NCBI GenBank assembly: GCA_947498505.1
Contig: CANMKG010000008.1
Span: forward strand, 1 to 64,000
Direction: 5' to 3'
Source of the DNA: an uncultured Maribacter sp.
Lineage (GTDB): Bacteria; Bacteroidota; Bacteroidia; Flavobacteriales; Flavobacteriaceae
DNA length: 64,000 bases
The position numbers and the translations under genes are program-made. Below the pieces are notes generated by a model. The model saw only the letters and a list, made by a program, of their open reading frames with translations. It was not told the DNA's origin and did not search any database. Shown here one piece after another: positions 1-64,000 of this stretch (position 1 is the first letter of the stretch; every line of letters begins with the position of its first letter).

Positions 1-154
1 TTTGTAATAAGAGTTCCCAATCGCTTGCTCTTCGAGAAAAGTTGGATTTGTAATGGTGATTTTTGTGTTGCTCTAGCCTTTTTTTGACATCATGCGATTC
101 ACCAACATAATATTTGTTTAACGATTTGCTGTATATAATGTAGAGATAATGCAT
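1..154 (-). CDS. GIY-YIG nuclease superfamily protein (5' part, runs off the window)
   Basis: Reading the reverse strand from an ATG at 154-152 gives an open frame of 51 codons that leaves the window at its left edge. The start reads MHYLYIIYS and is followed by YYVGES, the YI...YVG arrangement of the GIY-YIG nuclease fold, and then by a helix (DVKKRLEQHK) matching the family's conserved R...H region. Small single-domain GIY-YIG proteins of about 80-100 residues are common in Flavobacteriia and are often misnamed UvrC-like; their role is unknown. The gene lies just downstream of tRNA-Phe on the same strand, beyond a terminator. The C-terminal half is missing, so catalytic completeness cannot be judged. 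Confidence 0.8.
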   Translation of the reverse strand, partial: MHYLYIIYSKSLNKYYVGESHDVKKRLEQHKNHHYKSNFSRRASDWELLLQ

Positions 155-166
155 TGTTTTGTAAAT

Positions 167-196
167 AAAAAACCCGAACAATTTGTTCGGGTTTTT
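167..196 (-). terminator. Terminator of tRNA-Phe
   Basis: The arms CCCGAAC (173-179) and GTTCGGG (185-191) enclose a 5-nt loop. On the reverse strand the hairpin is followed by a run of T, just past the 3' end of the tRNA. The forward strand also has a T run, so it may work in both directions. Confidence 0.85.
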
Positions 197-198
197 CG

Positions 199-271
199 TG
201 GTGCCTCCAGGAATCGAACCAGGGACACATGGATTTTCAGTCCATTGCTCTACCAACTGAGCTAAGGCACC
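199..271 (-). tRNA. tRNA-Phe (GAA)
   Basis: The reverse strand folds as a full cloverleaf. Acceptor GGTGCCT (271-265) pairs with AGGCACC (206-200), with discriminator A at 199. The D-loop has AGCTCAGTTGGTAGAGC, the anticodon stem ATGGA/TCCAT encloses CTGAAAA with anticodon GAA, and the T arm contains GGTTCGATTCC. The anticodon GAA reads Phe codons. CCA is not encoded. It is transcribed alone, with its own promoter upstream and a terminator directly after it. Confidence 0.97.
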
Positions 272-326
272 ATTCTTTTTCAAGAATCGCTCTAAAAAAC
301 ACTAGAAGTGTTCTCCCAAGCGGGTG

Positions 327-357
327 CAAATATAATTTCAAATTTAGGATATACAAA
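327..357 (-). promoter_or_regulatory. Promoter of tRNA-Phe (Bacteroidota type)
   Basis: On the reverse strand, TTTG (357-354) is followed after 19 nt by TATATTTG (334-327), an exact match to the Bacteroidota TTTG-N19-TAnnTTTG promoter. The predicted start lies near 320, giving a 5' leader of about 50 nt before the mature tRNA. It is one of the best consensus promoters in the window. Confidence 0.75.
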
Positions 358-408
358 CAAAAATGTGAAAAAAGCCTTTTGTTTTTCTCATTTTTTCATC
401 TTTGTACT

Positions 409-1134
409 ATGAATTTAATTATTGATGCAGGAAATACCTTTGTGAAATTAGCTGTTTTTCAGGGAGAAACGATAGTTTTTGACGTGTCTGTTGAAAAATC
501 AAAGGTTGAAAAACAATTACTAAGTATTTTTGAAGTATACCCTAAAATTGATGGCGTAATAGTATCTTCGGTAGGATATTTGACCAAAAATGACTTGGAT
601 GTAATACCTAAAAATGTTTTTTTGCACGAATTAACACCTTCTTCTCAAGTTCCTTTTATAAATAAATATGGTACACCTAAAAGTTTAGGAGTGGATCGTA
701 TTGCATTGGTTACAGCTGCGTATCATTTATTTCAAAATTCCAATGTATTAGTTATTGATGCCGGAACTTGTGTGACTTATGATATTATAACAAATATGGG
801 GGAGTATTTGGGCGGAGCAATAGCTCCTGGAATAAACATGCGTTACAACGCATTACATAACCAAACCTCTAAATTACCATTGCTAGAAAAAGATGTTGTT
901 ATAGACTTTATCGGAAATTCTACCACAACAAGCATTCATAGTGGGGTTGTAAACGGTTTATGTGCAGAATTGGAAGGAGTGATTAACCAATATAATAGTC
1001 GTTTTAAAGATTTAACGGTGATTTTAACAGGTGGTGACACTCATTTTTTGTCCAAAACATTAAAAAATACCATATTTGCGGATTCTAAATTTCTTCTGAA
1101 AGGATTAAATTACTTATTAGCATATAATAAGTAG
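409..1134 (+). CDS. coaX: Type III pantothenate kinase
   Basis: CoaX phosphorylates pantothenate with ATP, the first step of coenzyme A synthesis, in the cytoplasm. The 241-residue protein has the acetate/sugar kinase fold motifs: the phosphate loop DAGNT at residues 6-10, the GVDR motif mid-protein, a second phosphate motif VIDAGTCVTYD, and GGAIAPGI. Its length is normal for type III enzymes. I start at 409 because the longer in-frame extension runs back over the tRNA-Phe gene and the 409 methionine opens directly on the kinase fold. A -7-like element, CATCTTTG (397-404), ends only 4 nt before the ATG, so the mRNA may be leaderless. No type I or II kinase is visible in the window. Confidence 0.95.
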   Translation: MNLIIDAGNTFVKLAVFQGETIVFDVSVEKSKVEKQLLSIFEVYPKIDGVIVSSVGYLTKNDLDVIPKNVFLHELTPSSQVPFINKYGTPKSLGVDRIALVTAAYHLFQNSNVLVIDAGTCVTYDIITNMGEYLGGAIAPGINMRYNALHNQTSKLPLLEKDVVIDFIGNSTTTSIHSGVVNGLCAELEGVINQYNSRFKDLTVILTGGDTHFLSKTLKNTIFADSKFLLKGLNYLLAYNK

Positions 1135-1190
1135 GTGCTATCAAATATGTAAGAAGTAGAAAATTGCATTTTTAAGGACTTGCCATTTTT

Positions 1191-1207
1191 TTGGCACGGC
1201 TTTTGAA
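1191..1207 (+). promoter_or_regulatory. rpoN-dependent: Candidate sigma-54 (-24/-12) promoter
   Basis: TTGGCACG, four bases, then TTGA reproduces the sigma-54 consensus TGGCACG-N4-TTGC, with a complete -24 box and one mismatch (A for C) in the -12 box. The -24/-12 spacing is exact. Transcription would begin near 1217, leaving a 160-nt leader before the gene at 1380. A sigma-54 activator gene is present at 42160-43431. RpoN itself is not in the window. Confidence 0.65.
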
Positions 1208-1379
1208 TTTATGCTAAACATCAGAGTTACTTTGATGCGAATTTTAAGATAATTTGATAGAAAAAAATCAGTTTAAAGAAATTTTATTGAAGATTATTTA
1301 ATTCGGAATTATCAATTAAAGATTTATAGTTCCAAAAAAGGAAAAAATTAGTACATTAACCTCCTAAATATAATTAAAA

Positions 1380-2750
1380 ATGAAAAAGAAACTTTACTTC
1401 ACGGCACTTTTGCTTATAGGAATAATTGGGGTAAGTAATGCTCAAGCTCAAAACCAAGAGTGTATGACTAACCTATCTATATATGTAGAGCACGCTAAGG
1501 TAAAAAATTATGACGCGGCATATACGCCATGGAAAATGGTTTATGATAATTGTCCTGATATTAACTGGGCAAATTTTGCATACGGAGAACGCATCTTAAA
1601 AAGCAAAGTGAAAAAATCTTCTGGAGCAGAAAAAGAAGGGTTTATTAATGATTTGTTATCCCTTTATGATAACAGCGGAAAGTACTTTCCTAAAAAGGCT
1701 AAAAAAGCAGAGGTAATTATTGATAAGGTTTTGTTGAAATACAACAACAAAATGATTCAAAATGATGAGATATATCAAATGTTGGGTCAAGCTTTTAAAG
1801 AAGATCTTGCTAATTTTAAAAACCCAAAAGCATTATATCTTTATTTTTCAAGCCTAGTAGACTTACACAATGCAGGTAAAAAAGACCTTCAGGAAGTTTT
1901 TGACGTATATGATGAAGTTACAGAGAAAATAGAAGCGGAGAATGTTAAGTTAACCGATATTATTACAAAGCTTTTACCTAAAGAAGAAGAAGGTACATTA
2001 ACTTCTAAAGAGAAAAAACGTTTGAGTTCTGCAACAACAAACTCAGAGTCTTTTGGTAAAATTGCCGGAAGTATCGATTCTAAGTTGGGAGCACTTGCAG
2101 ATTGTGGTAACTTAATTCCTTTATACCAAAAGAGTTTTGATGCTAAGAAGGGTGATGTTACATGGGTAAAAAGAGCTGTAGGTAGAATGTTTAGTAAAGA
2201 ATGTACTGAAGATCCATTGTTTGTAAAATTGGTTGAAGCTCAAAATGCTTTAGATCCATCTGCAGATACTTATTTCTACTTAGGGTTGTTAAAGCAGAAA
2301 GCTCGTGATAATAAAGGAGCGTTGGCTGACTTTAATAAGGCTTTAGAATTGGAAACAGATTCTAGAAAAAAATCTAAAATTGCTTACAAAGTAGCTACAA
2401 TATATAGAAGAGGAAGTAAGTCAACAGCTAGAAATTATGCTCAAAAGGCTATCAATGCAAATTCTTCTAATGGTAGAGCGTATTTATTAATTGCAAGTTT
2501 ATACGCAGGTAGTGCTAACCAATGTGGAACGACCACTTTTGAAAAAAGAGCTATTTACTGGAAAGCTGCTGAAATGGCAAGAAAAGCTGGTAGAGTAGAT
2601 CCGTCAATAAGCGGTAGAGCAAATAAATCAGCAGCTAGTTATGCTGCAAAAGCACCAACTAAAGAAATGATATTTACTGCTGGAATGGCAGGGAAAACAG
2701 TATCTTTTAAGTGTTGGGTTGGAGGCAGTGTAAAGGTGCCTAACTTATAA
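1380..2750 (+). CDS. Exported TPR protein upstream of lptC
   Basis: This is a 456-residue exported protein with a signal peptide at residues 1-23 (hydrophobic core ALLLIGIIGV, cleavage probably after AQAQ). The N-terminal half is helical and lysine-rich. The C-terminal part contains recognisable TPR helices around residues 295-380, with YFYLGLLKQKARDNKGALADF as the clearest unit. It ends in an unusual basic, Gly-rich tail with a Cys. The lptC start codon lies one base after its stop, so the two are almost certainly co-transcribed and translationally coupled. Related proteins occur at this place in other flavobacteria. I infer a periplasmic scaffold role, but no enzymatic function can be assigned. 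The candidate sigma-54 promoter at 1191 is its only clear upstream signal. Confidence 0.8.
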   Translation: MKKKLYFTALLLIGIIGVSNAQAQNQECMTNLSIYVEHAKVKNYDAAYTPWKMVYDNCPDINWANFAYGERILKSKVKKSSGAEKEGFINDLLSLYDNSGKYFPKKAKKAEVIIDKVLLKYNNKMIQNDEIYQMLGQAFKEDLANFKNPKALYLYFSSLVDLHNAGKKDLQEVFDVYDEVTEKIEAENVKLTDIITKLLPKEEEGTLTSKEKKRLSSATTNSESFGKIAGSIDSKLGALADCGNLIPLYQKSFDAKKGDVTWVKRAVGRMFSKECTEDPLFVKLVEAQNALDPSADTYFYLGLLKQKARDNKGALADFNKALELETDSRKKSKIAYKVATIYRRGSKSTARNYAQKAINANSSNGRAYLLIASLYAGSANQCGTTTFEKRAIYWKAAEMARKAGRVDPSISGRANKSAASYAAKAPTKEMIFTAGMAGKTVSFKCWVGGSVKVPNL

Positions 2751-2751
2751 G

Positions 2752-3363
2752 ATGACAAAAAAAGTTACATATAAAATTAAAAGCATTGCCGTGGTATTTT
2801 CCATGGCAATGCTTTTTTTTGCCTGTAAAGACAATTATAAAAGGGTAGGCAATGAAGCAAAAAAAAATGTGTTTCCTCAGGGAGTTGCTGAAAATTTTAA
2901 GTTAACCTATACCGAAGCAAAAGGCAAGGTGACTATAAAAGATTCCATTGCTGAAACTCGCGTTGTTGCTGTGCTAATAAGTCCTATAAGTGAGGATTTT
3001 GAGAATATGTCTTTTAGACATCGTACGTTTCCAAAAGGACTTTTGGTGAATTTTTACGATGAAAAAAATAAGAAAAGTGTTATAAAAGCAGATTACGGAA
3101 TTATTTATTCCGATACAAACGTAATAGATTTGCAGGGTAATGTGATTATAAAAAGTCACGACGGTAAAAAGCTAGAAACATCGCAATTGTACTGGGATAG
3201 AACTAACGAATGGATTTTTACCCAAGAAAAGTTTAAATTTACCAATCCCGAAGATGGTACGGTAATGGATGGTATAGGAATGGATTTTAATAAAGATCTT
3301 AGCCAAACAAAAGCACATAAAACAACTGGTTTAATGCTTATTAAAGAAAAAACTAATGATTAA
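2752..3363 (+). CDS. lptC: LPS export ABC transporter periplasmic protein LptC
   Basis: LptC links the inner-membrane LptBFG transporter to the periplasmic LptA bridge that carries LPS outward. The 203-residue protein begins with a basic, hydrophobic leader and lipobox LFFAC (Cys25), so it is a lipoprotein here rather than the bitopic form of E. coli. The body has repeating beta strands with alternating hydrophobics (KADYGIIYSDTNVIDLQGNV and KLETSQLYWDRTNEWIFTQE), typical of the OstA-like jellyroll. It sits one base behind the TPR gene and overlaps the next small gene by 8 nt. LptE is encoded elsewhere in this window (41605). Confidence 0.88.
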   Translation: MTKKVTYKIKSIAVVFSMAMLFFACKDNYKRVGNEAKKNVFPQGVAENFKLTYTEAKGKVTIKDSIAETRVVAVLISPISEDFENMSFRHRTFPKGLLVNFYDEKNKKSVIKADYGIIYSDTNVIDLQGNVIIKSHDGKKLETSQLYWDRTNEWIFTQEKFKFTNPEDGTVMDGIGMDFNKDLSQTKAHKTTGLMLIKEKTND

Positions 3364-3553
3364 AATTTTAAAGTATACAGAGTATTTATATTTAATTGTT
3401 GCTTTCTTTTCGTTGTATCGAATTTTTACAGACTGGAATGTGGATAGAAATAGCGCTTACCTCTTTTGCTTTTTCGCGGTAGTGTCTACAGGTATGTTTT
3501 TCTTTAGAAGAAATTACAGAAAAAAATTTGAACAACGAAAGCAAGATAACTAG
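3356..3553 (+). CDS. Small two-helix membrane protein
   Basis: A 65-residue protein overlaps the end of lptC by 8 nt and ends 8 nt before the next gene, so it is clearly part of the run. It has two predicted membrane helices (about residues 8-24 and 34-50) separated by a polar loop (TDWNVDRNS), and a strongly basic tail (RRNYRKKFEQRKQ), suggesting both ends are cytoplasmic. I do not recognise a family. Small proteins at this position are usual in flavobacterial genomes, which supports it being real. A role with LptC or the following CBS protein is only a guess from position. Confidence 0.7.
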   Translation: MIKILKYTEYLYLIVAFFSLYRIFTDWNVDRNSAYLFCFFAVVSTGMFFFRRNYRKKFEQRKQDN

Positions 3554-3561
3554 TTTAATTT

Positions 3562-4851
3562 GTGGATTTTACTGTAATAATTATCGTATTATCGTTATTG
3601 TTTTCAGCTTTTTTTTCTGGAATGGAGATTGCTTTTATCTCTGCGAACAGAATACATATTGAATTAGCCAAAAAACAAGAAGGAATTATTGCCAAAGTCC
3701 TTACACGTTTAACTAAAAAACCATCAAAATTTATTGCTACGATGCTAATTGGAAACAATATAGCTTTGGTAATTTATGGTTTATTTATGGGAGAGTTTCT
3801 CATGAATTGGTTTCAAAATTTAATACCTACATCAAATAGTTTATTAAATATTGCTTTAATAGATTTTAGTTTATTAACGCAAACAATAATTTCTACGTTT
3901 GTTATCTTAATCACTGCGGAGTTCATACCGAAAGTATTATTTCAAATATATTCCAATACATTGTTGCGGGTTTTAGCTATACCCGCGTATCTGTTTTACA
4001 TGCTTTTTTCTATAATCTCTGATTTTGTATTGTCAGTTTCGGATTTCATTTTAAAAACATTTTTTAAGACTAATGGAGATGAGGTTCAACTTTCATTTAG
4101 TAAAGTAGAGCTTGGAGATTATATTACAGAGCAAATGGAAACCGTTGAGGAGAGAGATGAGGTAGATTCTGAAATTCAAATATTTCAAAACGCTTTAGAG
4201 TTTACTGCAGTAAAAGCCAGAGAGGTAATGGTACCTAGAACCGAAATTACGGCTGTAGAACTTTACGAATCTCCTAAGATGATTGCAAAACTCTTTACGG
4301 AAACGGGGTATTCTAAAATTTTAATATACAAGGATACCATTGATGATATTATTGGATATGTGCATTCGTATGAATTGTTTAAAAAACCAAAAACCTTAAA
4401 AAGTATTTTGTTACCTGTAGAGTTAGTTCCTGAAACTATGTTGATACATGATATTCTAAAGGTGCTTACTAAAAAGAGAAAAAGTATTGCGGTAGTGTTG
4501 GATGAATATGGAGGTACATCGGGAATAATGACGGTAGAAGATATTGTGGAAGAGCTTTTTGGTGAGATTGAGGATGAGCATGATACCGTTGATTTAATAG
4601 AAGAAAAAATAAACGATACAACTTTTAAGTTTTCGGCACGGTTAGATGTGGATTATATTAATGAAAATTATAAGATAGAATTACCAGAGAATGATGAGTA
4701 TGAAACCTTGGGTGGTTTAATTGTTAATGAAACTGGTGAAATTCCTGAAAAAGATGAGGAGATTTTAATAGAAAACTTCTGTTTTACCATTTTAGAAGTT
4801 TCTAATACAAAAATAGATTTAGTCGCGCTTAAAATTTTAGAAGAAAACTAG
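3562..4851 (+). CDS. CNNM/DUF21-CBS-CorC_HlyC membrane protein (GldE-like)
   Basis: A 429-residue integral membrane protein starting at GTG. It has an N-terminal DUF21/CNNM transmembrane domain (about residues 1-190, three to four helices, with FFSGMEIAFISANR), a CBS pair (about 200-335, VPRTEITAVE and DEYGGTSGIMTVEDIVEELFGEI), and a C-terminal CorC_HlyC domain (about 345-425, YETLGGLI). Relatives are magnesium/divalent-cation transport or efflux factors, often called hemolysins. Flavobacterial GldE has the same architecture but normally lies beside gldD, which is absent here, so I do not use that symbol. It follows the small membrane gene by 8 nt in the same run. Confidence 0.88.
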   Translation: MDFTVIIIVLSLLFSAFFSGMEIAFISANRIHIELAKKQEGIIAKVLTRLTKKPSKFIATMLIGNNIALVIYGLFMGEFLMNWFQNLIPTSNSLLNIALIDFSLLTQTIISTFVILITAEFIPKVLFQIYSNTLLRVLAIPAYLFYMLFSIISDFVLSVSDFILKTFFKTNGDEVQLSFSKVELGDYITEQMETVEERDEVDSEIQIFQNALEFTAVKAREVMVPRTEITAVELYESPKMIAKLFTETGYSKILIYKDTIDDIIGYVHSYELFKKPKTLKSILLPVELVPETMLIHDILKVLTKKRKSIAVVLDEYGGTSGIMTVEDIVEELFGEIEDEHDTVDLIEEKINDTTFKFSARLDVDYINENYKIELPENDEYETLGGLIVNETGEIPEKDEEILIENFCFTILEVSNTKIDLVALKILEEN

Positions 4852-4957
4852 AAGGTTTAAAAGCCTTATTCCCTTTTTTATAGCTTTCTTATTTCAATTA
4901 AAATTGGTAATTTCGCCTCCCGATAGTAAATAGAACAATTTTAAATACTCCATAATA

Positions 4958-7075
4958 ATGGCAATTTTAGAGAATATTAGAAAACGCACCACTATATTGA
5001 TTTTAATAATTGGATTAGCGTTGTTTGCATTTGTAATTTCTGGTGTTTTTACCAGCAGTAATTTTGGAGGCGAAAAAGTAGGGTCTGCGGTTGCTGAAAT
5101 TAATGGAAACGAAATTTCAATAGATAAATTTAGGTCTCAGGTAGAATCTGCTACAAATAGAATGGGACCAACAACATCTTCTTTACAGGTTGTGAATCAG
5201 GTTTGGAATCAAGAGCTAAAAAATGCCATTTTAAATGAGCAATTTGAAGATTTAGGTATTGGTATTGAAAGAGATCAAATTATTGACTTTTTAAGAACTT
5301 CTGGTTATGCTCAGAATCCACAATTTCAAGATGAAAACGGAATTTTTGATGCTAATATTTTTAGACAGACCGTTGCTGATTGGGAAATTAACAATCCAGG
5401 ACAGTATCAAGCTTGGTTAGAAACTGAAGATTTAATAATTCAGTTAGCCAAAGAACAACGTTATTATAATCTTATAAAGGCAGGTGTTGGAGCAACTTTA
5501 AAAGAAGGAGAACTAGATTATAAGCTGGCTAATGATAAAGTAGATATAAAATATGTAAGAGTACCATTTACGTCAATCGCTGATAGTACAATTACGGTTA
5601 CAAAATCTGAAATCTCAGATTATGTTAAACAGCACGAGGAGGAATACAAGCAAGAAGCAGCAAGAGATATTAGATTTGTATATTTTGAAGAAAAAGCATC
5701 TGATGCAGATGAGGTAGCTTTAAAAGAAGGAATTGTAAAATTGTTGGATGATACGGTAGAGTTTAGAAAAGCAACAGATGCTTACGATACTATTAAGGGT
5801 TTACGTAGTACTACGGATATTGTTGAGTTTTTAGATCGCAAATCTGATATTAAATTTGATACCGTTTATAGAGCTAAAAAAGAATTGTCTTCCAGCGTTG
5901 CCGATACGTTAATGTCATTACAAGTTGGTGATATTTATGGACCTTATAAAGATGGAGATTTTTTTAAGATTTCAAAAATGGTTGCTCGTAAAGCAAACGG
6001 TTCTGTAAAAGCTAGTCATGTATTAATTACTTATGAAGGAGCACAGAGAGCAAAACCTGAAATAAAAAGAACAAAAGAAGAAGCAGAGACTAAAGCAAAA
6101 GAATTATTAAAGGAAGCTAAAAAAAGCGGAACAGTTTTCTCTGAATTAGCTCGTGATAATTCTGATGGTCCTTCAGCACCTAGAGGTGGAGATTTAGGAT
6201 ATTTTCAAAGAGGAATTATGACTCCTAAGTTTAATGATTTTGCATTTAACAATGAAGTAGGCACAATTGGTTTAGTAGAAACTGATTTTGGTTTTCATAT
6301 TGTAAAAATTGATGATAAAGAAGATGTTGTTCAAATAGGAACGCTTGCAAGAGAAATTGTCCCTTCTGAGGAAACTTCTAATCAATTGTTTACCGATGCT
6401 ACTAAGTTTGAAATGGAATCTATTGAAGGGGAAAAGCCTTTTGATGACTTGGCTAAAGAAAGCAAGTACATTGTGCGTCCGGTAAATAAAATAAAAGCAT
6501 TGGATGAAAATTTACCAGGACTTAATGCACAGCGTGGTATTGTACAATGGGCTTTTAATTCTGATACTGAAATAGGAGATATCAAACGTTTTAATGTAAA
6601 CAACGGATACGCCATTGTTCAAGTAACAAAGGAATATAAAGAAGGGCTTATGGCGGTAGAAGATGCTTCTGCTTCGGTACTTCCTAAAATTAGAAAAGAA
6701 AGAAAAGCGGCTCAAATTATAGCAGCTAATCAAGGTAAAGATATAGATGCTTTTGCAAAAGATAACAACGTATCGGTTTCCACAGCTTCTGCGCTAACAG
6801 TAAAGTCGCCAACAATTCCAGGAGCAGGAAATGAGCCTGCTGTTGTTGGTACAGCATACGCAATGGACGAAAATCAGACTTCTGGTTTAATTGAAGGTAA
6901 TACAGGAGTGTTTATGCTTTCGGTAACAAAAAAGACAGCTGCTAAAGTATTAGATAACTACAGCACTTTTGCAGGTTCAATTAAATCATCAAACGCTTCA
7001 AGAGTAAATACTGCGGTATATAATGCTCTTAAAGAAGGTGCGGAGATTGAAGATAAAAGAGCTACTTTTTACTAA
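4958..7075 (+). CDS. Membrane-anchored peptidyl-prolyl isomerase, PpiD/SurA type
   Basis: A 705-residue periplasmic foldase anchored by one N-terminal helix (about residues 11-30). Next comes a SurA_N/PpiD-like chaperone region (about 35-230), and then a parvulin rotamase domain at about 350-452, recognisable from SHVLITYEG, FSELARDNSDGPSAPRGGDLGYF and FGFHIVKI. The C-terminal 250 residues are a second helical chaperone region. PpiD helps exported proteins fold as they leave the Sec channel. The length is normal for Bacteroidota PpiD. It follows the CBS gene after 106 nt and may have its own promoter. A strong bidirectional terminator follows. Confidence 0.92.
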   Translation: MAILENIRKRTTILILIIGLALFAFVISGVFTSSNFGGEKVGSAVAEINGNEISIDKFRSQVESATNRMGPTTSSLQVVNQVWNQELKNAILNEQFEDLGIGIERDQIIDFLRTSGYAQNPQFQDENGIFDANIFRQTVADWEINNPGQYQAWLETEDLIIQLAKEQRYYNLIKAGVGATLKEGELDYKLANDKVDIKYVRVPFTSIADSTITVTKSEISDYVKQHEEEYKQEAARDIRFVYFEEKASDADEVALKEGIVKLLDDTVEFRKATDAYDTIKGLRSTTDIVEFLDRKSDIKFDTVYRAKKELSSSVADTLMSLQVGDIYGPYKDGDFFKISKMVARKANGSVKASHVLITYEGAQRAKPEIKRTKEEAETKAKELLKEAKKSGTVFSELARDNSDGPSAPRGGDLGYFQRGIMTPKFNDFAFNNEVGTIGLVETDFGFHIVKIDDKEDVVQIGTLAREIVPSEETSNQLFTDATKFEMESIEGEKPFDDLAKESKYIVRPVNKIKALDENLPGLNAQRGIVQWAFNSDTEIGDIKRFNVNNGYAIVQVTKEYKEGLMAVEDASASVLPKIRKERKAAQIIAANQGKDIDAFAKDNNVSVSTASALTVKSPTIPGAGNEPAVVGTAYAMDENQTSGLIEGNTGVFMLSVTKKTAAKVLDNYSTFAGSIKSSNASRVNTAVYNALKEGAEIEDKRATFY

Positions 7076-7100
7076 GAGTTGTTTTTATATAAAAGATAGT

Positions 7101-7126
7101 AAAGCTTCCCATTGGGAAGCTTTTTT
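7101..7126. terminator. Bidirectional terminator, ppiD-like / GHMP kinase
   Basis: The arms AAGCTTCCC (7102-7110) and GGGAAGCTT (7114-7122) enclose a 3-nt loop, with A and T runs on the two sides. It lies between the converging ends of the PPIase gene and the GHMP kinase gene and can serve both. Confidence 0.88.
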
Positions 7127-8055
7127 TATAAAATCATTTCGGCAAATGGGATAAGAGTATCGTATCCTTTTCGTTTAAAGTATCGCATTGCTCGTGCCGT
7201 TCCAGTAGCTAAAACAAAATCGCCTCCCCAAGCACCTAAGCTTTTAATACTTCCTTCAAAATCAGGAAATAAAGCCTCTTTTTGAGTTGGGACTTTTAAA
7301 TGCTCAGAAAGTAAGTTTTCATGTATATTAATTAGATTGTTAAATTGTTCTAAGCCAGTACAATCTATTATTTGAAATGTAATTTCGGATAGCTTTTTAA
7401 TAAGCTCTGTTTTTCCAGATGTTATGGCTTTGTAATTTGCTATGGCTTCTCTGCTATTTTGTTTTTTGTTTAAATACACAAAATAGAGGTGATTTTTAAA
7501 AGAAGGATTAAAATCAACTTTTTCTGCTGATGGCTTACTATTACTAAGCTTATAGGTAATGGGATAATTATGCTGGGCGCAAGCAATATCATATGCACTT
7601 CCGGAAAAAGAATTCCACAGTAGCGTATAGGCATTAACTTTTGCCCAACTAGCAATATTATTAATTAGCGTAGAGGAAGAGCCTAAGCCCCAGTTTCTTG
7701 GAAATGTTAACTTGGTTTCTATATCAAAACCCTTATTATTGGATAAAAAAGCAGGATTTAACTTAGTAGCTTCAGTAAGTATTTTAATAAGAGTATCCGC
7801 AGTTGCTAAGCTTGTGTCATTAAATTGTTCTTTGTTTTCGAGTTGTATAGTGTTGTGTTGTTTTAAAAATGTGGCATTAAACCACGTCTCATTGTTTTCA
7901 TCTAAACTGGTCCAAACAAGCTTATTTTCATTACTTTTTTTTAAACTTAACGATTGCCCGTATTTTGTTGGTATCGCCAATCCAAGAGCTCCATCAAGAA
8001 TGCCGTATTCTCCTGTTAATAGTAATTTGCCATTGCTATAGAATTTGGTATTCAT
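7126..8055 (-). CDS. GHMP kinase of the mevalonate locus (GYDIA family)
   Basis: A 309-residue cytoplasmic small-molecule kinase. The N-terminus has GKLLLTGEYGILDGALGLAIP, the GHMP sugar-binding motif, and motif 2 (the ATP loop) is GLGSSST. The middle has SGSAYDIACA, close to the GYDIA signature of the flavobacterial family often placed with isoprenoid genes, and the C-terminal glycine motif is GAWGGDFVLATG. HMG-CoA reductase ends 4 nt upstream on the same strand, so the pair forms an operon and the kinase probably phosphorylates mevalonate or phosphomevalonate. Which of the two cannot be decided from sequence alone. Confidence 0.85.
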   Translation of the reverse strand: MNTKFYSNGKLLLTGEYGILDGALGLAIPTKYGQSLSLKKSNENKLVWTSLDENNETWFNATFLKQHNTIQLENKEQFNDTSLATADTLIKILTEATKLNPAFLSNNKGFDIETKLTFPRNWGLGSSSTLINNIASWAKVNAYTLLWNSFSGSAYDIACAQHNYPITYKLSNSKPSAEKVDFNPSFKNHLYFVYLNKKQNSREAIANYKAITSGKTELIKKLSEITFQIIDCTGLEQFNNLINIHENLLSEHLKVPTQKEALFPDFEGSIKSLGAWGGDFVLATGTARAMRYFKRKGYDTLIPFAEMIL

Positions 8056-8059
8056 CCAA

Positions 8060-9376
8060 TTACTTTTTAAGACTATTGAACAAATCTACGACCGCACTAT
8101 GGCTCACAACATTTGTTTTAAAGTGATTTACGATAACTTTTTTTTCAGCATCAGTTGCTCCCAACTGGTTTAAAATATTAAGCAGATGCATTTTCATATG
8201 TCCTTCTTGAATACCTGTGGTAACTAATGAACTAATTGCAGCAAAGTTTTGCGCTAGTCCTGCTACTGCCACAATTTGCATTAATTCTTTAGCAGAAGGT
8301 TTTTGTAGTATTTTAAAAGCTAACTTTACTAAAGGGTGTAAGCCTGTTAGTCCACCTACCGTTCCAAGTGCTAATGGAATTTCTATCCAAAATTTAAAAA
8401 TATTATTCTCAATTGAGGCGTGTGTTAAACTAGTATACGAACCGTCTTTAGCAGCATAGGCATGCACACCTGCTTCAATAGCTCTAAAATCATTCCCAGT
8501 AGCTAAAATAACAGCATCAATACCATTCATTATACCCTTGTTGTGTGTTACTGCTCTATGCGGTTCTACCTTAGCAATATTTACAGCTTGAACCATTTTT
8601 TGAGCAAATTCTAATGGCGAAGTCGTATCATTTATTTTCAGGTCATCAACCAAACAACTCACTTCCGCCTTAACTACGCAATTTGGCACGTAGTTAGATA
8701 AAATACTCATTACAACCTCAATATTTTTCTCTTCTTTGGTAAAAGGGGCATATTTTGTTGCTTCTGATTTAAGGGTTTTAGCAAACTGTTCTAAACAGCT
8801 ATTAATAAAATTAGCTCCCATAGCATCTAAAGTTTCAAATACACAGTGAAGCTGATAATAATGGTCTAATTTATGGCTGAGGTTACGTAATTCAATTGAA
8901 GAAATTCCGCCACCACGTTTTTCCATGTTTTTTGTAATCTCTTTGGATTCACCAATGAGTTTTGGTTTAATAAACTTGAAAAACGTATCTAGTTTTTCTG
9001 GTTCACCTTTAAAAATAAAATGTACCTGACCTATTTTTTCGGTACTTAAAACTTCAGCTTTAAAACCACCTTTATTCAACCAAAATTTAGCAGCTTTACT
9101 TGCCGCTGCTACAACTGAACTTTCTTCAATTACCATGGGAATAGCCAACAGCTCATCGTTAATTAAAAAGTTGGGAGCAATTCCAAGTGGTAAATAGTAG
9201 TTGGAAATTGTGTTTTCTATAAACTCGTCATGTAGTTTCTGGAGTTGCTCATTGGTGTTCCAATATTGTTTTAAAGTTGTAACGGTTTCCTGAGAATTAT
9301 CGGTGTAATTGGTTGCAATCCAATGTATTTTTTCTTCTTTAGATAGTTTTGAAAAACCTTCGATGGGCTTTGTCAT
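8060..9376 (-). CDS. Hydroxymethylglutaryl-CoA reductase (class II)
   Basis: This enzyme interconverts HMG-CoA and mevalonate, the committed step of the mevalonate route to isoprenoids. The 438-residue length fits class II bacterial enzymes. The catalytic features are visible: Glu in EESSVVAAASKAAKFW, Lys in HNKGIMNGIDAV, Asp in ATGNDFRAIE and His in EGHMKMHLLN near the C-terminus. It is co-directional with the GHMP kinase 4 nt downstream, which points to biosynthesis rather than the degradative use of some class II enzymes. Upstream, TTG (9437-9435) and TATAATTTG (9412-9404), 22 nt apart on the reverse strand, make a plausible promoter. Confidence 0.95.
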   Translation of the reverse strand: MTKPIEGFSKLSKEEKIHWIATNYTDNSQETVTTLKQYWNTNEQLQKLHDEFIENTISNYYLPLGIAPNFLINDELLAIPMVIEESSVVAAASKAAKFWLNKGGFKAEVLSTEKIGQVHFIFKGEPEKLDTFFKFIKPKLIGESKEITKNMEKRGGGISSIELRNLSHKLDHYYQLHCVFETLDAMGANFINSCLEQFAKTLKSEATKYAPFTKEEKNIEVVMSILSNYVPNCVVKAEVSCLVDDLKINDTTSPLEFAQKMVQAVNIAKVEPHRAVTHNKGIMNGIDAVILATGNDFRAIEAGVHAYAAKDGSYTSLTHASIENNIFKFWIEIPLALGTVGGLTGLHPLVKLAFKILQKPSAKELMQIVAVAGLAQNFAAISSLVTTGIQEGHMKMHLLNILNQLGATDAEKKVIVNHFKTNVVSHSAVVDLFNSLKK

Positions 9377-9403
9377 AAGGGTTTGTTTTCTTTAGCAATA
9401 GTC

Positions 9404-9437
9404 CAAATTATAGACTGTTTATGCGTACATATTTCAA
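9404..9437 (-). promoter_or_regulatory. Candidate promoter of the HMG-CoA reductase operon
   Basis: On the reverse strand TTG (9437-9435), 22 nt, then TATAATTTG (9412-9404) resembles TTG-N-TAnnTTTG with one extra base inside the -7 element. The leader would be about 20-30 nt. It is weaker than the tRNA-Phe and miaB promoters. Confidence 0.4.
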
Positions 9438-9585
9438 CAGCGTAAATATAAAGATAATGGGATAATTCCTCTGGTTTGGAGTGCAATGGATATTTAGTGG
9501 CTTTTTTTGCTAAAAATGACATTAAATGGTGGTTTTTAGTAGAATTATTAGTAAACTTGAAAGATTTAACAAATTTTGAATTTTT

Positions 9586-11751
9586 ATGAATAAAATTTAT
9601 TTTTTTGTCCTAATAGCCTTTTTGTTTAACAAAAATCTACAGGCTCAGGATAAAACAATTTCCGTAGAACAAATTTATCAGGGTGCTTTTAGAACAGAGG
9701 GAATGGATGCGCTGAAGTCTATGAAAAATGGAAAGCAGTATACTGTTCTAAATTTTGATAGAAGTACAAGAACAACTTCAGTAGATAAGTACGATTATAC
9801 AACGCTTAGTAAAACCCAAACTATTGTTTCTTCTGGAGACTTGGAAGAAATGCAATATTTTACCTCATATGAGTTTAGTGAAGATGAATCCCAATTGTTG
9901 CTGGCGACAGATGTAGAATCAATATACAGACATTCGTTTTTAGCACATTTTTTTGTGTATAACATCGCATCAAAAAATCTAGTTAAGGTAACTAATGATA
10001 AAATTCAAGAACCATCGTTATCACCAGATGGTAAGACCATATCATATGTATTAGACAATAACATTTATCTTTTTGATATCGCTGCACAGAAAAGCGAACA
10101 AATAACCTTTGATGGAGAAAAAAATAAAATCATAAATGGTATTACAGATTGGGTGTATGAGGAGGAATTTGCATTTGTAAAAGCGTATTCGTGGAATGTA
10201 AATGGAAGCAAAATTGCTTTTTTACGTTTTGATGAAACCAATGTACCCGAATTTTCAATGGATGTGTATGGCTCAGAACTATATCAAACCCAGGAAGTAT
10301 TCAAATATCCAAAGGCGGGTGAAGAAAATGCTTCTGTGAGCCTTCATTTATATGATGTTAATACCAAAAATACTGCTAAAATAGATTTAGGTGCACCATA
10401 TTATATTCCTCGAATAAAATGGATGAATAATGCAAATTATTTAAGCGTTCAAACGATAAATAGACATCAAAATCATTTAAAATTACATGTCGTAAACGCC
10501 AAAGACAATTCAGTTAACATTTTAATCGAAGAAAAAGATAATGCATATGTTGACGTAACGGACAATCTTACTTTCTTAGCTGATGATAGTTTTATTTGGA
10601 CTAGCGAGAAAGATGGTAATAACCACATTTACCTATATAGTGATTCTGGAAAATTAATGAATCAAATTACTAAAGGAGATTGGGAGGTTACAAACTACTA
10701 CGGTTATGACCAAAATGAAGATAAGGTTTATTATCAATCCACTGAAAATGGTTCTATAAATAGAGGCGTTTATAGTGTATCCAGTAATGGAAAAGGAAAA
10801 AAAGCGTTATCTGTTGCTGAAGGAAAAAATGCTGCGGATTTTAGTACGGATTTTTCATATTACATAAATACTTTTTCAAGCGCGGAAACTCCTCCTGTTT
10901 ATACCCTTAATGAGGCTGTGAGTGGAAAAAAAATAAAGAACATTAAAGATAATAATGCGCTGCTAAGTACACTTAAAAAATATAATCTAGGTAGAAAGGA
11001 ATTCTCAACAATTTCAATTAACGGTAATGAGCTTAATATGTATATGATTAAGCCGCATAATTTTGATGCTGCAAAAAAATATCCACTTTTCATGTACCAG
11101 TACAGTGGTCCAGGATCTCAAAATGTTTCAAACAGTTGGAATAGTGCAAATGACTATTGGCATCAAATGTTAGTTTCTCAAGGATATATTGTTGCATGTG
11201 TTGATGGCAGAGGAACAGGTTTTAAAGGGCGAGATTTTAAAAAAGTTACACAAAAAGAACTTGGTAAATATGAGGTAGAGGACCAAATAGCTGCCGCCAA
11301 AAAGTTAAGTGAATTACCATATATTGATGAAAATAGAACTGGAATATGGGGTTGGAGCTATGGTGGTTTTATGTCTACCAACTGTATTTTAAAGGGGAAT
11401 GATGTTTTTGAAATGGCAATTGCAGTAGCTCCAGTTACTTCGTGGCGTTTTTATGATACTATATATACTGAACGTTACATGCAAACGCCACAGGAAAACG
11501 CCAGCGGTTACGATGATAATTCACCTTTTAACTATCCGGAACTTTTAAAAGGTAAATATTTAGTTGTACATGGTTCAGGAGATGATAATGTTCATGTGCA
11601 AAATACAATGCGTATGGTGGAAGCTTTAATTCAAGCAAATAAACAATTTGAGTGGGCAATATATCCAGATAAAAACCATGGAATATATGGGGGCAATACG
11701 CGAATACATCTTTTTAATAAGTTAACCGATTTTGTACAGAAAAATTTATAA
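9586..11751 (+). CDS. Dipeptidyl peptidase IV-type S9 serine peptidase
   Basis: A 721-residue exported peptidase that removes Xaa-Pro (or related) dipeptides from peptide N-termini. A signal peptide covers residues 1-20 (FLFNKNLQAQ). The N-terminal 450 residues form the DPP-IV beta-propeller, including the substrate-binding Glu pair in DWVYEEEFAF, and the C-terminal alpha/beta-hydrolase domain holds the triad: Ser591 in GWSYGG, Asp in HGSGDDNVH (666-667) and His698 in DKNHGIYG. The next gene, 17 nt downstream, is a POT peptide importer, so the pair probably produces and takes up dipeptides. The length and all motifs are complete. Confidence 0.94.
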   Translation: MNKIYFFVLIAFLFNKNLQAQDKTISVEQIYQGAFRTEGMDALKSMKNGKQYTVLNFDRSTRTTSVDKYDYTTLSKTQTIVSSGDLEEMQYFTSYEFSEDESQLLLATDVESIYRHSFLAHFFVYNIASKNLVKVTNDKIQEPSLSPDGKTISYVLDNNIYLFDIAAQKSEQITFDGEKNKIINGITDWVYEEEFAFVKAYSWNVNGSKIAFLRFDETNVPEFSMDVYGSELYQTQEVFKYPKAGEENASVSLHLYDVNTKNTAKIDLGAPYYIPRIKWMNNANYLSVQTINRHQNHLKLHVVNAKDNSVNILIEEKDNAYVDVTDNLTFLADDSFIWTSEKDGNNHIYLYSDSGKLMNQITKGDWEVTNYYGYDQNEDKVYYQSTENGSINRGVYSVSSNGKGKKALSVAEGKNAADFSTDFSYYINTFSSAETPPVYTLNEAVSGKKIKNIKDNNALLSTLKKYNLGRKEFSTISINGNELNMYMIKPHNFDAAKKYPLFMYQYSGPGSQNVSNSWNSANDYWHQMLVSQGYIVACVDGRGTGFKGRDFKKVTQKELGKYEVEDQIAAAKKLSELPYIDENRTGIWGWSYGGFMSTNCILKGNDVFEMAIAVAPVTSWRFYDTIYTERYMQTPQENASGYDDNSPFNYPELLKGKYLVVHGSGDDNVHVQNTMRMVEALIQANKQFEWAIYPDKNHGIYGGNTRIHLFNKLTDFVQKNL

Positions 11752-11768
11752 ACCAACCGAATTAAATT

Positions 11769-13334
11769 ATGGGAGAGATTAATAAATCAGCACATCAAAA
11801 AGAACTTTTTGGACATCCTGTTGGGTTGTATGTTCTATTTTTTACCGAGATGTGGGAGCGTTTTTCATATTACGGCATGCGTGCGTTATTAACACTTTAT
11901 ATGACAGCGAAAGCTTTAGAAAATGACCCCCAGAGTGGTTTAGGTTGGACAACTACTGAAGCCCTTGCTTTATATGGTTGGTATACTATGTTAGTATATT
12001 TAATGAGTATTCCTGGTGGGTTTATTGCGGATAGGTATATAGGACAAAAAAAGGCAGTAACTATTGGAGCCATTTTACTTACAGCCGGACATGGGGTTTT
12101 AGCAATAGATGATTTATGGGCTTATTATACAGGTTTGGGATTGGTAATCTTAGGAGTAGGAATGCTGAAGCCTAATATTTCTACAATGGTAGGAGGGCTC
12201 TATAAGCAAAATGACATAAGAAGGGATAAAGGGTTTAGTATTTTTTACATTGGTATAAACACAGGTTCCTTTTTGGCTTCACTTTCTGTTGGACTTGTTG
12301 CGGCACTTTACGGTTGGCACTATGGTTTTGGTTTAGCAGGAATAGGAATGTTATTGGGACTAGTTGTTTATTTGTACGGTCAACGTTACTTAGTACATGT
12401 TGGTAATGCCCCAACCGAAGAAGAAAAATCCTCCGATATAGGTTTGGGAGTGTTGTTTGCTCAACTTTTTAAGTCGCCCTTACAATTGGGGATTGTAGTT
12501 TTAATGTTAACGTATGCAGTTTATGCCGGATTTACCTATGAAGGACCTGATAATTGGGGTTTTGCTATTTTATTTATGGTAATTGCTCTTATAACAGGGT
12601 TAATGATGATGATTTATAAAAATCTAAACGGTCAAATTGAGAAAGATAGATATGTGGTTTTGTTATTGTCTTTATCTATGGTATTAGTTTTTTGGGGGTG
12701 TTTTGAACAAATGGGAGGGTTAATGAACTTATATGCCGAAGAAAAAACAAACAGAATGTTGATGGGGTGGGAAGTTCCAGGGGCATGGTTCCAATCGGCT
12801 AATCCTGGGTTTATTATTTTATTGGCAGTAGGTATAGCGAGTTTTTGGGCTAAAAGAAAATTAAAAGGAAAGGAAGCTTCTTCGCTATTCAAAATGGCGA
12901 TAGGTGTAATTATAATGGGTATTGGTTTTGTATATATGGTTTTTGCTTCTATGCAATATGAGGCAAACGGAAGCTCTGCAATGTATTGGCTGATTTTAGC
13001 ATACTTGTTTCATACTACAGGAGAGCTTTGTTTGTCACCTGTATCGTTATCTTTCTTTACGAAATTGGCTCCAGCAAGGTACATGGCTTTAATGATGGGT
13101 GTTTATTGGGCTGCCACTGGTCTTGGTAATAAAGTTGCGGGGGTAATAGGGGAAAGCTCGGTTAAAGCTGGAGAATTAAAAGTGTTTGGAGGACTATTTA
13201 TTTTTGCAGTACTTTTTGGTTTGCTGGTATTATTATTACTAAAACCTTTAAAAAGATTGACTCATGGTGCGGAGGATAAAGAAACTTTTATTCACGATGA
13301 TGAAACGGAAGGATTTGAACTTTCTAATCACTAG
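11769..13334 (+). CDS. POT/PTR2 family proton-coupled di/tripeptide transporter
   Basis: A 521-residue inner-membrane symporter with about 12-14 helices. The first helix carries the family signature EMWERFSYYGMRALL, the ExxERFxYYG proton-coupling motif, and the second POT signature is in FYIGINTGSFLA. It imports di- and tripeptides with protons. It lies 17 nt behind the dipeptidyl peptidase gene in the same orientation, so the peptidase products are its likely substrates. The acidic C-terminal tail is cytoplasmic. The last 11 nt overlap the end of the convergent comEC gene, and its terminator appears to be located inside comEC. Confidence 0.95.
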   Translation: MGEINKSAHQKELFGHPVGLYVLFFTEMWERFSYYGMRALLTLYMTAKALENDPQSGLGWTTTEALALYGWYTMLVYLMSIPGGFIADRYIGQKKAVTIGAILLTAGHGVLAIDDLWAYYTGLGLVILGVGMLKPNISTMVGGLYKQNDIRRDKGFSIFYIGINTGSFLASLSVGLVAALYGWHYGFGLAGIGMLLGLVVYLYGQRYLVHVGNAPTEEEKSSDIGLGVLFAQLFKSPLQLGIVVLMLTYAVYAGFTYEGPDNWGFAILFMVIALITGLMMMIYKNLNGQIEKDRYVVLLLSLSMVLVFWGCFEQMGGLMNLYAEEKTNRMLMGWEVPGAWFQSANPGFIILLAVGIASFWAKRKLKGKEASSLFKMAIGVIIMGIGFVYMVFASMQYEANGSSAMYWLILAYLFHTTGELCLSPVSLSFFTKLAPARYMALMMGVYWAATGLGNKVAGVIGESSVKAGELKVFGGLFIFAVLFGLLVLLLLKPLKRLTHGAEDKETFIHDDETEGFELSNH

Positions 13335-15342
13335 ATTTATTTATTAGATTAAAATAATAAGCTCCTTTTTCACCGGTATAGTGAAAAGGGAGTTTTCTTT
13401 TTAAACAGGTAGCTTTCCATCTGTCTACATAACTTGTATAATTACTACCATCCGCAATAATGGTTTGTGGATTTATAGAATCAATAAGTTGGTCTAAGTT
13501 AATTTTAGGTGATTGTGTTAAGAGTAAAACTCCATTTTTATTTGCGTAAATACCTATACTATCAATTATTTGAAGATTATTAGTATTGATGGAATAACTA
13601 TTTTTTAGTTTCAAAAATTTTAATGAAGAAACCCTTTCTGCAATTTGATAATTCTGAATAAAATTAGAGTTTTGTTTTTTATCTGTTGTATGAATAAAAA
13701 GCCTTCCGTTAGATTGATGTAGTAAAACAGAATTTTTGTTTTGATGAGCAATGATAACAATGTCCTTTTCTTTTGCTTGGTAATCGGAGTATATCAACCA
13801 AAATTGAAAGCCTAGTACACATAATAGCAACAATATTACAGTCTTAAAAGTTTTCTTTTGAAGAGAAACAATTAGAAGTACAATTATGCTATATGAGAGT
13901 ATAAGTTGCACATGGTCAAAGGCAATGTTTTTGAATATAAAACGCTCTTGCTCGCTAATAACTGCAACAGCGGTATTCATGGTTTTTATAGCATAATTAT
14001 AAGCTAAAACAAGTTGCTCGGGGAGAATGTTTAAAGTTGCAAGAATAATTATTCCAATGCCCAGACCGAGTAATATTCCTAGAAAGGGCACTATAATTAA
14101 GTTTGAAATAAAAAACAGACTAGGAAACTGATGAAAGTAAAATAAACTTATAGGTAGAACACCTAATTGAGCAGCGGTACTTACAGATAATAGCTGCCAA
14201 GTTTTTCGAAGAATTAAGTGTTTTGGAGACCATAAATTTTGTAATAGAGGATGAATCCAAACTATAGCGAAAACAGCTGCATAACTCATTTGAAAACCTA
14301 CTTGATAGAGTAGTTTTGGGTTAAAAAGCAGCGTGAAAAAAAGTGATAAGGCTAAAACATTAAATGTATTACTTGGTCTATTTAAGTATCGCGCATAAGC
14401 AAGGAAGCTAAACATGGTAACAGCTCTAATAATTGATGCTGAAAACCCTGCTAATAAAGCAAAACTCCATAACAAAACGGTAATAGTAATAAGTCTAATT
14501 GTATTTCCTTTTGGTAGAAGTGTTAATGGCTTTAACAGATATTCAAGCAGAAGTAATAAAATACCAATATGTAGTCCAGAGAGTGCAAGAATATGCACTG
14601 CACCAGCATTTTTGTAATTATTGTATGTGGCTTTTGAAATATCATTACGTTGCCCCAAAAGTAGGGCTTGTACAATGGCTAATTCTTCTTTGCCAAATTT
14701 GGCCTTTTTAAGTTTTGTAATAATGTGATTTCTAATCTTGGCTACAAAACCATATATAGTGGAAGGCGATTTTTTAACGGAAACAAACTCATCCGATGTT
14801 AAGTTTATTTGATGATAAACACCTAAATTTTCTAAGTAATTTTTGTGATTAAATTGATGCAGGTTTAAAGGTGCTTTAATGGCAGATAATTTTTTATAAC
14901 CTATAATTTCATCATCAACATTAAAACTATTAGTGTTGGAATCGCGTACAACGTTTAAAACAATTTCCCCTGTTGTATTAGAGGACATTATCTTAGCAAA
15001 GTATCTTTTGGAGAAATTATTTGGTTTTAAAACTTCTGTAATTTTAAGATGCCATACTTTTTCATCTATTTTATTTGTGTTTGTATAGTGTGTGTTCCAA
15101 TTTTTTGGTTGAGAAATTGTAAAGGATAATGCTCCAATGGCAATAGTTGTGATTCCGGCGCACAATCCAAAATAAATGGAAGACTTACTTTTAATTGCTT
15201 GCCATAGCATTCCTAAAGTGCATATACACAAAATAGTAATTGTTAGCGCAATTGTTATTGAAAGCTGAAAATAAGTGCCATATAAAATTCCTAATATTAG
15301 GCATATAGAAAGTTTTACAGAAGCAAAATCTAATATCTTCAT
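13324..15342 (-). CDS. comEC: ComEC/Rec2 family DNA-uptake channel protein
   Basis: A 672-residue membrane protein with an N-terminal hydrophobic pair, a soluble OB-like DUF4131 region (about 60-200), and then the multi-helix Competence domain (about 215-500) with the signature HILALSGLHIGILL and LAGFSASIIRA. The short C-terminal region (about 500-672) has only part of the metallo-beta-lactamase-like domain: I do not see an HxHxDH motif, as is usual for the shorter Bacteroidota ComEC proteins. ComEC carries single-stranded DNA across the inner membrane during transformation. The gene ends by overlapping the POT transporter gene by 11 nt. It lies 57 nt downstream of the NlpC/P60 gene. Confidence 0.9.
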   Translation of the reverse strand: MKILDFASVKLSICLILGILYGTYFQLSITIALTITILCICTLGMLWQAIKSKSSIYFGLCAGITTIAIGALSFTISQPKNWNTHYTNTNKIDEKVWHLKITEVLKPNNFSKRYFAKIMSSNTTGEIVLNVVRDSNTNSFNVDDEIIGYKKLSAIKAPLNLHQFNHKNYLENLGVYHQINLTSDEFVSVKKSPSTIYGFVAKIRNHIITKLKKAKFGKEELAIVQALLLGQRNDISKATYNNYKNAGAVHILALSGLHIGILLLLLEYLLKPLTLLPKGNTIRLITITVLLWSFALLAGFSASIIRAVTMFSFLAYARYLNRPSNTFNVLALSLFFTLLFNPKLLYQVGFQMSYAAVFAIVWIHPLLQNLWSPKHLILRKTWQLLSVSTAAQLGVLPISLFYFHQFPSLFFISNLIIVPFLGILLGLGIGIIILATLNILPEQLVLAYNYAIKTMNTAVAVISEQERFIFKNIAFDHVQLILSYSIIVLLIVSLQKKTFKTVILLLLCVLGFQFWLIYSDYQAKEKDIVIIAHQNKNSVLLHQSNGRLFIHTTDKKQNSNFIQNYQIAERVSSLKFLKLKNSYSINTNNLQIIDSIGIYANKNGVLLLTQSPKINLDQLIDSINPQTIIADGSNYTSYVDRWKATCLKRKLPFHYTGEKGAYYFNLINKSSD
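13362..13402 (+). terminator. Terminator of the peptide transporter gene, inside the comEC coding region
   Basis: The arms CTCCTTTTTCAC (13362-13373) and GTGAAAAGGGAG (13381-13392) pair with one G-T wobble around a 7-nt loop, followed on the forward strand by TTTTCTTTTT. It lies 28 nt beyond the POT stop codon but within the 3' end of the oppositely directed comEC gene. Confidence 0.7.
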
Positions 15343-15398
15343 GTTTTAAAGATATTAATTTGAAGTAAATTTTCTCTATAAAATATAAATACTTGAGA

Positions 15399-15953
15399 TT
15401 ATAATATTCTGGTGGCTTTTACAAATGCATAATTCCAAAAACCTTCTTTTAAAGAAGAAACTATTACACCTCTGGATGAGGAAGAGTGAATAAACTTTAT
15501 TTCATCATCTTCTACTGAAACTACCAGTCCAACATGATTTATGCGTTTTCCGCGCCTTCTGGTATTAAAAAAAAGCAAATCTCCTTTAACCACATTTTTT
15601 ACCTTAATTCGCTTTCCTTTATTGGCCATGTCATAAGAAACTCTTGGTAACTGTATATCGTGTTTGCCAAAAGAAACATATAGCAGTCCTGAGCAATCCA
15701 TGCCCTTTTTTGTGGTACCACCATATTTGTATTTAACACCAGAAAACGTAAGAGCGGTATTAATGATGTTGTCAGCTTTGGAAAGAGTAATGGGCTGATC
15801 CGTTTTGACAGGATTACTTTTTGTAGATGAGGTATCAATTTTAGACGCTTCAACGGTAATTTTACGTTGCTTGCTATAAGTAGTTTTCTTTTTAACTACA
15901 CCACAACTAAAAACCAAGCATAGTAATAAAAAACTGATTATTTTTTTAAGCAT
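15399..15953 (-). CDS. NlpC/P60 (C40) peptidoglycan endopeptidase, lipoprotein
   Basis: A 184-residue lipoprotein with lipobox LVFSC (Cys17) and a Lys/Thr/Ser-rich linker, followed by a C40 cysteine-peptidase domain (about residues 62-184). The catalytic residues are visible: Cys87 in GMDCSGL, His140 in INHVGLV and the third polar position at His156 in IHSSSS. Such enzymes cut D-Glu to meso-DAP bonds in peptidoglycan stem peptides. The gene overlaps the end of lpxB by 8 nt, so it is translationally coupled to it in the surE-lpxB run. Confidence 0.93.
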   Translation of the reverse strand: MLKKIISFLLLCLVFSCGVVKKKTTYSKQRKITVEASKIDTSSTKSNPVKTDQPITLSKADNIINTALTFSGVKYKYGGTTKKGMDCSGLLYVSFGKHDIQLPRVSYDMANKGKRIKVKNVVKGDLLFFNTRRRGKRINHVGLVVSVEDDEIKFIHSSSSRGVIVSSLKEGFWNYAFVKATRIL

Positions 15954-17067
15954 CTATGATAGTGTTTTTAAAAATTAACTCAGCAACTTTTTCACTAGCA
16001 CCTTGTCCTCCTAATTTTTTTTCTAATAGCTTGTAATCTTTAATTAAATTATCTCGAACGGGACCCTTCAGTATTTTTTCTAACTCAGATTTTAAATTTT
16101 TAGTGTTTAAATCATCTTGAATAAGTTCTTTAACCACTTCTTTTTTCATTATTAAATTTACCAATGAAATGTACTCCAATGTAATAATTCGTTTTGCAAT
16201 TTGATAAGATATCCAGTTAGCTTTATAACATACCACTTGCGGAACTTTAAAAAGGGCCGTTTCAAGTGTTGCTGTTCCACTGGTAACCATAGCAGCGGTT
16301 GCATAGGTTAGCAAGTCGTAAGTTTTGTTTTTTACAAAAGCAATGTTAGGGTTTTGTAAAAAAGAAGCGTAAAAATCGTTTTCTAAACTTGGAGCTCCAG
16401 CAATAACAAATTGGTAATTTGGATAATATTGAACAACAGAAAGCATTACGTTTAACATTTTTTGAACTTCCTGCTTTCTACTTCCTGGAAGTAAGGCAAT
16501 AATAGGTTTTTCTCCAAGATTATTTTCGGCTCTAAACGTATTTTCCGAAGTAATCTTTCGAGTTCTTATTGCATCAATAAGTGGATGACCCACAAAATGT
16601 ACTGGAAAATTATGTTTTACCTCATAAAATTCTTTTTCAAAGGGAAGAATAACATGCATTGCATCAATATCTCGCTTAATTTTCTCAATCCTACCTTCTC
16701 TTGAAGCCCAAATTTGGGGAGATATGTAATAGTTGGTTTTAAAATTATTCTTTTTAGCCCATTCTGCTATTCTAAGGTTAAAACCTGAATAATCAATAAA
16801 AATAATAGCATCTGGCGAGAACTTTTCAATATCATTTTTACAGAATTTAATATTCTTAAAAATGGCAGTAATGTTTAAAATAACTTCAATAAAACCCATA
16901 AAGGCCATTTCTTTATAATGTTTTACCAAAGTACCTCCAGCATTTTGCATTAAATCGCCTCCCCAGCACCTAATATCAGCATCTTTATCCTTGGTTAGGA
17001 GTGCTTTTATAAGGTTTGATCCATGTAAATCACCTGAAGCTTCACCAGCAATAATATAGTACTTCAT
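15946..17067 (-). CDS. lpxB: Lipid-A-disaccharide synthase
   Basis: LpxB joins UDP-2,3-diacylglucosamine to lipid X to form the disaccharide of lipid A, on the cytoplasmic face of the inner membrane. The 373-residue protein opens with YYIIAGEASGDLHGSNLI, the GEASGD signature of the family, and also has the hydrophobic membrane-docking segment (MAFMGFIEVI), PQIWASREGR and the LLPGSRKQEV donor-site motif (GSR). It sits 1 nt after the small membrane gene and overlaps the NlpC/P60 gene by 8 nt. Length is normal. Confidence 0.97.
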   Translation of the reverse strand: MKYYIIAGEASGDLHGSNLIKALLTKDKDADIRCWGGDLMQNAGGTLVKHYKEMAFMGFIEVILNITAIFKNIKFCKNDIEKFSPDAIIFIDYSGFNLRIAEWAKKNNFKTNYYISPQIWASREGRIEKIKRDIDAMHVILPFEKEFYEVKHNFPVHFVGHPLIDAIRTRKITSENTFRAENNLGEKPIIALLPGSRKQEVQKMLNVMLSVVQYYPNYQFVIAGAPSLENDFYASFLQNPNIAFVKNKTYDLLTYATAAMVTSGTATLETALFKVPQVVCYKANWISYQIAKRIITLEYISLVNLIMKKEVVKELIQDDLNTKNLKSELEKILKGPVRDNLIKDYKLLEKKLGGQGASEKVAELIFKNTIIDA

Positions 17068-17068
17068 T

Positions 17069-17353
17069 TTAGAAAACTTTATAGTACAGTATAACTAAAG
17101 CGGTTATTACTGTTGCTAAAAGAACACCTTTAGCTCGGTTGTCTCTTTTTAGCCGTAAAAACCCAAAAAAGGCAACTAAATTTAAAATTGCACCTAATGC
17201 TAAAAGGCTACCAATGTGTTCTTGCTCGATAGCTGCTTGGAAGGTTTCTACAATATTAAATTCTGAAAATAGAAGAATATACAATAAAGTGCCCACAGTG
17301 TTAGCAATTAAACCAACAACAAAGCCTATTAAAATTTCTTTTTTAGTATTCAT
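17069..17353 (-). CDS. Small three-helix membrane protein between surE and lpxB
   Basis: A 94-residue hydrophobic protein with three predicted helices (about 7-28, 48-66 and 76-93), short loops and basic residues between helices 2 and 3 (RLKRDNRAKG). It overlaps surE by 11 nt and precedes lpxB by 1 nt, so it belongs to this operon. Its family is unknown to me. Proteins of this type are found at the same place in related genomes, so a link to lipid A synthesis or membrane housekeeping is plausible but only positional. Confidence 0.75.
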   Translation of the reverse strand: MNTKKEILIGFVVGLIANTVGTLLYILLFSEFNIVETFQAAIEQEHIGSLLALGAILNLVAFFGFLRLKRDNRAKGVLLATVITALVILYYKVF

Positions 17354-18125
17354 TAAAATTCCAGTTGTTTATATTTTGTATTTCATGGTGAGCAGTTAAG
17401 TCGAATTGCGTAGGTACTACAGAAACGTAACCGTTGGCAAGGGCCCATTCGTCAGTGTCTTCACCTTTATCTAATAATTCAAATTCGCCAGTAAGCCAAT
17501 AATAGTTCTTACCCATAGGGTTAGTGCGTTTGTCAAATTTTTCTTTCCAGTTTGCTCGTGCTTGTCTGCAAACTTTAATACCCTTAATGGCTTTAGCTTC
17601 AAGGTTTGGAAGGTTAACGTTTAAAACAACCCCTTTAGGAATGCCGTTTTCTAAAGCCTCTCTTACAATTTGCTTTACAAAAGCTTCAACATGCTCAAAA
17701 TTTGCTTCCCACGAATAATCGCATAACGAAAATCCAATGGCAGGAATACCTTCAATACCTGCCTCAATGGCAGCACTCATGGTACCGGAGTAAATAACAT
17801 TTATAGATGAGTTTGACCCATGATTAATACCGCTAACACAAATATCTGGTTTACGATGTAAAAGCTCTTGCAATCCTAATTTTACACAATCTGCAGGTGT
17901 GCCACTGCAACTATATTCTGCTTTTGCTCCACCAGAAATATCAACGTTCATTTTTTTAGAATAGAGGGTATTATCTAGTGTAATTGCGTGGCCCATGCCA
18001 GATTGAGGACTATCTGGAGCTACAACAACTACATCGCCAATATCCTTCATATATTTTATTAAAGCTCTAAGCCCTGGCGCGGTTATACCATCATCGTTGG
18101 TTACAAGAATTAGAGGTTTTTCCAT
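17343..18125 (-). CDS. surE: 5'/3'-nucleotidase SurE
   Basis: SurE is a metal-dependent cytoplasmic phosphatase that removes phosphate from 5'- and 3'-nucleoside monophosphates. The 260-residue protein starts with LILVTNDDGI, and Asp11 and Asp12 are the family's metal ligands. It also has VVVAPDSPQSGMGHAIT, CSGTPADCV and CVSGINHGSN (the Asn metal ligand region), and YSGTMSAAIEG-type residues. All core motifs are complete. It is the first gene of a reverse run with the small membrane gene and lpxB, and is divergent from the Tsp protease gene. Confidence 0.96.
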   Translation of the reverse strand: MEKPLILVTNDDGITAPGLRALIKYMKDIGDVVVVAPDSPQSGMGHAITLDNTLYSKKMNVDISGGAKAEYSCSGTPADCVKLGLQELLHRKPDICVSGINHGSNSSINVIYSGTMSAAIEAGIEGIPAIGFSLCDYSWEANFEHVEAFVKQIVREALENGIPKGVVLNVNLPNLEAKAIKGIKVCRQARANWKEKFDKRTNPMGKNYYWLTGEFELLDKGEDTDEWALANGYVSVVPTQFDLTAHHEIQNINNWNFNEY

Positions 18126-18311
18126 TATGCATACTTTATAAGGTAAAAATACGTTTTTAAAAAGGATAAGACCTTTGCGTTTTTGTAAAAAAATAACATA
18201 TTGGTTTTAGACTGGCATGGTTTTTTCAGTATCTTGGGAGGATAAGATGAAGACATCATGGAGAACCTTATATATTACCTAAAAAGATTTCGAATAAAAA
18301 ACAATTCCTTT

Positions 18312-20435
18312 ATGAAAAGAAATTTAGCCTACGTTCTACTAATAATGCTAGTTGCGGTTGCTTCTTGTAGCTTTACAAATAAGTCTTTTGATAATGATGA
18401 TAAGGATAAACTGCTCCTTGATTTAATTACTTATGTTTTGGAAAAAGGTCATTTTGAACCTAAAGATATCAATGATGATTTTTCGGTAAGCGTTTTTGAA
18501 GATTTTATTGATGTGGTTGACCCTACAAAACGATTCTTTATTGAGAGTGATATTCGAGATTTTGAAAAATATAAATTTCAAGTTGATGATCAAATAAAAA
18601 ATACTGACATTACTTTTTTTAACCTTGTATATAGTAGGTTAATGGAGCGTATGGAAGATGCTAAGGGAATTTATAAGGATGTTTTAGATAAACCTTTTGA
18701 TTATACAATTGATGAGGTAATTAATATTAAGTATGATGAAAAACCATTTGCCTCTTCAAAAAAACAACTTAAAGATCGTTGGAGAAAGCAATTAAAGTAC
18801 GCCACTATGGGCACGTACGATTCTAAATTAGAGTTGAGGGATGAAGAAGGTTCGGATAAGAAAAAAATGACTCCAGAAGAAGCAGAAAAAGCTTCAAGAG
18901 AATCAACTCTAACAACCTTAAATGAGTATTTTGATTTTATAGATGATTTACAACGTAAAGATTGGTTTGTACAATACATTAACACTATTGTTGATGAATT
19001 TGATCCACATACCTATTATTTTGCCCCAGAAGATAAAGAGAAGTTTGATGCAAGTATGTCTGGTAAGTTTGAAGGTATTGGGGCTAGACTTCAGAAAAAA
19101 CCAGAGGGCGCTAAAATTGTAGATATCATTTCAGGTGGTCCAGTTTGGAGAGATGCGAGAATTGAAGTAGGCGATATAATTATTAAAGTTGCCCAAGAAG
19201 AAGATGAAGTTCCGGTTGATATTGTGGGCTGGAGATTGGATGATGCGATAAAATTAATTAAAGGACCAAAAGGGACCAAAGTAAAGCTTACGATACGTAA
19301 AATAGATGGCTCTTTAGATAAAATTGTTTTAACTCGTGATGTAGTTGAATTGGAAGAATCTTATGCTAAATCCGCAAGCATCATTAAGGAAACTCAAAAA
19401 TTTGGCTTAATAAATCTTCCAAAGTTTTACGTTGATTTTACAGATTATAGTAAAAGAAATGCAGCTTCAGATGTAGCCAAAGAAGTTGAAAGGTTAAAAG
19501 AAGAAGGTATGGAAGGCTTAATTCTGGATTTGAGAGATAACGGAGGAGGATCTTTAAAAACTGTAGTAGAAATGGCAGGGTTGTTTATTAAAGATGGTCC
19601 AGTTGTTCAAGTACGTTCTAGTGGTGAAGGTAAAGAAGTTTATGATGATAAAGATGAAAGAATTCAATGGGATGGTCCTTTGGTAATTTTAGTGAATGAA
19701 TTGTCGGCATCTGCTTCAGAGATTTTAGCAGCAGCGATGCAAGATTATAAAAGAGCTATTGTAATTGGGAGTAAGCAAACGTTTGGCAAGGGAACTGTAC
19801 AAAACGTTATAGGTTTAGACAATATAGTTCGTAGTAATGAGCATGGTCAGCTAGGCGCAATTAAATTAACTACTCAAAAATTTTATAGAATTAATGGCGG
19901 TTCCACACAATTAGAAGGTGTTAAGAGTGATGTGGTTGTTCCGGATAAATATAGTTATATAGATATTGGAGAAAGAGGACAATCTAACCCTTTAAAGTGG
20001 GATAAAATTTCTCCTGCAGATTATAAACAATGGGATGGCTATATAGATTATGACCACACCGTAACGAATAGTAAAAAAAGAATGGCAGATAATCCTCAAA
20101 TTAAGTTAATTGAAGAAAATGCTAAGTGGTTGAAGGGTGAACAGGATGAGGAAGAGGTTTCTTTAAATTATGAGGTTTACAAACAAGAAGAAGCTAAAGA
20201 TAAAAAACAATCTGAGCACTATAAATCTATATTTGAATATGATTCTCGCTTAACCTTTAAATCATTAAAGTATGAGGAAGAGTTATTTACTAAAGATTCT
20301 ATTTTAAGAGAAAAAAGAAACCGTTGGCATCAAAATTTAGCTAAAGATGTTTATGTTGAGGAAGCGGTTAATGTATTGGAAGATCTTAAACTTAGCTCAA
20401 TTAAACAAGCTAAGTTGGCAAGTGTAAAAGGGTAA
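18312..20435 (+). CDS. prc: Carboxy-terminal processing protease (Tsp/Prc, S41)
   Basis: A periplasmic lipoprotein protease that trims or degrades exported proteins from their C-termini. I start at 18312, giving 707 residues, because this start places a clean leader and lipobox VASC (Cys19) at the N-terminus; an in-frame ATG at 18258 would put 18 charged residues before it. Domains in order are an N-terminal Tsp helical domain (about 20-230), PDZ (about 235-330, GIGARLQK and GGPVWRDARIEVGD), the S41 protease core with Ser467 in SASASEI and Lys493 in TFGKGT, and a C-terminal DUF3340-type extension. A shared terminator follows. Confidence 0.93.
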   Translation: MKRNLAYVLLIMLVAVASCSFTNKSFDNDDKDKLLLDLITYVLEKGHFEPKDINDDFSVSVFEDFIDVVDPTKRFFIESDIRDFEKYKFQVDDQIKNTDITFFNLVYSRLMERMEDAKGIYKDVLDKPFDYTIDEVINIKYDEKPFASSKKQLKDRWRKQLKYATMGTYDSKLELRDEEGSDKKKMTPEEAEKASRESTLTTLNEYFDFIDDLQRKDWFVQYINTIVDEFDPHTYYFAPEDKEKFDASMSGKFEGIGARLQKKPEGAKIVDIISGGPVWRDARIEVGDIIIKVAQEEDEVPVDIVGWRLDDAIKLIKGPKGTKVKLTIRKIDGSLDKIVLTRDVVELEESYAKSASIIKETQKFGLINLPKFYVDFTDYSKRNAASDVAKEVERLKEEGMEGLILDLRDNGGGSLKTVVEMAGLFIKDGPVVQVRSSGEGKEVYDDKDERIQWDGPLVILVNELSASASEILAAAMQDYKRAIVIGSKQTFGKGTVQNVIGLDNIVRSNEHGQLGAIKLTTQKFYRINGGSTQLEGVKSDVVVPDKYSYIDIGERGQSNPLKWDKISPADYKQWDGYIDYDHTVTNSKKRMADNPQIKLIEENAKWLKGEQDEEEVSLNYEVYKQEEAKDKKQSEHYKSIFEYDSRLTFKSLKYEEELFTKDSILREKRNRWHQNLAKDVYVEEAVNVLEDLKLSSIKQAKLASVKG

Positions 20436-20463
20436 AGTCTTGTTTACCTTGATAATAGATATT

Positions 20464-20492
20464 AAAAAAGACCTGTATTACGGGTCTTTTTT
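20464..20492. terminator. Bidirectional terminator after the Tsp protease gene
   Basis: AAAAGACC and GGTCTTTT arms enclose a 10-nt region, with A and T runs on the outer sides. It sits between the protease stop codon and the end of the convergent 103-residue protein gene, so it can end both transcripts. Confidence 0.8.
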
Positions 20493-20802
20493 AGTTCATA
20501 AAGTTATTTCTGTTACGTTTCGTAACAAACAAAAAGGCACGTAATTCCTGTACAGTGTCCATTACCTCTTTGTTGTTAAACCCTTCTTTTTCGAAATTTT
20601 CTAAAATGTAAGATTCACAAAATTTATCCACAACTTCAATTTCGTGTTTTCTAAACTTAGCTAGAACATCTTCAAAATCAATACCTGATTTTTTATTTAA
20701 ATTTTGTAGGCAGTCGCTAATGCTAGATAGTTTGTTTTGTGAGGAAGTTACCGTTAGGTTGTTAGATTTTACGGTTTGTTTGTTGTTTAAAATTGTTTTC
20801 AT
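20491..20802 (-). CDS. Protein of unknown function, 103 residues
   Basis: A small soluble protein without a signal peptide or membrane helix. The first 30 residues are Ser/Thr/Asn-rich and probably disordered; the rest looks helical (VLAKFRKHEIEVVDKFCESYILENF) with a basic tail (VTKRNRNNFMN). I recognise no family. It is monocistronic, with its own promoter (TTTG at 20893-20890, 20 nt, TATCCTTG at 20869-20862) and a terminator, which suggests a real, regulated gene rather than a chance frame. The -33 region is next to a 10-bp palindrome (20881-20890). Confidence 0.65.
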   Translation of the reverse strand: MKTILNNKQTVKSNNLTVTSSQNKLSSISDCLQNLNKKSGIDFEDVLAKFRKHEIEVVDKFCESYILENFEKEGFNNKEVMDTVQELRAFLFVTKRNRNNFMN

Positions 20803-21115
20803 CGAGTCTTTTGAAGTAATAGTTAGTTATTACGATTGCGATATTTTGCAATAAAACTTGACAAGGATAGTTTTTTTACAGACTTAAGTCAAATTTTTTC
20901 GACATAAAAACTTATTTTAACATATGTTTATTCTTACTAATGGTAGAATAAAATCTATATTTTAATGTGATATTACTTGCTTGTAAAAGTAATTTTATCG
21001 GGTCTTAATTGTAGTTAAAGTCAAGTGTAAAGGGATAAGGGAAGAGTATGAAGCAAAAAAAATACCTACACCGTTTAGATGTAGGTATTTATAACTTTAT
21101 ATTAGTTTTAATTAT
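20803..21115. other. Intergenic region, 313 nt
   Basis: No gene is visible here. Reading from the left, it holds the leader and promoter of the 103-residue protein gene (reverse strand, -7 at 20862-20869, -33 at 20890-20893), the palindrome GACTTAAGTC at 20881-20890, about 160 nt of AT-rich sequence in which I see nothing, and the DoxX gene's terminator at 21055-21090. Confidence 0.6.
21055..21090 (-). terminator. Terminator of the DoxX-like gene
   Basis: The arms AAATACCTACA (21060-21070) and TGTAGGTATTT (21080-21090) pair perfectly around a 9-nt loop. On the reverse strand a run of eight T follows, 26 nt beyond the DoxX-like stop codon. Confidence 0.88.
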
Positions 21116-21526
21116 TTAAGCTACTTTATTTAATTGTGGGGTTTCATTGGTTTTTTTGTTGTTTCTGTTTTTACTGTAGTTTAGTTTTTTATTTTGAATG
21201 TAGGTAACCCAAACTAATACCAGGCATATTACAGCAGTTGCTCCATTACCATCTTTTGCCAACAAATGTGCAAATATTCCGAAAATAAAATTCATAAAAA
21301 AGCCCGCATATGCCCATTCTAAAAGCCATTTAGTTTTATTGGAAATGATTATTGAAAGGCCTAAAATTTGAGATACTGCTATAAAATATATTAGATAAGA
21401 AGGATAACCTAATTTATCAAATTTTAAGACAACATCGTCATAGTTTATTATAGAGTTACCTATGGTACCTATAATTGCTAAAGAAAATAGTAATAAGGCT
21501 ATGCGATAATATACTTTGGTTTTCAT
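21116..21526 (-). CDS. DoxX-like four-helix membrane protein
   Basis: A 136-residue inner-membrane protein with four predicted helices (about 8-25, 43-62, 68-88 and 92-110) and a basic, Asn/Lys-rich cytoplasmic tail. The loop YDDVVLKFDKLGYPSYLIYFIAVSQILGL is typical of DoxX-like proteins, where the FxxLGYP element lies just before helix 2. The substrate and role of this subfamily are unknown; other DoxX proteins are quinone-linked. It forms a single-gene unit with its own terminator, downstream of and in the same direction as msrBA. Confidence 0.8.
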   Translation of the reverse strand: MKTKVYYRIALLLFSLAIIGTIGNSIINYDDVVLKFDKLGYPSYLIYFIAVSQILGLSIIISNKTKWLLEWAYAGFFMNFIFGIFAHLLAKDGNGATAVICLVLVWVTYIQNKKLNYSKNRNNKKTNETPQLNKVA

Positions 21527-21675
21527 AACGTAGGTTTTAAGGTTTACTTGATAAAATTAGTATAACACTTCTCCTTTACGTCTTAAAAACGGATGGATGG
21601 CATTTTTCTGTAGACGAACGTTAAATGTATGTCGAGAACTTAGAGCTCTGGTTTTATAGAACTTACTTAGTTAAA

Positions 21676-22212
21676 TTACTTTTTAAGCTTATCGGCGTGG
21701 ATTTTTCTCAGTTTTGCAAGCTTAGGAGTAATAACAGCACTGCAATAACCTTGTTCAGAATTGTTTTTGTAATAGTTTTGATGATAATCTTCAGCTGGAT
21801 GAAATTTTTCTAAAGCACTTAATTCAGTTACAATGGGGGTGTCATAATAAGAATCCATTTCTTGTAATACCTGTTTAGCAATTTTTTGTTGACTATCATT
21901 GTGATAATAGATAACAGAACGGTATTGGGTACCAACATCAGCGCCCTGTCTATTTAATGTTGTAGGGTCATGACTTGTCATGAATACAGTAAGAATATCG
22001 TAATAAGAAATGATTGAGGCATCAAAACTTATCTGCACAACTTCTGCATGACCTGTTAAACCTGAACATATTTCACGATAGGTTGGTACTCCTGGTGCTT
22101 GTCCTCCGGTATAACCTGAAACTACATTTTCAATACCCCTTAATTCTTGAAATACCGCTTCAACACACCAAAAACATCCTCCTCCAAAGGTTGCAACCTC
22201 TATATTATTCAT
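21676..22212 (-). CDS. msrA: Peptide-methionine (S)-S-oxide reductase
   Basis: MsrA reduces the S epimer of methionine sulfoxide in proteins, with thioredoxin as the usual electron donor. The 178-residue protein carries the catalytic motif GCFWC with nucleophile Cys13, the adjacent GYTGG region, HAEVVQI, a DPTTLNRQGADVGTQYRS block and a C-terminal resolving Cys157 in EQGYCSAVI. No signal peptide is seen, so it is cytoplasmic. It overlaps the end of msrB by 8 nt, and together the two repair both epimers. Confidence 0.97.
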   Translation of the reverse strand: MNNIEVATFGGGCFWCVEAVFQELRGIENVVSGYTGGQAPGVPTYREICSGLTGHAEVVQISFDASIISYYDILTVFMTSHDPTTLNRQGADVGTQYRSVIYYHNDSQQKIAKQVLQEMDSYYDTPIVTELSALEKFHPAEDYHQNYYKNNSEQGYCSAVITPKLAKLRKIHADKLKK

Positions 22213-22660
22213 TATGTTCTTTTTTTAAAGTTAAAGATTCCGAGTTGATACAAAAACGAAGACCGCTAGGTTCAGGGCCATCAGGGAACACGTGTCCAAG
22301 ATGAGCATCGCAAGTATTGCATATTACTTCAACTCTTACCATGCCGAAAGACTCATCTTTATTATACGCTATAGCATTTTCTTTTATAGGTTGGGTAAAG
22401 CTTGGCCAACCTGTACCAGATTCAAATTTTATGGTAGAATCAAAAAGTGAAGTGTTACAGCAAATACAGGTGTATTTTCCAGATTCGTAACTTGTGCATA
22501 AATCGCCTGAATGGGGTGCTTCGGTTCCTTTTTTTCTTGTAATTCTATATTGTTCGGGAGTTAACAGGGTTTTCCATTCTTCTTCAGTTTTAATTATTTT
22601 AGAGTCAGGCTTTGGGTTTCCTTTAACCGAAAAATGAATGATGTCTTTCCAAGTTAGCAT
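22205..22660 (-). CDS. msrB: Peptide-methionine (R)-S-oxide reductase
   Basis: MsrB reduces the R epimer of protein methionine sulfoxide. The 151-residue protein has two zinc-binding Cys pairs (CICC and CNTC), the substrate motif GTGWPSF, and the catalytic Cys137 in GLRFCINS. It is cytoplasmic, with no leader. It precedes msrA with an 8-nt overlap. A divergent nuclease gene starts 90 nt upstream. This gives a compact two-gene repair unit, and a GAF protein related to free-methionine sulfoxide reductase lies at 30818 in the same window. Confidence 0.97.
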   Translation of the reverse strand: MLTWKDIIHFSVKGNPKPDSKIIKTEEEWKTLLTPEQYRITRKKGTEAPHSGDLCTSYESGKYTCICCNTSLFDSTIKFESGTGWPSFTQPIKENAIAYNKDESFGMVRVEVICNTCDAHLGHVFPDGPEPSGLRFCINSESLTLKKEHNE

Positions 22661-22713
22661 AGCAATTGTTTTTGTTTTGGTCGTTTCCTACTATTAAACT
22701 TACAAAATATCAG

Positions 22714-22746
22714 TTGGATAAATAACCTTAAAATAGCCTAATTTTG
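22714..22746 (+). promoter_or_regulatory. Promoter of the nuclease gene, abutting the start codon
   Basis: TTG (22714-22716), 22 nt, then TAATTTTG (22739-22746), an exact TAnnTTTG. The -7 element ends 4 nt before the ATG at 22751, so the transcript probably has almost no leader. Confidence 0.6.
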
Positions 22747-22750
22747 GGAA

Positions 22751-23563
22751 ATGAATTTGAATAAGAAAAATAGACTTGTTTATAGTGTTTTAATGCTTTT
22801 ATGCGTAGTTGGTTTCTGGTTATTTGAAAATTTTTATACTCCAGCCACTTATTCTAACCCAGACGGAAATTCTGAAATTACCAATGAAGAACTTATGTTA
22901 TTACCACAAAGTCAAGGAGGTAATATTGTACGTCATGAATTTTTTACGCTATCCTATTCTGAACCCCATGAACAAGCAGAATGGGTTGCCTATTTTTTGG
23001 AAAAAAGCCATTTGACATATGATGATAGAAAACGTCCTTATTTTATTGAAGACCCCAAGGTTGCAACCAAATCTGCTGATTGGAGAAACTACAAAGGTTC
23101 TGGGTATGATCGTGGACATTTGTGTCCCGCTGGAGATAGGCGATTTTCAGAATACGCGTATAACGAAACTTTTTACACCAGTAATATAAGCCCTCAGAAT
23201 AGAGACTTTAATGCAGGTGTTTGGAATAGGTTGGAAATGAAAGTGCGCTACTGGGCAAAGAAATATGGAAAGGTATTTGTAATTACAGGAGGAGTTTTAG
23301 AAGATAATTTAAGGGAAATTGGAGATGAAGGAGTAGATGTTCCGAAGTATTTTTATAAAATTCTTTTAAAAGGAGAAGGTGATGATATTGAGGTAATTGC
23401 TTTTTTAATGAAAAATGAAGAAAGCAAATTACCACTTGAAAAGTTTGTAACTAGTATTGATGTAATAGAGCAAAAAACTGGACTAGATTTTTTTGAAGCT
23501 CTGCCAGATACAATTGAAAATAAAATAGAAGCTAAGGTGAAAACAACTGGTTGGAAATTCTAA
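22751..23563 (+). CDS. Membrane-anchored DNA/RNA non-specific endonuclease
   Basis: A 270-residue beta-beta-alpha-metal nuclease of the NucA/Serratia family. An uncleaved-looking hydrophobic segment at residues 9-26 would tether it to the inner membrane facing the periplasm. The catalytic motif is DRGH at residues 120-123, with His123 as general base, and the metal-ligand region is SNISPQNRDFNAGVWNRLE. Such enzymes degrade any nucleic acid in the envelope or environment, which may provide phosphate or nucleosides. It is divergent from msrBA. Its last 4 nt overlap the end of rodA, and no separate terminator is visible. Confidence 0.93.
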   Translation: MNLNKKNRLVYSVLMLLCVVGFWLFENFYTPATYSNPDGNSEITNEELMLLPQSQGGNIVRHEFFTLSYSEPHEQAEWVAYFLEKSHLTYDDRKRPYFIEDPKVATKSADWRNYKGSGYDRGHLCPAGDRRFSEYAYNETFYTSNISPQNRDFNAGVWNRLEMKVRYWAKKYGKVFVITGGVLEDNLREIGDEGVDVPKYFYKILLKGEGDDIEVIAFLMKNEESKLPLEKFVTSIDVIEQKTGLDFFEALPDTIENKIEAKVKTTGWKF

Positions 23564-24843
23564 AAACTTTCTTTTAAACGATTAGAATCTAATCTTAAAA
23601 AAATAAATAAAAGAATAGTAAAAAATAACAAACCAGAACCTCCGTAGCTCATAAATGGCAATGGAATTCCAATCGTAGGTAAAATACCGATAACCATACC
23701 AACATTAATAAAAAAGTGAACAAATAAAATGGAAATTACTCCATAACCGTACATTCTACTAAAATCATTTTTCTGTCTTTCCGCAAGACTTGTTAGTCTT
23801 AAAAAAAGTAGAGTAAAGAGAATTACGACTGTTGCTGTTCCGAGAAACCCCCATTCTTCGCCAATGGTACTAAAAATATAATCAGAGTGTTGTTCGGGAA
23901 CAAAATCTCCCTTCGTACGAGTACCTTCTAAAAAGCCCTTTCCGTAAAACCCTCCAGATTCAATTGCTTTTTCAGATTGATAGGTGTTGTACCCGATAGT
24001 TTTTTGAATTTCTTCAAGTTTTTTAGGGTCTTTTTCCAAGCGTAACCATAAACTAAATCGGTCTCTATGGCGTTGTTCAAAAACTTCTTCAAAAACAAAA
24101 TTTACAGAGAGAGAAAACAGTATGGTTGCTATACAGGCGATAGCGACCTGAAATATTGGTACTTTAAAATTTTTTCGTTTGAGTAGAAAAAATAGTATTA
24201 AGCCTAACACCAATCCAATAGTTATCCAAATGGTACCGAACATTAGGGTGCATACAAAAATAAGTATAAGAAATAACCCTATTGATAAGTAATACAATGG
24301 CAATCCCTCTCTGAAAATTACAAATATCAACGCAAAAAATACAAGTGCACTTCCTGGGTCAGGTTGAGGAACAATTAAAATAACTGGGATAAGTAGTATT
24401 AAAATGGCATACAATTGATCCTTTCTACGCTTTATGTCAGTTTGTATATCACTAAGGTATTTTGCTAGTGCTAAAGCTGTTGTGACTTTTGCTAGTTCTG
24501 ATGGTTGCAAATTAAAGAAACCCAAATCGTACCACGAAGTGGCTCCTGCGACTGTTTTTCCAAAAACAAATAGTCCCAGAAGCATTACCATGGAGATTAG
24601 GTAAAAGAGACTGGAAAACCGTTCATAAAAATTAACCTCTAAGGCTAAAACAATTACCACGAAAATGGCACTTGCCATGATAAAAAATAATTGTTTGCCA
24701 TGTAAAGTGCTAAAGTTAAAGATGGATTGGTCTGCTTCAGTAAACGTACTTGAGTATATATTCAGCCAGCCTATAAATACCAGGATGGCATAGATTAATA
24801 TAGTAAGCCAATCAAGTCTTTTTAGAACACTTTTACCAGACAT
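23560..24843 (-). CDS. rodA: Rod-shape SEDS glycosyltransferase RodA
   Basis: RodA polymerises lipid II into glycan strands in the elongation machinery. The 427-residue protein has about ten helices and typical SEDS segments: WYDLGFFNLQPSELAKV (the PSE loop), PDPGSALV, FVPEQHSDYIFSTIGEEWGFLG and IGIPLPFMSYGGSG near the C-terminus. It overlaps mrdA by 11 nt, so the two partner enzymes (polymerase and transpeptidase) are translationally coupled. It is the last gene of the mreB-mreC-mreD-mrdA-rodA run. Confidence 0.97.
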   Translation of the reverse strand: MSGKSVLKRLDWLTILIYAILVFIGWLNIYSSTFTEADQSIFNFSTLHGKQLFFIMASAIFVVIVLALEVNFYERFSSLFYLISMVMLLGLFVFGKTVAGATSWYDLGFFNLQPSELAKVTTALALAKYLSDIQTDIKRRKDQLYAILILLIPVILIVPQPDPGSALVFFALIFVIFREGLPLYYLSIGLFLILIFVCTLMFGTIWITIGLVLGLILFFLLKRKNFKVPIFQVAIACIATILFSLSVNFVFEEVFEQRHRDRFSLWLRLEKDPKKLEEIQKTIGYNTYQSEKAIESGGFYGKGFLEGTRTKGDFVPEQHSDYIFSTIGEEWGFLGTATVVILFTLLFLRLTSLAERQKNDFSRMYGYGVISILFVHFFINVGMVIGILPTIGIPLPFMSYGGSGLLFFTILLFIFLRLDSNRLKESF

Positions 24844-26701
24844 ATTCGTTAATCTTAAATTCTTTTCCGCTATAAGGTTTTGCGTATTCGTGTTCTAGTG
24901 TTTTTTCAAGCATTTTTTTCTCTAGATTCTTTAATGTCACTTCTCCTTTTATATATTTTTCAATCATAAGGGAGGCGATATGTCCAGCATATCTAGATCC
25001 ATAGTATCCATTTTCTATATAGACAGCAATAGCAATCTGAGGGTTATTTACGGGAGCAAAGGCGACAAAAACAGAGTGATCAGTAAGTTGAGTTCTTACA
25101 CCATCTATTTTAGTAAAATTTTCAGCGGTACCTGTTTTTCCTGCAACTTCAATTCCTGGTATTTGAACCCAGCGGGCGGTTCCTTTTCGGTACACATCTG
25201 CTAGACCTTCTATTACAGGTGCAAAATGTTTTCTTTCTATGGTAGTGTGTTTAGGTTCAGTATATTTAGGGTTTACAATATTTTTGCCTTCTATCTTTTT
25301 TAATATATGAGGGGTAAAATAATGCCCTCTGTTGGCAATTGCAGACATCATATTAGCTAGTTGTATTGGAGTGGCTAAAACTTCACCTTGACCAATAGAA
25401 TTAGAAATAATAAATGATGAACTCCATCTATTGTCTCCGTACCATTTGTCATAGTACTCTTTACTTGGTATTCTTCCTTTTTGACCATAAGGTAAGTCGT
25501 ACCCTAAATAATTACCAAGACCAAAACTTTTCATATGTTTTTCCCAAACATCCATACCATCATCTGTGCTTTTGTATTTGTCATATATTTTTCTGAAAGC
25601 TCCAGCAAAATAAGCGTTACAAGATTTGTGGATTCCTGAATTCATATTTCTTAATCCACCACCACAATGACAACCTCTTTTCTTTCTACCTACATAAAAA
25701 CCATTGTAACACCTTATAGTTGTGTTTTCATCGATTACGCCTTCTTGAAGAGCTATTAGAGCGTTTAATGCTTTAAAAGGAGACCCTGGGGGTTGTTGTG
25801 CAAGTATAGATCTATCCCAAGTTGGGTTTGCTATAGTATCGTTATATAATTTGGTATAGTTTTTAGAGCGCTGTCTGCCAACTAAAAGAGAAGGGTCGTA
25901 CGTTGGCCCTGAAATCATTGATAATATTTCACCGGTGGAAGGTTCTAAGGCAACAATACCTCCACGTTTACCAACCATTAACTTTTCGCCATATTCTTGT
26001 AGAACTTTATCAATAGTGAGGCTAATTTGTTTTCCTTGAATTGGAAGAGTATCTAAACTACCATTTTTATAAGGTCCAATATCTCTATTAAAGCGATCTT
26101 TTTGTATGTATTGTACACCTTTCCTTCCACGTAAAAGCTCCTCATATTGTTTTTCAACTCCGGTGCGCCCAGTAAGTTCTCCTTGAATGTAATATTTGTT
26201 TTTTGCTAAATCTCTTTCATTAACCTCACTAATATAACCTAATACATTTGCCCCACTACTAGTATCGTAATATCTTAACGATCGTTTCTGTATGTAAAAT
26301 CCAGTGTACTTTCGCATTTTTTCTTGTAAACGAGCATAATCTTCTTTAGAGAGTTGGTGAACCAATACAGAAGGCAATCTAGAGGAGTATGTTTTGGCTT
26401 TTTTAAGGGATTTGATAAATTTTTCTTTATCAATCCCTAAAAGACCACAGAATTCTAGGGTGTCTAATGGTTTTACTTCCCTTGGAATAACCATTACATC
26501 ATAAGCGGGGTCATTACCTACCAAAAGTTTATCATTTCTATCATAAATGTATCCTCTTTCTGGGTAATCGTAAATAGCTTTTATGGCTGGGTCTTCCATT
26601 ACTTGATTTGGCGAAAATCTAAAAATTTGTAAGTAAGAAAGCCTACCAATAAAGGTTATACCTATAATTATTATTATGGACGATAGGAGAATTTTTCTCA
26701 T
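24833..26701 (-). CDS. mrdA: Penicillin-binding protein 2 (elongation transpeptidase)
   Basis: PBP2 crosslinks peptidoglycan during cell elongation. The 622-residue class B PBP has one N-terminal membrane helix (residues 4-24), the dimerisation/pedestal domain with RGYIYDRND, and a C-terminal transpeptidase domain. The three active-site motifs are present: SPFK (SxxK), SCN (SxN, in HKSCNAYFAG) and KTG (AGKTGTAENF). A Cys-rich insertion (RCYNGFYVGRKKRGCHCGGG) lies just after SxxK; it is compatible with the zinc-binding site reported for some PBP2 proteins. The gene overlaps mreD by 4 nt and rodA by 11 nt. Confidence 0.97.
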   Translation of the reverse strand: MRKILLSSIIIIIGITFIGRLSYLQIFRFSPNQVMEDPAIKAIYDYPERGYIYDRNDKLLVGNDPAYDVMVIPREVKPLDTLEFCGLLGIDKEKFIKSLKKAKTYSSRLPSVLVHQLSKEDYARLQEKMRKYTGFYIQKRSLRYYDTSSGANVLGYISEVNERDLAKNKYYIQGELTGRTGVEKQYEELLRGRKGVQYIQKDRFNRDIGPYKNGSLDTLPIQGKQISLTIDKVLQEYGEKLMVGKRGGIVALEPSTGEILSMISGPTYDPSLLVGRQRSKNYTKLYNDTIANPTWDRSILAQQPPGSPFKALNALIALQEGVIDENTTIRCYNGFYVGRKKRGCHCGGGLRNMNSGIHKSCNAYFAGAFRKIYDKYKSTDDGMDVWEKHMKSFGLGNYLGYDLPYGQKGRIPSKEYYDKWYGDNRWSSSFIISNSIGQGEVLATPIQLANMMSAIANRGHYFTPHILKKIEGKNIVNPKYTEPKHTTIERKHFAPVIEGLADVYRKGTARWVQIPGIEVAGKTGTAENFTKIDGVRTQLTDHSVFVAFAPVNNPQIAIAVYIENGYYGSRYAGHIASLMIEKYIKGEVTLKNLEKKMLEKTLEHEYAKPYSGKEFKINEYVW

Positions 26702-27207
26702 TCTTTTTTAACGCTAAATAAAGTGCCAAACAATAAACAAAGAATTAGTGTTGCTAAACTTATAATAAGTACCTTTTTTAGAATTAGTAGAATATTAATC
26801 AAACTAAAAACTTCCAAGGTGAAGAACACAAAGTGGTGCACTACAATTAATAACGTTAAAAAGGTAAATTGTTGTGCCTTTGTACTATTACTTAATTTAA
26901 AGCTTTGAAATTCTAAATTGACGCCAAAAATAAATCGCATAATTGCTGGTCTCAAATAGGCTATTGTTGTAGTTGATGCAGCATGTAGTGCCATGGTATC
27001 GGAGAAGAAATCTATTGATAGACCTAGTAAAAAACTTAAACCAATGAATGCTGCTCTGTTTTCTTTAATGGGATACCAGTATAAGAATAGTATGTATACC
27101 ATTGGATTTATAAATCCAAAAAAGTTTAGCCTATTAAACACAAGAACCTGTACCAATACAAGTAGTACGAATCTAATGAAATTAATAAAAAAATAATTAC
27201 TAATCAT
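26698..27207 (-). CDS. mreD: Rod-shape-determining protein MreD
   Basis: A 169-residue integral membrane protein with five or six predicted helices. It couples MreC and the cell-wall synthases of the elongasome. The segment GFINPMVYILFLYWYPI is typical of the Bacteroidota MreD, whose sequence is otherwise poorly conserved, so the call depends partly on position: it overlaps mreC by 8 nt and mrdA by 4 nt. Size and hydrophobicity fit the family. Confidence 0.92.
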   Translation of the reverse strand: MISNYFFINFIRFVLLVLVQVLVFNRLNFFGFINPMVYILFLYWYPIKENRAAFIGLSFLLGLSIDFFSDTMALHAASTTTIAYLRPAIMRFIFGVNLEFQSFKLSNSTKAQQFTFLTLLIVVHHFVFFTLEVFSLINILLILKKVLIISLATLILCLLFGTLFSVKKE

Positions 27208-28018
27208 TGTTGATTGTTTCGGATTCCAATTCTAATATTTCTTCTCTATCTAGACTATTTACGATGTATACATTTTTAACATTCGTCATATCATTAAATA
27301 ATGAAACATCAATAGTATAAAAATTTTCTGATCGATCTAAATCAAACTTTTTAATTGTTCCAATAGGAATATTTTCTGGAAAAATACTACTCATTGCACC
27401 CGTAACAATAGTATCTCCAATATGTAAGGGAACCAGTTTTGGAATATCAATTAATTGAACTGTTGTATAGGATTTTGTATTCCACACTAAGGATCCAAAG
27501 TGATTGGTGTTTTTAATTTTAGCATTAATGTTGGAATGCTCGTTTAAAATACTTTGAACGGTTGCAAATTTGCCTGACGTATTCTCAACAATGCCAATAA
27601 TGCCTTTATTGGTAATAACACCCATATCTTGTTTAATACTATCTTTTTTCCCTTTGTTTATAGTGAGGTAGTTTCTTTGATCTGCATAACTATTTTTAAT
27701 AATTTGACCACTAGAAATGGTATATCTAATATTTGCAGTATCTAATACAATTTGAGTTTCATTTTTTTTATTGAAAAGTAAATGCCTAAGTCGCTTGTTT
27801 TCTTTTACGAGCTTTTCATTTTCTGTATCTAAATCAAAATACGTAGAAATATTAAAGGAAGTATTATAAATATTTCCTGTAAGCCAGTTGGCAGAATTAA
27901 AAAATTTAGACTGATGAAATGAGTGTGACTGAATTGTAAAACCTAATGATATCAACATTAAAAGGATATAAAGTAGAAAATGTTTATACCGTATTAAAAA
28001 ATTGATAATCTGTTGCAT
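27200..28018 (-). CDS. mreC: Rod-shape-determining protein MreC
   Basis: A 272-residue bitopic protein with a short cytoplasmic N-terminus, one helix (about 13-32), a coiled coil (about 58-80, ENEKLVKENKRLRHLL) and two periplasmic beta-barrel lobes, including QDMGVITNKGIIGIV and GDTIVTGAMSSIFPENIPIG, the MreC signature region. It activates PBP2 and RodA during elongation. It overlaps mreD by 8 nt and follows mreB after 88 nt that contain a strong hairpin, which may lower expression of the downstream genes relative to mreB. Confidence 0.95.
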   Translation of the reverse strand: MQQIINFLIRYKHFLLYILLMLISLGFTIQSHSFHQSKFFNSANWLTGNIYNTSFNISTYFDLDTENEKLVKENKRLRHLLFNKKNETQIVLDTANIRYTISSGQIIKNSYADQRNYLTINKGKKDSIKQDMGVITNKGIIGIVENTSGKFATVQSILNEHSNINAKIKNTNHFGSLVWNTKSYTTVQLIDIPKLVPLHIGDTIVTGAMSSIFPENIPIGTIKKFDLDRSENFYTIDVSLFNDMTNVKNVYIVNSLDREEILELESETINND

Positions 28019-28065
28019 TCACTCTTAAGTTTATGGTAAAAGCAGCTATATATTTAGTGTAATTT

Positions 28066-28102
28066 AAAACCGAGGTAAATTCTACCAATTACCTCGGTTT
28101 TT
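28066..28102 (-). terminator. Hairpin between mreB and mreC (terminator or attenuator)
   Basis: The arms AAAACCGAGGTAA (28066-28078) and TTACCTCGGTTTT (28089-28101) pair perfectly over 13 bp around a 10-nt loop. It sits directly after the mreB stop codon. It has the U-tract of an intrinsic terminator within the stem, but mreCD-mrdA-rodA follow, so partial read-through is likely. Confidence 0.7.
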
Positions 28103-28106
28103 AAAA

Positions 28107-29135
28107 TTACTTTATTAAAATACTTTTATAGCGCTCTAGATTTTTTAAAGCAATACCTGTACCACGTACCACTGCACGTAATGGGTCTTCTGCAATGTAT
28201 ACTGGTAAATCTGTTTTTTGTGATAATCTGCGATCAAGTCCTCTTAACATAGACCCTCCACCTGCAAGGTAAATTCCTGTGTTATAAATATCAGCAGCTA
28301 GTTCTGGAGGCGTTTGCGAAAGTGTCTCCATAACCGCATCTTCTACTCGTAAAATGGATTTATCTAAAGCTTTGGCAATTTCACGATAAGAAATTTGAAC
28401 TTGCTTAGGTTTTCCTGTTAAAAGGTCTCTTCCTTGAACCGATTTTTCATCTGGAGGAGTCTGTAAATCCTCAGTTGCAGAACCGATTTCAATTTTTATT
28501 GCTTCTGCAGTACTTTCTCCAACGTATAAGTTATGTTGTGTACGCATGTAGTATATAATGTCGTTAGTGAATACATCACCCGCAATTTTAACGGACTTAT
28601 CACAAACAATACCTCCTAAAGCAATAACAGCTATTTCGGTAGTACCACCTCCAATATCAACAATCATATTTCCTTTAGGCTGCATAATATCTAAACCAAT
28701 ACCAATTGCAGCAGCCATTGGTTCATGAATTAAATATACCTCTTTACCATTAACACGCTCAGCAGATTCTTTTACCGCTCGCATTTCCACTTCAGTAATT
28801 CCCGATGGAATACAAATAACCATTCGTAACGCAGGAGGAAACCATTTTTTCTTTAACGCAGGAATGTTTTTAATAAACATATTAATCATCTTTTCAGATG
28901 CATCAAAGTCAGCTATTACACCATCTTTTAGCGGGCGAATAGTTTTTATATTTTCATGGGTTTTTCCTTGCATCATGTTGGCTTCTTTACCAACTGCAAT
29001 GATTTTTCCAGTAATTCTATCTCTGGCAACTATAGAGGGGCTGTCTACAACAACCTTGTCTAAATGAATAATAAGCGTATTCGCTGTACCTAAGTCAATG
29101 GCTATTTCCTCGGTTAAGAAATCAAAAAATCCCAT
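28107..29135 (-). CDS. mreB: Rod-shape-determining actin homologue MreB
   Basis: MreB polymerises into membrane-associated filaments that direct the elongation machinery. The 342-residue protein has the actin-fold nucleotide motifs: phosphate 1 (AIDLGTANTLI, residues 12-22), phosphate 2 (VDIGGGTTEIAVI) and the adenosine motif (GIYLAGGGSMLRG). An N-terminal amphipathic start (MGFFDFLTEEI) fits membrane binding. It has its own promoter in the gap after purH and heads the mre run. Length and motifs are complete. Confidence 0.98.
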   Translation of the reverse strand: MGFFDFLTEEIAIDLGTANTLIIHLDKVVVDSPSIVARDRITGKIIAVGKEANMMQGKTHENIKTIRPLKDGVIADFDASEKMINMFIKNIPALKKKWFPPALRMVICIPSGITEVEMRAVKESAERVNGKEVYLIHEPMAAAIGIGLDIMQPKGNMIVDIGGGTTEIAVIALGGIVCDKSVKIAGDVFTNDIIYYMRTQHNLYVGESTAEAIKIEIGSATEDLQTPPDEKSVQGRDLLTGKPKQVQISYREIAKALDKSILRVEDAVMETLSQTPPELAADIYNTGIYLAGGGSMLRGLDRRLSQKTDLPVYIAEDPLRAVVRGTGIALKNLERYKSILIK

Positions 29136-29177
29136 AGTTTAGTGTTTGGTTCTAGATTAAAAGGTGCATTTCGTCGA

Positions 29178-29185
29178 CAAAAGTA
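29178..29185 (-). promoter_or_regulatory. -7 element of the mreB promoter
   Basis: On the reverse strand TACTTTTG (29185-29178) is an exact TAnnTTTG match, 42 nt before the mreB ATG. No good TTG is visible at -33; the region there is TTTTAA-like, as it is for topA, which has the same TACTTTTG. Confidence 0.5.
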
Positions 29186-29191
29186 ATGAAA

Positions 29192-30724
29192 TTAATGCTT
29201 AAAATGACGTGTACCTGTCATTACCATAGCAATTTCGTTTTCATTACAGTAATCTACACTTAACTGATCTTTAATAGACCCTCCTGGTTGAATAACACTT
29301 TTAATGCCACTTTTATGTGCAATTTCTACACAATCTGGAAAAGGGAAAAAAGCATCACTTGCCATAACTGCACCATCCAAATCAAATTTAAAAGATTCTG
29401 CTTTGTGAATAGCTTGGTTAAGTGCATCAACTCTTGAGGTTTGACCGGTTCCACTAGCACACAATTGCTTGTTTTTTGCCAATACAATAGTGTTACTTTT
29501 TGTATGTTTACAAAGCTTTGAAGCAAAAATTAAATCTTCTAATTCTCTTTCAGAAGGACTATTCTTGGTAACTGTTTTAAGGTCTTCAAGAGCATCTGTT
29601 TTATGGTCTTTATCTTGTAGCAAGAAACCATTTAAGCAGGTTCGCACTTGGTTGTGAGGTAATTCAATATCATTTTGAATTAAAATGATTCTATTTTTTT
29701 TACCCTTTAAAATATCCAATGCTTCATCTTCATAACTTGGAGCAATAACAACCTCGCAGAAAAGCTGATGAATTTCTTCAGCAGTAGCCTTGTCGATTTT
29801 TTTATTACTAATAAGCACACCTCCAAAAGCAGATACTGGGTCCCCAGCTAAAGCATCAACATAAGCCTGATGAATAGTATCACGCATAGCTAATCCACAT
29901 GCGTTGTTGTGTTTTAATATTGCAAAGGTAGGGTCGTCGTTTTTAAATTCGTTCATTAAATTTACAGCTGCGTCAACATCTAATAAGTTGTTGTACGAAA
30001 GTTCTTTTCCATGAAGCTTGTTAAACATAGCATCAAAATCACCAAAGAAAAATCCTTTTTGGTGTGGATTTTCTCCATAACGTAAAACCTGACCTTTAGC
30101 TTCACTAATTTTTAAAGCAGCTTCTTCATGATTGGCGTTGAAGTAGTTAAAAATAGCAGCATCATAGTGCGAAGAAACATTAAAAGACTTTGTCGCGAAA
30201 CGTTTACGTTCTTCTAGGGTGGTAGAGCCATTTCCATTTGAAACAACATCTAAAACCTCAGCATAATCCTCCATTGACGAAACGCACAATACATCTTTAA
30301 AGTTTTTTGCTGCTGCACGAATTAATGAAATACCACCAATATCAATTTTCTCAATAATATCCTGTTCCGAAGCGCCACTTGCAACGGTTTTTTCAAAAGG
30401 ATAAAGATCTACTATTACGATATCTATTTGCGGAATGTCAAATTCTTTAAGTTGAGCAACATCGCCCTCATGATCTTGACGATTTAAAATACCACCAAAT
30501 ACTTTTGGGTGTAATGTTTTTACACGTCCACCGAGAATTGATGGGTAACTAGTAACGTCTTCAACAGGAACAACATTAATACCTAAATCTTTAATAAATT
30601 TTTCGGTACCTCCAGTAGAATATATGGTGATGCCAAGTTCATCAAATTTTCTTACAATTGGCTCTAAACCATCTTTGTGAAATACTGAAATTAGTGCTGA
30701 TGTTGCTTTTTTTACATTGCTCAT
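29192..30724 (-). CDS. purH: Bifunctional AICAR transformylase / IMP cyclohydrolase
   Basis: PurH performs the last two steps of IMP synthesis. The 510-residue protein has the N-terminal MGS-like cyclohydrolase domain (about 1-145, with YSTGGTEKFI and GGRVKTLHPKVFGGIL) and a C-terminal AICARFT domain containing the Lys-His pair in ILKHNNACG and AFGGVLISN. Length is normal. It is placed before mreB, as in many flavobacteria. Its promoter is flanked by a perfect 12-bp inverted repeat, which may be an operator. Confidence 0.98.
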   Translation of the reverse strand: MSNVKKATSALISVFHKDGLEPIVRKFDELGITIYSTGGTEKFIKDLGINVVPVEDVTSYPSILGGRVKTLHPKVFGGILNRQDHEGDVAQLKEFDIPQIDIVIVDLYPFEKTVASGASEQDIIEKIDIGGISLIRAAAKNFKDVLCVSSMEDYAEVLDVVSNGNGSTTLEERKRFATKSFNVSSHYDAAIFNYFNANHEEAALKISEAKGQVLRYGENPHQKGFFFGDFDAMFNKLHGKELSYNNLLDVDAAVNLMNEFKNDDPTFAILKHNNACGLAMRDTIHQAYVDALAGDPVSAFGGVLISNKKIDKATAEEIHQLFCEVVIAPSYEDEALDILKGKKNRIILIQNDIELPHNQVRTCLNGFLLQDKDHKTDALEDLKTVTKNSPSERELEDLIFASKLCKHTKSNTIVLAKNKQLCASGTGQTSRVDALNQAIHKAESFKFDLDGAVMASDAFFPFPDCVEIAHKSGIKSVIQPGGSIKDQLSVDYCNENEIAMVMTGTRHFKH

Positions 30725-30733
30725 TTTTGCGTA

Positions 30734-30790
30734 CTTGTAATTAACATTTTAAGCTTACAAAAGTACTTTTTTTGTAACGTTAATTACAAG
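30734..30790. repeat. Perfect 12-bp inverted repeat around the purH promoter
   Basis: CTTGTAATTAAC at 30734-30745 is the exact reverse complement of GTTAATTACAAG at 30779-30790, with 33 nt between. One arm covers the -33 TTG, and the other lies in the purH leader. I infer a paired operator for an unknown regulator. Confidence 0.6.
30758..30789 (-). promoter_or_regulatory. Promoter of purH
   Basis: On the reverse strand TTG (30789-30787), 21 nt, then TACTTTTG (30765-30758) is an exact TAnnTTTG. The expected start is near 30752, leaving a leader of about 28 nt before the purH ATG at 30724. An inverted repeat flanks it on both sides. Confidence 0.7.
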
Positions 30791-30817
30791 CGTGTTATCA
30801 ACAAAAACACTAAAGTT

Positions 30818-31270
30818 TTAAAGAATTTCAGCCACTTTTTGATTCACAAACTCTAAAAAGCGCTCATCTGCTGTTGTGAAAGGGTCTGGAGTGTTGCTAT
30901 CAATATCTATTTGCCCAATATTTTCACCATTAACAAATAAAGGAACAACAATTTCCGCTTTTACTGTTATGCTGCAAGCAATATAGTTGTCTTGAGCAGC
31001 AACATCTGGAACCACAAAATTTTGATTACTAACAGCTACTTGTCCGCAAATACCTTTTCCAAAAGGAATAATAGTATGGTCAGTTGGTTCACCCGCATAT
31101 GGGCCTAATTTTAATTCATTTTTATTACCGTTTTTGAAATAAAACCCAACCCAATCGTAGTAGGAAATACTATCTTTTAACAAATTACATATTTCTTGAA
31201 GTTTAGCATTGACGTTAAAATTAGAATCATCAATAATCGTTGAAATTTGTTGTTTTAGAGCGTCAAACAT
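30818..31270 (-). CDS. GAF-domain protein resembling free methionine-(R)-sulfoxide reductase
   Basis: A 150-residue single GAF-domain cytoplasmic protein. The pattern GKGICG, DVAAQDNYIACS and AEIVVPLF is that of fRMsr (E. coli YebR), which reduces free methionine-R-sulfoxide. Cys99 aligns with the catalytic Cys118 of YebR and Cys75 with Cys94; the first resolving position, Cys84 in E. coli, is His65 here. It is thus a two-cysteine version and probably still active, but this needs testing. An alternative is a non-enzymatic GAF sensor. It has its own -7 element (TACCTTTG, 31310-31303) and lies 93 nt upstream of purH on the same strand. Confidence 0.8.
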   Translation of the reverse strand: MFDALKQQISTIIDDSNFNVNAKLQEICNLLKDSISYYDWVGFYFKNGNKNELKLGPYAGEPTDHTIIPFGKGICGQVAVSNQNFVVPDVAAQDNYIACSITVKAEIVVPLFVNGENIGQIDIDSNTPDPFTTADERFLEFVNQKVAEIL

Positions 31271-31302
31271 AATGGTTTTGCAATGAGTTTAATGAATTTT
31301 AA

Positions 31303-31310
31303 CAAAGGTA
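31303..31310 (-). promoter_or_regulatory. -7 element of the GAF-protein gene promoter
   Basis: On the reverse strand TACCTTTG (31310-31303) is an exact TAnnTTTG, 32 nt upstream of the ATG. No clear -33 TTG is seen at the right distance. Confidence 0.45.
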
Positions 31311-31440
31311 CAATGTTATTAATTTTAGGGTTATTACTATGTTAATTTATTAACAGTTTTTTTATTTAAAAATGAATTTTAGATAATGTTTTGCTAATGT
31401 TTAGAGTCTTGTTTTGTGGAATTATAACCACTAAATAAAA

Positions 31441-32751
31441 ATGATGAAAAATTTAAAAGTATCGCTATTAATAGTAATAGCAATTGCCGCAAACTCGTGC
31501 CAACATCTAGATGACTATTCGGGTTCGGGATTTAATAGCTCAGAAGCGGTTTCCCCGTTGGAGGTGCTAGAATTAAATCAACAATATGAATTACCTTTTA
31601 ATCCTTTGTTAACTATAGAAGGAGGTGTTGAAATTAGAAACGGAGGATATGGTTCAGCAGCAACTGCACACCCTACAAACGAAGGAGAGTTCTACGCAGT
31701 AACAGATCGTGGACCTAATACTGATTTTTTAGAAGGGAAAAAATTTCCTGTTTCCAGTTATATTCCAAGAATAGGTCATTTTAAAGTAACACGTGGAGGA
31801 AATATAGAGTTAATTGAAGATATTTTATTGAAAGATCCAATGGGAACGCCAATATCTGGATTACCAAATCCTGAGGGTAAAGGTGCAACAGGGGAAATTC
31901 CTTATGACGTTTCTGGTAATCAAATAGAGTTTGATGATTTTGGATTAGATTCTGAAGGTATTGTGGCACTGAAAGACGGGTCGTTTTGGATTTCCGATGA
32001 ATACGGGCCTCATATTGTACATTATTCAGCCAACGGAGTACAATTAGAGCGTATTTCTCCGGTTGGTGTTAACGATGATAATGGAGGTAGAAAATTACCA
32101 GCTGTTTTTGCTAAAAGAAGAGCTAACCGGGGAATGGAAGGTTTGGCAATAACACCAGATGAAAAAATATTGGTTGGTATTATGCAGTCTACAATGTATA
32201 ATCCTGTTAAAATGAAAAAAGATATTACCAGAATAGTAGCTTTTAATTTGGAAACAGGTGAAACAAAACAATATTTATACAAACAGGAAAAATCAAACTT
32301 ATCAAATTCAGAAATTGTAGCATTGTCTAATACTCAATTTTTAGTAGTTGAAAGAGATGGTAAGTTTTCTGGTGCAGAAACTTCGCAAAAGCATATTTAC
32401 AAAATAGATATTTCTCAGGCTACCGATATTAGTGCTGTTGATGTAACCGCTGAATTTGGAAAAATGATTGGAGATAAAACAATTGAAGAGTCCACTTGGG
32501 AAGAGTTGGCTGCGGAAGGAATTAATCCAGTCTCAAAAACATTGGTTGCCGATTTGGTTCAAATTACGGGATATCCTCATGATAAGTTAGAAGGAATATG
32601 GTTAGTGGATGATAATACTTTAGGTTGTATAAACGATGACGATTTTGGAGTTTCCGATGAAGATGATAATGGTGTTATAGAACAAAAAGTGCTTCCTGGT
32701 GTACAGAAAATTGATGCAGGCTCATTGTATCTAATAAAAGCAGATTTTTAA
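31441..32751 (+). CDS. Esterase-like/phytase-like (PF13449 type) lipoprotein
   Basis: A 436-residue lipoprotein with lipobox AANSC (Cys20). The body is a beta-propeller-like domain of the esterase-like activity of phytase family: early GGYGSAATAHPTNEGEFYAVTD, DRGPNTDF, then DDFGLDSEGIVALKDGSFWISDEYGPHI and GMEGLAITPDEKILVG. Family members are exported and presumed to act on phosphoesters, but the substrate is not established. It is monocistronic, followed by a strong terminator. It is divergent from the GAF-protein gene and not clearly linked to the metal cassette downstream. Confidence 0.88.
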   Translation: MMKNLKVSLLIVIAIAANSCQHLDDYSGSGFNSSEAVSPLEVLELNQQYELPFNPLLTIEGGVEIRNGGYGSAATAHPTNEGEFYAVTDRGPNTDFLEGKKFPVSSYIPRIGHFKVTRGGNIELIEDILLKDPMGTPISGLPNPEGKGATGEIPYDVSGNQIEFDDFGLDSEGIVALKDGSFWISDEYGPHIVHYSANGVQLERISPVGVNDDNGGRKLPAVFAKRRANRGMEGLAITPDEKILVGIMQSTMYNPVKMKKDITRIVAFNLETGETKQYLYKQEKSNLSNSEIVALSNTQFLVVERDGKFSGAETSQKHIYKIDISQATDISAVDVTAEFGKMIGDKTIEESTWEELAAEGINPVSKTLVADLVQITGYPHDKLEGIWLVDDNTLGCINDDDFGVSDEDDNGVIEQKVLPGVQKIDAGSLYLIKADF

Positions 32752-32764
32752 TAAAAAATATGGT

Positions 32765-32801
32765 AAAACCAGCGTTGTATTTACATACAGGGCTGGTTTT
32801 T
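32765..32801 (+). terminator. Terminator of the phytase-like lipoprotein gene
   Basis: The arms AAAACCAGC (32765-32773) and GCTGGTTTT (32792-32800) enclose a smaller inner TGTAT/ATACA pairing, followed by T. It lies 13 nt after the stop codon. Confidence 0.82.
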
Positions 32802-32834
32802 AATGTTTAAAGTTTAGTTAATTGTAGTTGGTTG

Positions 32835-32866
32835 TTGTTACTTGAAAGGCAATAGTTGTATTTTTG
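32835..32866 (+). promoter_or_regulatory. Promoter of the metal cassette (HYC_CC_PP gene)
   Basis: TTG (32835-32837), 21 nt, then TATTTTTG (32859-32866), an exact TAnnTTTG. The -7 element ends 7 nt before the ATG at 32874, so the leader is very short. Confidence 0.6.
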
Positions 32867-32873
32867 TTAAATA

Positions 32874-33290
32874 ATGAAAAAAGCATTTTTCAAAATAACG
32901 TCTTTGTTAATGGCACTTTTAGTGTTGCTTTCAACTACTTCTTGGAAGGTAGAAAAGCATTATTGTATGGGACGTTTAATGGATGTTGCTTTTTTTGAGT
33001 CTGCAGAAAATTGTGGTATGGATATGGGCTTTGACGATGCAGATAATGCCGATAACATTAGTAAAATGTCTTGTTGCGATGATGAGGTTATTCTCGTTGA
33101 AGGTCAAGATAATTTAAAGACTTCTTTAGAAGATTTTAATTTAGAAAGCCAAATTTTTCTTACTGCTTTCACAAATTCATATATTAATCTTTTTGAGGGT
33201 ATAACGTATAAGGCTACACCTCATGAAAAATACCCGCCTCCAATACTGGTCTACGATTTACAGTTGTTAGATCAAGTTTTTTTAATTTGA
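32874..33290 (+). CDS. HYC_CC_PP family exported protein
   Basis: A 138-residue protein with a signal peptide (about residues 1-23). It carries the three features that name the family: His-Tyr-Cys at 29-31, adjacent Cys-Cys at 67-68 followed by DDE, and Pro-Pro-Pro at 121-123 near the C-terminus. A further Cys47 and a Met/Asp-rich stretch (CGMDMGFDDADNAD) suggest a soft-metal ligand set. The molecular role is not established in the literature I know. Its gene opens the run that continues with a TonB receptor and an HMA-domain protein, so periplasmic binding or delivery of copper or a similar metal is a reasonable inference. Confidence 0.82.
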   Translation: MKKAFFKITSLLMALLVLLSTTSWKVEKHYCMGRLMDVAFFESAENCGMDMGFDDADNADNISKMSCCDDEVILVEGQDNLKTSLEDFNLESQIFLTAFTNSYINLFEGITYKATPHEKYPPPILVYDLQLLDQVFLI

Positions 33291-33403
33291 TATTATTTAC
33301 CTTTTTCATTAATAATTTAATTGTTAATGAAAGTCTCTTGTATTCTATATGTTTTTAGAATACAATTTAAATGTATGCGGTAATAATAAATTAAGAAAAT
33401 AAA

Positions 33404-35656
33404 ATGATAAAATATATATTAACTGCTTTTTTGAGCCTTATGTATTTAGTTACTTTTTCTCAAGAAAAAGTGGAAGGCATGGTGATGGAAGCAAATAATT
33501 CCAACAAACATATTGGGCTTTCCGGGGCCAATGTGTATTGGATGAATTCACAAATAGGAACAATTACAAATGCAGAAGGTCTTTTTTCTATACCATATAA
33601 AAAAGAGTATAACAAGCTAATTATTAGTTACGTTGGGTTTGAGTCGGATACCCTAACGATTAATGCCCCTAGAATAATTCATCATTCATTAACAGCGTCA
33701 AATGTTCTTGATGAAGTAACAGTTTTAAAAGAAAGAGAGGCAATTGAGAAAACCTTTTTAAATCCAGCAAATGTTGTAACAATCAATAGTGCAGAGCTAT
33801 TGAAGGCTGCTTGTTGTAATCTTTCGGAAAGTTTTGAAACTAATCCTGCTATTGATGTTAACTTCTCAGATGCGGTAACTGGAACCAAGCAAATTCAAAT
33901 GCTTGGATTAACTAGTCCGTATCTTTTAATAACACAAGAGAATATACCAATGGTGCGTGGAGCATCCCAAGCATTTGGACTCACTTTTACTCCGGGCACA
34001 TGGGTAGAGAGTATTCAAATAACTAAGGGGTCGGGCAGTGTAGTTAATGGCTATGAAAGTATTTCAGGCCAGATTAATACGGAACTGGTAAAGCCGTTTA
34101 CCGATAAAAGGTTATTTGTAAATGGATACGCAAATAAAAACGGGCGAATAGAGTTAAATACTCATTTTAACAAAAAAATATCTGAGAAATTGAGTACTGG
34201 ATTATATGTGCATGCAAATCGAAGAGATAGAAAAGAAGAAGGAAACGATGATGGTTTTTTAGATGCTGCTTTGGGTAATCAAATAAACGTTATGAACCGT
34301 TGGCAGTATCAAAATGCAGAAAAGGGTTGGGTTAGCTTTTTTAATGTTCGGTTTTTAAATGATGAAAAACAAATTGGTCAAACTAGTTTTATTAAAACAA
34401 AAGGGGCAACAATTGGTCGTGATCAAAATGGAGCTTGGGGAGGAGAGATAAACACAAACCGTTTTGATACTTCAATAAAATTGGGGTATGTTTTTCCAGA
34501 AATGCCATTTCAAAGTATTGGTTTTCAAACCTCATATAATAGACATAAACAAGAGTCATATTTTGGGTTAAATACTTATAATATTACACACGAAAGTATA
34601 TACTCTAATTTAATATTTAATTCAATCTTGGGAGATACTCAAAACAAATTTAAAACCGGATTAACCTTTGCTTATGACGGTTATAAAGAGTTTGTGAATG
34701 TTATGAATTACAATCGAATTGATAATTCCATTGGAGCCTTTTTTGAATATAGTTATGATGATTTAGCTAAGTTTAATATAGTTGCAGGAGTAAGAGTTGA
34801 TGCGCATAACAGATTGAGTAATTTTATAACTCCACGGTTACATTTTAGATATACTCCATGGGATAAAGCTAGTTTAAAGGGGTCGTTTGGAAGAGGAAGA
34901 AGAGCTGCAAATATTTTTGCAGAAAATCAAAAATTATTTTCTTCCGCAAGACAAATAAAAGTTATTGAAAACGGAGGTAATATCTATGGTTTGGATCCAG
35001 AGGACGCATGGAATTATGGAGTAAGTTTTTTGCAAGGATTCTTTTTGGGCGAACGAAAAGGTAATGTTAGCCTCGATTTTTATAGAACAGATTTTAAAAA
35101 TCAAGTTGTAGTAGATTGGGAAAATCCGCAGGAGATTTCATTTTATAATTTAGATGGAAAAAGTTTTGCGAATAGCTTTCAATTAGAGGTTAATTATGAG
35201 TTGGTTAAAAACTTAGATTTAAGAGCAGCTTACAAATATTATGATGTGCAGACAAAATATCAAACAGGACAGTTGCAGAAACCATTACAAGCAAAACATC
35301 GTTTTTTTGCTAACTTAGGTTATATTACTGAGTCAAAAGAAAATGGTGCACAATGGCGTTTTGATTATACATTACACACACTTGGTAAACAACGATTGCC
35401 AAGTACAACAACTAATCCTGAAGCGTTTCGCTTAGGAGATACTGTTGGCGGGTATAGTTTAATGAATGCGCAAGTTACCAAAGTGTTTAGTAATGCGTTT
35501 GAGTTTTATGTTGGGGGAGAAAATTTGACAAACAAAAAACAAAATAACCCTGTTTTAGATGCAGAAAACCCGTTTGGTGCGTATTTTGATACGAGTATTG
35601 TATATGCACCTGTTATGGGTAGAATGTTTTATGCAGGATTTAGATATAAACTATAA
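33404..35656 (+). CDS. TonB-dependent outer-membrane receptor (probable metal/metallophore)
   Basis: A 750-residue receptor. It has a signal peptide (1-19), then a carboxypeptidase-regulatory-like (CarbopepD_reg_2) beta-sandwich (about 22-100, with ISYVGFESDTLTI), the plug (about 115-230, where IQMLGLTSPYLLITQENIPM and GSGSVVNGYESISGQIN match plug motifs), and a 22-strand barrel ending in aromatic-rich MFYAGFRYKL. A vicinal pair, Cys137-Cys138 (AACCNLSE), lies at the start of the plug, an unusual place for cysteines. It lies between the HYC_CC_PP and HMA genes, 12 nt from the latter, so a metal or metal chelate is the likely cargo. The exact substrate is unknown. Confidence 0.88.
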   Translation: MIKYILTAFLSLMYLVTFSQEKVEGMVMEANNSNKHIGLSGANVYWMNSQIGTITNAEGLFSIPYKKEYNKLIISYVGFESDTLTINAPRIIHHSLTASNVLDEVTVLKEREAIEKTFLNPANVVTINSAELLKAACCNLSESFETNPAIDVNFSDAVTGTKQIQMLGLTSPYLLITQENIPMVRGASQAFGLTFTPGTWVESIQITKGSGSVVNGYESISGQINTELVKPFTDKRLFVNGYANKNGRIELNTHFNKKISEKLSTGLYVHANRRDRKEEGNDDGFLDAALGNQINVMNRWQYQNAEKGWVSFFNVRFLNDEKQIGQTSFIKTKGATIGRDQNGAWGGEINTNRFDTSIKLGYVFPEMPFQSIGFQTSYNRHKQESYFGLNTYNITHESIYSNLIFNSILGDTQNKFKTGLTFAYDGYKEFVNVMNYNRIDNSIGAFFEYSYDDLAKFNIVAGVRVDAHNRLSNFITPRLHFRYTPWDKASLKGSFGRGRRAANIFAENQKLFSSARQIKVIENGGNIYGLDPEDAWNYGVSFLQGFFLGERKGNVSLDFYRTDFKNQVVVDWENPQEISFYNLDGKSFANSFQLEVNYELVKNLDLRAAYKYYDVQTKYQTGQLQKPLQAKHRFFANLGYITESKENGAQWRFDYTLHTLGKQRLPSTTTNPEAFRLGDTVGGYSLMNAQVTKVFSNAFEFYVGGENLTNKKQNNPVLDAENPFGAYFDTSIVYAPVMGRMFYAGFRYKL

Positions 35657-35668
35657 AATAAATTAAAG

Positions 35669-36037
35669 ATGAAAAAGTCAATAATAGTAGTTGTGGCGTT
35701 TTTAATAACCGCAGTAACTTTTGCGCAGGATAAAAATAAAAAGTTAACCATGGAGGTTGATGGTAAGTGCGAAATGTGTAAAATGCGTATTGAAAAAGCA
35801 GCACTTGGAGTTAAAGGAGTAAAGTTTGCGCAATGGGATGTGGCTTCACATGAGTTATCGTTAATTTTTGATGAACGTAGAACGGACCCAATGAAGGTTA
35901 AAACAGCAATAGTAAATGTTGGTCATGATACTAAAGAATTAAAGGCTTCTGGTGAAGCTTACGACAGTGTGCACGCCTGCTGTAAGTATAGGGAAGACAA
36001 TACAGATGATAGTGATGAACATCATGATGGTCATTAG
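35669..36037 (+). CDS. Exported heavy-metal-associated (HMA) domain protein
   Basis: A 122-residue protein with a signal peptide (about 1-19) and a ferredoxin-like HMA domain (about 24-92). The metal site is CEMC (Cys34, Cys37), a variant of the usual MxCxxC loop with an extra Met nearby. The tail adds Cys104-Cys105 (HACCKY) and a His/Asp-rich end (DEHHDGH), giving a second possible metal site. HMA proteins of this kind bind Cu(I) or other soft metals. It follows the TonB receptor by 12 nt and ends the first transcript of the cassette at a strong terminator. Confidence 0.9.
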   Translation: MKKSIIVVVAFLITAVTFAQDKNKKLTMEVDGKCEMCKMRIEKAALGVKGVKFAQWDVASHELSLIFDERRTDPMKVKTAIVNVGHDTKELKASGEAYDSVHACCKYREDNTDDSDEHHDGH

Positions 36038-36052
36038 TCTAAAATAAGTAAC

Positions 36053-36090
36053 AAAAAAGCGGGTTTTGAAACTTCAAAACCCGCTTTTTT
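36053..36090 (+). terminator. Strong terminator after the HMA gene
   Basis: AAAAAAGCGGGTTTTGAA (36053-36070) pairs perfectly over 18 bp with its complement at 36073-36090 around a 2-nt loop, ending in T. It separates the HYC-TonB-HMA transcript from the barrel-DUF3179 pair. Confidence 0.93.
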
Positions 36091-36119
36091 GTTTTAAAAT
36101 AATGTTAATATTTGTTTTG
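36089..36119 (+). promoter_or_regulatory. Candidate promoter of the barrel-DUF3179 pair
   Basis: TTG (36089-36091), 20 nt, then TTGTTTTG (36112-36119) is a one-mismatch Bacteroidota promoter. The start is expected near 36125, directly before the inverted repeat at 36128-36154. Confidence 0.4.
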
Positions 36120-36127
36120 AGTGTAAG

Positions 36128-36154
36128 GTTTTTAGTTTTATCAAAACTAAAAAC
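36128..36154. repeat. Perfect 12-bp inverted repeat before the barrel gene
   Basis: GTTTTTAGTTTT (36128-36139) and AAAACTAAAAAC (36143-36154) are exact reverse complements separated by 3 nt, 17 nt upstream of the ATG at 36172 and just downstream of the candidate promoter. It could be a repressor site or an mRNA leader hairpin. Confidence 0.6.
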
Positions 36155-36171
36155 ATGCAATTTTTCCACTC

Positions 36172-37140
36172 ATGCGTATTCGTTGGTTATTTTTTGTTGG
36201 TGTTTTTTTAGTTGTTTTTTGGGGATATGGGCAAACATGTTGCTCAGGTGGTGTGCCCTTATCCAATAACTTGGGTTTGCCAAACGAAGGTAAGGGAGCT
36301 TCAGTTTTAGGTCTGAGTTATGACTATAATAATTTAAACACATTAAAAGCAGGCACTGAAAAATTAGACGATAATTCTAGGTTGCGAAATACGCACTCTA
36401 TACTATTGAATTATGGATACTCTTTTACAGATAGATTTTCTGTAGAAACTCTGTTTACCTGGGTAAATCAAACACGAACAATTTCTCAATTCGGAAATGA
36501 AAATTTTACAGAGACCACTGGTATTGGTGATGCAGTATTTTTATTGAAGTATGCTATTCCGCAGATTTTAGGTGAGCAAAGTGTGTTAAGTTTTGGAGCT
36601 GGAGTTAAGGCTCCTTTAGGGAAATCAGATTTAAAGAGTGATGAAGGTATACAGTTAACGGCCGATTTGCAACCTGGTAGTGGAGCTTGGGACATGCTTG
36701 GATGGTTGTCCATTTCTAAGCCAGTTTCTTTTAGACCTTCGGCAATGTTGTCAGGTAGTGTAACATATAGAGAGACAGGAATAAACAATTCGTATTTAAA
36801 TAATACAGCAACCTACGAGTTCGGAAACGTTTTACAAGCTAATGTTGGTTACACAGACCAGTTTTTGATATTTAACACTATTATTAACCCAGGTTTAGTT
36901 TTTAAATACAGAAAATCTTTTGACGATAAAATAGATAATTCTAAAATTCCAAATACAGGAGGCGAATGGGTTTTTGTAAGGCCAGAAGTAACTTTTTTAT
37001 TGTCTCCTAAATTGTCTTTTAATACCAAAGTGGAATTGCCGTTTTATAGTAATGTGGTAGGAACACAATTAACTCCAACAGTTAGATTTACGGCTGGAGT
37101 ACAATATAGATTCAAAAAGAAAGTAAATATAGCGCTATGA
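36172..37140 (+). CDS. Outer-membrane beta-barrel protein with N-terminal CC motif
   Basis: A 322-residue exported protein. A signal peptide (about 1-20) is followed at once by Cys23-Cys24 in QTCCSGGVP, at the mature N-terminus. The rest is alternating beta strands with aromatic girdles (LLNYGYSFTDRFSVETLFTW) and a C-terminal strand FTAGVQYRFKK, typical of a 12-16 strand outer-membrane barrel. It shares a four-base ATGA overlap with the DUF3179 gene. I do not recognise a named family. Its position and vicinal cysteines suggest a metal-related channel, but that is inference. Confidence 0.78.
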   Translation: MRIRWLFFVGVFLVVFWGYGQTCCSGGVPLSNNLGLPNEGKGASVLGLSYDYNNLNTLKAGTEKLDDNSRLRNTHSILLNYGYSFTDRFSVETLFTWVNQTRTISQFGNENFTETTGIGDAVFLLKYAIPQILGEQSVLSFGAGVKAPLGKSDLKSDEGIQLTADLQPGSGAWDMLGWLSISKPVSFRPSAMLSGSVTYRETGINNSYLNNTATYEFGNVLQANVGYTDQFLIFNTIINPGLVFKYRKSFDDKIDNSKIPNTGGEWVFVRPEVTFLLSPKLSFNTKVELPFYSNVVGTQLTPTVRFTAGVQYRFKKKVNIAL

Positions 37141-38189
37141 AAAAGAAAATAATTTTAGGAGTAGTATTAACTACAATGTTTTTGTCATGCAGTTCTTCGG
37201 ATACTTCGGGGTTAAATATTGAAAACCCTAATTCTGGTGAATGGACTATTCCGGTTGCCGAAGTTTTAGATGGTGGTCCAGGGAGAGATGGTATTCCCGC
37301 ATTAGAAAACCCCAATTTAATAGATGTTTCCCAGGTTAATTTTTTGAATGATTCTGATTTAGTTATTGGAGTTAAAAGTGGGGCTACGGTGAGAGCTTAC
37401 CCTCATATTATTTTAGATTGGCATGAAATTATTAATGACAATTTAGAAGATTTGTCTGTGGCAATAACATATTGCCCCTTAACAGGAACAGGTATTGGAT
37501 GGGATAGAATTGTAAACGGTAGTGAGACCACATTTGGTGTTTCGGGACTTTTGTACAACACTAATTTAATTCCTTTCGATAGGGCAACAAGTAGTAATTG
37601 GTCTCAGATTTTAAATGAGTCAGTGAATGGAAGTTTAATAGGGGAAAAAGTAAGCTTAATTGGTGTAATTGAAACTGATTGGGAAACTTGGAAAACTATG
37701 TATCCAGAATCTAAGGTGGTGTCTACTAATACTGGATTTTCTAGGACATATGGAACTTCGCCTTATGGAGATTATAATACTAATAATTCTCGTTTTTTGT
37801 TTCCAGTAGATAAAGATGATAGATTGCCTTTGAAAGAACGAGTTTTAGCTATTGTAGATGGTGAAGATGCTAAGGTTTATAGGGTAGAAGATATTGGTAA
37901 CGTAAATGTTGTGAAAGACAATTTTAAGGGATCCAGTTATGTAATAGTGGGTGAAGAGAGCTTCATGGTTTCCTTTGAATTGAGTGCTGGTCAGGAAACA
38001 TTAGAGTTTTCATACGTATTTGATAATTCTGAAATTATTCTAAGTGATAATGAAGGTAATATGTGGAATGTTTTTGGCGAAGCTGTTTCTGGACCAAGAA
38101 CTGGAGAGCAGTTAAAGTTTGCGCCTTTTTTTAAAGGGTTTTGGTTTTCTATTCCAGCATTTTATACTACTGAAATTTATTCTAATTAA
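37137..38189 (+). CDS. DUF3179 domain lipoprotein
   Basis: A 350-residue lipoprotein with lipobox LSC (Cys18). The body matches DUF3179: GGPGRDGIPALENP near residue 45, then VIGVKSGATVRAYPHIILDWHEIIND and ITYCPLTGTGIGWDR. In many members the motif is CPLC; here the second Cys is Thr, leaving one conserved Cys. The His in DWHE and Cys in YCPL may form a metal or redox site, but the function of DUF3179 is unknown. It overlaps the barrel gene by 4 nt (ATGA), so the two are coupled. A strong terminator follows. Confidence 0.88.
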   Translation: MKKKIILGVVLTTMFLSCSSSDTSGLNIENPNSGEWTIPVAEVLDGGPGRDGIPALENPNLIDVSQVNFLNDSDLVIGVKSGATVRAYPHIILDWHEIINDNLEDLSVAITYCPLTGTGIGWDRIVNGSETTFGVSGLLYNTNLIPFDRATSSNWSQILNESVNGSLIGEKVSLIGVIETDWETWKTMYPESKVVSTNTGFSRTYGTSPYGDYNTNNSRFLFPVDKDDRLPLKERVLAIVDGEDAKVYRVEDIGNVNVVKDNFKGSSYVIVGEESFMVSFELSAGQETLEFSYVFDNSEIILSDNEGNMWNVFGEAVSGPRTGEQLKFAPFFKGFWFSIPAFYTTEIYSN

Positions 38190-38217
38190 TAGAGGATTTT
38201 AGTGATTGGATAAAAAT

Positions 38218-38257
38218 AAAAAGCCCTTCTAAGCAAAGTTGCTAAGAAGGGCTTTTT
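38218..38257. terminator. Bidirectional terminator, DUF3179 gene / groEL
   Basis: AAAAAGCCCTTCT and AGAAGGGCTTTTT pair at the base of the hairpin, with a mostly paired inner part and A/T runs on either side. It serves the converging DUF3179 and groEL genes. Confidence 0.85.
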
Positions 38258-38285
38258 ATTATTTAAAGTGTATTTCACTTTGGGA

Positions 38286-39932
<1,647 letters not shown>

Positions 39933-39945
39933 TTATTAAGTATAA

Positions 39946-40224
39946 TTAAACAATTGCCAAAATATCGCTCTCACGCATGATTAAGTAATCAGTACCTTCT
40001 AACTTTAATTCAGTACCAGCATATTTTCCATAAAGTACGGAGTCTCCAACTTTTACAGTTACTTTTTCGTCTTTTGTACCTGGGCCAACGGCAACAACTT
40101 TTCCTTTTTGAGGTTTTTCTTTTGCAGTATCTGGAATGTAAATACCAGATGCAGTTTGCGTTTCTGCTGCCATAGGCTCAATAAGAACCCTATCTGCTAG
40201 TGGTTTAATGCTAAGTTTAGCCAT
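39946..40224 (-). CDS. groES: Co-chaperonin GroES (Hsp10)
   Basis: GroES caps the GroEL ring. The 92-residue protein contains the family N-terminus [12 protein letters not shown], the mobile loop ([20 protein letters not shown]) with the hydrophobic IYI tripeptide, and [12 protein letters not shown]. It heads the groESL operon. I see no CIRCE element; instead the upstream region has a TGGCA...TG element and a TTGTCAG box (see the regulatory entry), so a different heat-shock control is likely. Confidence 0.99.
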
Positions 40225-40268
40225 AGTATTATTTTTTAATTGTTTTTTAATATTCTTGATTATACCAG

Positions 40269-40300
40269 ACAGAAATTATGCCATTTTAAAAAACTGACAA
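40269..40300 (-). promoter_or_regulatory. Putative groESL (heat-shock) promoter region
   Basis: On the reverse strand, TTGTCAG (40300-40294) is followed by TGGCATAATTTCTGT (40283-40269). The latter keeps TGGCA and TG at the -24/-12 spacing of sigma-54 promoters but has mismatches elsewhere, including TGT for TGC. A start near 40258 would give a leader of about 34 nt. It does not match TAnnTTTG. Confidence 0.4.
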
Positions 40301-40313
40301 ATTGTAAAAATCA

Positions 40314-40346
40314 AAAATGCCAGCTTGTCATTCAGGCTGGCATTTT
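40314..40346 (-). terminator. Terminator of the miaB-secG run
   Basis: AAAATGCCAGC (40314-40324) pairs perfectly over 11 bp with GCTGGCATTTT (40336-40346), 22 nt after the secG stop codon on the reverse strand. Confidence 0.85.
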
Positions 40347-40368
40347 GTATGTCTTTTCTGTCTTTGTA

Positions 40369-40728
40369 TTATTCTGTAGTGTCAGTTTTATCAGTTGAAA
40401 CTGGAGTGTCAGGTGTTGTATCTGGAACGTCGTCAGGAACAACTGTTTCAATATCATCACCTTGTAATATTTTAGAGTTAGAATTTCCGAAGTCTCCCTT
40501 TAGTGCAATATTAGATGCTAAGATTAACACCACTAAGAAACCTGATAAAATCCAGGTGCTTTTGTCTAAAAAGTCTCCGGTTTTTTTTACACCACCAACT
40601 ACTTGGTTGCCTCCACCTCCAAAAGAAGAGGATAATCCACCACCTTTAGGGTTTTGTACCATTATCACTAGTACAAGTAAAAAGCATACTATGATGATTA
40701 AGATTAAAAATATTGAAAATGTACTCAT
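40369..40728 (-). CDS. secG: Preprotein translocase subunit SecG
   Basis: SecG is the small accessory subunit of the SecYEG channel. The 119-residue protein has two helices (about 4-24 and 57-76) joined by the diagnostic loop VQNPKGGGLSSSFGGGG followed by a KKTGDFLDKSTW segment. The Asp/Thr/Pro-rich C-terminal tail (about 85-119) is an extension often seen in Bacteroidota. It is the last gene of the reverse run with the TPR gene and lptE, 5 nt from its neighbour. Confidence 0.97.
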   Translation of the reverse strand: MSTFSIFLILIIIVCFLLVLVIMVQNPKGGGLSSSFGGGGNQVVGGVKKTGDFLDKSTWILSGFLVVLILASNIALKGDFGNSNSKILQGDDIETVVPDDVPDTTPDTPVSTDKTDTTE

Positions 40729-40733
40729 TATAT

Positions 40734-41600
40734 TTAGGTATTGTCTTGTTGTATTTTTTCTATCGCCTTAATTTGGTCTGCAAAGAAACCACTTTTTTCT
40801 GGATATTTCAAACTTAAAATTTTGTAAGACTGAATGGCTTTTTTATACTTTTTTTGCTCAAGATAAACCTTTGCCAATGTTTCAGTCATCAACTCATTTT
40901 TATTGATTTTTGATGAACTCGAAATATCTATTTTTTCAGTTAAATCCGCTTTTGGAACTATTTTAGGGTTTTCAGAAATAAATTTATCGATACGATCAAA
41001 TTTTTTCTTTTTAGCAGAATCTTTAATCTCTTTTGTTTCCTTATTAGAAGACCTGTTTATTGGAGTTGCTGAGGTTAAATTAAGCCATTCAGAAAATGAG
41101 AATTTTTCTTTTTTATCAAAAGGTAGGGGACTTCCTGAAATAATTTCAACATCAGAATTAGTCTTTTTGTCAATACGTTGCTCTTTTGATTTGAATAAGC
41201 CTGGGTCTAAAATATGTTCCGCATCTTTATTATCTTGTGGAAGAGGTTTGTCTTCAGAGTCCTCGATTAATGGTACTTCTTTTTTGACAGGGACTTTTAT
41301 TTCTTCAGCGTGAACCTCAAAATTTCTAATTTCAATTTGTTCTGTAGCTGAGGTTCTTAAAAAATTTTCGGAGGTTATAAAGTTAAAAAGGATGTCTCTG
41401 TCAGCACAATAGGCAGCCGTAACTTTGAGCGCATTATTGTATTTAAAGCTATTAAGGTTTTTTAGACCTTTTAAATGCAAAGCTCTTGCTGCTTGAAAAT
41501 AGGGGTATTCTTCAAGAACGTCCTCCAACTGATTAGTTTGAACAGGGTTTACAACCTTGTCTGGGTTTTGCAAAAGATATGTAAAGTCTTGTACATTCAT
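40734..41600 (-). CDS. TPR-like protein of unknown function between lptE and secG
   Basis: A 288-residue protein without a signal peptide. The N-terminal part is helical (residues 1-75, EDVLEEYPYFQAARALHLKG). The middle (about 85-215) is charged, Lys/Glu/Ser-rich and probably disordered. The C-terminus (about 230-285) has TPR-type helices, ETLAKVYLEQKKYKKAIQSYKILSLKYPEK. It lies 4 nt after lptE and 5 nt before secG, so the three are one transcript. Its neighbours suggest an envelope or secretion role in the cytoplasm, but no function is known to me. Confidence 0.8.
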   Translation of the reverse strand: MNVQDFTYLLQNPDKVVNPVQTNQLEDVLEEYPYFQAARALHLKGLKNLNSFKYNNALKVTAAYCADRDILFNFITSENFLRTSATEQIEIRNFEVHAEEIKVPVKKEVPLIEDSEDKPLPQDNKDAEHILDPGLFKSKEQRIDKKTNSDVEIISGSPLPFDKKEKFSFSEWLNLTSATPINRSSNKETKEIKDSAKKKKFDRIDKFISENPKIVPKADLTEKIDISSSSKINKNELMTETLAKVYLEQKKYKKAIQSYKILSLKYPEKSGFFADQIKAIEKIQQDNT

Positions 41601-41604
41601 TATT

Positions 41605-42126
41605 TTACCAGTCGGCTAAAGAAGCGTTAAAAATATCTTGCGTAATTCGTTCGAAAATAATTTCGTGAGCCTGCGATCTTACTGAAGATAATTGGCTTAT
41701 TGCAGGATAGTCATAAAAGAACGAAAAGTTTTGTTCAAAGTCTTTATCTTCTTCCACATTATTGTAAAAACGAACCTTAACTCTAACGGTTAAACGGTTT
41801 TGAGCAGCTGTTTGATTTGCAGATGCTGTAGTTGGTGAAACTCTATATTCAGTGATTTCTCCTTCGTAAAGTAAATCGGCATTACCATTGTTTACGAGGT
41901 CTAAACTACTTTGGTTTAAAATACGATCTTGTAAGGCAAGTGTAAAATCACGATCCATTCCAGGTTGAAACGTGGAACCAGGATTTTGTGACGCATAATT
42001 TTGAAAATAGTTTACCTGAAAAGTAGTAGCGGCACCGACATTACCCCCAGTGAAATTATAGACACCACAACCTTGTAGTGTTGTAATTAAGATTAGTATT
42101 GCAATTTTAAAAATGTTGTTTTTCAT
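41605..42126 (-). CDS. lptE: LPS-assembly lipoprotein LptE
   Basis: LptE plugs and matures the LptD barrel that inserts LPS in the outer leaflet. The 173-residue lipoprotein has lipobox LQGC (Cys20), then GVYNFTGGNVGAATTFQVNYF, which matches the opening of the Bacteroidota LptE family, and alternating strands such as ITEYRVSPTTASANQTAAQNRL and VRVKVRFYNN. It lies 33 nt downstream of the sigma-54 activator. LptC is encoded at 2752, so two of the LPS-transport parts are in this window but in separate loci. Confidence 0.9.
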   Translation of the reverse strand: MKNNIFKIAILILITTLQGCGVYNFTGGNVGAATTFQVNYFQNYASQNPGSTFQPGMDRDFTLALQDRILNQSSLDLVNNGNADLLYEGEITEYRVSPTTASANQTAAQNRLTVRVKVRFYNNVEEDKDFEQNFSFFYDYPAISQLSSVRSQAHEIIFERITQDIFNASLADW

Positions 42127-42159
42127 TCTTGTATTTAATTTAAAACGTAAAGCGAAATT

Positions 42160-43431
42160 TTATAAATCATACTGTTTAATTTTTCGGTATAAAGTACGTT
42201 CTGAAATGCCTAATTCTGTAGCCGCCGCTTTTCGTTTTCCTCTGTTTCTTTCTAGAGATTTTTTAATAAGTTCAATTTCTTTCTCTTGTAAAGATAGGGT
42301 TTCTTCTTCTTCAATTTCTTCAGCAAAATAATACAAATCTTCCTTTTTACTAACTACTGCTTGCGCAGTTTCTACTTGTGGTTCTGGCAATTGAAGAACA
42401 TTTGTGGTTTCATCTTCTTCAATAGGCAGTTCTTTGTCTTCAGAACCATATATTTTTTGAATTAAATGCTCATTTTCTTCTTGAACCTTTTGCGAATCGT
42501 TATTTTTCAAAAGTTCCATAGTAAGTTTTTTTAGGTCATTTAAATCACCTTTCATATCAAAAAGTACCTTGTAAAGAATTTCACGTTCGGTACTAAAATC
42601 ACTTTCACTTTTTTCACTACCCACTACAGCAGGCAAATTAGTCTGACTTGCGTTAGGCAAGTATCCGTTTAATGTAGAAATTGAAATATTGCGTTGTTCT
42701 TCTAAGACTGATACTTGTTCAGCAATATTTCTTAGTTGTCTAATATTACCAGGCCACCTGTATTTTAAAAGTAATTGAACAGCATTATCATCTAATCGTA
42801 TTGTGGGCATTTTATATTTCTGTCCAAAGTCGGAAGCGAATTTTCTAAACAATAGGTGAATATCATTCTGTCGTTCTCTAAGCGGTGGAATATTTATTTC
42901 AACCGTACTAAGTCTATAGTATAAATCTTCTCTAAACTTCTCTTTCTTAATTGCATCAAACATATTAACATTTGTTGCTGCCACAATACGAACATTGGTT
43001 TTTTGAACCTGCGAAGAACCTACTTTTAAAAATTCTCCATTTTCAAGAACACGTAATAAACGTACTTGTGTGGTTAACGGAAGTTCTCCTACCTCGTCAA
43101 GAAAAATGGTTCCGCCATCTGCAACTTCAAAATAACCACTTCGTGTTGTTGTTGCACCTGTAAAAGCTCCTTTTTCATGCCCAAAAAGTTCACTATCAAT
43201 AGTTCCTTCGGGAATTGCGCCACAGTTTACTGCAATATATTTAGCATGTTTTCTATGGGATAATGAGTGAATTATTTTAGGAATAGATTCTTTGCCAACA
43301 CCACTTTCACCAGTAACAAGAACCGAAATATCGGTTGGAGCAACTTGAATGGCTTTTTCTATAGACCTGTTAAGTTTAACGTCATTACCAATGATTTCGA
43401 AACGTTGTTTTATAGATTGAATAGATTCCAT
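42160..43431 (-). CDS. Sigma-54-dependent transcriptional activator without N-terminal sensor domain
   Basis: A 423-residue enhancer-binding protein. The AAA+ domain begins almost at the N-terminus: Walker A GESGVGKE at 41-48, the sigma-54-contacting loop GAFTGA at 88-93, Walker B GGTIFLDEVGELP and the arginine-finger region (FREDLYYRLS). An acidic Glu-rich linker (about 245-380) follows, then a Fis-type helix-turn-helix at the C-terminus (RKAAATELGISERTLYRKI). There is no receiver, GAF or PAS domain, so activity must be set by level, a partner or the linker. It lies 5 nt after miaB and 33 nt before lptE. A matching promoter is at 1191. Confidence 0.93.
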   Translation of the reverse strand: MESIQSIKQRFEIIGNDVKLNRSIEKAIQVAPTDISVLVTGESGVGKESIPKIIHSLSHRKHAKYIAVNCGAIPEGTIDSELFGHEKGAFTGATTTRSGYFEVADGGTIFLDEVGELPLTTQVRLLRVLENGEFLKVGSSQVQKTNVRIVAATNVNMFDAIKKEKFREDLYYRLSTVEINIPPLRERQNDIHLLFRKFASDFGQKYKMPTIRLDDNAVQLLLKYRWPGNIRQLRNIAEQVSVLEEQRNISISTLNGYLPNASQTNLPAVVGSEKSESDFSTEREILYKVLFDMKGDLNDLKKLTMELLKNNDSQKVQEENEHLIQKIYGSEDKELPIEEDETTNVLQLPEPQVETAQAVVSKKEDLYYFAEEIEEEETLSLQEKEIELIKKSLERNRGKRKAAATELGISERTLYRKIKQYDL

Positions 43432-43436
43432 AATGC

Positions 43437-44882
43437 TTAATTATTATCACTTAAACCTACTGCCGTTCCAATAAGTGTTGCTGAGGTACAGCTATCTATT
43501 TTTACATTAACAAAGTCACCTATTTTATAATTTTCCTTAGGAAAAACGGCAACACTGTATTGACCGTTTCGACCCATCCAGTGGTCCTCAGATTTTTTCG
43601 AGGTGCCTTCAATCAATATTTCTTGCACTTTGCCTACATGTCTTTGGGTTCTGAATTTACCATTTTCTCTTTGTAACGCTATAATTTCAGCCAGACGTCT
43701 TTTTTTGGTTTCTAAAGGAACATCATCTTTCATTTTTCGTTCGGCCATGGTCCCTGGTCTTTCAGAATATGCATACATATAACCAAAATCGTATTTTACC
43801 TCCTCTAAAAGTGCTAAAGTATCTTTATGGTCTTCTTCGGTTTCTGTTGGGAAACCTGAAATCATATCTTGAGAAATGGAACAATCAGGAATAATTTCTC
43901 GAATGTTTTTAATGAGTTCAATATACTCTTCACGAGTGTGCAATCTGTTCATTTCCTTTAAAATGCGATTGCTTCCACTTTGTACAGGTAGATGAATGTA
44001 GTTGCAAATATTATCATATTTTGCCATGGTTTTAACCACATCTAGCGTCATATCCTGTGGATTAGAAGTGGAAAACCGAATTCGCATTTTAGGTTGTGCT
44101 TTTGCGACCATTTCTAAAAGATTTGAAAAAGACACTGCTGTAGCTTTTTGCATGTCACTAGCTTTTTCAAAATCTTTTTTAAGTCCGCCGCCATACCATA
44201 AATAACTATCTACATTTTGTCCTAATAGTGTAATTTCTTTAAAACCTTTATCCCATAATTCGTCTATTTCTTTTAAAATAGATTGTGGGTCTCTGCTACG
44301 TTCTCTTCCTCGAGTAAAAGGCACTACACAAAATGTACACATGTTATCACAACCTCTTGTAATAGATACAAAGGCAGTGATGCCATTAGTATTTATTCTA
44401 ACAGGTGAAATATCACCATAGGTTTCTTCTTTTGAAAGTAGTACGTTTACTGCATTATGTCCATCATCAACTTCTTGAATAAGGTTCGGTAAATCTTTGT
44501 AGGCATCTGGACCAACTACCATGTCCACAATTTTCTCTTCTTCTAGTAATTGTGTTTTTAGGCGTTCTGCCATGCAACCTAAAACACCAACTTTTAAGTG
44601 AGGTCTGTGTTTTTTAACTGCATTAAATTTTTCTAAACGTTTACGAACGGTTTGTTCTGCTTTATCTCTTATAGAACAAGTATTTACAAGAACTAGATCA
44701 GCATTTTCCAATTCCTGTGTGGTATTAAAACCTTCATTAGCTAAAATAGATGCAACAATTTCGCTATCAGAAAAGTTCATAGCACAACCATAACTTTCTA
44801 TATATAGTTTTCGTTTGTTGTTTTCTTTTTTATCTATTGAAAGACTTGTACCTTGTACCGACTCGTCAATTGTTTTTTCCAT
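43437..44882 (-). CDS. miaB: tRNA-2-methylthio-N6-dimethylallyladenosine synthase MiaB
   Basis: MiaB adds a methylthio group to i6A37 of tRNAs reading UNN codons. The 481-residue radical-SAM enzyme has the N-terminal UPF0004 domain with three cluster Cys ([24 protein letters not shown]), the radical-SAM motif CDNMCTFC in [15 protein letters not shown], and a C-terminal TRAM domain. I start at 44882 because the in-frame ATG further upstream (44924) lies within the promoter -7 element. Its promoter is a good TTG-N20-TATCTTTG. It heads the reverse run with the activator gene, lptE and secG. tRNA-Phe in this window is a typical MiaB substrate. Confidence 0.96.
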
Positions 44883-44921
44883 GCAATACGTAATATTAAC
44901 CCTAGAGTTATAGGGAGTTTG

Positions 44922-44952
44922 CAAAGATAGTATAATATTGAAAACATGACAA
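44922..44952 (-). promoter_or_regulatory. Promoter of the miaB run
   Basis: On the reverse strand TTG (44952-44950), 20 nt, then TATCTTTG (44929-44922) is an exact TAnnTTTG. The start near 44915 leaves a leader of about 33 nt and rules out translation from 44924. Confidence 0.72.
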
Positions 44953-45019
44953 TATGACAGCGTTTTTTAATACTATTTTAGCGTTTATGAAGTTTAATAA
45001 CAAGTTCAAATAAAAACGA

Positions 45020-45748
45020 ATGGATTTTAATTCAGTTTCAAGTAAAATAGAAAGTAGCGATTCCTTAGATTTTGGGTCAATTTTTAATAGATCCTTTGAG
45101 TTATTTAAAAAAGTGTGGCTTCAAGGTTTTGTGATTGTGTTGCTATCTATAGTTGTTATACTTCCAATTTATGCGATAATGTATATTCCCATGCTTATGT
45201 TTGGAGTTGAAGATATAGATAATATTGATGCTCGTGAGCTTGGTCCTGCTTTTGTAGGTATTGCGGCTATTTTGTATCTTATAATATTAGTGTTAGTAGT
45301 GGCAGTAACAACAGCATTGAATGCTGCTTTTTTACGAATATGTAAACAGCAGGATTTAGAAGGGGCATCTCAAGATCAATATTTTTATTATTTCAAAAAA
45401 CCGTTTTTTATTAAGTTATTTAAATTGTCTTTAATTTCATTAGGCTTGGCAATTTTAGGGATGCTAGCATGTGGTATTGGAATAATATATATGGTAGTGC
45501 CACTGTCTTTAATGCCTGCCTTTTTTGCTTTTAATGAAAAAATGGAACCCAAGGAGATTGTAAAATCTTCTTTTAATTTGGGGAATAAAAATTGGTTGGT
45601 AATTTTTGGACTGATTTTTTTAATGGGAATTATAGCTGAACTAGGAATTATATTATGCTTTGTTGGTGTTTTCTTCACAGCAATGTTAGCAAGGATTCCG
45701 GTTTATTTTATGTACAAAGATGCTGTAGGATTTTCGGAAGAAAATTAG
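45020..45748 (+). CDS. Multi-helix membrane protein of unknown function
   Basis: A 242-residue inner-membrane protein with about six helices. The soluble N-terminus (DFGSIFNRSFELFKKVWLQGF) and the pattern of long helices interrupted by an amphipathic stretch (KEIVKSSFNLGNKNWLVIFGLIFLMG) resemble the membrane-domain proteins of the glycerophosphodiester phosphodiesterase-associated or DUF975-like type. Similar flavobacterial proteins are sometimes misnamed beta-carotene monooxygenase; nothing supports that here. It is divergent from miaB and precedes the LVIVD gene by 92 nt. Confidence 0.72.
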   Translation: MDFNSVSSKIESSDSLDFGSIFNRSFELFKKVWLQGFVIVLLSIVVILPIYAIMYIPMLMFGVEDIDNIDARELGPAFVGIAAILYLIILVLVVAVTTALNAAFLRICKQQDLEGASQDQYFYYFKKPFFIKLFKLSLISLGLAILGMLACGIGIIYMVVPLSLMPAFFAFNEKMEPKEIVKSSFNLGNKNWLVIFGLIFLMGIIAELGIILCFVGVFFTAMLARIPVYFMYKDAVGFSEEN

Positions 45749-45840
45749 AGTTCTTTAAAGGGAATTTTTAAGAAGCAACGCAACAGAATCTGTTTTTCTG
45801 TATCTACTAATAAAATTGCAACTTAAAAATAACCAAAAAG

Positions 45841-47091
45841 ATGGAAAAGAAAATACTTTTAATATTGGCCATTATCTCTATGGCCTTTGTTTCCTGTGAA
45901 AAGGATAAAGAGGAATCCGGCGAATATGCTGATTATTTAGTCGCTAAGCCAATTACAATTTCAAAGGAAGACTTTAAAAGCTCAACATCAATTATTGCTC
46001 CTAAACCAATTGATGAGTCAGGAAAAATTTATGCGTATAAAAATTACATTTTTGTTAATGATAAATATCAAGGGATTCATGTTATAGATAATAGCAATCC
46101 TGTTTCTCCTAGCAAAATAGCTTTTATAAAAATTCCAGGAAATGTAGACATTTCTATTAAAGATGATTATTTATACGCAGATAGTATAATGGATCTTATT
46201 GTGCTTGATATATCTGATATTCAAAATATAAAAGAAGTGCAGCGCATGGAAAATGTGCTAAGAAATTATGTGGTTTTCGCTCAGGCGGATTTTCACGAAT
46301 ATGGAGAGATTGATTATGAGAAAGATATTATTGTAGGTTGGAAAACTACTACAGAACGAAGATCTGTAGAAGAATTTAATACACGATTTGGCAGAGATGT
46401 GATTTTTGCCGCTGAATTAGCCAATAGCGATGCTTCTACTGTTGGTCAGGGAGGTTCTTTAGCTCGTTTTAAAATTGTAGACGATTTTTTGTACGCTGTA
46501 GATAGTCATCATATAAATGTGTTTGATATTCAAGATTTAACAAACCCAAAAGATTTAGAAGATGTGTATGCAGGTTTTGATATTGAAACTATCTTTAATA
46601 AAGGAGAATACTTGTTTTTAGGAAGTATGCGCGGAATGTATATCTATGATATTTCTGCTCCAGCTACACCTATATTTGTGTCAGAATTTGAACATGGAAC
46701 TGCGTGCGATCCGGTAGTAGTAGATGATAAATATGCTTACGTAACACTGCGTGGAGGTAATGAATGTGGTGCTACAGAAAGTGGGCTTTTTATTATTGAT
46801 ATTTCTGATATTGAAAGACCCAAATTAACGGTGAGTTATCCAATGGATAGTCCATACGGATTAGGGATAAAAGATGAAAAGCTTTTTGTGTGTGATGGAG
46901 ATTCGGGGCTTAAAGTTTATAATAAAACAAATGTTGAAGACTTGCAGAGCTTAAATCATTTTAGAGATATAAATACTTTTGATGTTATTCCCTTAGAAGA
47001 AAGTTTGTTAATGGTGGGTGATGGAGTTCTATATCAATATCAGTATTTATCTGATAGCATAAAACTTTTAAGTACTTTACAACTACAGTAA
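45841..47091 (+). CDS. LVIVD-repeat lipoprotein
   Basis: A 416-residue lipoprotein with lipobox FVSC (Cys19). The body is a chain of about 40-50-residue beta units of the LVIVD type, each ending like GIHVIDNSNPVSPSKIAFI, LYAVDSHHINVFDIQDLTNP, MYIYDISAPATPIFV and LFIIDISDIERPKLTV, so it folds as a propeller. Such proteins are surface-exposed or periplasmic and of unknown role. It is monocistronic and followed by a terminator. No peptidase or sugar-binding motif is visible. Confidence 0.85.
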   Translation: MEKKILLILAIISMAFVSCEKDKEESGEYADYLVAKPITISKEDFKSSTSIIAPKPIDESGKIYAYKNYIFVNDKYQGIHVIDNSNPVSPSKIAFIKIPGNVDISIKDDYLYADSIMDLIVLDISDIQNIKEVQRMENVLRNYVVFAQADFHEYGEIDYEKDIIVGWKTTTERRSVEEFNTRFGRDVIFAAELANSDASTVGQGGSLARFKIVDDFLYAVDSHHINVFDIQDLTNPKDLEDVYAGFDIETIFNKGEYLFLGSMRGMYIYDISAPATPIFVSEFEHGTACDPVVVDDKYAYVTLRGGNECGATESGLFIIDISDIERPKLTVSYPMDSPYGLGIKDEKLFVCDGDSGLKVYNKTNVEDLQSLNHFRDINTFDVIPLEESLLMVGDGVLYQYQYLSDSIKLLSTLQLQ

Positions 47092-47187
47092 CTTTAATGT
47101 TAAGTTTAGTTTACTTACATAATAAAACTGAATAAAAATTGCTTTAATAAATACGTAAACAGGCTTTTAGATAAAGTGTTACATATT

Positions 47188-47217
47188 AAAACACCTCTAA
47201 TTTTAGAGGTGTTTTTT
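47188..47217 (+). terminator. Terminator of the LVIVD gene
   Basis: AAAACACCTCTAA (47188-47200) and TTAGAGGTGTTTT (47203-47215) pair perfectly over 13 bp around a 2-nt loop, ending in a T run. Confidence 0.9.
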
Positions 47218-47260
47218 AATACATATATATAAGGTCTAGCTTTTAATAAAAAAAATCGAC

Positions 47261-47268
47261 TACTTTTG
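47261..47268 (+). promoter_or_regulatory. -7 element of the topA promoter
   Basis: TACTTTTG (47261-47268) is an exact TAnnTTTG, 19 nt before the topA ATG. The -33 region is TTTTAA (47241-47246) rather than TTG. Confidence 0.55.
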
Positions 47269-47287
47269 TGTCTCGAAAAAAGGAAGA

Positions 47288-49783
47288 ATGGCCAAGAATT
47301 TAGTAATTGTAGAGTCGCCTGCCAAGGCAAAAACCATAGAGAAGTTTTTAGGAAAAGAGTTTAAAGTAGAGTCCAGTTTTGGACATATAGCAGATTTACC
47401 TTCAAAAGAATTAGGTGTTGATGTTGACAATGATTTTACACCTAAGTACATTGTTGATAAGGAAAAGAAAGCTCTTGTTAAAAAATTAAAAGATTTAGCT
47501 AAAAAAGCAGAAACTATATGGCTCGCAAGTGATGAGGATCGTGAGGGAGAAGCTATTTCATGGCATTTGGCGGAAACGTTAGGTTTAGAGAAAGACAAAA
47601 CAAAACGTATAGTTTTTAACTCTATTACTAAGTCTGCAATTCAAAAAGCCATTAAAACTCCAAGAGAAATAAATTATAACTTGGTAAATGCTCAGCAGGC
47701 TCGTAGGGTTTTGGATAGACTAGTGGGTTATCAGTTGTCTCCTGTGCTGTGGAAAAAAATAAAACCAGGATTATCAGCAGGTAGAGTGCAATCTGTTGCA
47801 GTGCGTTTAATTGTGGAACGTGAGCGAGATATTGACGCTTTTACTCCTGTTGCGTCTTATAAAATAGCTGCCGAATTTACAACAAAGGCCGGAAATGTTT
47901 TTTCTGCAAAATTGAATAAAAGTTTTGCTTCAAAAGAAGACGCTCAAGCTTTTTTAGAGAAAAATTTAACGGCGGATTTTTCTGTTGGTAATTTGGATAA
48001 AAAACCTGCGAAAAAATCACCATCCGCTCCTTTTACAACATCAACATTACAACAAGAGGCTTCTCGAAAATTATATTTTTCGGTAGGTAGAACCATGCAA
48101 GTTGCACAACGTTTGTATGAAGCTGGACTTATTACATATATGAGAACTGATAGTGTTAACCTTTCTAGTGAAGCAATTAATGCAGCAAAGGATGCTATTG
48201 TAGAAAACTATGGTGAAAAGTATAGTAATGTTAGAAACTTTACAGGTAAATCTAAAGGGGCTCAAGAAGCTCACGAAGCTATTAGGCCTACCGATATGTC
48301 GCGTCAGGCCCCATCATTAGAAAGAGATCAGGCAAAATTATACGAACTTATTTGGAAAAGAACAATTGCTTCACAAATGAGTGATGCGCAATTAGAACGT
48401 ACCAATGTTAAAATTAAAGCATCTACGCACAATGAAGAATTTTCTGCGAATGGAGAGGTAATTAAGTTTGATGGTTTCCTTAAAGTTTACATGGAAGGTA
48501 TTGATGAAGAAGATAAAGTAGAAGAACAAGAAGGTATGCTTCCAGCTATGCAAGTGGGTGAGATGCTGCTAAATAAATATATTACAGCTACAGAAAGGTT
48601 TACAAGACCACCCTATAGATTTACTGAGGCTTCTTTGGTTAAAAAATTGGAAGAACTGGGAATTGGAAGACCATCTACATATGCACCAACAATTTCTACT
48701 ATTTTGAATAGGGGGTATGTAGAAAAAGGTACTGTTGAAGGTACAGAGAGAAAGTATGTTCAGTTGCTAATGGAAGCTGGTTCTGTTAAAGAAAAAGGCC
48801 TTACCGAAACCGTTGGTTCTGATAAAGGTAAAATGGTGCCTACAGATATTGGAATGATTGTAAATGATTTTCTTGTAACTAATTTTTCAAAAATATTAGA
48901 CTATAATTTTACTGCAAAAGTAGAAGAGGATTTTGATGAAATAGCTTCTGGAGAGGAAGATTGGAAGAAAATAATGAAAGATTTTTATCAAGATTTTCAT
49001 CCAACAGTAGAAGATGTTGAAGCCAACGCTGATCGTGCTAGCGGAGAAAGAGTGTTAGGTAAAGATCCTAAGTCTGGTCGCCAAGTATCTGTTCGTTTAG
49101 GAAGGTTTGGACCAATGGTTCAAATAGGTACAGTAGAAGAAGAAGAAAAACCTTTGTTTGCAAGTTTGCTGCCAGAACATTCTTTAAATACTATTACGTT
49201 TGAAGAAGCTATGGAACTGTTTAAGCTTCCAAGAAATTTAGGAGTTTTTGAGGGAGAAGAGATTTTAGCAAACGTTGGTAGATTTGGACCTTATGTGAAA
49301 TTTGGAAGTAAGTTTGTTTCATTGGCCGCTGGAGAAAGTGCTATGGATGTTACTCTAGAAAGGGCAATAGAGTTAATAAAAGAAAAACAAAAAGCTGACG
49401 CTCCCATTGCAGCATATGAAGGTAAAGATGTTGTTAAAGGAGTTGGGCGTTTTGGACCATTTATTAAATGGGATGGAATGTTTATTAATGTATCTAAAAA
49501 GTACGATTTTGATAACCTTACTCAAGAGAACATAGAGGAGTTAATCGAAATTAAGAAACAAAAGGAAATAGACAAGGTTGTTCAAAATTGGGAGGAAGAA
49601 GGTATTCGAATTGAAAAGGCAAGGTGGGGAAGACACAATATTATAAAAGGGAAAATAAAAGTAGAATTAGCAAAAACAGTTGACGCTGCAAAAATGACTC
49701 TTAAAGAGGCCGCCGAATTAATTGAGAAAAAAACACCTAAGAAAAAAACAAAAGCTAAAGCTAAACCCAAAGCGAAAAAATAA
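47288..49783 (+). CDS. topA: DNA topoisomerase I
   Basis: TopA relaxes negative supercoils through a transient 5'-phosphotyrosine bond. The 831-residue protein has the N-terminal Toprim domain (VIVESPAKAKTI, DEDREGEAISWHL), the central gate with catalytic Tyr284 in GLITYMRTDS, and three C-terminal repeat domains (RFGPMVQIG, RFGPYVKFG, RFGPFIKW) in place of Cys4 zinc fingers, as is usual for Bacteroidota. The last 20 residues are a Lys-rich tail (KKKTKAKAKPKAKK) that probably binds DNA. The stop codon is 2 nt before the ureohydrolase-like gene, so the two are co-transcribed. Confidence 0.98.
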   Translation: MAKNLVIVESPAKAKTIEKFLGKEFKVESSFGHIADLPSKELGVDVDNDFTPKYIVDKEKKALVKKLKDLAKKAETIWLASDEDREGEAISWHLAETLGLEKDKTKRIVFNSITKSAIQKAIKTPREINYNLVNAQQARRVLDRLVGYQLSPVLWKKIKPGLSAGRVQSVAVRLIVERERDIDAFTPVASYKIAAEFTTKAGNVFSAKLNKSFASKEDAQAFLEKNLTADFSVGNLDKKPAKKSPSAPFTTSTLQQEASRKLYFSVGRTMQVAQRLYEAGLITYMRTDSVNLSSEAINAAKDAIVENYGEKYSNVRNFTGKSKGAQEAHEAIRPTDMSRQAPSLERDQAKLYELIWKRTIASQMSDAQLERTNVKIKASTHNEEFSANGEVIKFDGFLKVYMEGIDEEDKVEEQEGMLPAMQVGEMLLNKYITATERFTRPPYRFTEASLVKKLEELGIGRPSTYAPTISTILNRGYVEKGTVEGTERKYVQLLMEAGSVKEKGLTETVGSDKGKMVPTDIGMIVNDFLVTNFSKILDYNFTAKVEEDFDEIASGEEDWKKIMKDFYQDFHPTVEDVEANADRASGERVLGKDPKSGRQVSVRLGRFGPMVQIGTVEEEEKPLFASLLPEHSLNTITFEEAMELFKLPRNLGVFEGEEILANVGRFGPYVKFGSKFVSLAAGESAMDVTLERAIELIKEKQKADAPIAAYEGKDVVKGVGRFGPFIKWDGMFINVSKKYDFDNLTQENIEELIEIKKQKEIDKVVQNWEEEGIRIEKARWGRHNIIKGKIKVELAKTVDAAKMTLKEAAELIEKKTPKKKTKAKAKPKAKK

Positions 49784-49785
49784 GA

Positions 49786-50943
49786 ATGGCATACGATTTT
49801 TTAGTACCCGTTGAAGATAAAGTAATGGCGCATTGCGAGTTGCTTCCTTCGCAGGCACTCGGAAAAAATATTTTTATTCATACAAAAAAGGATGGCTTAC
49901 CTGTTTTAGCCAATGCATCCGTAGCATTATTAGGAGTAAAAGAATCTCGTAATGCTTTCGAAAAAAAAATCGAAAAGTTAGATACCTCTTCACTTCGAAT
50001 AGAATTTTACAAATTACTCATGGGTAATTGGAATTCTACCATAATAGATATGGGTGATATTGAAGAGGGCGATACTGTAGAGGATACTTATTTTGTTGTA
50101 AAGCAAATTGTCGCAGGATTATTAGAGGAAAATATAATTCCAATTATTTTAGGAGCAACTCAAGATATAACGTATCCTACATATAGAGCTTTTGACGGTA
50201 TAAAAGATATGGTCAATTTGGTTGCGGTGGATAGTCGTTTCGATTTTGGCCTGGATGATGAGTTAATATCATCGCACTCTTACATGAGTAAAATAATTAC
50301 AGATAAACCTAATAACCTATTTAATTTTTCCAACATCGGGTATCAAAGTTATTTTAATGCTCAGGAGGAATTAGATTTAATGGACCGTCTTTTTTTTGAA
50401 TCCTATAGACTTGGTGAGGTTACTAGCGATATAGCCATAGTGGAGCCAATATTGCGAAATGCCAATATGGTAAGTTTGGATGCTAGAGCTATTCAAGCTA
50501 GTGAAATGGGTTATTCGAATAACTTTTCTCCAAACGGTTTTAACGGAAGAGAAATTTGTGCCATTGCGCGATACGCCGGAATAAGTGATACGTTAAACGT
50601 GTTTGGCATTTACGAAATGGAAAATTTAAATCAATCCTGTCAACTAATTGCACAAATAATTTGGTATTTTATTGAAGGTACAAATTATAGAATAAAGGAG
50701 TCACCTTTTGTTAATACAGATGATTTCACCAAGTATACCGTGCCTACGGATACAGAACAGCTTGTTTTTTACAAAAGTCAATTATCGCAAAGATGGTGGG
50801 TTGAAGCACCAATGATTTTATCTACACATACTAAACACAATTCCCCTGCGTTATTATCATGCACCGAAAAAGACTATTTTGATGCGTGTAATCAAAACAT
50901 TCCTGAACGGTGGTTTAAAGCCTATAAAAAAGGGTTTAACTAA
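49786..50943 (+). CDS. Ureohydrolase-fold (arginase/formimidoylglutamase-like) protein with degenerate metal site
   Basis: A 385-residue cytoplasmic protein with the arginase/agmatinase fold. The strands that carry the manganese site are recognisable, but their ligands are altered: the expected GGDHS is GATQD (123-127), DAHxD is DSRFD (149-153), and the SxDxD motif is SLDAR (230-234). Three of the six canonical ligands remain (Asp149, Asp153, Asp232); both His and one Asp are replaced by Gln, Arg and Arg. Annotation pipelines usually name it formimidoylglutamase, but I expect little or no ureohydrolase activity. It lies 2 nt after topA and 121 nt before gldK, so a link to type IX secretion is possible. 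Confidence 0.82.
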   Translation: MAYDFLVPVEDKVMAHCELLPSQALGKNIFIHTKKDGLPVLANASVALLGVKESRNAFEKKIEKLDTSSLRIEFYKLLMGNWNSTIIDMGDIEEGDTVEDTYFVVKQIVAGLLEENIIPIILGATQDITYPTYRAFDGIKDMVNLVAVDSRFDFGLDDELISSHSYMSKIITDKPNNLFNFSNIGYQSYFNAQEELDLMDRLFFESYRLGEVTSDIAIVEPILRNANMVSLDARAIQASEMGYSNNFSPNGFNGREICAIARYAGISDTLNVFGIYEMENLNQSCQLIAQIIWYFIEGTNYRIKESPFVNTDDFTKYTVPTDTEQLVFYKSQLSQRWWVEAPMILSTHTKHNSPALLSCTEKDYFDACNQNIPERWFKAYKKGFN

Positions 50944-51064
50944 AAAAAACTTTTTTTAAAAGGATTAAGCATTAGATACAATAATTTACTCAAAACATAG
51001 TTTTAGTGTGTAGAATGAATAATTGTGTTTAAAGTTTAAACCATAATCGAAATTTAACCTAAAT

Positions 51065-52429
51065 ATGAAGAAGCTATTGTTATCATCCATGGCGTTAGTG
51101 TTTTTACTCTCCAGTTGTGGATCAAAAACAAAAGGGGAACTAGTTGGAGCCCGCGGGAAAAAGTGGTATCCTGAAAAACCTTATGGCATGGAATTAATCC
51201 CTCGAGGATCATTTATCATGGGTAAGGCAGAGGAAGACCAAGCTAAGGTGCTTAACGCTCCTACAAAAACAGTTACTGTACGTTCTTTTTATATGGATGA
51301 TACCGAAATTACAAATAGCGAGTATCGTCAATTTGTAGAATGGGTAAAAGATTCCATTACAAGAACAAAATTAGCAATACTAGCCGATGAACTTGGTGTT
51401 GGTCCAGAAGATGGAGGTATTGGTGATTACGCATTTAAAGATGCAGACACTACCAAAGCTTCTATATATGACAAGTATATGTTAGACAATTATTCTGGTA
51501 TGGGAGAGACCGGATACGAGGGTAGAGCATTAAATAAAGATGCAGACTTAGTATGGGATACTTCTGATTATCCAGATGAGTATTATACTGAGGTTATGGA
51601 TTCGCTTTATATTCCTGAGCAAGAATCTTATAACGGACAAAGAACTATTGATGTTACCAAATTAAAATATAAATATTCTTGGATGGATATTGAAGCTGCC
51701 GCACGTGCCGCTAAAAAGGGGAACAGCCGTAGAAGCGATTTTATTCGTCATGAAGAATTGGAAATTTATCCAGATACTACAGTATGGATTCGTGATTTTG
51801 AGTATTCTTATAACGAACCTATGCATAACGATTATTTCTGGCATGATGCATATAGCGATTATCCAGTAGTTGGAGTTTCTTGGAAACAAGCAAAGGCTTT
51901 TTGTAACTGGAGAACTAAATTCAAAAACGATGATCAAAAGAGTCGCGGTAAGCAGTTTGTAAATCAGTTTAGATTACCAACTGAGGCGGAATGGGAATAT
52001 GCTGCTAGAGGTGGAATTGAAGGAGGAACGTACCCATGGGGTGGACCTTACGTAATAAGCGATACAGGATGCTTTATGGCAAACTTTAAACCACAACGTG
52101 GAGATTATGCAGCCGATCAAGCATTGTATACTGTAGAAGCAAAAGCTTACGAGCCTAACGATTATAATTTATATAACATGGCAGGTAACGTATCAGAGTG
52201 GACAAACTCTAGTTATGATCCTAATTCGTACGAATATGTTTCAACAATGAATCCAAATGGAGGAGATGGTAGTAACGAGAGAAAAGTTATTAGAGGAGGA
52301 TCATGGAAAGATGTTGCTTACTTCCTACAGGTAAGTACCAGAGATTATGAATATGCGGATTCAGTTAGGAGTTATATCGGCTTTAGAACCGTTCAAGATT
52401 ATCTAGGTGAAGAGGACTCAACACAATAA
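51065..52429 (+). CDS. gldK: Gliding motility / type IX secretion lipoprotein GldK
   Basis: GldK forms with GldN the ring attached to the outer membrane in the type IX secretion system. The 454-residue lipoprotein has lipobox LLSSC (Cys18) and a formylglycine-generating-enzyme-like (SUMF1) fold: GMELIPRGSFIMG, DDTEITNSEYRQFV, VSWKQAKAFCNWR, RLPTEAEWEYAARGG and MAGNVSEWT. A long insertion (about 100-235) rich in acidic and Tyr residues is typical of GldK. It begins the gldKLMN run; a weak -7-like TAATTGTG lies at 51020-51027. Confidence 0.97.
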   Translation: MKKLLLSSMALVFLLSSCGSKTKGELVGARGKKWYPEKPYGMELIPRGSFIMGKAEEDQAKVLNAPTKTVTVRSFYMDDTEITNSEYRQFVEWVKDSITRTKLAILADELGVGPEDGGIGDYAFKDADTTKASIYDKYMLDNYSGMGETGYEGRALNKDADLVWDTSDYPDEYYTEVMDSLYIPEQESYNGQRTIDVTKLKYKYSWMDIEAAARAAKKGNSRRSDFIRHEELEIYPDTTVWIRDFEYSYNEPMHNDYFWHDAYSDYPVVGVSWKQAKAFCNWRTKFKNDDQKSRGKQFVNQFRLPTEAEWEYAARGGIEGGTYPWGGPYVISDTGCFMANFKPQRGDYAADQALYTVEAKAYEPNDYNLYNMAGNVSEWTNSSYDPNSYEYVSTMNPNGGDGSNERKVIRGGSWKDVAYFLQVSTRDYEYADSVRSYIGFRTVQDYLGEEDSTQ

Positions 52430-52527
52430 AAATTAATTAATTACATTTTAATTATATAAACGATTTTTTAAATCAAAATTTTTTTAACCAAATCTTTTTA
52501 TTAGCAAACCTTAAATTAAATTAAATT

Positions 52528-53178
52528 ATGGCACAGTCAAAATCAACAAAGAAATTATTTAATATGGCCTACGGTCTTGGAGCCTCTGTAGTAATTATTG
52601 GAGCTCTATTTAAAATTCTTCACTGGGAATTAGGACCATTAAATGGAGGAGTTCTTTTAGCAATTGGTCTTATTACAGAAGCACTTATTTTTGCTATTAG
52701 TGCATTTGAGCCCGTAGATGACGAGTACGATTGGTCTTTAGTGTACCCAGAATTAGCAGGAGGAGCTTCTAACGGAAAATCTAACGAAGTTGCAGAAATG
52801 AAAGAAGCTGAGGCTTCATTATCTAAAAAATTAGATAACCTTTTACAGGAAGCTGGAATAGATGCTAACTTAATGGAAAGCTTAGGATCTAGTATCAAAA
52901 ACTTCGAAGGAGCTGCTAAAGGTATAGCGCCAACAGTAGACGCAATGGAATCTACTAAAAAGTATTCTGACGAAATGGTACATGCTGCCGCTCAAATGGA
53001 ATCTTTAAATAGCCTTTATAAAGTACAGTTGGAGAGTGCAAGTAAGCAAGCTTCTGTAAATGAAGAAGTAGTGCAAAATGCATCTGCTCTTAAAGAACAA
53101 ATGGCATCATTATCTACTAACCTTTCTTCATTGAATGGTGTTTATGGTGGAATGTTATCTGCAATGAGCAAAAACTAA
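52528..53178 (+). CDS. gldL: Gliding motility / type IX secretion motor protein GldL
   Basis: GldL is the inner-membrane pentamer that, with GldM, converts proton flow to rotation for gliding and secretion. The 216-residue protein has two helices (about 11-31 and 37-59) and a cytoplasmic coiled-coil region (about 90-215). The functional charges known from Flavobacterium johnsoniae GldL have equivalents here: Lys29 and His32 at the end of helix 1 (LFKILHW) and Glu51 in helix 2 (GLITEALIF). It lies 98 nt after gldK and 56 nt before gldM. Confidence 0.97.
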   Translation: MAQSKSTKKLFNMAYGLGASVVIIGALFKILHWELGPLNGGVLLAIGLITEALIFAISAFEPVDDEYDWSLVYPELAGGASNGKSNEVAEMKEAEASLSKKLDNLLQEAGIDANLMESLGSSIKNFEGAAKGIAPTVDAMESTKKYSDEMVHAAAQMESLNSLYKVQLESASKQASVNEEVVQNASALKEQMASLSTNLSSLNGVYGGMLSAMSKN

Positions 53179-53234
53179 TTAGAGTTAGTAAAATCCAAAT
53201 CAAATCAAGTTAATTAAACCTAATTAGAAAAAAC

Positions 53235-54794
53235 ATGGCAGGAGGAAAACAATCACCACGTCAGAAGATGGTCAACCTTATGTATTTGATCTTCATCGCG
53301 ATGTTGGCCTTAAATATGAGTAAAGAAGTTTTAGCCGCTTTTGGTCTTATGAACGAAAAGATGGAAACTTCTAACGAAAAAACTACAGAAAGTAACTTAG
53401 CTTTCTTGGGTAGTTTAGAAACAAAAGCTTCTGAAGATACAAAGAAGTATGGTGAGCTTTACGAAAAAGCTCAAAAGATTAAGACTTTATCTCAAGATTA
53501 TTACGATTATTTAGAGGGTCTTAAAAAGGGTATGATGAAGGATGTTGAAGATCCTAAAGATTACGCTGTAATGGACAAGTCAAATTTCTTAGATCAAAAA
53601 TTCTTTCAGGGAGAAAACCTATCTAAAGATGGTAAGGAGTTCTTAAAGAGAATTAACGACTACAGAACGCAAGTAGCCGCTATGGCACCTGCAGCTGTTA
53701 AAGAAGCTGTTGAAGCTCGTTTTCAAACTGGAGACGCTAACGGTAAAGTAGAGAAAAGAGACGGGACTAAGCAAAATTGGCTTAACTATCACTACGAAGG
53801 TTTTCCATTAGTAGCTTCATTAACTAAGTTAACTGCTTTGCAGCAAGATATTAAAACAACTGAAGAAGACGCTTTAAAATCTATGTTAGCTGGTAACTTA
53901 ACTGATCAGGTATCTTTAAAAAACTTTGCTACTTCATTACAAGCTGCTAAATCAGCTTTCTATTCTGGAGATAAGTACGATGGTAAAATTATTATTAGTA
54001 AAACTGATAATTCATCAACTCCAGTAAGAGCAGAGTTAACTCTTGATGGTAGAAAATTAGCAGAAGGTAAAGACTACGTGTTAGAAGCAGGTGGTGTTAA
54101 AATGTTAATTGGTGCTGGTAATCCAGGTGACCATACAATAGCAGGTCAGATTTTCTTTAAGCAAGATGGTGAAGAAATTCCTGTTGAGGTTAAAAATTCT
54201 TTCGCTACAATATCTAAGCCTAATGCTGCATTAATTGCTGCAGATAAAATGAATGTTGTTTATCGTGGCGTAGCTAACCCAATGTCTATATCTATACCAG
54301 GTATACCAAATAATAAGGTTAGTGCTTCTGCACCAGGACTTAAAAAGGTGAGTGGAAGTAAGTATGTAATGAACCCAGGAAAAGGAAGAACAGTAAAAAT
54401 TATGGCTTCTGGTACTTTACCTGACGGTCAACGTATTTCTACACCGGCAACATTTAGAATTAAGGATATTCCAAGACCATCTGGTTCTATTAGAGGAGAA
54501 TCTGGAAGTGCTAAAATGCCAAGAAAGAACTTAGAGATTGCTACTGTAGGAGCATTGTTAGAAGACTTTGATTTTGACCTTAACCTTAAAGTAGGTGGAT
54601 TTAAATTTAAAGTTCCTGGACAACCAACAGTTAGTGTAAGAGGAAGTAGATTAGACGCAAGAGCTAAGTCTGCCCTTAAAAGAGCTAAAAGAGGTGATGC
54701 TGTTCAGATATTTGATATCAACGCTTACATCACAAATAACAAAGGTTATAAACTTAAGAAGGTATCTCCTGTAGTTGTGGAGATAACAAATTAA
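53235..54794 (+). CDS. gldM: Gliding motility / type IX secretion motor protein GldM
   Basis: GldM has one inner-membrane helix in the GldL pentamer and a long periplasmic shaft that reaches the GldKN ring. The 519-residue protein starts with a short basic segment, then the helix (about 13-33, VNLMYLIFIAMLALNM), a helical first domain (about 35-225) and beta-rich Ig-like domains (about 230-519) including KMLIGAGNPGDHTIAGQIFF and MSISIPGIPNNKVSA. Order and length match known GldM proteins. A small hairpin lies between it and gldN. Confidence 0.97.
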   Translation: MAGGKQSPRQKMVNLMYLIFIAMLALNMSKEVLAAFGLMNEKMETSNEKTTESNLAFLGSLETKASEDTKKYGELYEKAQKIKTLSQDYYDYLEGLKKGMMKDVEDPKDYAVMDKSNFLDQKFFQGENLSKDGKEFLKRINDYRTQVAAMAPAAVKEAVEARFQTGDANGKVEKRDGTKQNWLNYHYEGFPLVASLTKLTALQQDIKTTEEDALKSMLAGNLTDQVSLKNFATSLQAAKSAFYSGDKYDGKIIISKTDNSSTPVRAELTLDGRKLAEGKDYVLEAGGVKMLIGAGNPGDHTIAGQIFFKQDGEEIPVEVKNSFATISKPNAALIAADKMNVVYRGVANPMSISIPGIPNNKVSASAPGLKKVSGSKYVMNPGKGRTVKIMASGTLPDGQRISTPATFRIKDIPRPSGSIRGESGSAKMPRKNLEIATVGALLEDFDFDLNLKVGGFKFKVPGQPTVSVRGSRLDARAKSALKRAKRGDAVQIFDINAYITNNKGYKLKKVSPVVVEITN

Positions 54795-54810
54795 TAAACA
54801 ATAAAAATTT

Positions 54811-54836
54811 CCGGGTAGGCTTTCTGGTTTGCCCGG
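54811..54836 (+). other. Short hairpin between gldM and gldN
   Basis: CCGGG (54811-54815) and CCCGG (54832-54836) can pair around a 16-nt loop, 10 nt before the gldN ATG. It lacks a U-tract, so it is more likely to affect gldN translation or mRNA decay than to stop transcription. The stem is short, so confidence is low. Confidence 0.3.
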
Positions 54837-54846
54837 TTACTTTTAA

Positions 54847-55761
54847 ATGATTAAAAAAATGAATTGGAAAAATGTTTTAGTAATCGGAGCAATAACATTG
54901 TTACCAGCATCAATGATGGCACAGGCAAACATATTAAATGCTAAAAAGCCAGATGATATTGGAAAAAGAACAGAAGCTCAAAAAGAGCTAGATAATGATG
55001 CTCCATTAAAATACGCTTATGTTGATGACAGAGATATTCTTTGGTCAAAAACAGTATGGGAAACTATAGATTTAGATGAGCGTGTAAACTTTCCGTTATA
55101 CTATCCTACAGATACTATTGATATAGGAGCAGATAGAAGATCGTTATATGATGTTTTAATCAAAAACATTAAAAGCGGAAAACTGGATGATGTTTATGTA
55201 GATTCTTATTTTACTGAAAAAAGAAAGTTCAGTGATTTAGCGGCTACCTTGCAAAAGGTAGATACCACAGATTATGGTTTTGAGCAATTAAATGCTGGTG
55301 AAGAAATTTCAGCAGAATATATTAATCAAAGAGATTTAACCGCTGCTGATATTGAAGAGTACCGTATAAAAGGTATATGGTATTTTGATAAACGTCAAGG
55401 AGAACTTAAGTACCGATTATTAGGTATTGCACCAGTTGCACCAGATGTTAACTTTATTGATGATGAGTCTATGGACCCTTCAGATGCTAAAGTTGAGTTG
55501 TTTTGGGTATGGTATCCTTCGGCGAGACAAATATTACATGAAGCAAAGGTGTTTAATCAACGTAATTCGGCACAACCCATATCTTTTGATATGTTGTTAA
55601 ACGCAAGAAGATTTAACGGTGTAATTTATCGAGAAGATAATGTTCACGGAGACCGTAAGGTTAATGATTATATTGCGGACAATGCATTGTTTCAATTATT
55701 GGAAGCCAAACGTATAAAAGAAGTTATCCGAGACAGGGAACAAGATATGTGGGCTTACTAG
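54847..55761 (+). CDS. gldN: Gliding motility / type IX secretion protein GldN
   Basis: GldN is the periplasmic partner of GldK in the outer-membrane-associated ring. The 304-residue protein has a signal peptide (about 1-26, ending MMAQA) and the family's conserved core: DDRDILWSKTVWETIDLDERVNFPLYYP, GIWYFDKRQGELKYRLLGIAPVAPD and ELFWVWYPSARQILHEAKVFN. A methionine at residue 5 is an alternative start. A perfect terminator follows, so gldKLMN ends here and no gldO duplicate is present. Confidence 0.97.
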   Translation: MIKKMNWKNVLVIGAITLLPASMMAQANILNAKKPDDIGKRTEAQKELDNDAPLKYAYVDDRDILWSKTVWETIDLDERVNFPLYYPTDTIDIGADRRSLYDVLIKNIKSGKLDDVYVDSYFTEKRKFSDLAATLQKVDTTDYGFEQLNAGEEISAEYINQRDLTAADIEEYRIKGIWYFDKRQGELKYRLLGIAPVAPDVNFIDDESMDPSDAKVELFWVWYPSARQILHEAKVFNQRNSAQPISFDMLLNARRFNGVIYREDNVHGDRKVNDYIADNALFQLLEAKRIKEVIRDREQDMWAY

Positions 55762-55789
55762 TCTAAATTATTCCAATTCAAAATAATAT

Positions 55790-55822
55790 AAAAAATGCTC
55801 TCAATTATTGAGAGCATTTTTT
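55790..55822 (+). terminator. Terminator of the gldKLMN run
   Basis: AAAAAATGCTCTCAA (55790-55804) and its exact complement (55808-55822) pair over 15 bp around TTA, ending in six T. Confidence 0.93.
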
Positions 55823-55866
55823 GTTGGTAGCAATGTTAGCAAAGTATTTCATTATATATTTACCAA

Positions 55867-56922
55867 ATGTTAGACTATTTAGTTGTTGGGCTAGGTTTAG
55901 GCGGTGTTTCGTTTAGTGAAACCTTGTTAAAAAACAAGAAAACTTTTCATGTAATTAGTGATGATTCTCAAGTGTCTTCAAAAGTTGCAGGTGGTATGTA
56001 TAACCCTGTTATCTTAAAAAGATTTACCCTAGCGTGGAATGCTGATAAGCAGCTAAAAGTAGCGCTTCCTTTTTATAAAAATTTGGAAGAAAAACTTGAA
56101 ACAAAACTGGATTGTAAAATTCCTATTTTACGAAAATTTGCTTCAATAGAGGAGCAAAATATGTGGTTTGAAGCTGCAGATAAGCCAGTTCTAGAACAAT
56201 TTTTATCTACGGAAGTAAGAAAAAATAAAAACCCAGAAATTGATGCCCCTTTTGGATTTGGAGAGGTTTTAAATACAGGAAGGATTGATACCTCCTTATT
56301 GTTAGAAAGGTATACAGCTTTTCTTCTCAAGCAACAGTTATTAACTATTGAATCTTTAAACTTTGATGAACTTAAGGTTAGTGAAGACTATGTGCAGTAT
56401 AAATCCATAAAAGCAAAACAGATAGTTTTTGCTGAAGGTTATGGTTTAAAACAGAATCCGTTTTTCAATTATTTGCCGTTAAATGGAACAAAAGGGGAGT
56501 TATTGCGAATTAAATCTACCGACTTTAAAGAAAAAAATATTATTAAATCAGGGGTGTTTACAGTACCGTTAGGGAATGATGAGTATTTAGTTGGAGCTAC
56601 CTATAAATGGAAAGACAAAACCAATACCCCCACAAATGAGGCAAGAGAGGAGTTAGAGCAAAAACTTAAAACTTTTCTAAAGTGTCCATTTAGAGTAGTA
56701 AAACATGTAGCAGGCATACGACCTACTGTGGCAGATAGGAGACCTTTACTTGGTAGGCATCCTATACAGGTAAATGTATATGTTTTAAACGGTTTTGGCT
56801 CTAGAGGGGTTATTATAGGGCCAACGGCTTCAGAACAATTATATAATTTTATTGAGTATAAAAAACAGCTACCTGCTGAGGTAGATATTTCACGATTTAC
56901 TAAAAAGTATTTTAAAAGCTAA
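55867..56922 (+). CDS. FAD-dependent oxidoreductase (DAO family)
   Basis: A 351-residue flavoprotein. The N-terminus has YLVVGLGLGGVSFSE, a GxGxxG dinucleotide motif at residues 8-13, and the C-terminal region has HVAGIRPTVADRRPLLG and NGFGSRGVIIGPTASEQL, typical of the glycine/D-amino-acid oxidase (DAO) fold, where the Arg contacts the carboxylate of an amino-acid substrate. The actual substrate is unknown. The gene directly follows gldN in many Flavobacteriia, but a role in gliding is not established. It converges with the DUF983 gene with a 4-nt overlap. A one-mismatch -7 element (TATATTTA, 55855-55862) ends 4 nt before the ATG. Confidence 0.9.
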   Translation: MLDYLVVGLGLGGVSFSETLLKNKKTFHVISDDSQVSSKVAGGMYNPVILKRFTLAWNADKQLKVALPFYKNLEEKLETKLDCKIPILRKFASIEEQNMWFEAADKPVLEQFLSTEVRKNKNPEIDAPFGFGEVLNTGRIDTSLLLERYTAFLLKQQLLTIESLNFDELKVSEDYVQYKSIKAKQIVFAEGYGLKQNPFFNYLPLNGTKGELLRIKSTDFKEKNIIKSGVFTVPLGNDEYLVGATYKWKDKTNTPTNEAREELEQKLKTFLKCPFRVVKHVAGIRPTVADRRPLLGRHPIQVNVYVLNGFGSRGVIIGPTASEQLYNFIEYKKQLPAEVDISRFTKKYFKS

Positions 56923-57308
56923 ACTTTCTCGCCTTTAGTTTTAGAATCATACTTAACAAAAAGGTTAATCCAAATGTTTCTTGATAATCTCATGATAATG
57001 GGCATAAAAAAAATAAGTGTTCCTATAATGGCAATAAACGAGCTTATCAAAGAGGTTTTAAGAAGCAAATAAGAGATTACAAAGGCAGCTACGGCAAAAG
57101 CAATACCAACTCCATAACTTACGTACATAGCTCCGTAAAAAAAGGAAGGTTCCATTTTGTATTTTGTATTACAGTTAGAACAACGTTCGTTCATTTTAAA
57201 AATGTTGCCCATTCGGTAAGGGTTTTTATCTACATACATGCTTTCTTCATGACATTTAGGACAACTTCCTGTTAAAATACTGTAGAGTTTGTTTCCTTTT
57301 TTTAACAT
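56919..57308 (-). CDS. DUF983 membrane protein with zinc-ribbon
   Basis: A 129-residue protein with an N-terminal zinc ribbon, two CxxC pairs (CPKCHEES and CSNCNTKY), followed by two or three membrane helices (about 62-83, 85-105) and a basic C-terminus. The segment FFYGAMYVSYGVGIAF is typical of DUF983, a family often found with cytochrome oxidase genes in other phyla and of unknown function. It has a perfect TATTTTTG -7 element at 57332-57325. It is divergent from the ABC-F gene. Confidence 0.9.
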   Translation of the reverse strand: MLKKGNKLYSILTGSCPKCHEESMYVDKNPYRMGNIFKMNERCSNCNTKYKMEPSFFYGAMYVSYGVGIAFAVAAFVISYLLLKTSLISSFIAIIGTLIFFMPIIMRLSRNIWINLFVKYDSKTKGEKV

Positions 57309-57324
57309 TTGCAGAATCTTTTAG

Positions 57325-57332
57325 CAAAAATA
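57325..57332 (-). promoter_or_regulatory. -7 element of the DUF983 gene promoter
   Basis: On the reverse strand TATTTTTG (57332-57325) is an exact TAnnTTTG, 16 nt before the ATG at 57308. No clear -33 TTG is seen. Confidence 0.4.
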
Positions 57333-57372
57333 CAGGATTGCTAAATTTTATAATGTAACCAGAGTAACAAAA

Positions 57373-59295
57373 ATGCTGAACATACACAATCTTTCCGTTT
57401 CCTTTGGAGGCGAATATCTTTTCGAGGAAATATCATTTAGACTAAATGGAGGTAACAGGGTAGGTCTTGTTGGAAAAAATGGAGCGGGTAAATCTACGCT
57501 GTTGAAACTGTTGTCTAAAGATATGCCCATAGACTCAGGGACCATAGCAGTTGAGAAAGATGTTAAAATAGGTTTTTTACGTCAGGATATTGATTTTGTT
57601 CAGGGAAGAACAGTTTTAGAAGAAGCCTATCAAGCTTTTGAAGAGATAAAAAAATTGGAGCTTCAACTTGATGAAATAAACCGTCAATTGGCGGAGCGCA
57701 CGGATTATGAAAGTGAAAGTTACAATCAATTGATTATAGATTTGAGTGATGTTACACAGCATTATGAAATCTTAGGAGGTTATAACTATCAAGGAGAGAC
57801 AGAAAAAATATTACAAGGCTTAGGTTTTAAGCGAGAAGATTTCGATAAAAAAACGGAAACTTTTTCTGGAGGTTGGCGTATGCGAATAGAGCTGGCTAAA
57901 TTGCTTTTGCAAAGTAATGATGTGTTACTGCTGGATGAGCCTACAAACCATTTAGATATTGAATCTATTATTTGGTTTGAACAATTTTTAAATGGATATA
58001 CAGGAGCTGTTGTAATTGTTTCGCATGATAAAATGTTTCTGGATAATGTTACAAACCGTACTATTGAAATTTCGTTGGGTAGGATATATGATTACCCCAA
58101 ACCATATTCTAAATACTTGGTTTTACGCCAAGAAATTAGAGAGCAGCAGATGAATGCGCTTAAAAACCAGGAAAGAGAAATTCAACAGGCAGAACGTTTA
58201 ATAGAAAAGTTCAGAGCTAAATCATCCAAAGCCTCAATGGCGCAATCTCTTATCAAGAAATTAGATAAAATGGATCGCATAGAGGTTGATCAAGATGACA
58301 ATAGTGTTATGAGTTTAAGGTTTCCAGTTTCGGTGACACCAGGAAAGGTTGTTGTTGAAATCGAAGAACTTTCTAAAAGTTATGGAGATAATCACGTTTT
58401 AGATAATATTAATTTGTTAATAGAACGAGATAGTAAAACCGCTTTTGTGGGACAAAATGGTCAAGGAAAGTCAACTTTAGCCAAAATAATTATTAATGAG
58501 TTAAAGCATGATGGACATTTAAAGTTGGGACACAATGTTCAAATAGGGTATTTTGCCCAAAACCAAGCAGAGTATTTGGATGGTAGCAAAACAGTTTTAG
58601 ATACTATGATTGATGCGGCTAATGAAAGTAACCGTAGTAAAGTTCGAGATATATTGGGGTCTTTTTTATTCAGAGGAGATGAGGTAGAAAAATATGTAAA
58701 AGTACTTTCCGGGGGAGAGCGTAACCGTTTAGCCTTAGCTAAAATGTTACTTCAACCATTCAACGTTTTGGTAATGGATGAGCCTACAAACCACCTTGAT
58801 ATTAAATCTAAAAACGTTTTAAAACAAGCACTGCAAAATTTTGAAGGAACTTTAATTCTCGTTTCTCACGATAGAGACTTTTTACAAGGACTAACCAATA
58901 AGGTTTACGAGTTTAAAAATCGTAAGATTAAAGAGTATCTGGGTGATGTTGATTATTATTTAGAACAACGAAAAGCGCAAGATTTTAGAGCGATAGAAAA
59001 AAAGCAAAAAGAAACCAAAATTAAGGAGGCTAATACCACGGTAGCTAAAACTAGTTTTGAAGATCAAAAAAAAATAAAAAGCCTTAAGAATAAACTGAGC
59101 TCTGCAGAATCCAGAATTAGTGTACTGGAGAAGGAAATTGCTGAAATCGATAATCAACTGGTAACGGATTACGACGCAACCATTGCAAAGCCACAATTTT
59201 TTGAAGGATATGAAAAAAAGAAGCAAGATTTGGCTGATTTAATGCAAAAATGGGAGCAGCTGACATTAGAAATAGATGTTTTTGAAGGGCAGTAG
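57373..59295 (+). CDS. ABC-F family ribosome-associated ATPase (Uup/EttA-like)
   Basis: A 640-residue soluble protein with two ABC ATPase domains and no membrane helices. Walker A motifs are GKNGAGKST (about 34-42) and GQNGQGKST (about 361-369). The signature motifs are SGGWRMR and SGGERNR, and both domains carry LLDEPTNHLD-type Walker B. Between them is the ABC-F P-site linker (about 250-310), rich in Arg/Gln (QQAERLIEKFRAKSSKASM). A C-terminal coiled coil (about 545-635) resembles Uup. ABC-F proteins act on ribosomes to regulate elongation or protect against antibiotics; which subtype this is cannot be fixed by eye. Confidence 0.93.
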   Translation: MLNIHNLSVSFGGEYLFEEISFRLNGGNRVGLVGKNGAGKSTLLKLLSKDMPIDSGTIAVEKDVKIGFLRQDIDFVQGRTVLEEAYQAFEEIKKLELQLDEINRQLAERTDYESESYNQLIIDLSDVTQHYEILGGYNYQGETEKILQGLGFKREDFDKKTETFSGGWRMRIELAKLLLQSNDVLLLDEPTNHLDIESIIWFEQFLNGYTGAVVIVSHDKMFLDNVTNRTIEISLGRIYDYPKPYSKYLVLRQEIREQQMNALKNQEREIQQAERLIEKFRAKSSKASMAQSLIKKLDKMDRIEVDQDDNSVMSLRFPVSVTPGKVVVEIEELSKSYGDNHVLDNINLLIERDSKTAFVGQNGQGKSTLAKIIINELKHDGHLKLGHNVQIGYFAQNQAEYLDGSKTVLDTMIDAANESNRSKVRDILGSFLFRGDEVEKYVKVLSGGERNRLALAKMLLQPFNVLVMDEPTNHLDIKSKNVLKQALQNFEGTLILVSHDRDFLQGLTNKVYEFKNRKIKEYLGDVDYYLEQRKAQDFRAIEKKQKETKIKEANTTVAKTSFEDQKKIKSLKNKLSSAESRISVLEKEIAEIDNQLVTDYDATIAKPQFFEGYEKKKQDLADLMQKWEQLTLEIDVFEGQ

Positions 59296-59377
59296 CAATT
59301 AAATTATTTGTAAATATTTTCTTACACAACATATATTATTAGTTTTACAACATAATACGTCAGTTCACCGAAATTTT

Positions 59378-59408
59378 TTGTTTTTCGTCTTACAATAGTG
59401 TTAATTTG
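59378..59408 (+). promoter_or_regulatory. Promoter of the LRR gene
   Basis: TTG (59378-59380), 20 nt, then TTAATTTG (59401-59408), a one-mismatch -7 element. The start near 59414 excludes translation from the TTG at 59406 and supports the ATG at 59466, with a leader of about 50 nt. Confidence 0.5.
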
Positions 59409-59465
59409 TTAGGGTATTCAATAGGAATAGGTTTAAAACGGATTAACGATTTAAATAAATTAAAG

Positions 59466-60341
59466 ATGAAAAACCTTTTATATATTACTTTGTTATGTGT
59501 TTTTTCTTTTGGTTTTGTGTACGCAGGCGTACCTAAAAAAGAAAAAAAAGCATTAATGAGTCTTTATGAAAGCACCAATGGAATGCATTGGGTTCATAAA
59601 TGGGACTTAAAAGAGCCAGTATCTTCTTGGTATGGAGTTAAGGTTATAGATGACCATGTGGTTGAGATTAATTTGTTTAGAAACAATCTCATGGGACCAC
59701 TGCCTGAAGAAATAGGAAACTTAAAATATCTGAATTCATTAAATCTAGCTTTTAATTTAATAACAGGCGAGATTCCTGAAAGTATAGTAAGCTTAGAAAA
59801 CTTAAAGATATTAAAGTTAGAAATGAATAAACTTAAAGGTAATTTACCTGAGACTTTAGGTAAATTAGGAAACCTTGAAGAGTTAACTGCATTTAATAAT
59901 TTTTTGTCTGGTAGTATTCCAAGTAGTATTGGGGAGGTTAAAAATTTAAAAGTACTTAATCTTTCAAGTAATAATATCAAAGGAAGAATTCCAGAGTCAT
60001 TAGGAGATCTTGCAAGTCTTGAAATTCTTGGTCTTTTTGAAAATGGTTTATGGGGTGACATTCCTAATTCCATTGGAAACCTTGGAAACCTTAAAGAACT
60101 GGTATTGGCTAACAACCAACTTGGTGGAGAAATTCCCAAAGAATTTAGTAATCTGGCAAGTCTAAAAGTAATGCAAATACAGAATAATAAATTCGATTCT
60201 TTTCAAAACTTAAAACTCATGAATAAAAAAGAGTTTCTTGTTTTTGATTATGACGGAGGAAATTTAAATACAAAAGATTTTAAAGATGTTAATTTTAGTA
60301 AAACTCGAATGGCTGATACCAAATTCGAGGATGAAAATTAA
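59466..60341 (+). CDS. Exported leucine-rich-repeat protein, plant-type repeats
   Basis: A 291-residue protein with a signal peptide (about 1-20, ending FVYAG). A capping region (ALMSLYESTNGMHWVHKWDL...WYGVKV) resembles the LRRNT cap of plant receptor kinases, but without its Cys. It is followed by seven or so 24-residue repeats of the pattern LxxLxxLxLxxNxLxGxIPxxIGxL (about 70-240), for example LKVLNLSSNNIKGRIPESLG. The C-terminal 45 residues are not LRR. I start at 59466 because it gives a leader peptide and follows the promoter. Function is unknown; LRRs usually bind proteins or glycans. No T9SS sorting domain is visible. Confidence 0.88.
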   Translation: MKNLLYITLLCVFSFGFVYAGVPKKEKKALMSLYESTNGMHWVHKWDLKEPVSSWYGVKVIDDHVVEINLFRNNLMGPLPEEIGNLKYLNSLNLAFNLITGEIPESIVSLENLKILKLEMNKLKGNLPETLGKLGNLEELTAFNNFLSGSIPSSIGEVKNLKVLNLSSNNIKGRIPESLGDLASLEILGLFENGLWGDIPNSIGNLGNLKELVLANNQLGGEIPKEFSNLASLKVMQIQNNKFDSFQNLKLMNKKEFLVFDYDGGNLNTKDFKDVNFSKTRMADTKFEDEN

Positions 60342-60389
60342 AATATATTGAGTTAGTTTAGTTAGTAATAGAGATTGTATTTTAGAAGA

Positions 60390-60420
60390 AAGGAACGCTC
60401 CAGGGAGTGTTCCTTTTTTT
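60390..60420 (+). terminator. Terminator of the LRR gene
   Basis: AAGGAACGCTC (60390-60400) and GAGTGTTCCTT (60405-60415) pair around a 4-nt loop with one G-T wobble, followed by T. Confidence 0.88.
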
Positions 60421-60446
60421 ATACTCTTTTTTCACAAAACATTAAG

Positions 60447-60484
60447 AAACATTTAATAGTTGCACCTGCAACTATTAAATGTTT
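60447..60484. repeat. Perfect 18-bp inverted repeat, probable MarR operator
   Basis: AAACATTTAATAGTTGCA (60447-60464) is the exact reverse complement of 60467-60484, with CC in between. It lies just upstream of the -7 element of marR. The core TAGTTGCA-CC-TGCAACTA has the size and symmetry of a MarR-dimer site, so autoregulation is inferred. Confidence 0.8.
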
Positions 60485-60489
60485 TTATA

Positions 60490-60497
60490 TAGTTTTG
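60490..60497 (+). promoter_or_regulatory. -7 element of the marR-RND operon, abutting the start codon
   Basis: TAGTTTTG (60490-60497) is an exact TAnnTTTG ending 4 nt before the ATG at 60502, so the mRNA is predicted to be leaderless or nearly so. The operator palindrome covers the -33 region. Confidence 0.6.
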
Positions 60498-60501
60498 CAC
60501 C

Positions 60502-60972
60502 ATGAAAAATGAGGAGGATAAAATTGATTTTGAAAATTCAATAGCACCTTGGTTAGGTGTTACCTCTAAAATTATTGATTATTACTTTCAAGAAGAGCTA
60601 AACGCTAATAATTTTGACTTAAGCAAAGAACAAATGGTTGTTCTTAAAAAGCTTCATGACAAAGATGGCTTAAATCAAAACGAACTTGCTTACTTAACGC
60701 TACGAGACAAATCCTCCTTGACCCGTTTACTAAAAAAAATGGAAGGTAAAAATTATATTACCAGAAGGCAAAGTAAACAAGACAAGAGAAATAACCATGT
60801 ATATCTAACAGATATTGGAAAAGAGATTTTCAAAAAAACTCGACCAATAATTCATGATATTATGGCTAAAATAGAAAGCGATATTTCGGAGACGGAGCGA
60901 GATCAAATCATTTCCATTCTTAAAAAGATTCAATATAATTTCACAGCAAAGGAAGCATCATTAAAACTATGA
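60502..60972 (+). CDS. MarR family transcriptional repressor
   Basis: A 156-residue winged-helix dimeric regulator. The DNA-binding region is about residues 45-110: LNQNELAYLTLRDKSSLTRLLKKMEGKNYITRRQSKQDKRNNHVYLTDIGKEI, with the conserved DKRN/H-LT wing. It overlaps the adaptor gene by 4 nt and is preceded by a perfect 38-nt palindrome, so it most probably represses its own operon until an antibiotic, bile-like or phenolic ligand binds. The inducer is unknown. Confidence 0.94.
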   Translation: MKNEEDKIDFENSIAPWLGVTSKIIDYYFQEELNANNFDLSKEQMVVLKKLHDKDGLNQNELAYLTLRDKSSLTRLLKKMEGKNYITRRQSKQDKRNNHVYLTDIGKEIFKKTRPIIHDIMAKIESDISETERDQIISILKKIQYNFTAKEASLKL

Positions 60973-62105
60973 GAAAAGTAATTTTATCCGTATTAGGAGT
61001 GTTATTAATTGTTGGTGGTTTTTTAGCTGCCAAGGCTTTAATGAATAATAAAAAGAATACCAGACCTCAAAAACAAAAAATTGTAAAAACAGTTTTTACT
61101 GAAAAAGTAAAAAACGGTATTGTTCCAATTGTTTTAAAGGCTAATGGTAATTTGCGAGCAAAACAACGAATGGAGTTGTATGCAGAAGTGCAAGGCGTTT
61201 TTAAAAGGGGAAATAAACTTTTTAGAACGGGACAGCCTTATTCTGCTGGAGAAAATATAATACGTATTGATGCTTCGGAATATAAGGCTTCTGTGCAATC
61301 AGCAAAAAGTAATTTGTATAATCAGATAACTTCAGTTATGCCAGACCTTAGGTTGGATTATCCCGATATTTTTTCTAAATGGCAATCATACCTAGCAGCT
61401 TTTGATATGGATAAAACCACACCGATTTTACCGCAAATGACATCCGAAAAGGAGAAATTTTTTATATCAGGTAGGGGTATACTAACTAGTTATTACAATG
61501 TTAAAAATTTAGAGCAACGACTGTCTAAATACAGAATATCAGCCCCTTTTAATGGAGTGTTAACTGAGGCTTTAGTGACCGAAGGTACTTTAATTCGAGG
61601 GGGACAAAAGCTTGGTGAATTTATTAAGACCGATGTATATGAATTAGAAGTTGCTGTTCCAAAAACTTATAGTGATTTGTTGATGAAAGGTAAAAAAGTA
61701 GACCTTAATAATTTAGATAATACTATTACTTATTCTGGTACGGTGTCTAGAATAAATGGTAGTGTAAATCAATCTTCGCAAACTATAAAAGTGTTTATTG
61801 AGGTAATAGATAAGGGCTTAAAGGAAGGAATGTACCTTGAAGCGCAGTTAAATGCGAGAGCAGAAAATCAGGCGATTGAAGTTAATAGAAATATGTTGCT
61901 TGAAAATAACCAAATGTTTGTGGTCAAAGACTCTATTCTGGATTTGATAGATGTTAATCCAGTTTATTTTTCAGAAAAAAAAGTAGTTGTTAAAGATATT
62001 CCTGATGGTACCGTAATAATGTCTAAACCCTTGGTTGGCGCATTTACGGGTATGGAAGTTAAAGTTTTTAATGATGAAAAAGTAAAAACTGACAAAACGG
62101 AATGA
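60969..62105 (+). CDS. RND efflux periplasmic adaptor (membrane-fusion protein)
   Basis: A 378-residue HlyD-type adaptor that joins an RND pump to an outer-membrane channel. It has an N-terminal hydrophobic anchor (about 5-24), a split lipoyl domain (ELYAEVQGVF and KYRISAPFNGVLTEALV), a central helical hairpin, beta-barrel (YELEVAVPKTYSDLLMKGKKV) and membrane-proximal domain. It lacks a lipobox, so it is held by its helix. It overlaps marR by 4 nt and the pump gene by 4 nt. No outer-membrane channel gene is seen within the window; it may follow the pump. Confidence 0.93.
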   Translation: MRKVILSVLGVLLIVGGFLAAKALMNNKKNTRPQKQKIVKTVFTEKVKNGIVPIVLKANGNLRAKQRMELYAEVQGVFKRGNKLFRTGQPYSAGENIIRIDASEYKASVQSAKSNLYNQITSVMPDLRLDYPDIFSKWQSYLAAFDMDKTTPILPQMTSEKEKFFISGRGILTSYYNVKNLEQRLSKYRISAPFNGVLTEALVTEGTLIRGGQKLGEFIKTDVYELEVAVPKTYSDLLMKGKKVDLNNLDNTITYSGTVSRINGSVNQSSQTIKVFIEVIDKGLKEGMYLEAQLNARAENQAIEVNRNMLLENNQMFVVKDSILDLIDVNPVYFSEKKVVVKDIPDGTVIMSKPLVGAFTGMEVKVFNDEKVKTDKTE

Positions 62106-64000
62106 GAAGCATAATAGCCTATTTTATTAAATACCATGTTGCCGTAAATGTAATAATCATAGCATTTATGATTTTTGGTGTGGTCGGAGCTTTATCATTA
62201 AAATCATCCTTCTTCCCACTAATAGATTCAAAAAACATACTTATAAATATTACATATCCAGGAGCATCTCCTTTGGAAATAGAAGAGGGTATAGTACTTA
62301 AAATAGAAGATAATCTTAAAGGTTTAGAAGGTGTAGATAGAGTAACGTCAACCTCAAGAGAAAATAGAGGAAGTATAAATGTTGAAATAGAAAAAGGGCG
62401 TGATATTGATTTCATGCTTCTGCAAGTAAAAAATGCTGTGGATAGAGTGCCTACTTTTCCAACAGGCATGGAACCCCTTGTGGTTTCTAAATTGGAAGCT
62501 ATTCGGCCAACAATAAATTTTGCCATCAGCGGAGAAAATGTCCCTTTAAAAACGTTAAAGCAAATTAGTAGACAGGTTGAAAATGATATTCGAGCAATTG
62601 ATGGAATATCTCAGATTAACATTTCGGGATATCCGGAAGAGGAAATTGAAATTGCTGTTAACGAGAATAGTTTGTTGGCATATCAATTATCTTTTGCTGA
62701 AGTTGCAAATGCAGTTGCAAAAGCAAACATCTTGGTTACAGGAGGGAATATAAAAACTGATGCAGAACAGTATTTAATTCGTGCAAACAATAAATCTTAT
62801 TACGGCAACGAATTATCTAATATAATGGTTAGAGCCGATGCTTCCGGACAAACTGTACGTTTATCGGATGTTGCAGAAATTAGAGATCGTTTTTCCGAAA
62901 CACCTAATTCATCATATTACAATAAAAACCTTTCGGTTAGAACCACAATTACTAGCACTAATACTGAAGATTTAATTTCGTCTGCAGAGAAAGTAAAAGA
63001 ATATATTAAAACGTTTAATGCTAACAACAATAATATTCAGTTAAACGTCGTAAGCGATTTCTCCAAAACACTTACACAGCGAACACAATTGCTTACTGAG
63101 AATGCGATAATGGGAATTGTTTTGGTGCTTATTTTTTTATCACTGTTTTTAAATACTCGTTTAGCATTTTGGGTAGCGTTTGGCTTACCTGTAGCTTTTT
63201 TAGGGATGTTTATTTTTGCGGGTTACTTTAACGTTACCATTAATGTATTATCACTTTTCGGAATGATAATAGTTATTGGTATTCTTGTTGACGACGGTAT
63301 TGTTATAGCGGAAAACATTTATCAACATTATGAAAAAGGGAAATCCCCAATTCAAGCTGCTATAGATGGCACCATGGAGGTTATTCCTCCAATTATATCA
63401 GCTATTATAACAACCTTATTAGCGTTTTCAATTTTTCTTTTTTTAGATGGTAGAATAGGAGAGTTTTTTGGGCAAGTATCAATAGTTGTTATTTTAACCT
63501 TGGTAGTTTCTCTAGTTGAAGCTTTAATCATTTTACCAGCCCATTTGGCACATTCTAAAGCCTTGCGCCCGTCTAAAGAAGCACCAACAAGTGAAATTGG
63601 GAAAATCTTTGCGAAATTAAGAGCTATAAATAGATGGGGTGATAGTTTTATGGCATGGATGAGAGATAAGTTTTATAGCCCAGTATTACGATTTGCTTTA
63701 AAGTATAAATTATTTGTGTTTTCAATTTTTGTTTTTGCTTTATTGTTGACCTTAGGTTCTATTCAGGGTGGAATTGTTAGAAAATCCTTTTTCCCTAGAA
63801 TTGCAAGCGATAGAATACAGGTGAGTTTAGAAATGCCTAATGGTACAAATGAAAAAGTTACCGATTCGGTAATAAGTTTTATTGAAGGAAAGGCAGAAAT
63901 TGTAAATAATGAGCTAACTAAAAAATATTTATCAGACACTAGTAAAAACCTTTTCGAGAATATTATTAGAAATGTAGGCCCTGGTTCTTCATCGGCTACA
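62102..64000 (+). CDS. RND efflux permease, inner-membrane pump (5' part, runs off the window)
   Basis: The ATG at 62102-62104 overlaps the adaptor stop codon (ATGA), and the frame stays open for 633 codons to the window edge. It has the first transmembrane helix (VNVIIIAFMIFGVVGAL), the periplasmic porter region with YPGASPLEIE and DGISQINI, and helix 4 with the proton-relay pair Asp397-Asp398 in GILVDDGIVIAEN. The motif set is that of the AcrB/HAE1 type that exports drugs, detergents or other organics, not of the metal (HME) type. Together with MarR and the adaptor it forms a regulated efflux operon. Confidence 0.94.
   Translation, partial: MRSIIAYFIKYHVAVNVIIIAFMIFGVVGALSLKSSFFPLIDSKNILINITYPGASPLEIEEGIVLKIEDNLKGLEGVDRVTSTSRENRGSINVEIEKGRDIDFMLLQVKNAVDRVPTFPTGMEPLVVSKLEAIRPTINFAISGENVPLKTLKQISRQVENDIRAIDGISQINISGYPEEEIEIAVNENSLLAYQLSFAEVANAVAKANILVTGGNIKTDAEQYLIRANNKSYYGNELSNIMVRADASGQTVRLSDVAEIRDRFSETPNSSYYNKNLSVRTTITSTNTEDLISSAEKVKEYIKTFNANNNNIQLNVVSDFSKTLTQRTQLLTENAIMGIVLVLIFLSLFLNTRLAFWVAFGLPVAFLGMFIFAGYFNVTINVLSLFGMIIVIGILVDDGIVIAENIYQHYEKGKSPIQAAIDGTMEVIPPIISAIITTLLAFSIFLFLDGRIGEFFGQVSIVVILTLVVSLVEALIILPAHLAHSKALRPSKEAPTSEIGKIFAKLRAINRWGDSFMAWMRDKFYSPVLRFALKYKLFVFSIFVFALLLTLGSIQGGIVRKSFFPRIASDRIQVSLEMPNGTNEKVTDSVISFIEGKAEIVNNELTKKYLSDTSKNLFENIIRNVGPGSSSAT

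Follow-up and report, generated by a model that had tools for sequence, protein, structure and literature searches.

The stretch of DNA analysed here (the window) comprises 64,000 nucleotides of a contig from an uncultured Maribacter sp. and carries a gene for a 385-aa protein between topA and gldKLMN (Table 1). The tight join to topA and the place just upstream of gldKLMN agree with what an earlier note on this DNA had described. The protein matches the Pfam Arginase family PF00491 with 32.1 bits (cut-off 22, E 1.1e-7), and its best NCBIfam match is hutG (TIGR01227), but with only 34.5 bits against a cut-off of 229.15. An AlphaFold2 model, for which 75 orthologues served as input, reached a pLDDT of 90.1 and a pTM of 0.91, and a Foldseek search with this model returned ureohydrolases in 50 out of 50 cases among the matches listed, with metformin hydrolase subunits on top. 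The top match was 8ryi_C, a metformin hydrolase listed as subunit B (E 3.5e-15), and the matches also included the Trypanosoma cruzi formiminoglutamase (E 1.9e-14, TMt 0.77; 0.75 to 0.80 over its entries) and Bacillus subtilis HutG (TMt up to 0.76). The PF00491 score, the predicted model and the Foldseek matches together place the protein in the ureohydrolase fold superfamily (arginase/agmatinase/HutG), and the earlier statement that the fold elements are kept holds. No signal peptide is apparent by eye at its N-terminus. The dN/dS ratio between the window gene and its nearest counterpart (L032) is 0.032, a value that rests on this nearest pair as the majority of the remaining pairs are saturated; for the same pair it is 0.013 for topA and 0.000 to 0.080 across the gld genes. 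The open reading frame is therefore no chance ORF, and the gene is under strong purifying selection.

Table 1. Features of the topA-gldKLMN region in the window (residue numbers are those of the 385-aa protein; ligand positions in rat arginase numbering)
Feature	Coordinates	Strand	Remarks
topA	47288..49783	+	ends 2 nt upstream of the gene; name from the first reading and synteny
Pseudo-ureohydrolase gene, HutG lineage	49786..50943	+	385 aa; PF00491, AlphaFold2 model, Foldseek
Motif 1 GATQD, residues 123-127	50152..50166	+	H101 position is Gln126
Motif 2 DSRFD, residues 149-153	50230..50244	+	D124 and D128 kept; H126 position is Arg151
Family-specific E220-P-x-x-R224	50443..50457	+	E220 and R224 in 112/112; not conserved in HutG
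Motif 3 SLDAR, residues 230-234	50473..50487	+	D232 kept; D234 position is Arg234
Lineage-specific C-terminal domain, residues 302-385 (~84 residues)	50689..50940	+	W337 and C359 in 112/112
Conserved non-coding block, gene-gldK gap	50978..51006	.	conserved in 75 aligned loci
gldK	51065..52429	+	TIGR03525, 605 bits, above NCBIfam cut-off; starts 121 nt downstream of the gene
gldL	52528..53178	+	TIGR03513, above NCBIfam cut-off
gldM	53235..54794	+	TIGR03517, above NCBIfam cut-off
gldN	54847..55761	+	TIGR03523, above NCBIfam cut-off

The three metal-site motifs read exactly as first claimed. Ligand positions are given in what we take to be rat arginase numbering, an assignment that agrees with the alignment to canonical rows; on this assignment H126 and D234 are presumably the ligands of the second metal and H101 a ligand of the first, and the Glu277 position is assumed to be a functional position of canonical ureohydrolases. 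Three of the six metal ligands are gone from the window protein (H101→Q, H126→R and D234→R), so that the earlier count of two lost histidines and one lost aspartate is borne out and comprises both second-metal ligands plus H101 of the first metal, while the other three ligands are intact, D124 as Asp149, D128 as Asp153 and D232 as Asp232. The same picture emerges from 112 distinct orthologues in 51 families, a count that leaves aside the poorly aligning members of family f5, which were treated separately: four canonical ligands are present in 25, three in 62, two in 8 and one in 17, and none has five or six. The 41 canonical relatives carry six (35 proteins) or five (6), and each of 21 retrieved matches from outside the class (L167-L187) is canonical, with 5 or 6 ligands. 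Orthologues with intact motifs, which would have contradicted the earlier reading, were thus not found among the 112.

Position by position, H126 survives in 2/112 orthologues, with Lys or Arg in its place in 59, and D234 in 7/112, all of them from family f2; the two never occur together. His is kept at the H101 position in 25 and replaced by Gln in 68, of the aspartates, D124 is retained in 97, D128 in 90 and D232 in 98, and E277 is kept in 61 and changed in 51. As H101 is Asn in 5 of the 41 canonical relatives, a change at this position by itself is no proof of inactivity, and the case rests on the loss of H126 and D234. Family f2 (L154-L160) has a single one of the six ligand letters left (D234); the site is further eroded there, and the branch of L154 is very long (2.76). 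Residues that are conserved in HutG are lost from the family beyond the ligands themselves, namely the R, N, G and R of the substrate loop beside window residues 58-60 and N147, H151 and R155 around motif 2.

Within the window's own family we collected 124 loci encoding 119 distinct proteins, the repeats being one genome reached by two routes and four loci that occur twice. Q126 is found in 118 of the distinct proteins, R or K151 in 117, D149 in 119, D153 in 117 and D232 in 119. R234 is present in 79 of the 81 sequences made up of the window and the 80 named loci of Maribacter and its kin, versus 7 of the family's other 38 proteins. The conservation that the earlier note had proposed to check thus stands for Gln126 and, with Lys allowed, for Arg151, and fails for Arg234, which is ruled out as a conserved functional residue.

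To place the protein among its relatives we used two trees. In a maximum-likelihood tree computed without the ligand columns, and with 14 near-duplicate rows removed, the family is set off from all other rows by a single branch (SH-aLRT 100), and family and HutG together stand apart from agmatinases and arginases (SH-aLRT 98). A second tree of 74 rows (60 family members and 14 of the 24 HutG rows), in which the bootstrap had not fully settled and some deep nodes are weak, splits the family from HutG at 100/100. The window's genome holds an intact HutG elsewhere (282.7 bits versus a cut-off of 229; motifs GGGHD, DAHFD and TIDLD), which lies in a hutH-hutI-hutU-hutG arrangement; annotated HutG neighbourhoods in other loci read hutU-hutI-hutG (L169) and hutI with hutG (L274). 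The pseudo-ureohydrolase gene has no hut neighbours in the window and adjoins topA and gldK. Because the intact HutG sits in the hut operon, the formimidoylglutamase job is done by another gene here. Judged by sequence, the name formimidoylglutamase that the first reading had mentioned and doubted is wrong for this protein, which scores far below the profile cut-off, retains three of six ligands and coexists with a separate HutG.

The strictest conservation in the alignment lies in the C-terminal half rather than at the substituted ligand residues, a feature missed by the first reading. Six residues (Q187, E220, R224, W293, W337 and C359) are invariant in 112/112 aligned orthologues, and of these HutG normally shares only Q187. 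Throughout the aligned family, the full binuclear ligand set has been lost while new C-terminal residues have become invariant. The region of the C-terminal domain is gapped in 24/24 HutG rows, and a profile of this domain matches 57 of 247 genomes of the phylum, with one copy each; these are 57/61 genomes of the class and 0/186 others, among the misses listed and taken as sorted by kinship, and the class genomes lacking a match are, among the misses listed, G162, G190, G230 and G238. Neither Pfam (17 scattered weak families, each in ≤5/96 members) nor the PDB sequences (best E 0.21) yielded a convincing relative of the domain. In the AlphaFold2 model it consists of strands and two helices, strand 337-341 carrying W337-W338 and strand 355-359 carrying C359; upstream of it, E220 and R224 fall in helix 216-224 and W293 in helix 282-299. 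In 10 very divergent members that have the C-terminal half, W293 is present in 10, E220 in 9, R224 in 7 and C359 in 7, so that C359 and R224 are missing from some of the most divergent members.

Two f5 orthologues from one genus (L163, 278 aa; L164, 277 aa) lack the motif 1 residues and have Thr or Lys at D124, with Asp still aligned at D128 and D232, and they keep EPxxR, W293, F328, WW, C359 and DY. As these proteins retain the C-terminal half without motif 1, the alignment suggests that the present function is located outside the old active site.

A search with the family profile matched 188 of 197 class genomes in a drawn sample, sorted into families that are coded groups; the profile could in principle also catch HutG, and seven of the weakest matches were read back (L294-L296 and L298-L301). 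Six of these seven reach the C-terminal half and keep most signature residues, with Val in place of C359 in two f99 members, and the remaining piece, from f66, covers the N-terminal half only. The misses are f11 (5/5), f12 (1), f73 (1), f99 (1/3) and a single genome of 0.5 Mb; in f10, which lies outside the 197-genome sample, the gene is absent in 3/3. This breadth, together with the strong selection, confirms that the protein is retained. In one genome (G439:C1:921214-922344) the gene is broken by stops and frame changes, perhaps through an assembly error, as SprA, too, is fragmented into four pieces in this genome.

The gene order around the window gene is widely shared. Throughout the window's family gldK lies downstream on the same strand (124/124 loci, 119 distinct proteins), and topA was found upstream in 119 loci by automatic count; of the remaining five loci, four have their first base within the gene, and L106 does have topA, overlapped by an over-long ORF call. 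The median gap is 21 nt to topA (119 loci, some overlapping) versus 123 nt to gldK (124 loci), these locus-based counts and medians including the repeats mentioned above. The order topA, gene, PorP/SprF, gldK, gldL, gldM and gldN recurs in many other families, and in L209 two tandem PorP/SprF genes lie between the pseudoenzyme gene and gldK. By majority, 27 of the 51 families have topA and gld, 2 gld only, 3 topA only and 19 neither, so that the gld cluster adjoins the gene in 29/51 and the synteny with gldK extends beyond the window's family. Family f6 is mixed (gld neighbour in 3/5 loci), and topA adjacency without gld occurs in f71, f80, f94 and 2/8 f2 loci. Outside the 51-family count, the pseudoenzyme gene in 3/5 f5 loci faces, in convergent orientation, gldK and a gene encoding 431-436 aa, which looked MurF-like by eye in the single copy inspected; the shortened f5 orthologues (L163:7996-8829 and L164:7454-8284) are convergent with the MurF-like gene (by eye) and gldK.

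In the second tree all 32 rows with a gld neighbour fall within one 39-row branch (99/90), and the 21 orthologues that branch more basally are without a gld neighbour and have already lost the second-metal ligands, except for an Asp at D234 in a single f2 row. On this tree the gld neighbourhood is confined to a single branch, later than the loss of the metal site. A different neighbour, a divergently transcribed HpnA-like SDR gene upstream, is found in nine families, among them the basal f100 and f108, at position -1 in eight and -3 in f4. Such extended SDR genes (HpnA-like, below cut-off) are seen in lineages without the gld neighbourhood, for example L123, L125 and L144, and a homologue with 35% identity lies elsewhere in the window's genome (G000:C3:353320-354306). 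Between the gene and gldK, the conserved non-coding block may serve as a promoter or regulatory element of gldK. We take TAnnTTTG to be the Bacteroidota-type promoter motif; it was found in 23/124 gene-gldK gaps versus 16 expected, which is no convincing enrichment, and the two-part promoter form occurred once in these gaps against 1.4 expected. A TAnnTTTG promoter before gldK was consequently dropped as a candidate; the conserved block, in which no good match to this motif occurs, is present all the same.

The position of the gene raises the question of a role in type IX secretion (T9SS), which the earlier note had drawn from position. If the protein assisted or regulated the secretion/gliding apparatus from the cytoplasm, by way of the GldKLMN products, then a conserved gldKLMN neighbourhood would be expected, and this is what the majority of families and every locus of the window's own family display. 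Co-occurrence in the 197 genomes points the same way, with SprA and the gene both present in 186, SprA only in 5, the gene only in 2 and neither in 4 (Fisher p 3e-5, ignoring kinship). This co-occurrence is, however, not obligate: G346 (99% complete) and G440 (95%) keep the gene without a SprA or GldL match, five SprA-positive genomes lack it (G407, G337, G494, G373 and G542), as does f10, in which SprA is present. Two further genomes (G002 and G269) keep the gene and have GldL matches and no SprA match, possibly a partial T9SS loss. Partial rate covariation, measured over 48 loci with all six genes and with most named Maribacter-side loci excluded to thin near-copies, links the gene to GldM (0.20, p 0.037), but it is about zero for GldK (-0.07) and GldL (-0.10) and only 0.16 (p 0.072) for GldN, whereas known pairs score higher (GldK-GldN 0.52, GldL-GldM 0.42). 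Along with the restriction of gld neighbours to one branch, these values weaken a T9SS function read from synteny alone, and the nine families with a conserved SDR neighbour also speak against it. The secretion role that the earlier note had suggested is therefore unsupported beyond position; it is possible on positional grounds, and we consider the accessory or regulator reading unlikely. In the open-licence PMC literature, judged by the listings, no paper seemed relevant to gldK with formimidoylglutamase, arginase or topA, to arginase with gliding or type IX secretion, to formimidoylglutamase with gliding, or to the locus tag Fjoh_1852.

A functional tie to topA, with an operon probably shared, would agree with the shorter gap on that side, with the persistence of topA where gld is missing, and with the fact that topA gives the gene's highest partial rate correlation (0.29, p 0.001). 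But topA also correlates with gldL (0.26) and gldM (0.30), so the covariation is not specific, and the topA neighbourhood is missing in more basal branches and in 19/51 families by majority, which makes such a tie very unlikely. Continued enzyme activity, with a single metal bound in the first half-site (H101/Q, D124, D128 and D232) or by a metal-free mechanism, would fit the many retained aspartates and the lineages that have all four first-metal ligands; an Asn in place of H101 may alone be compatible with activity, given the canonical relatives with Asn and a T. cruzi formiminoglutamase structure whose title names an N114H variant. Against this, H126 and D234 are never both present, the Glu277 position is altered in 51/112, f2 is down to one ligand and two f5 members have no motif 1 residues, and we regard continued catalysis as quite improbable. 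Finally, the protein could pair as a dead subunit with an active ureohydrolase, as MetCb does with MetCa, which would suit its best Foldseek match and the intact-looking HutG in the window's genome. No canonical ureohydrolase is adjacent in the window, though, and six profile-matching genomes (G099, G138, G214, G429, G489 and G507) show one weak PF00491 match each, consistent with the pseudoenzyme gene itself (coordinates checked for part of them). A canonical partner thus seems dispensable, an obligate heteromer with a canonical ureohydrolase is unlikely, and the partner-subunit reading in general is extremely so.

The explanation we favour, and hold to be probable, is a non-catalytic ureohydrolase-fold protein that shares ancestry with HutG and was neofunctionalised early in the class. 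A HutG-related protein would at that stage have lost its binuclear ligand set and substrate loop, and the barrel would have remained as a structural platform, a second-metal ligand being replaced by Lys or Arg in many members. The C-terminal module (the E220/R224 helix, W293, W337-W338, C359 and D363-Y364) would contact a putative partner, with E220/R224, W293, W337-W338 and C359 packed together as the working surface, and the protein would act in the cytoplasm as a binding or scaffold protein. The old pocket may still hold a ligand or a single metal, since the three aspartates and E277 stay conserved and f5 has Asp at D128 and D232. The earlier proposal of a retained pseudoenzyme with a binding or regulatory role accordingly stands as far as the degraded metal site and the strong selection go, and the binding role itself we infer. 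A bolder version, in which a class-wide cytoplasmic scaffold or regulator was later recruited to topA-gldKLMN and today tunes T9SS assembly or the GldLM motor from the cytoplasm, as a predicted non-enzymatic member of this gene neighbourhood, appears quite unlikely.

These observations matter in that a gene which almost an entire bacterial class carries could end up with the wrong name, formimidoylglutamase. In some lineages its old active site has decayed, while the C-terminal domain, which has no recognised family, stays under strict conservation. This makes it a conserved gene that is directly testable and, beside a T9SS locus of gliding bacteria, a clear candidate in bacteria for the neofunctionalisation of an enzyme into a scaffold.

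Among known systems, HutG (TIGR01227) shares the fold and is the closest sequence lineage, but the window protein lacks H126, D234 and the R-N-G-R loop, remains far below the HutG cut-off and has an added C-terminal domain, with the true HutG encoded elsewhere in the same genome. With the fold taken from the predicted model and the ligands from the alignment, it fits the ureohydrolase-fold pseudoenzymes TbARG and MetCb, in which the fold is retained and the binuclear ligand set is gone. The Trypanosoma brucei arginase-like protein (TbARG), which Hai et al. are said to have described in 2015, reportedly has no Mn and a lost binuclear cluster in an arginase fold, like the window protein, but belongs to the eukaryotic arginase lineage, and we know of no extra domain or class-wide conservation for it. 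The metformin hydrolase report presents MetCb as a metal-free subunit with five of six ligands changed that is needed for MetCa activity, encoded by an adjacent gene pair (PMC11271267). A binding role for a dead ureohydrolase therefore has a precedent, because MetCb is metal-free yet required by MetCa (PMC11271267). The window protein resembles MetCb, its best structural match, in being a ureohydrolase-fold pseudoenzyme, MetCb being metal-free and a binding partner (PMC11271267); unlike MetCb, whose gene adjoins metCa, it seemingly needs no canonical partner in six genomes, and it carries a C-terminal domain that has no relative in Pfam or the PDB sequences.
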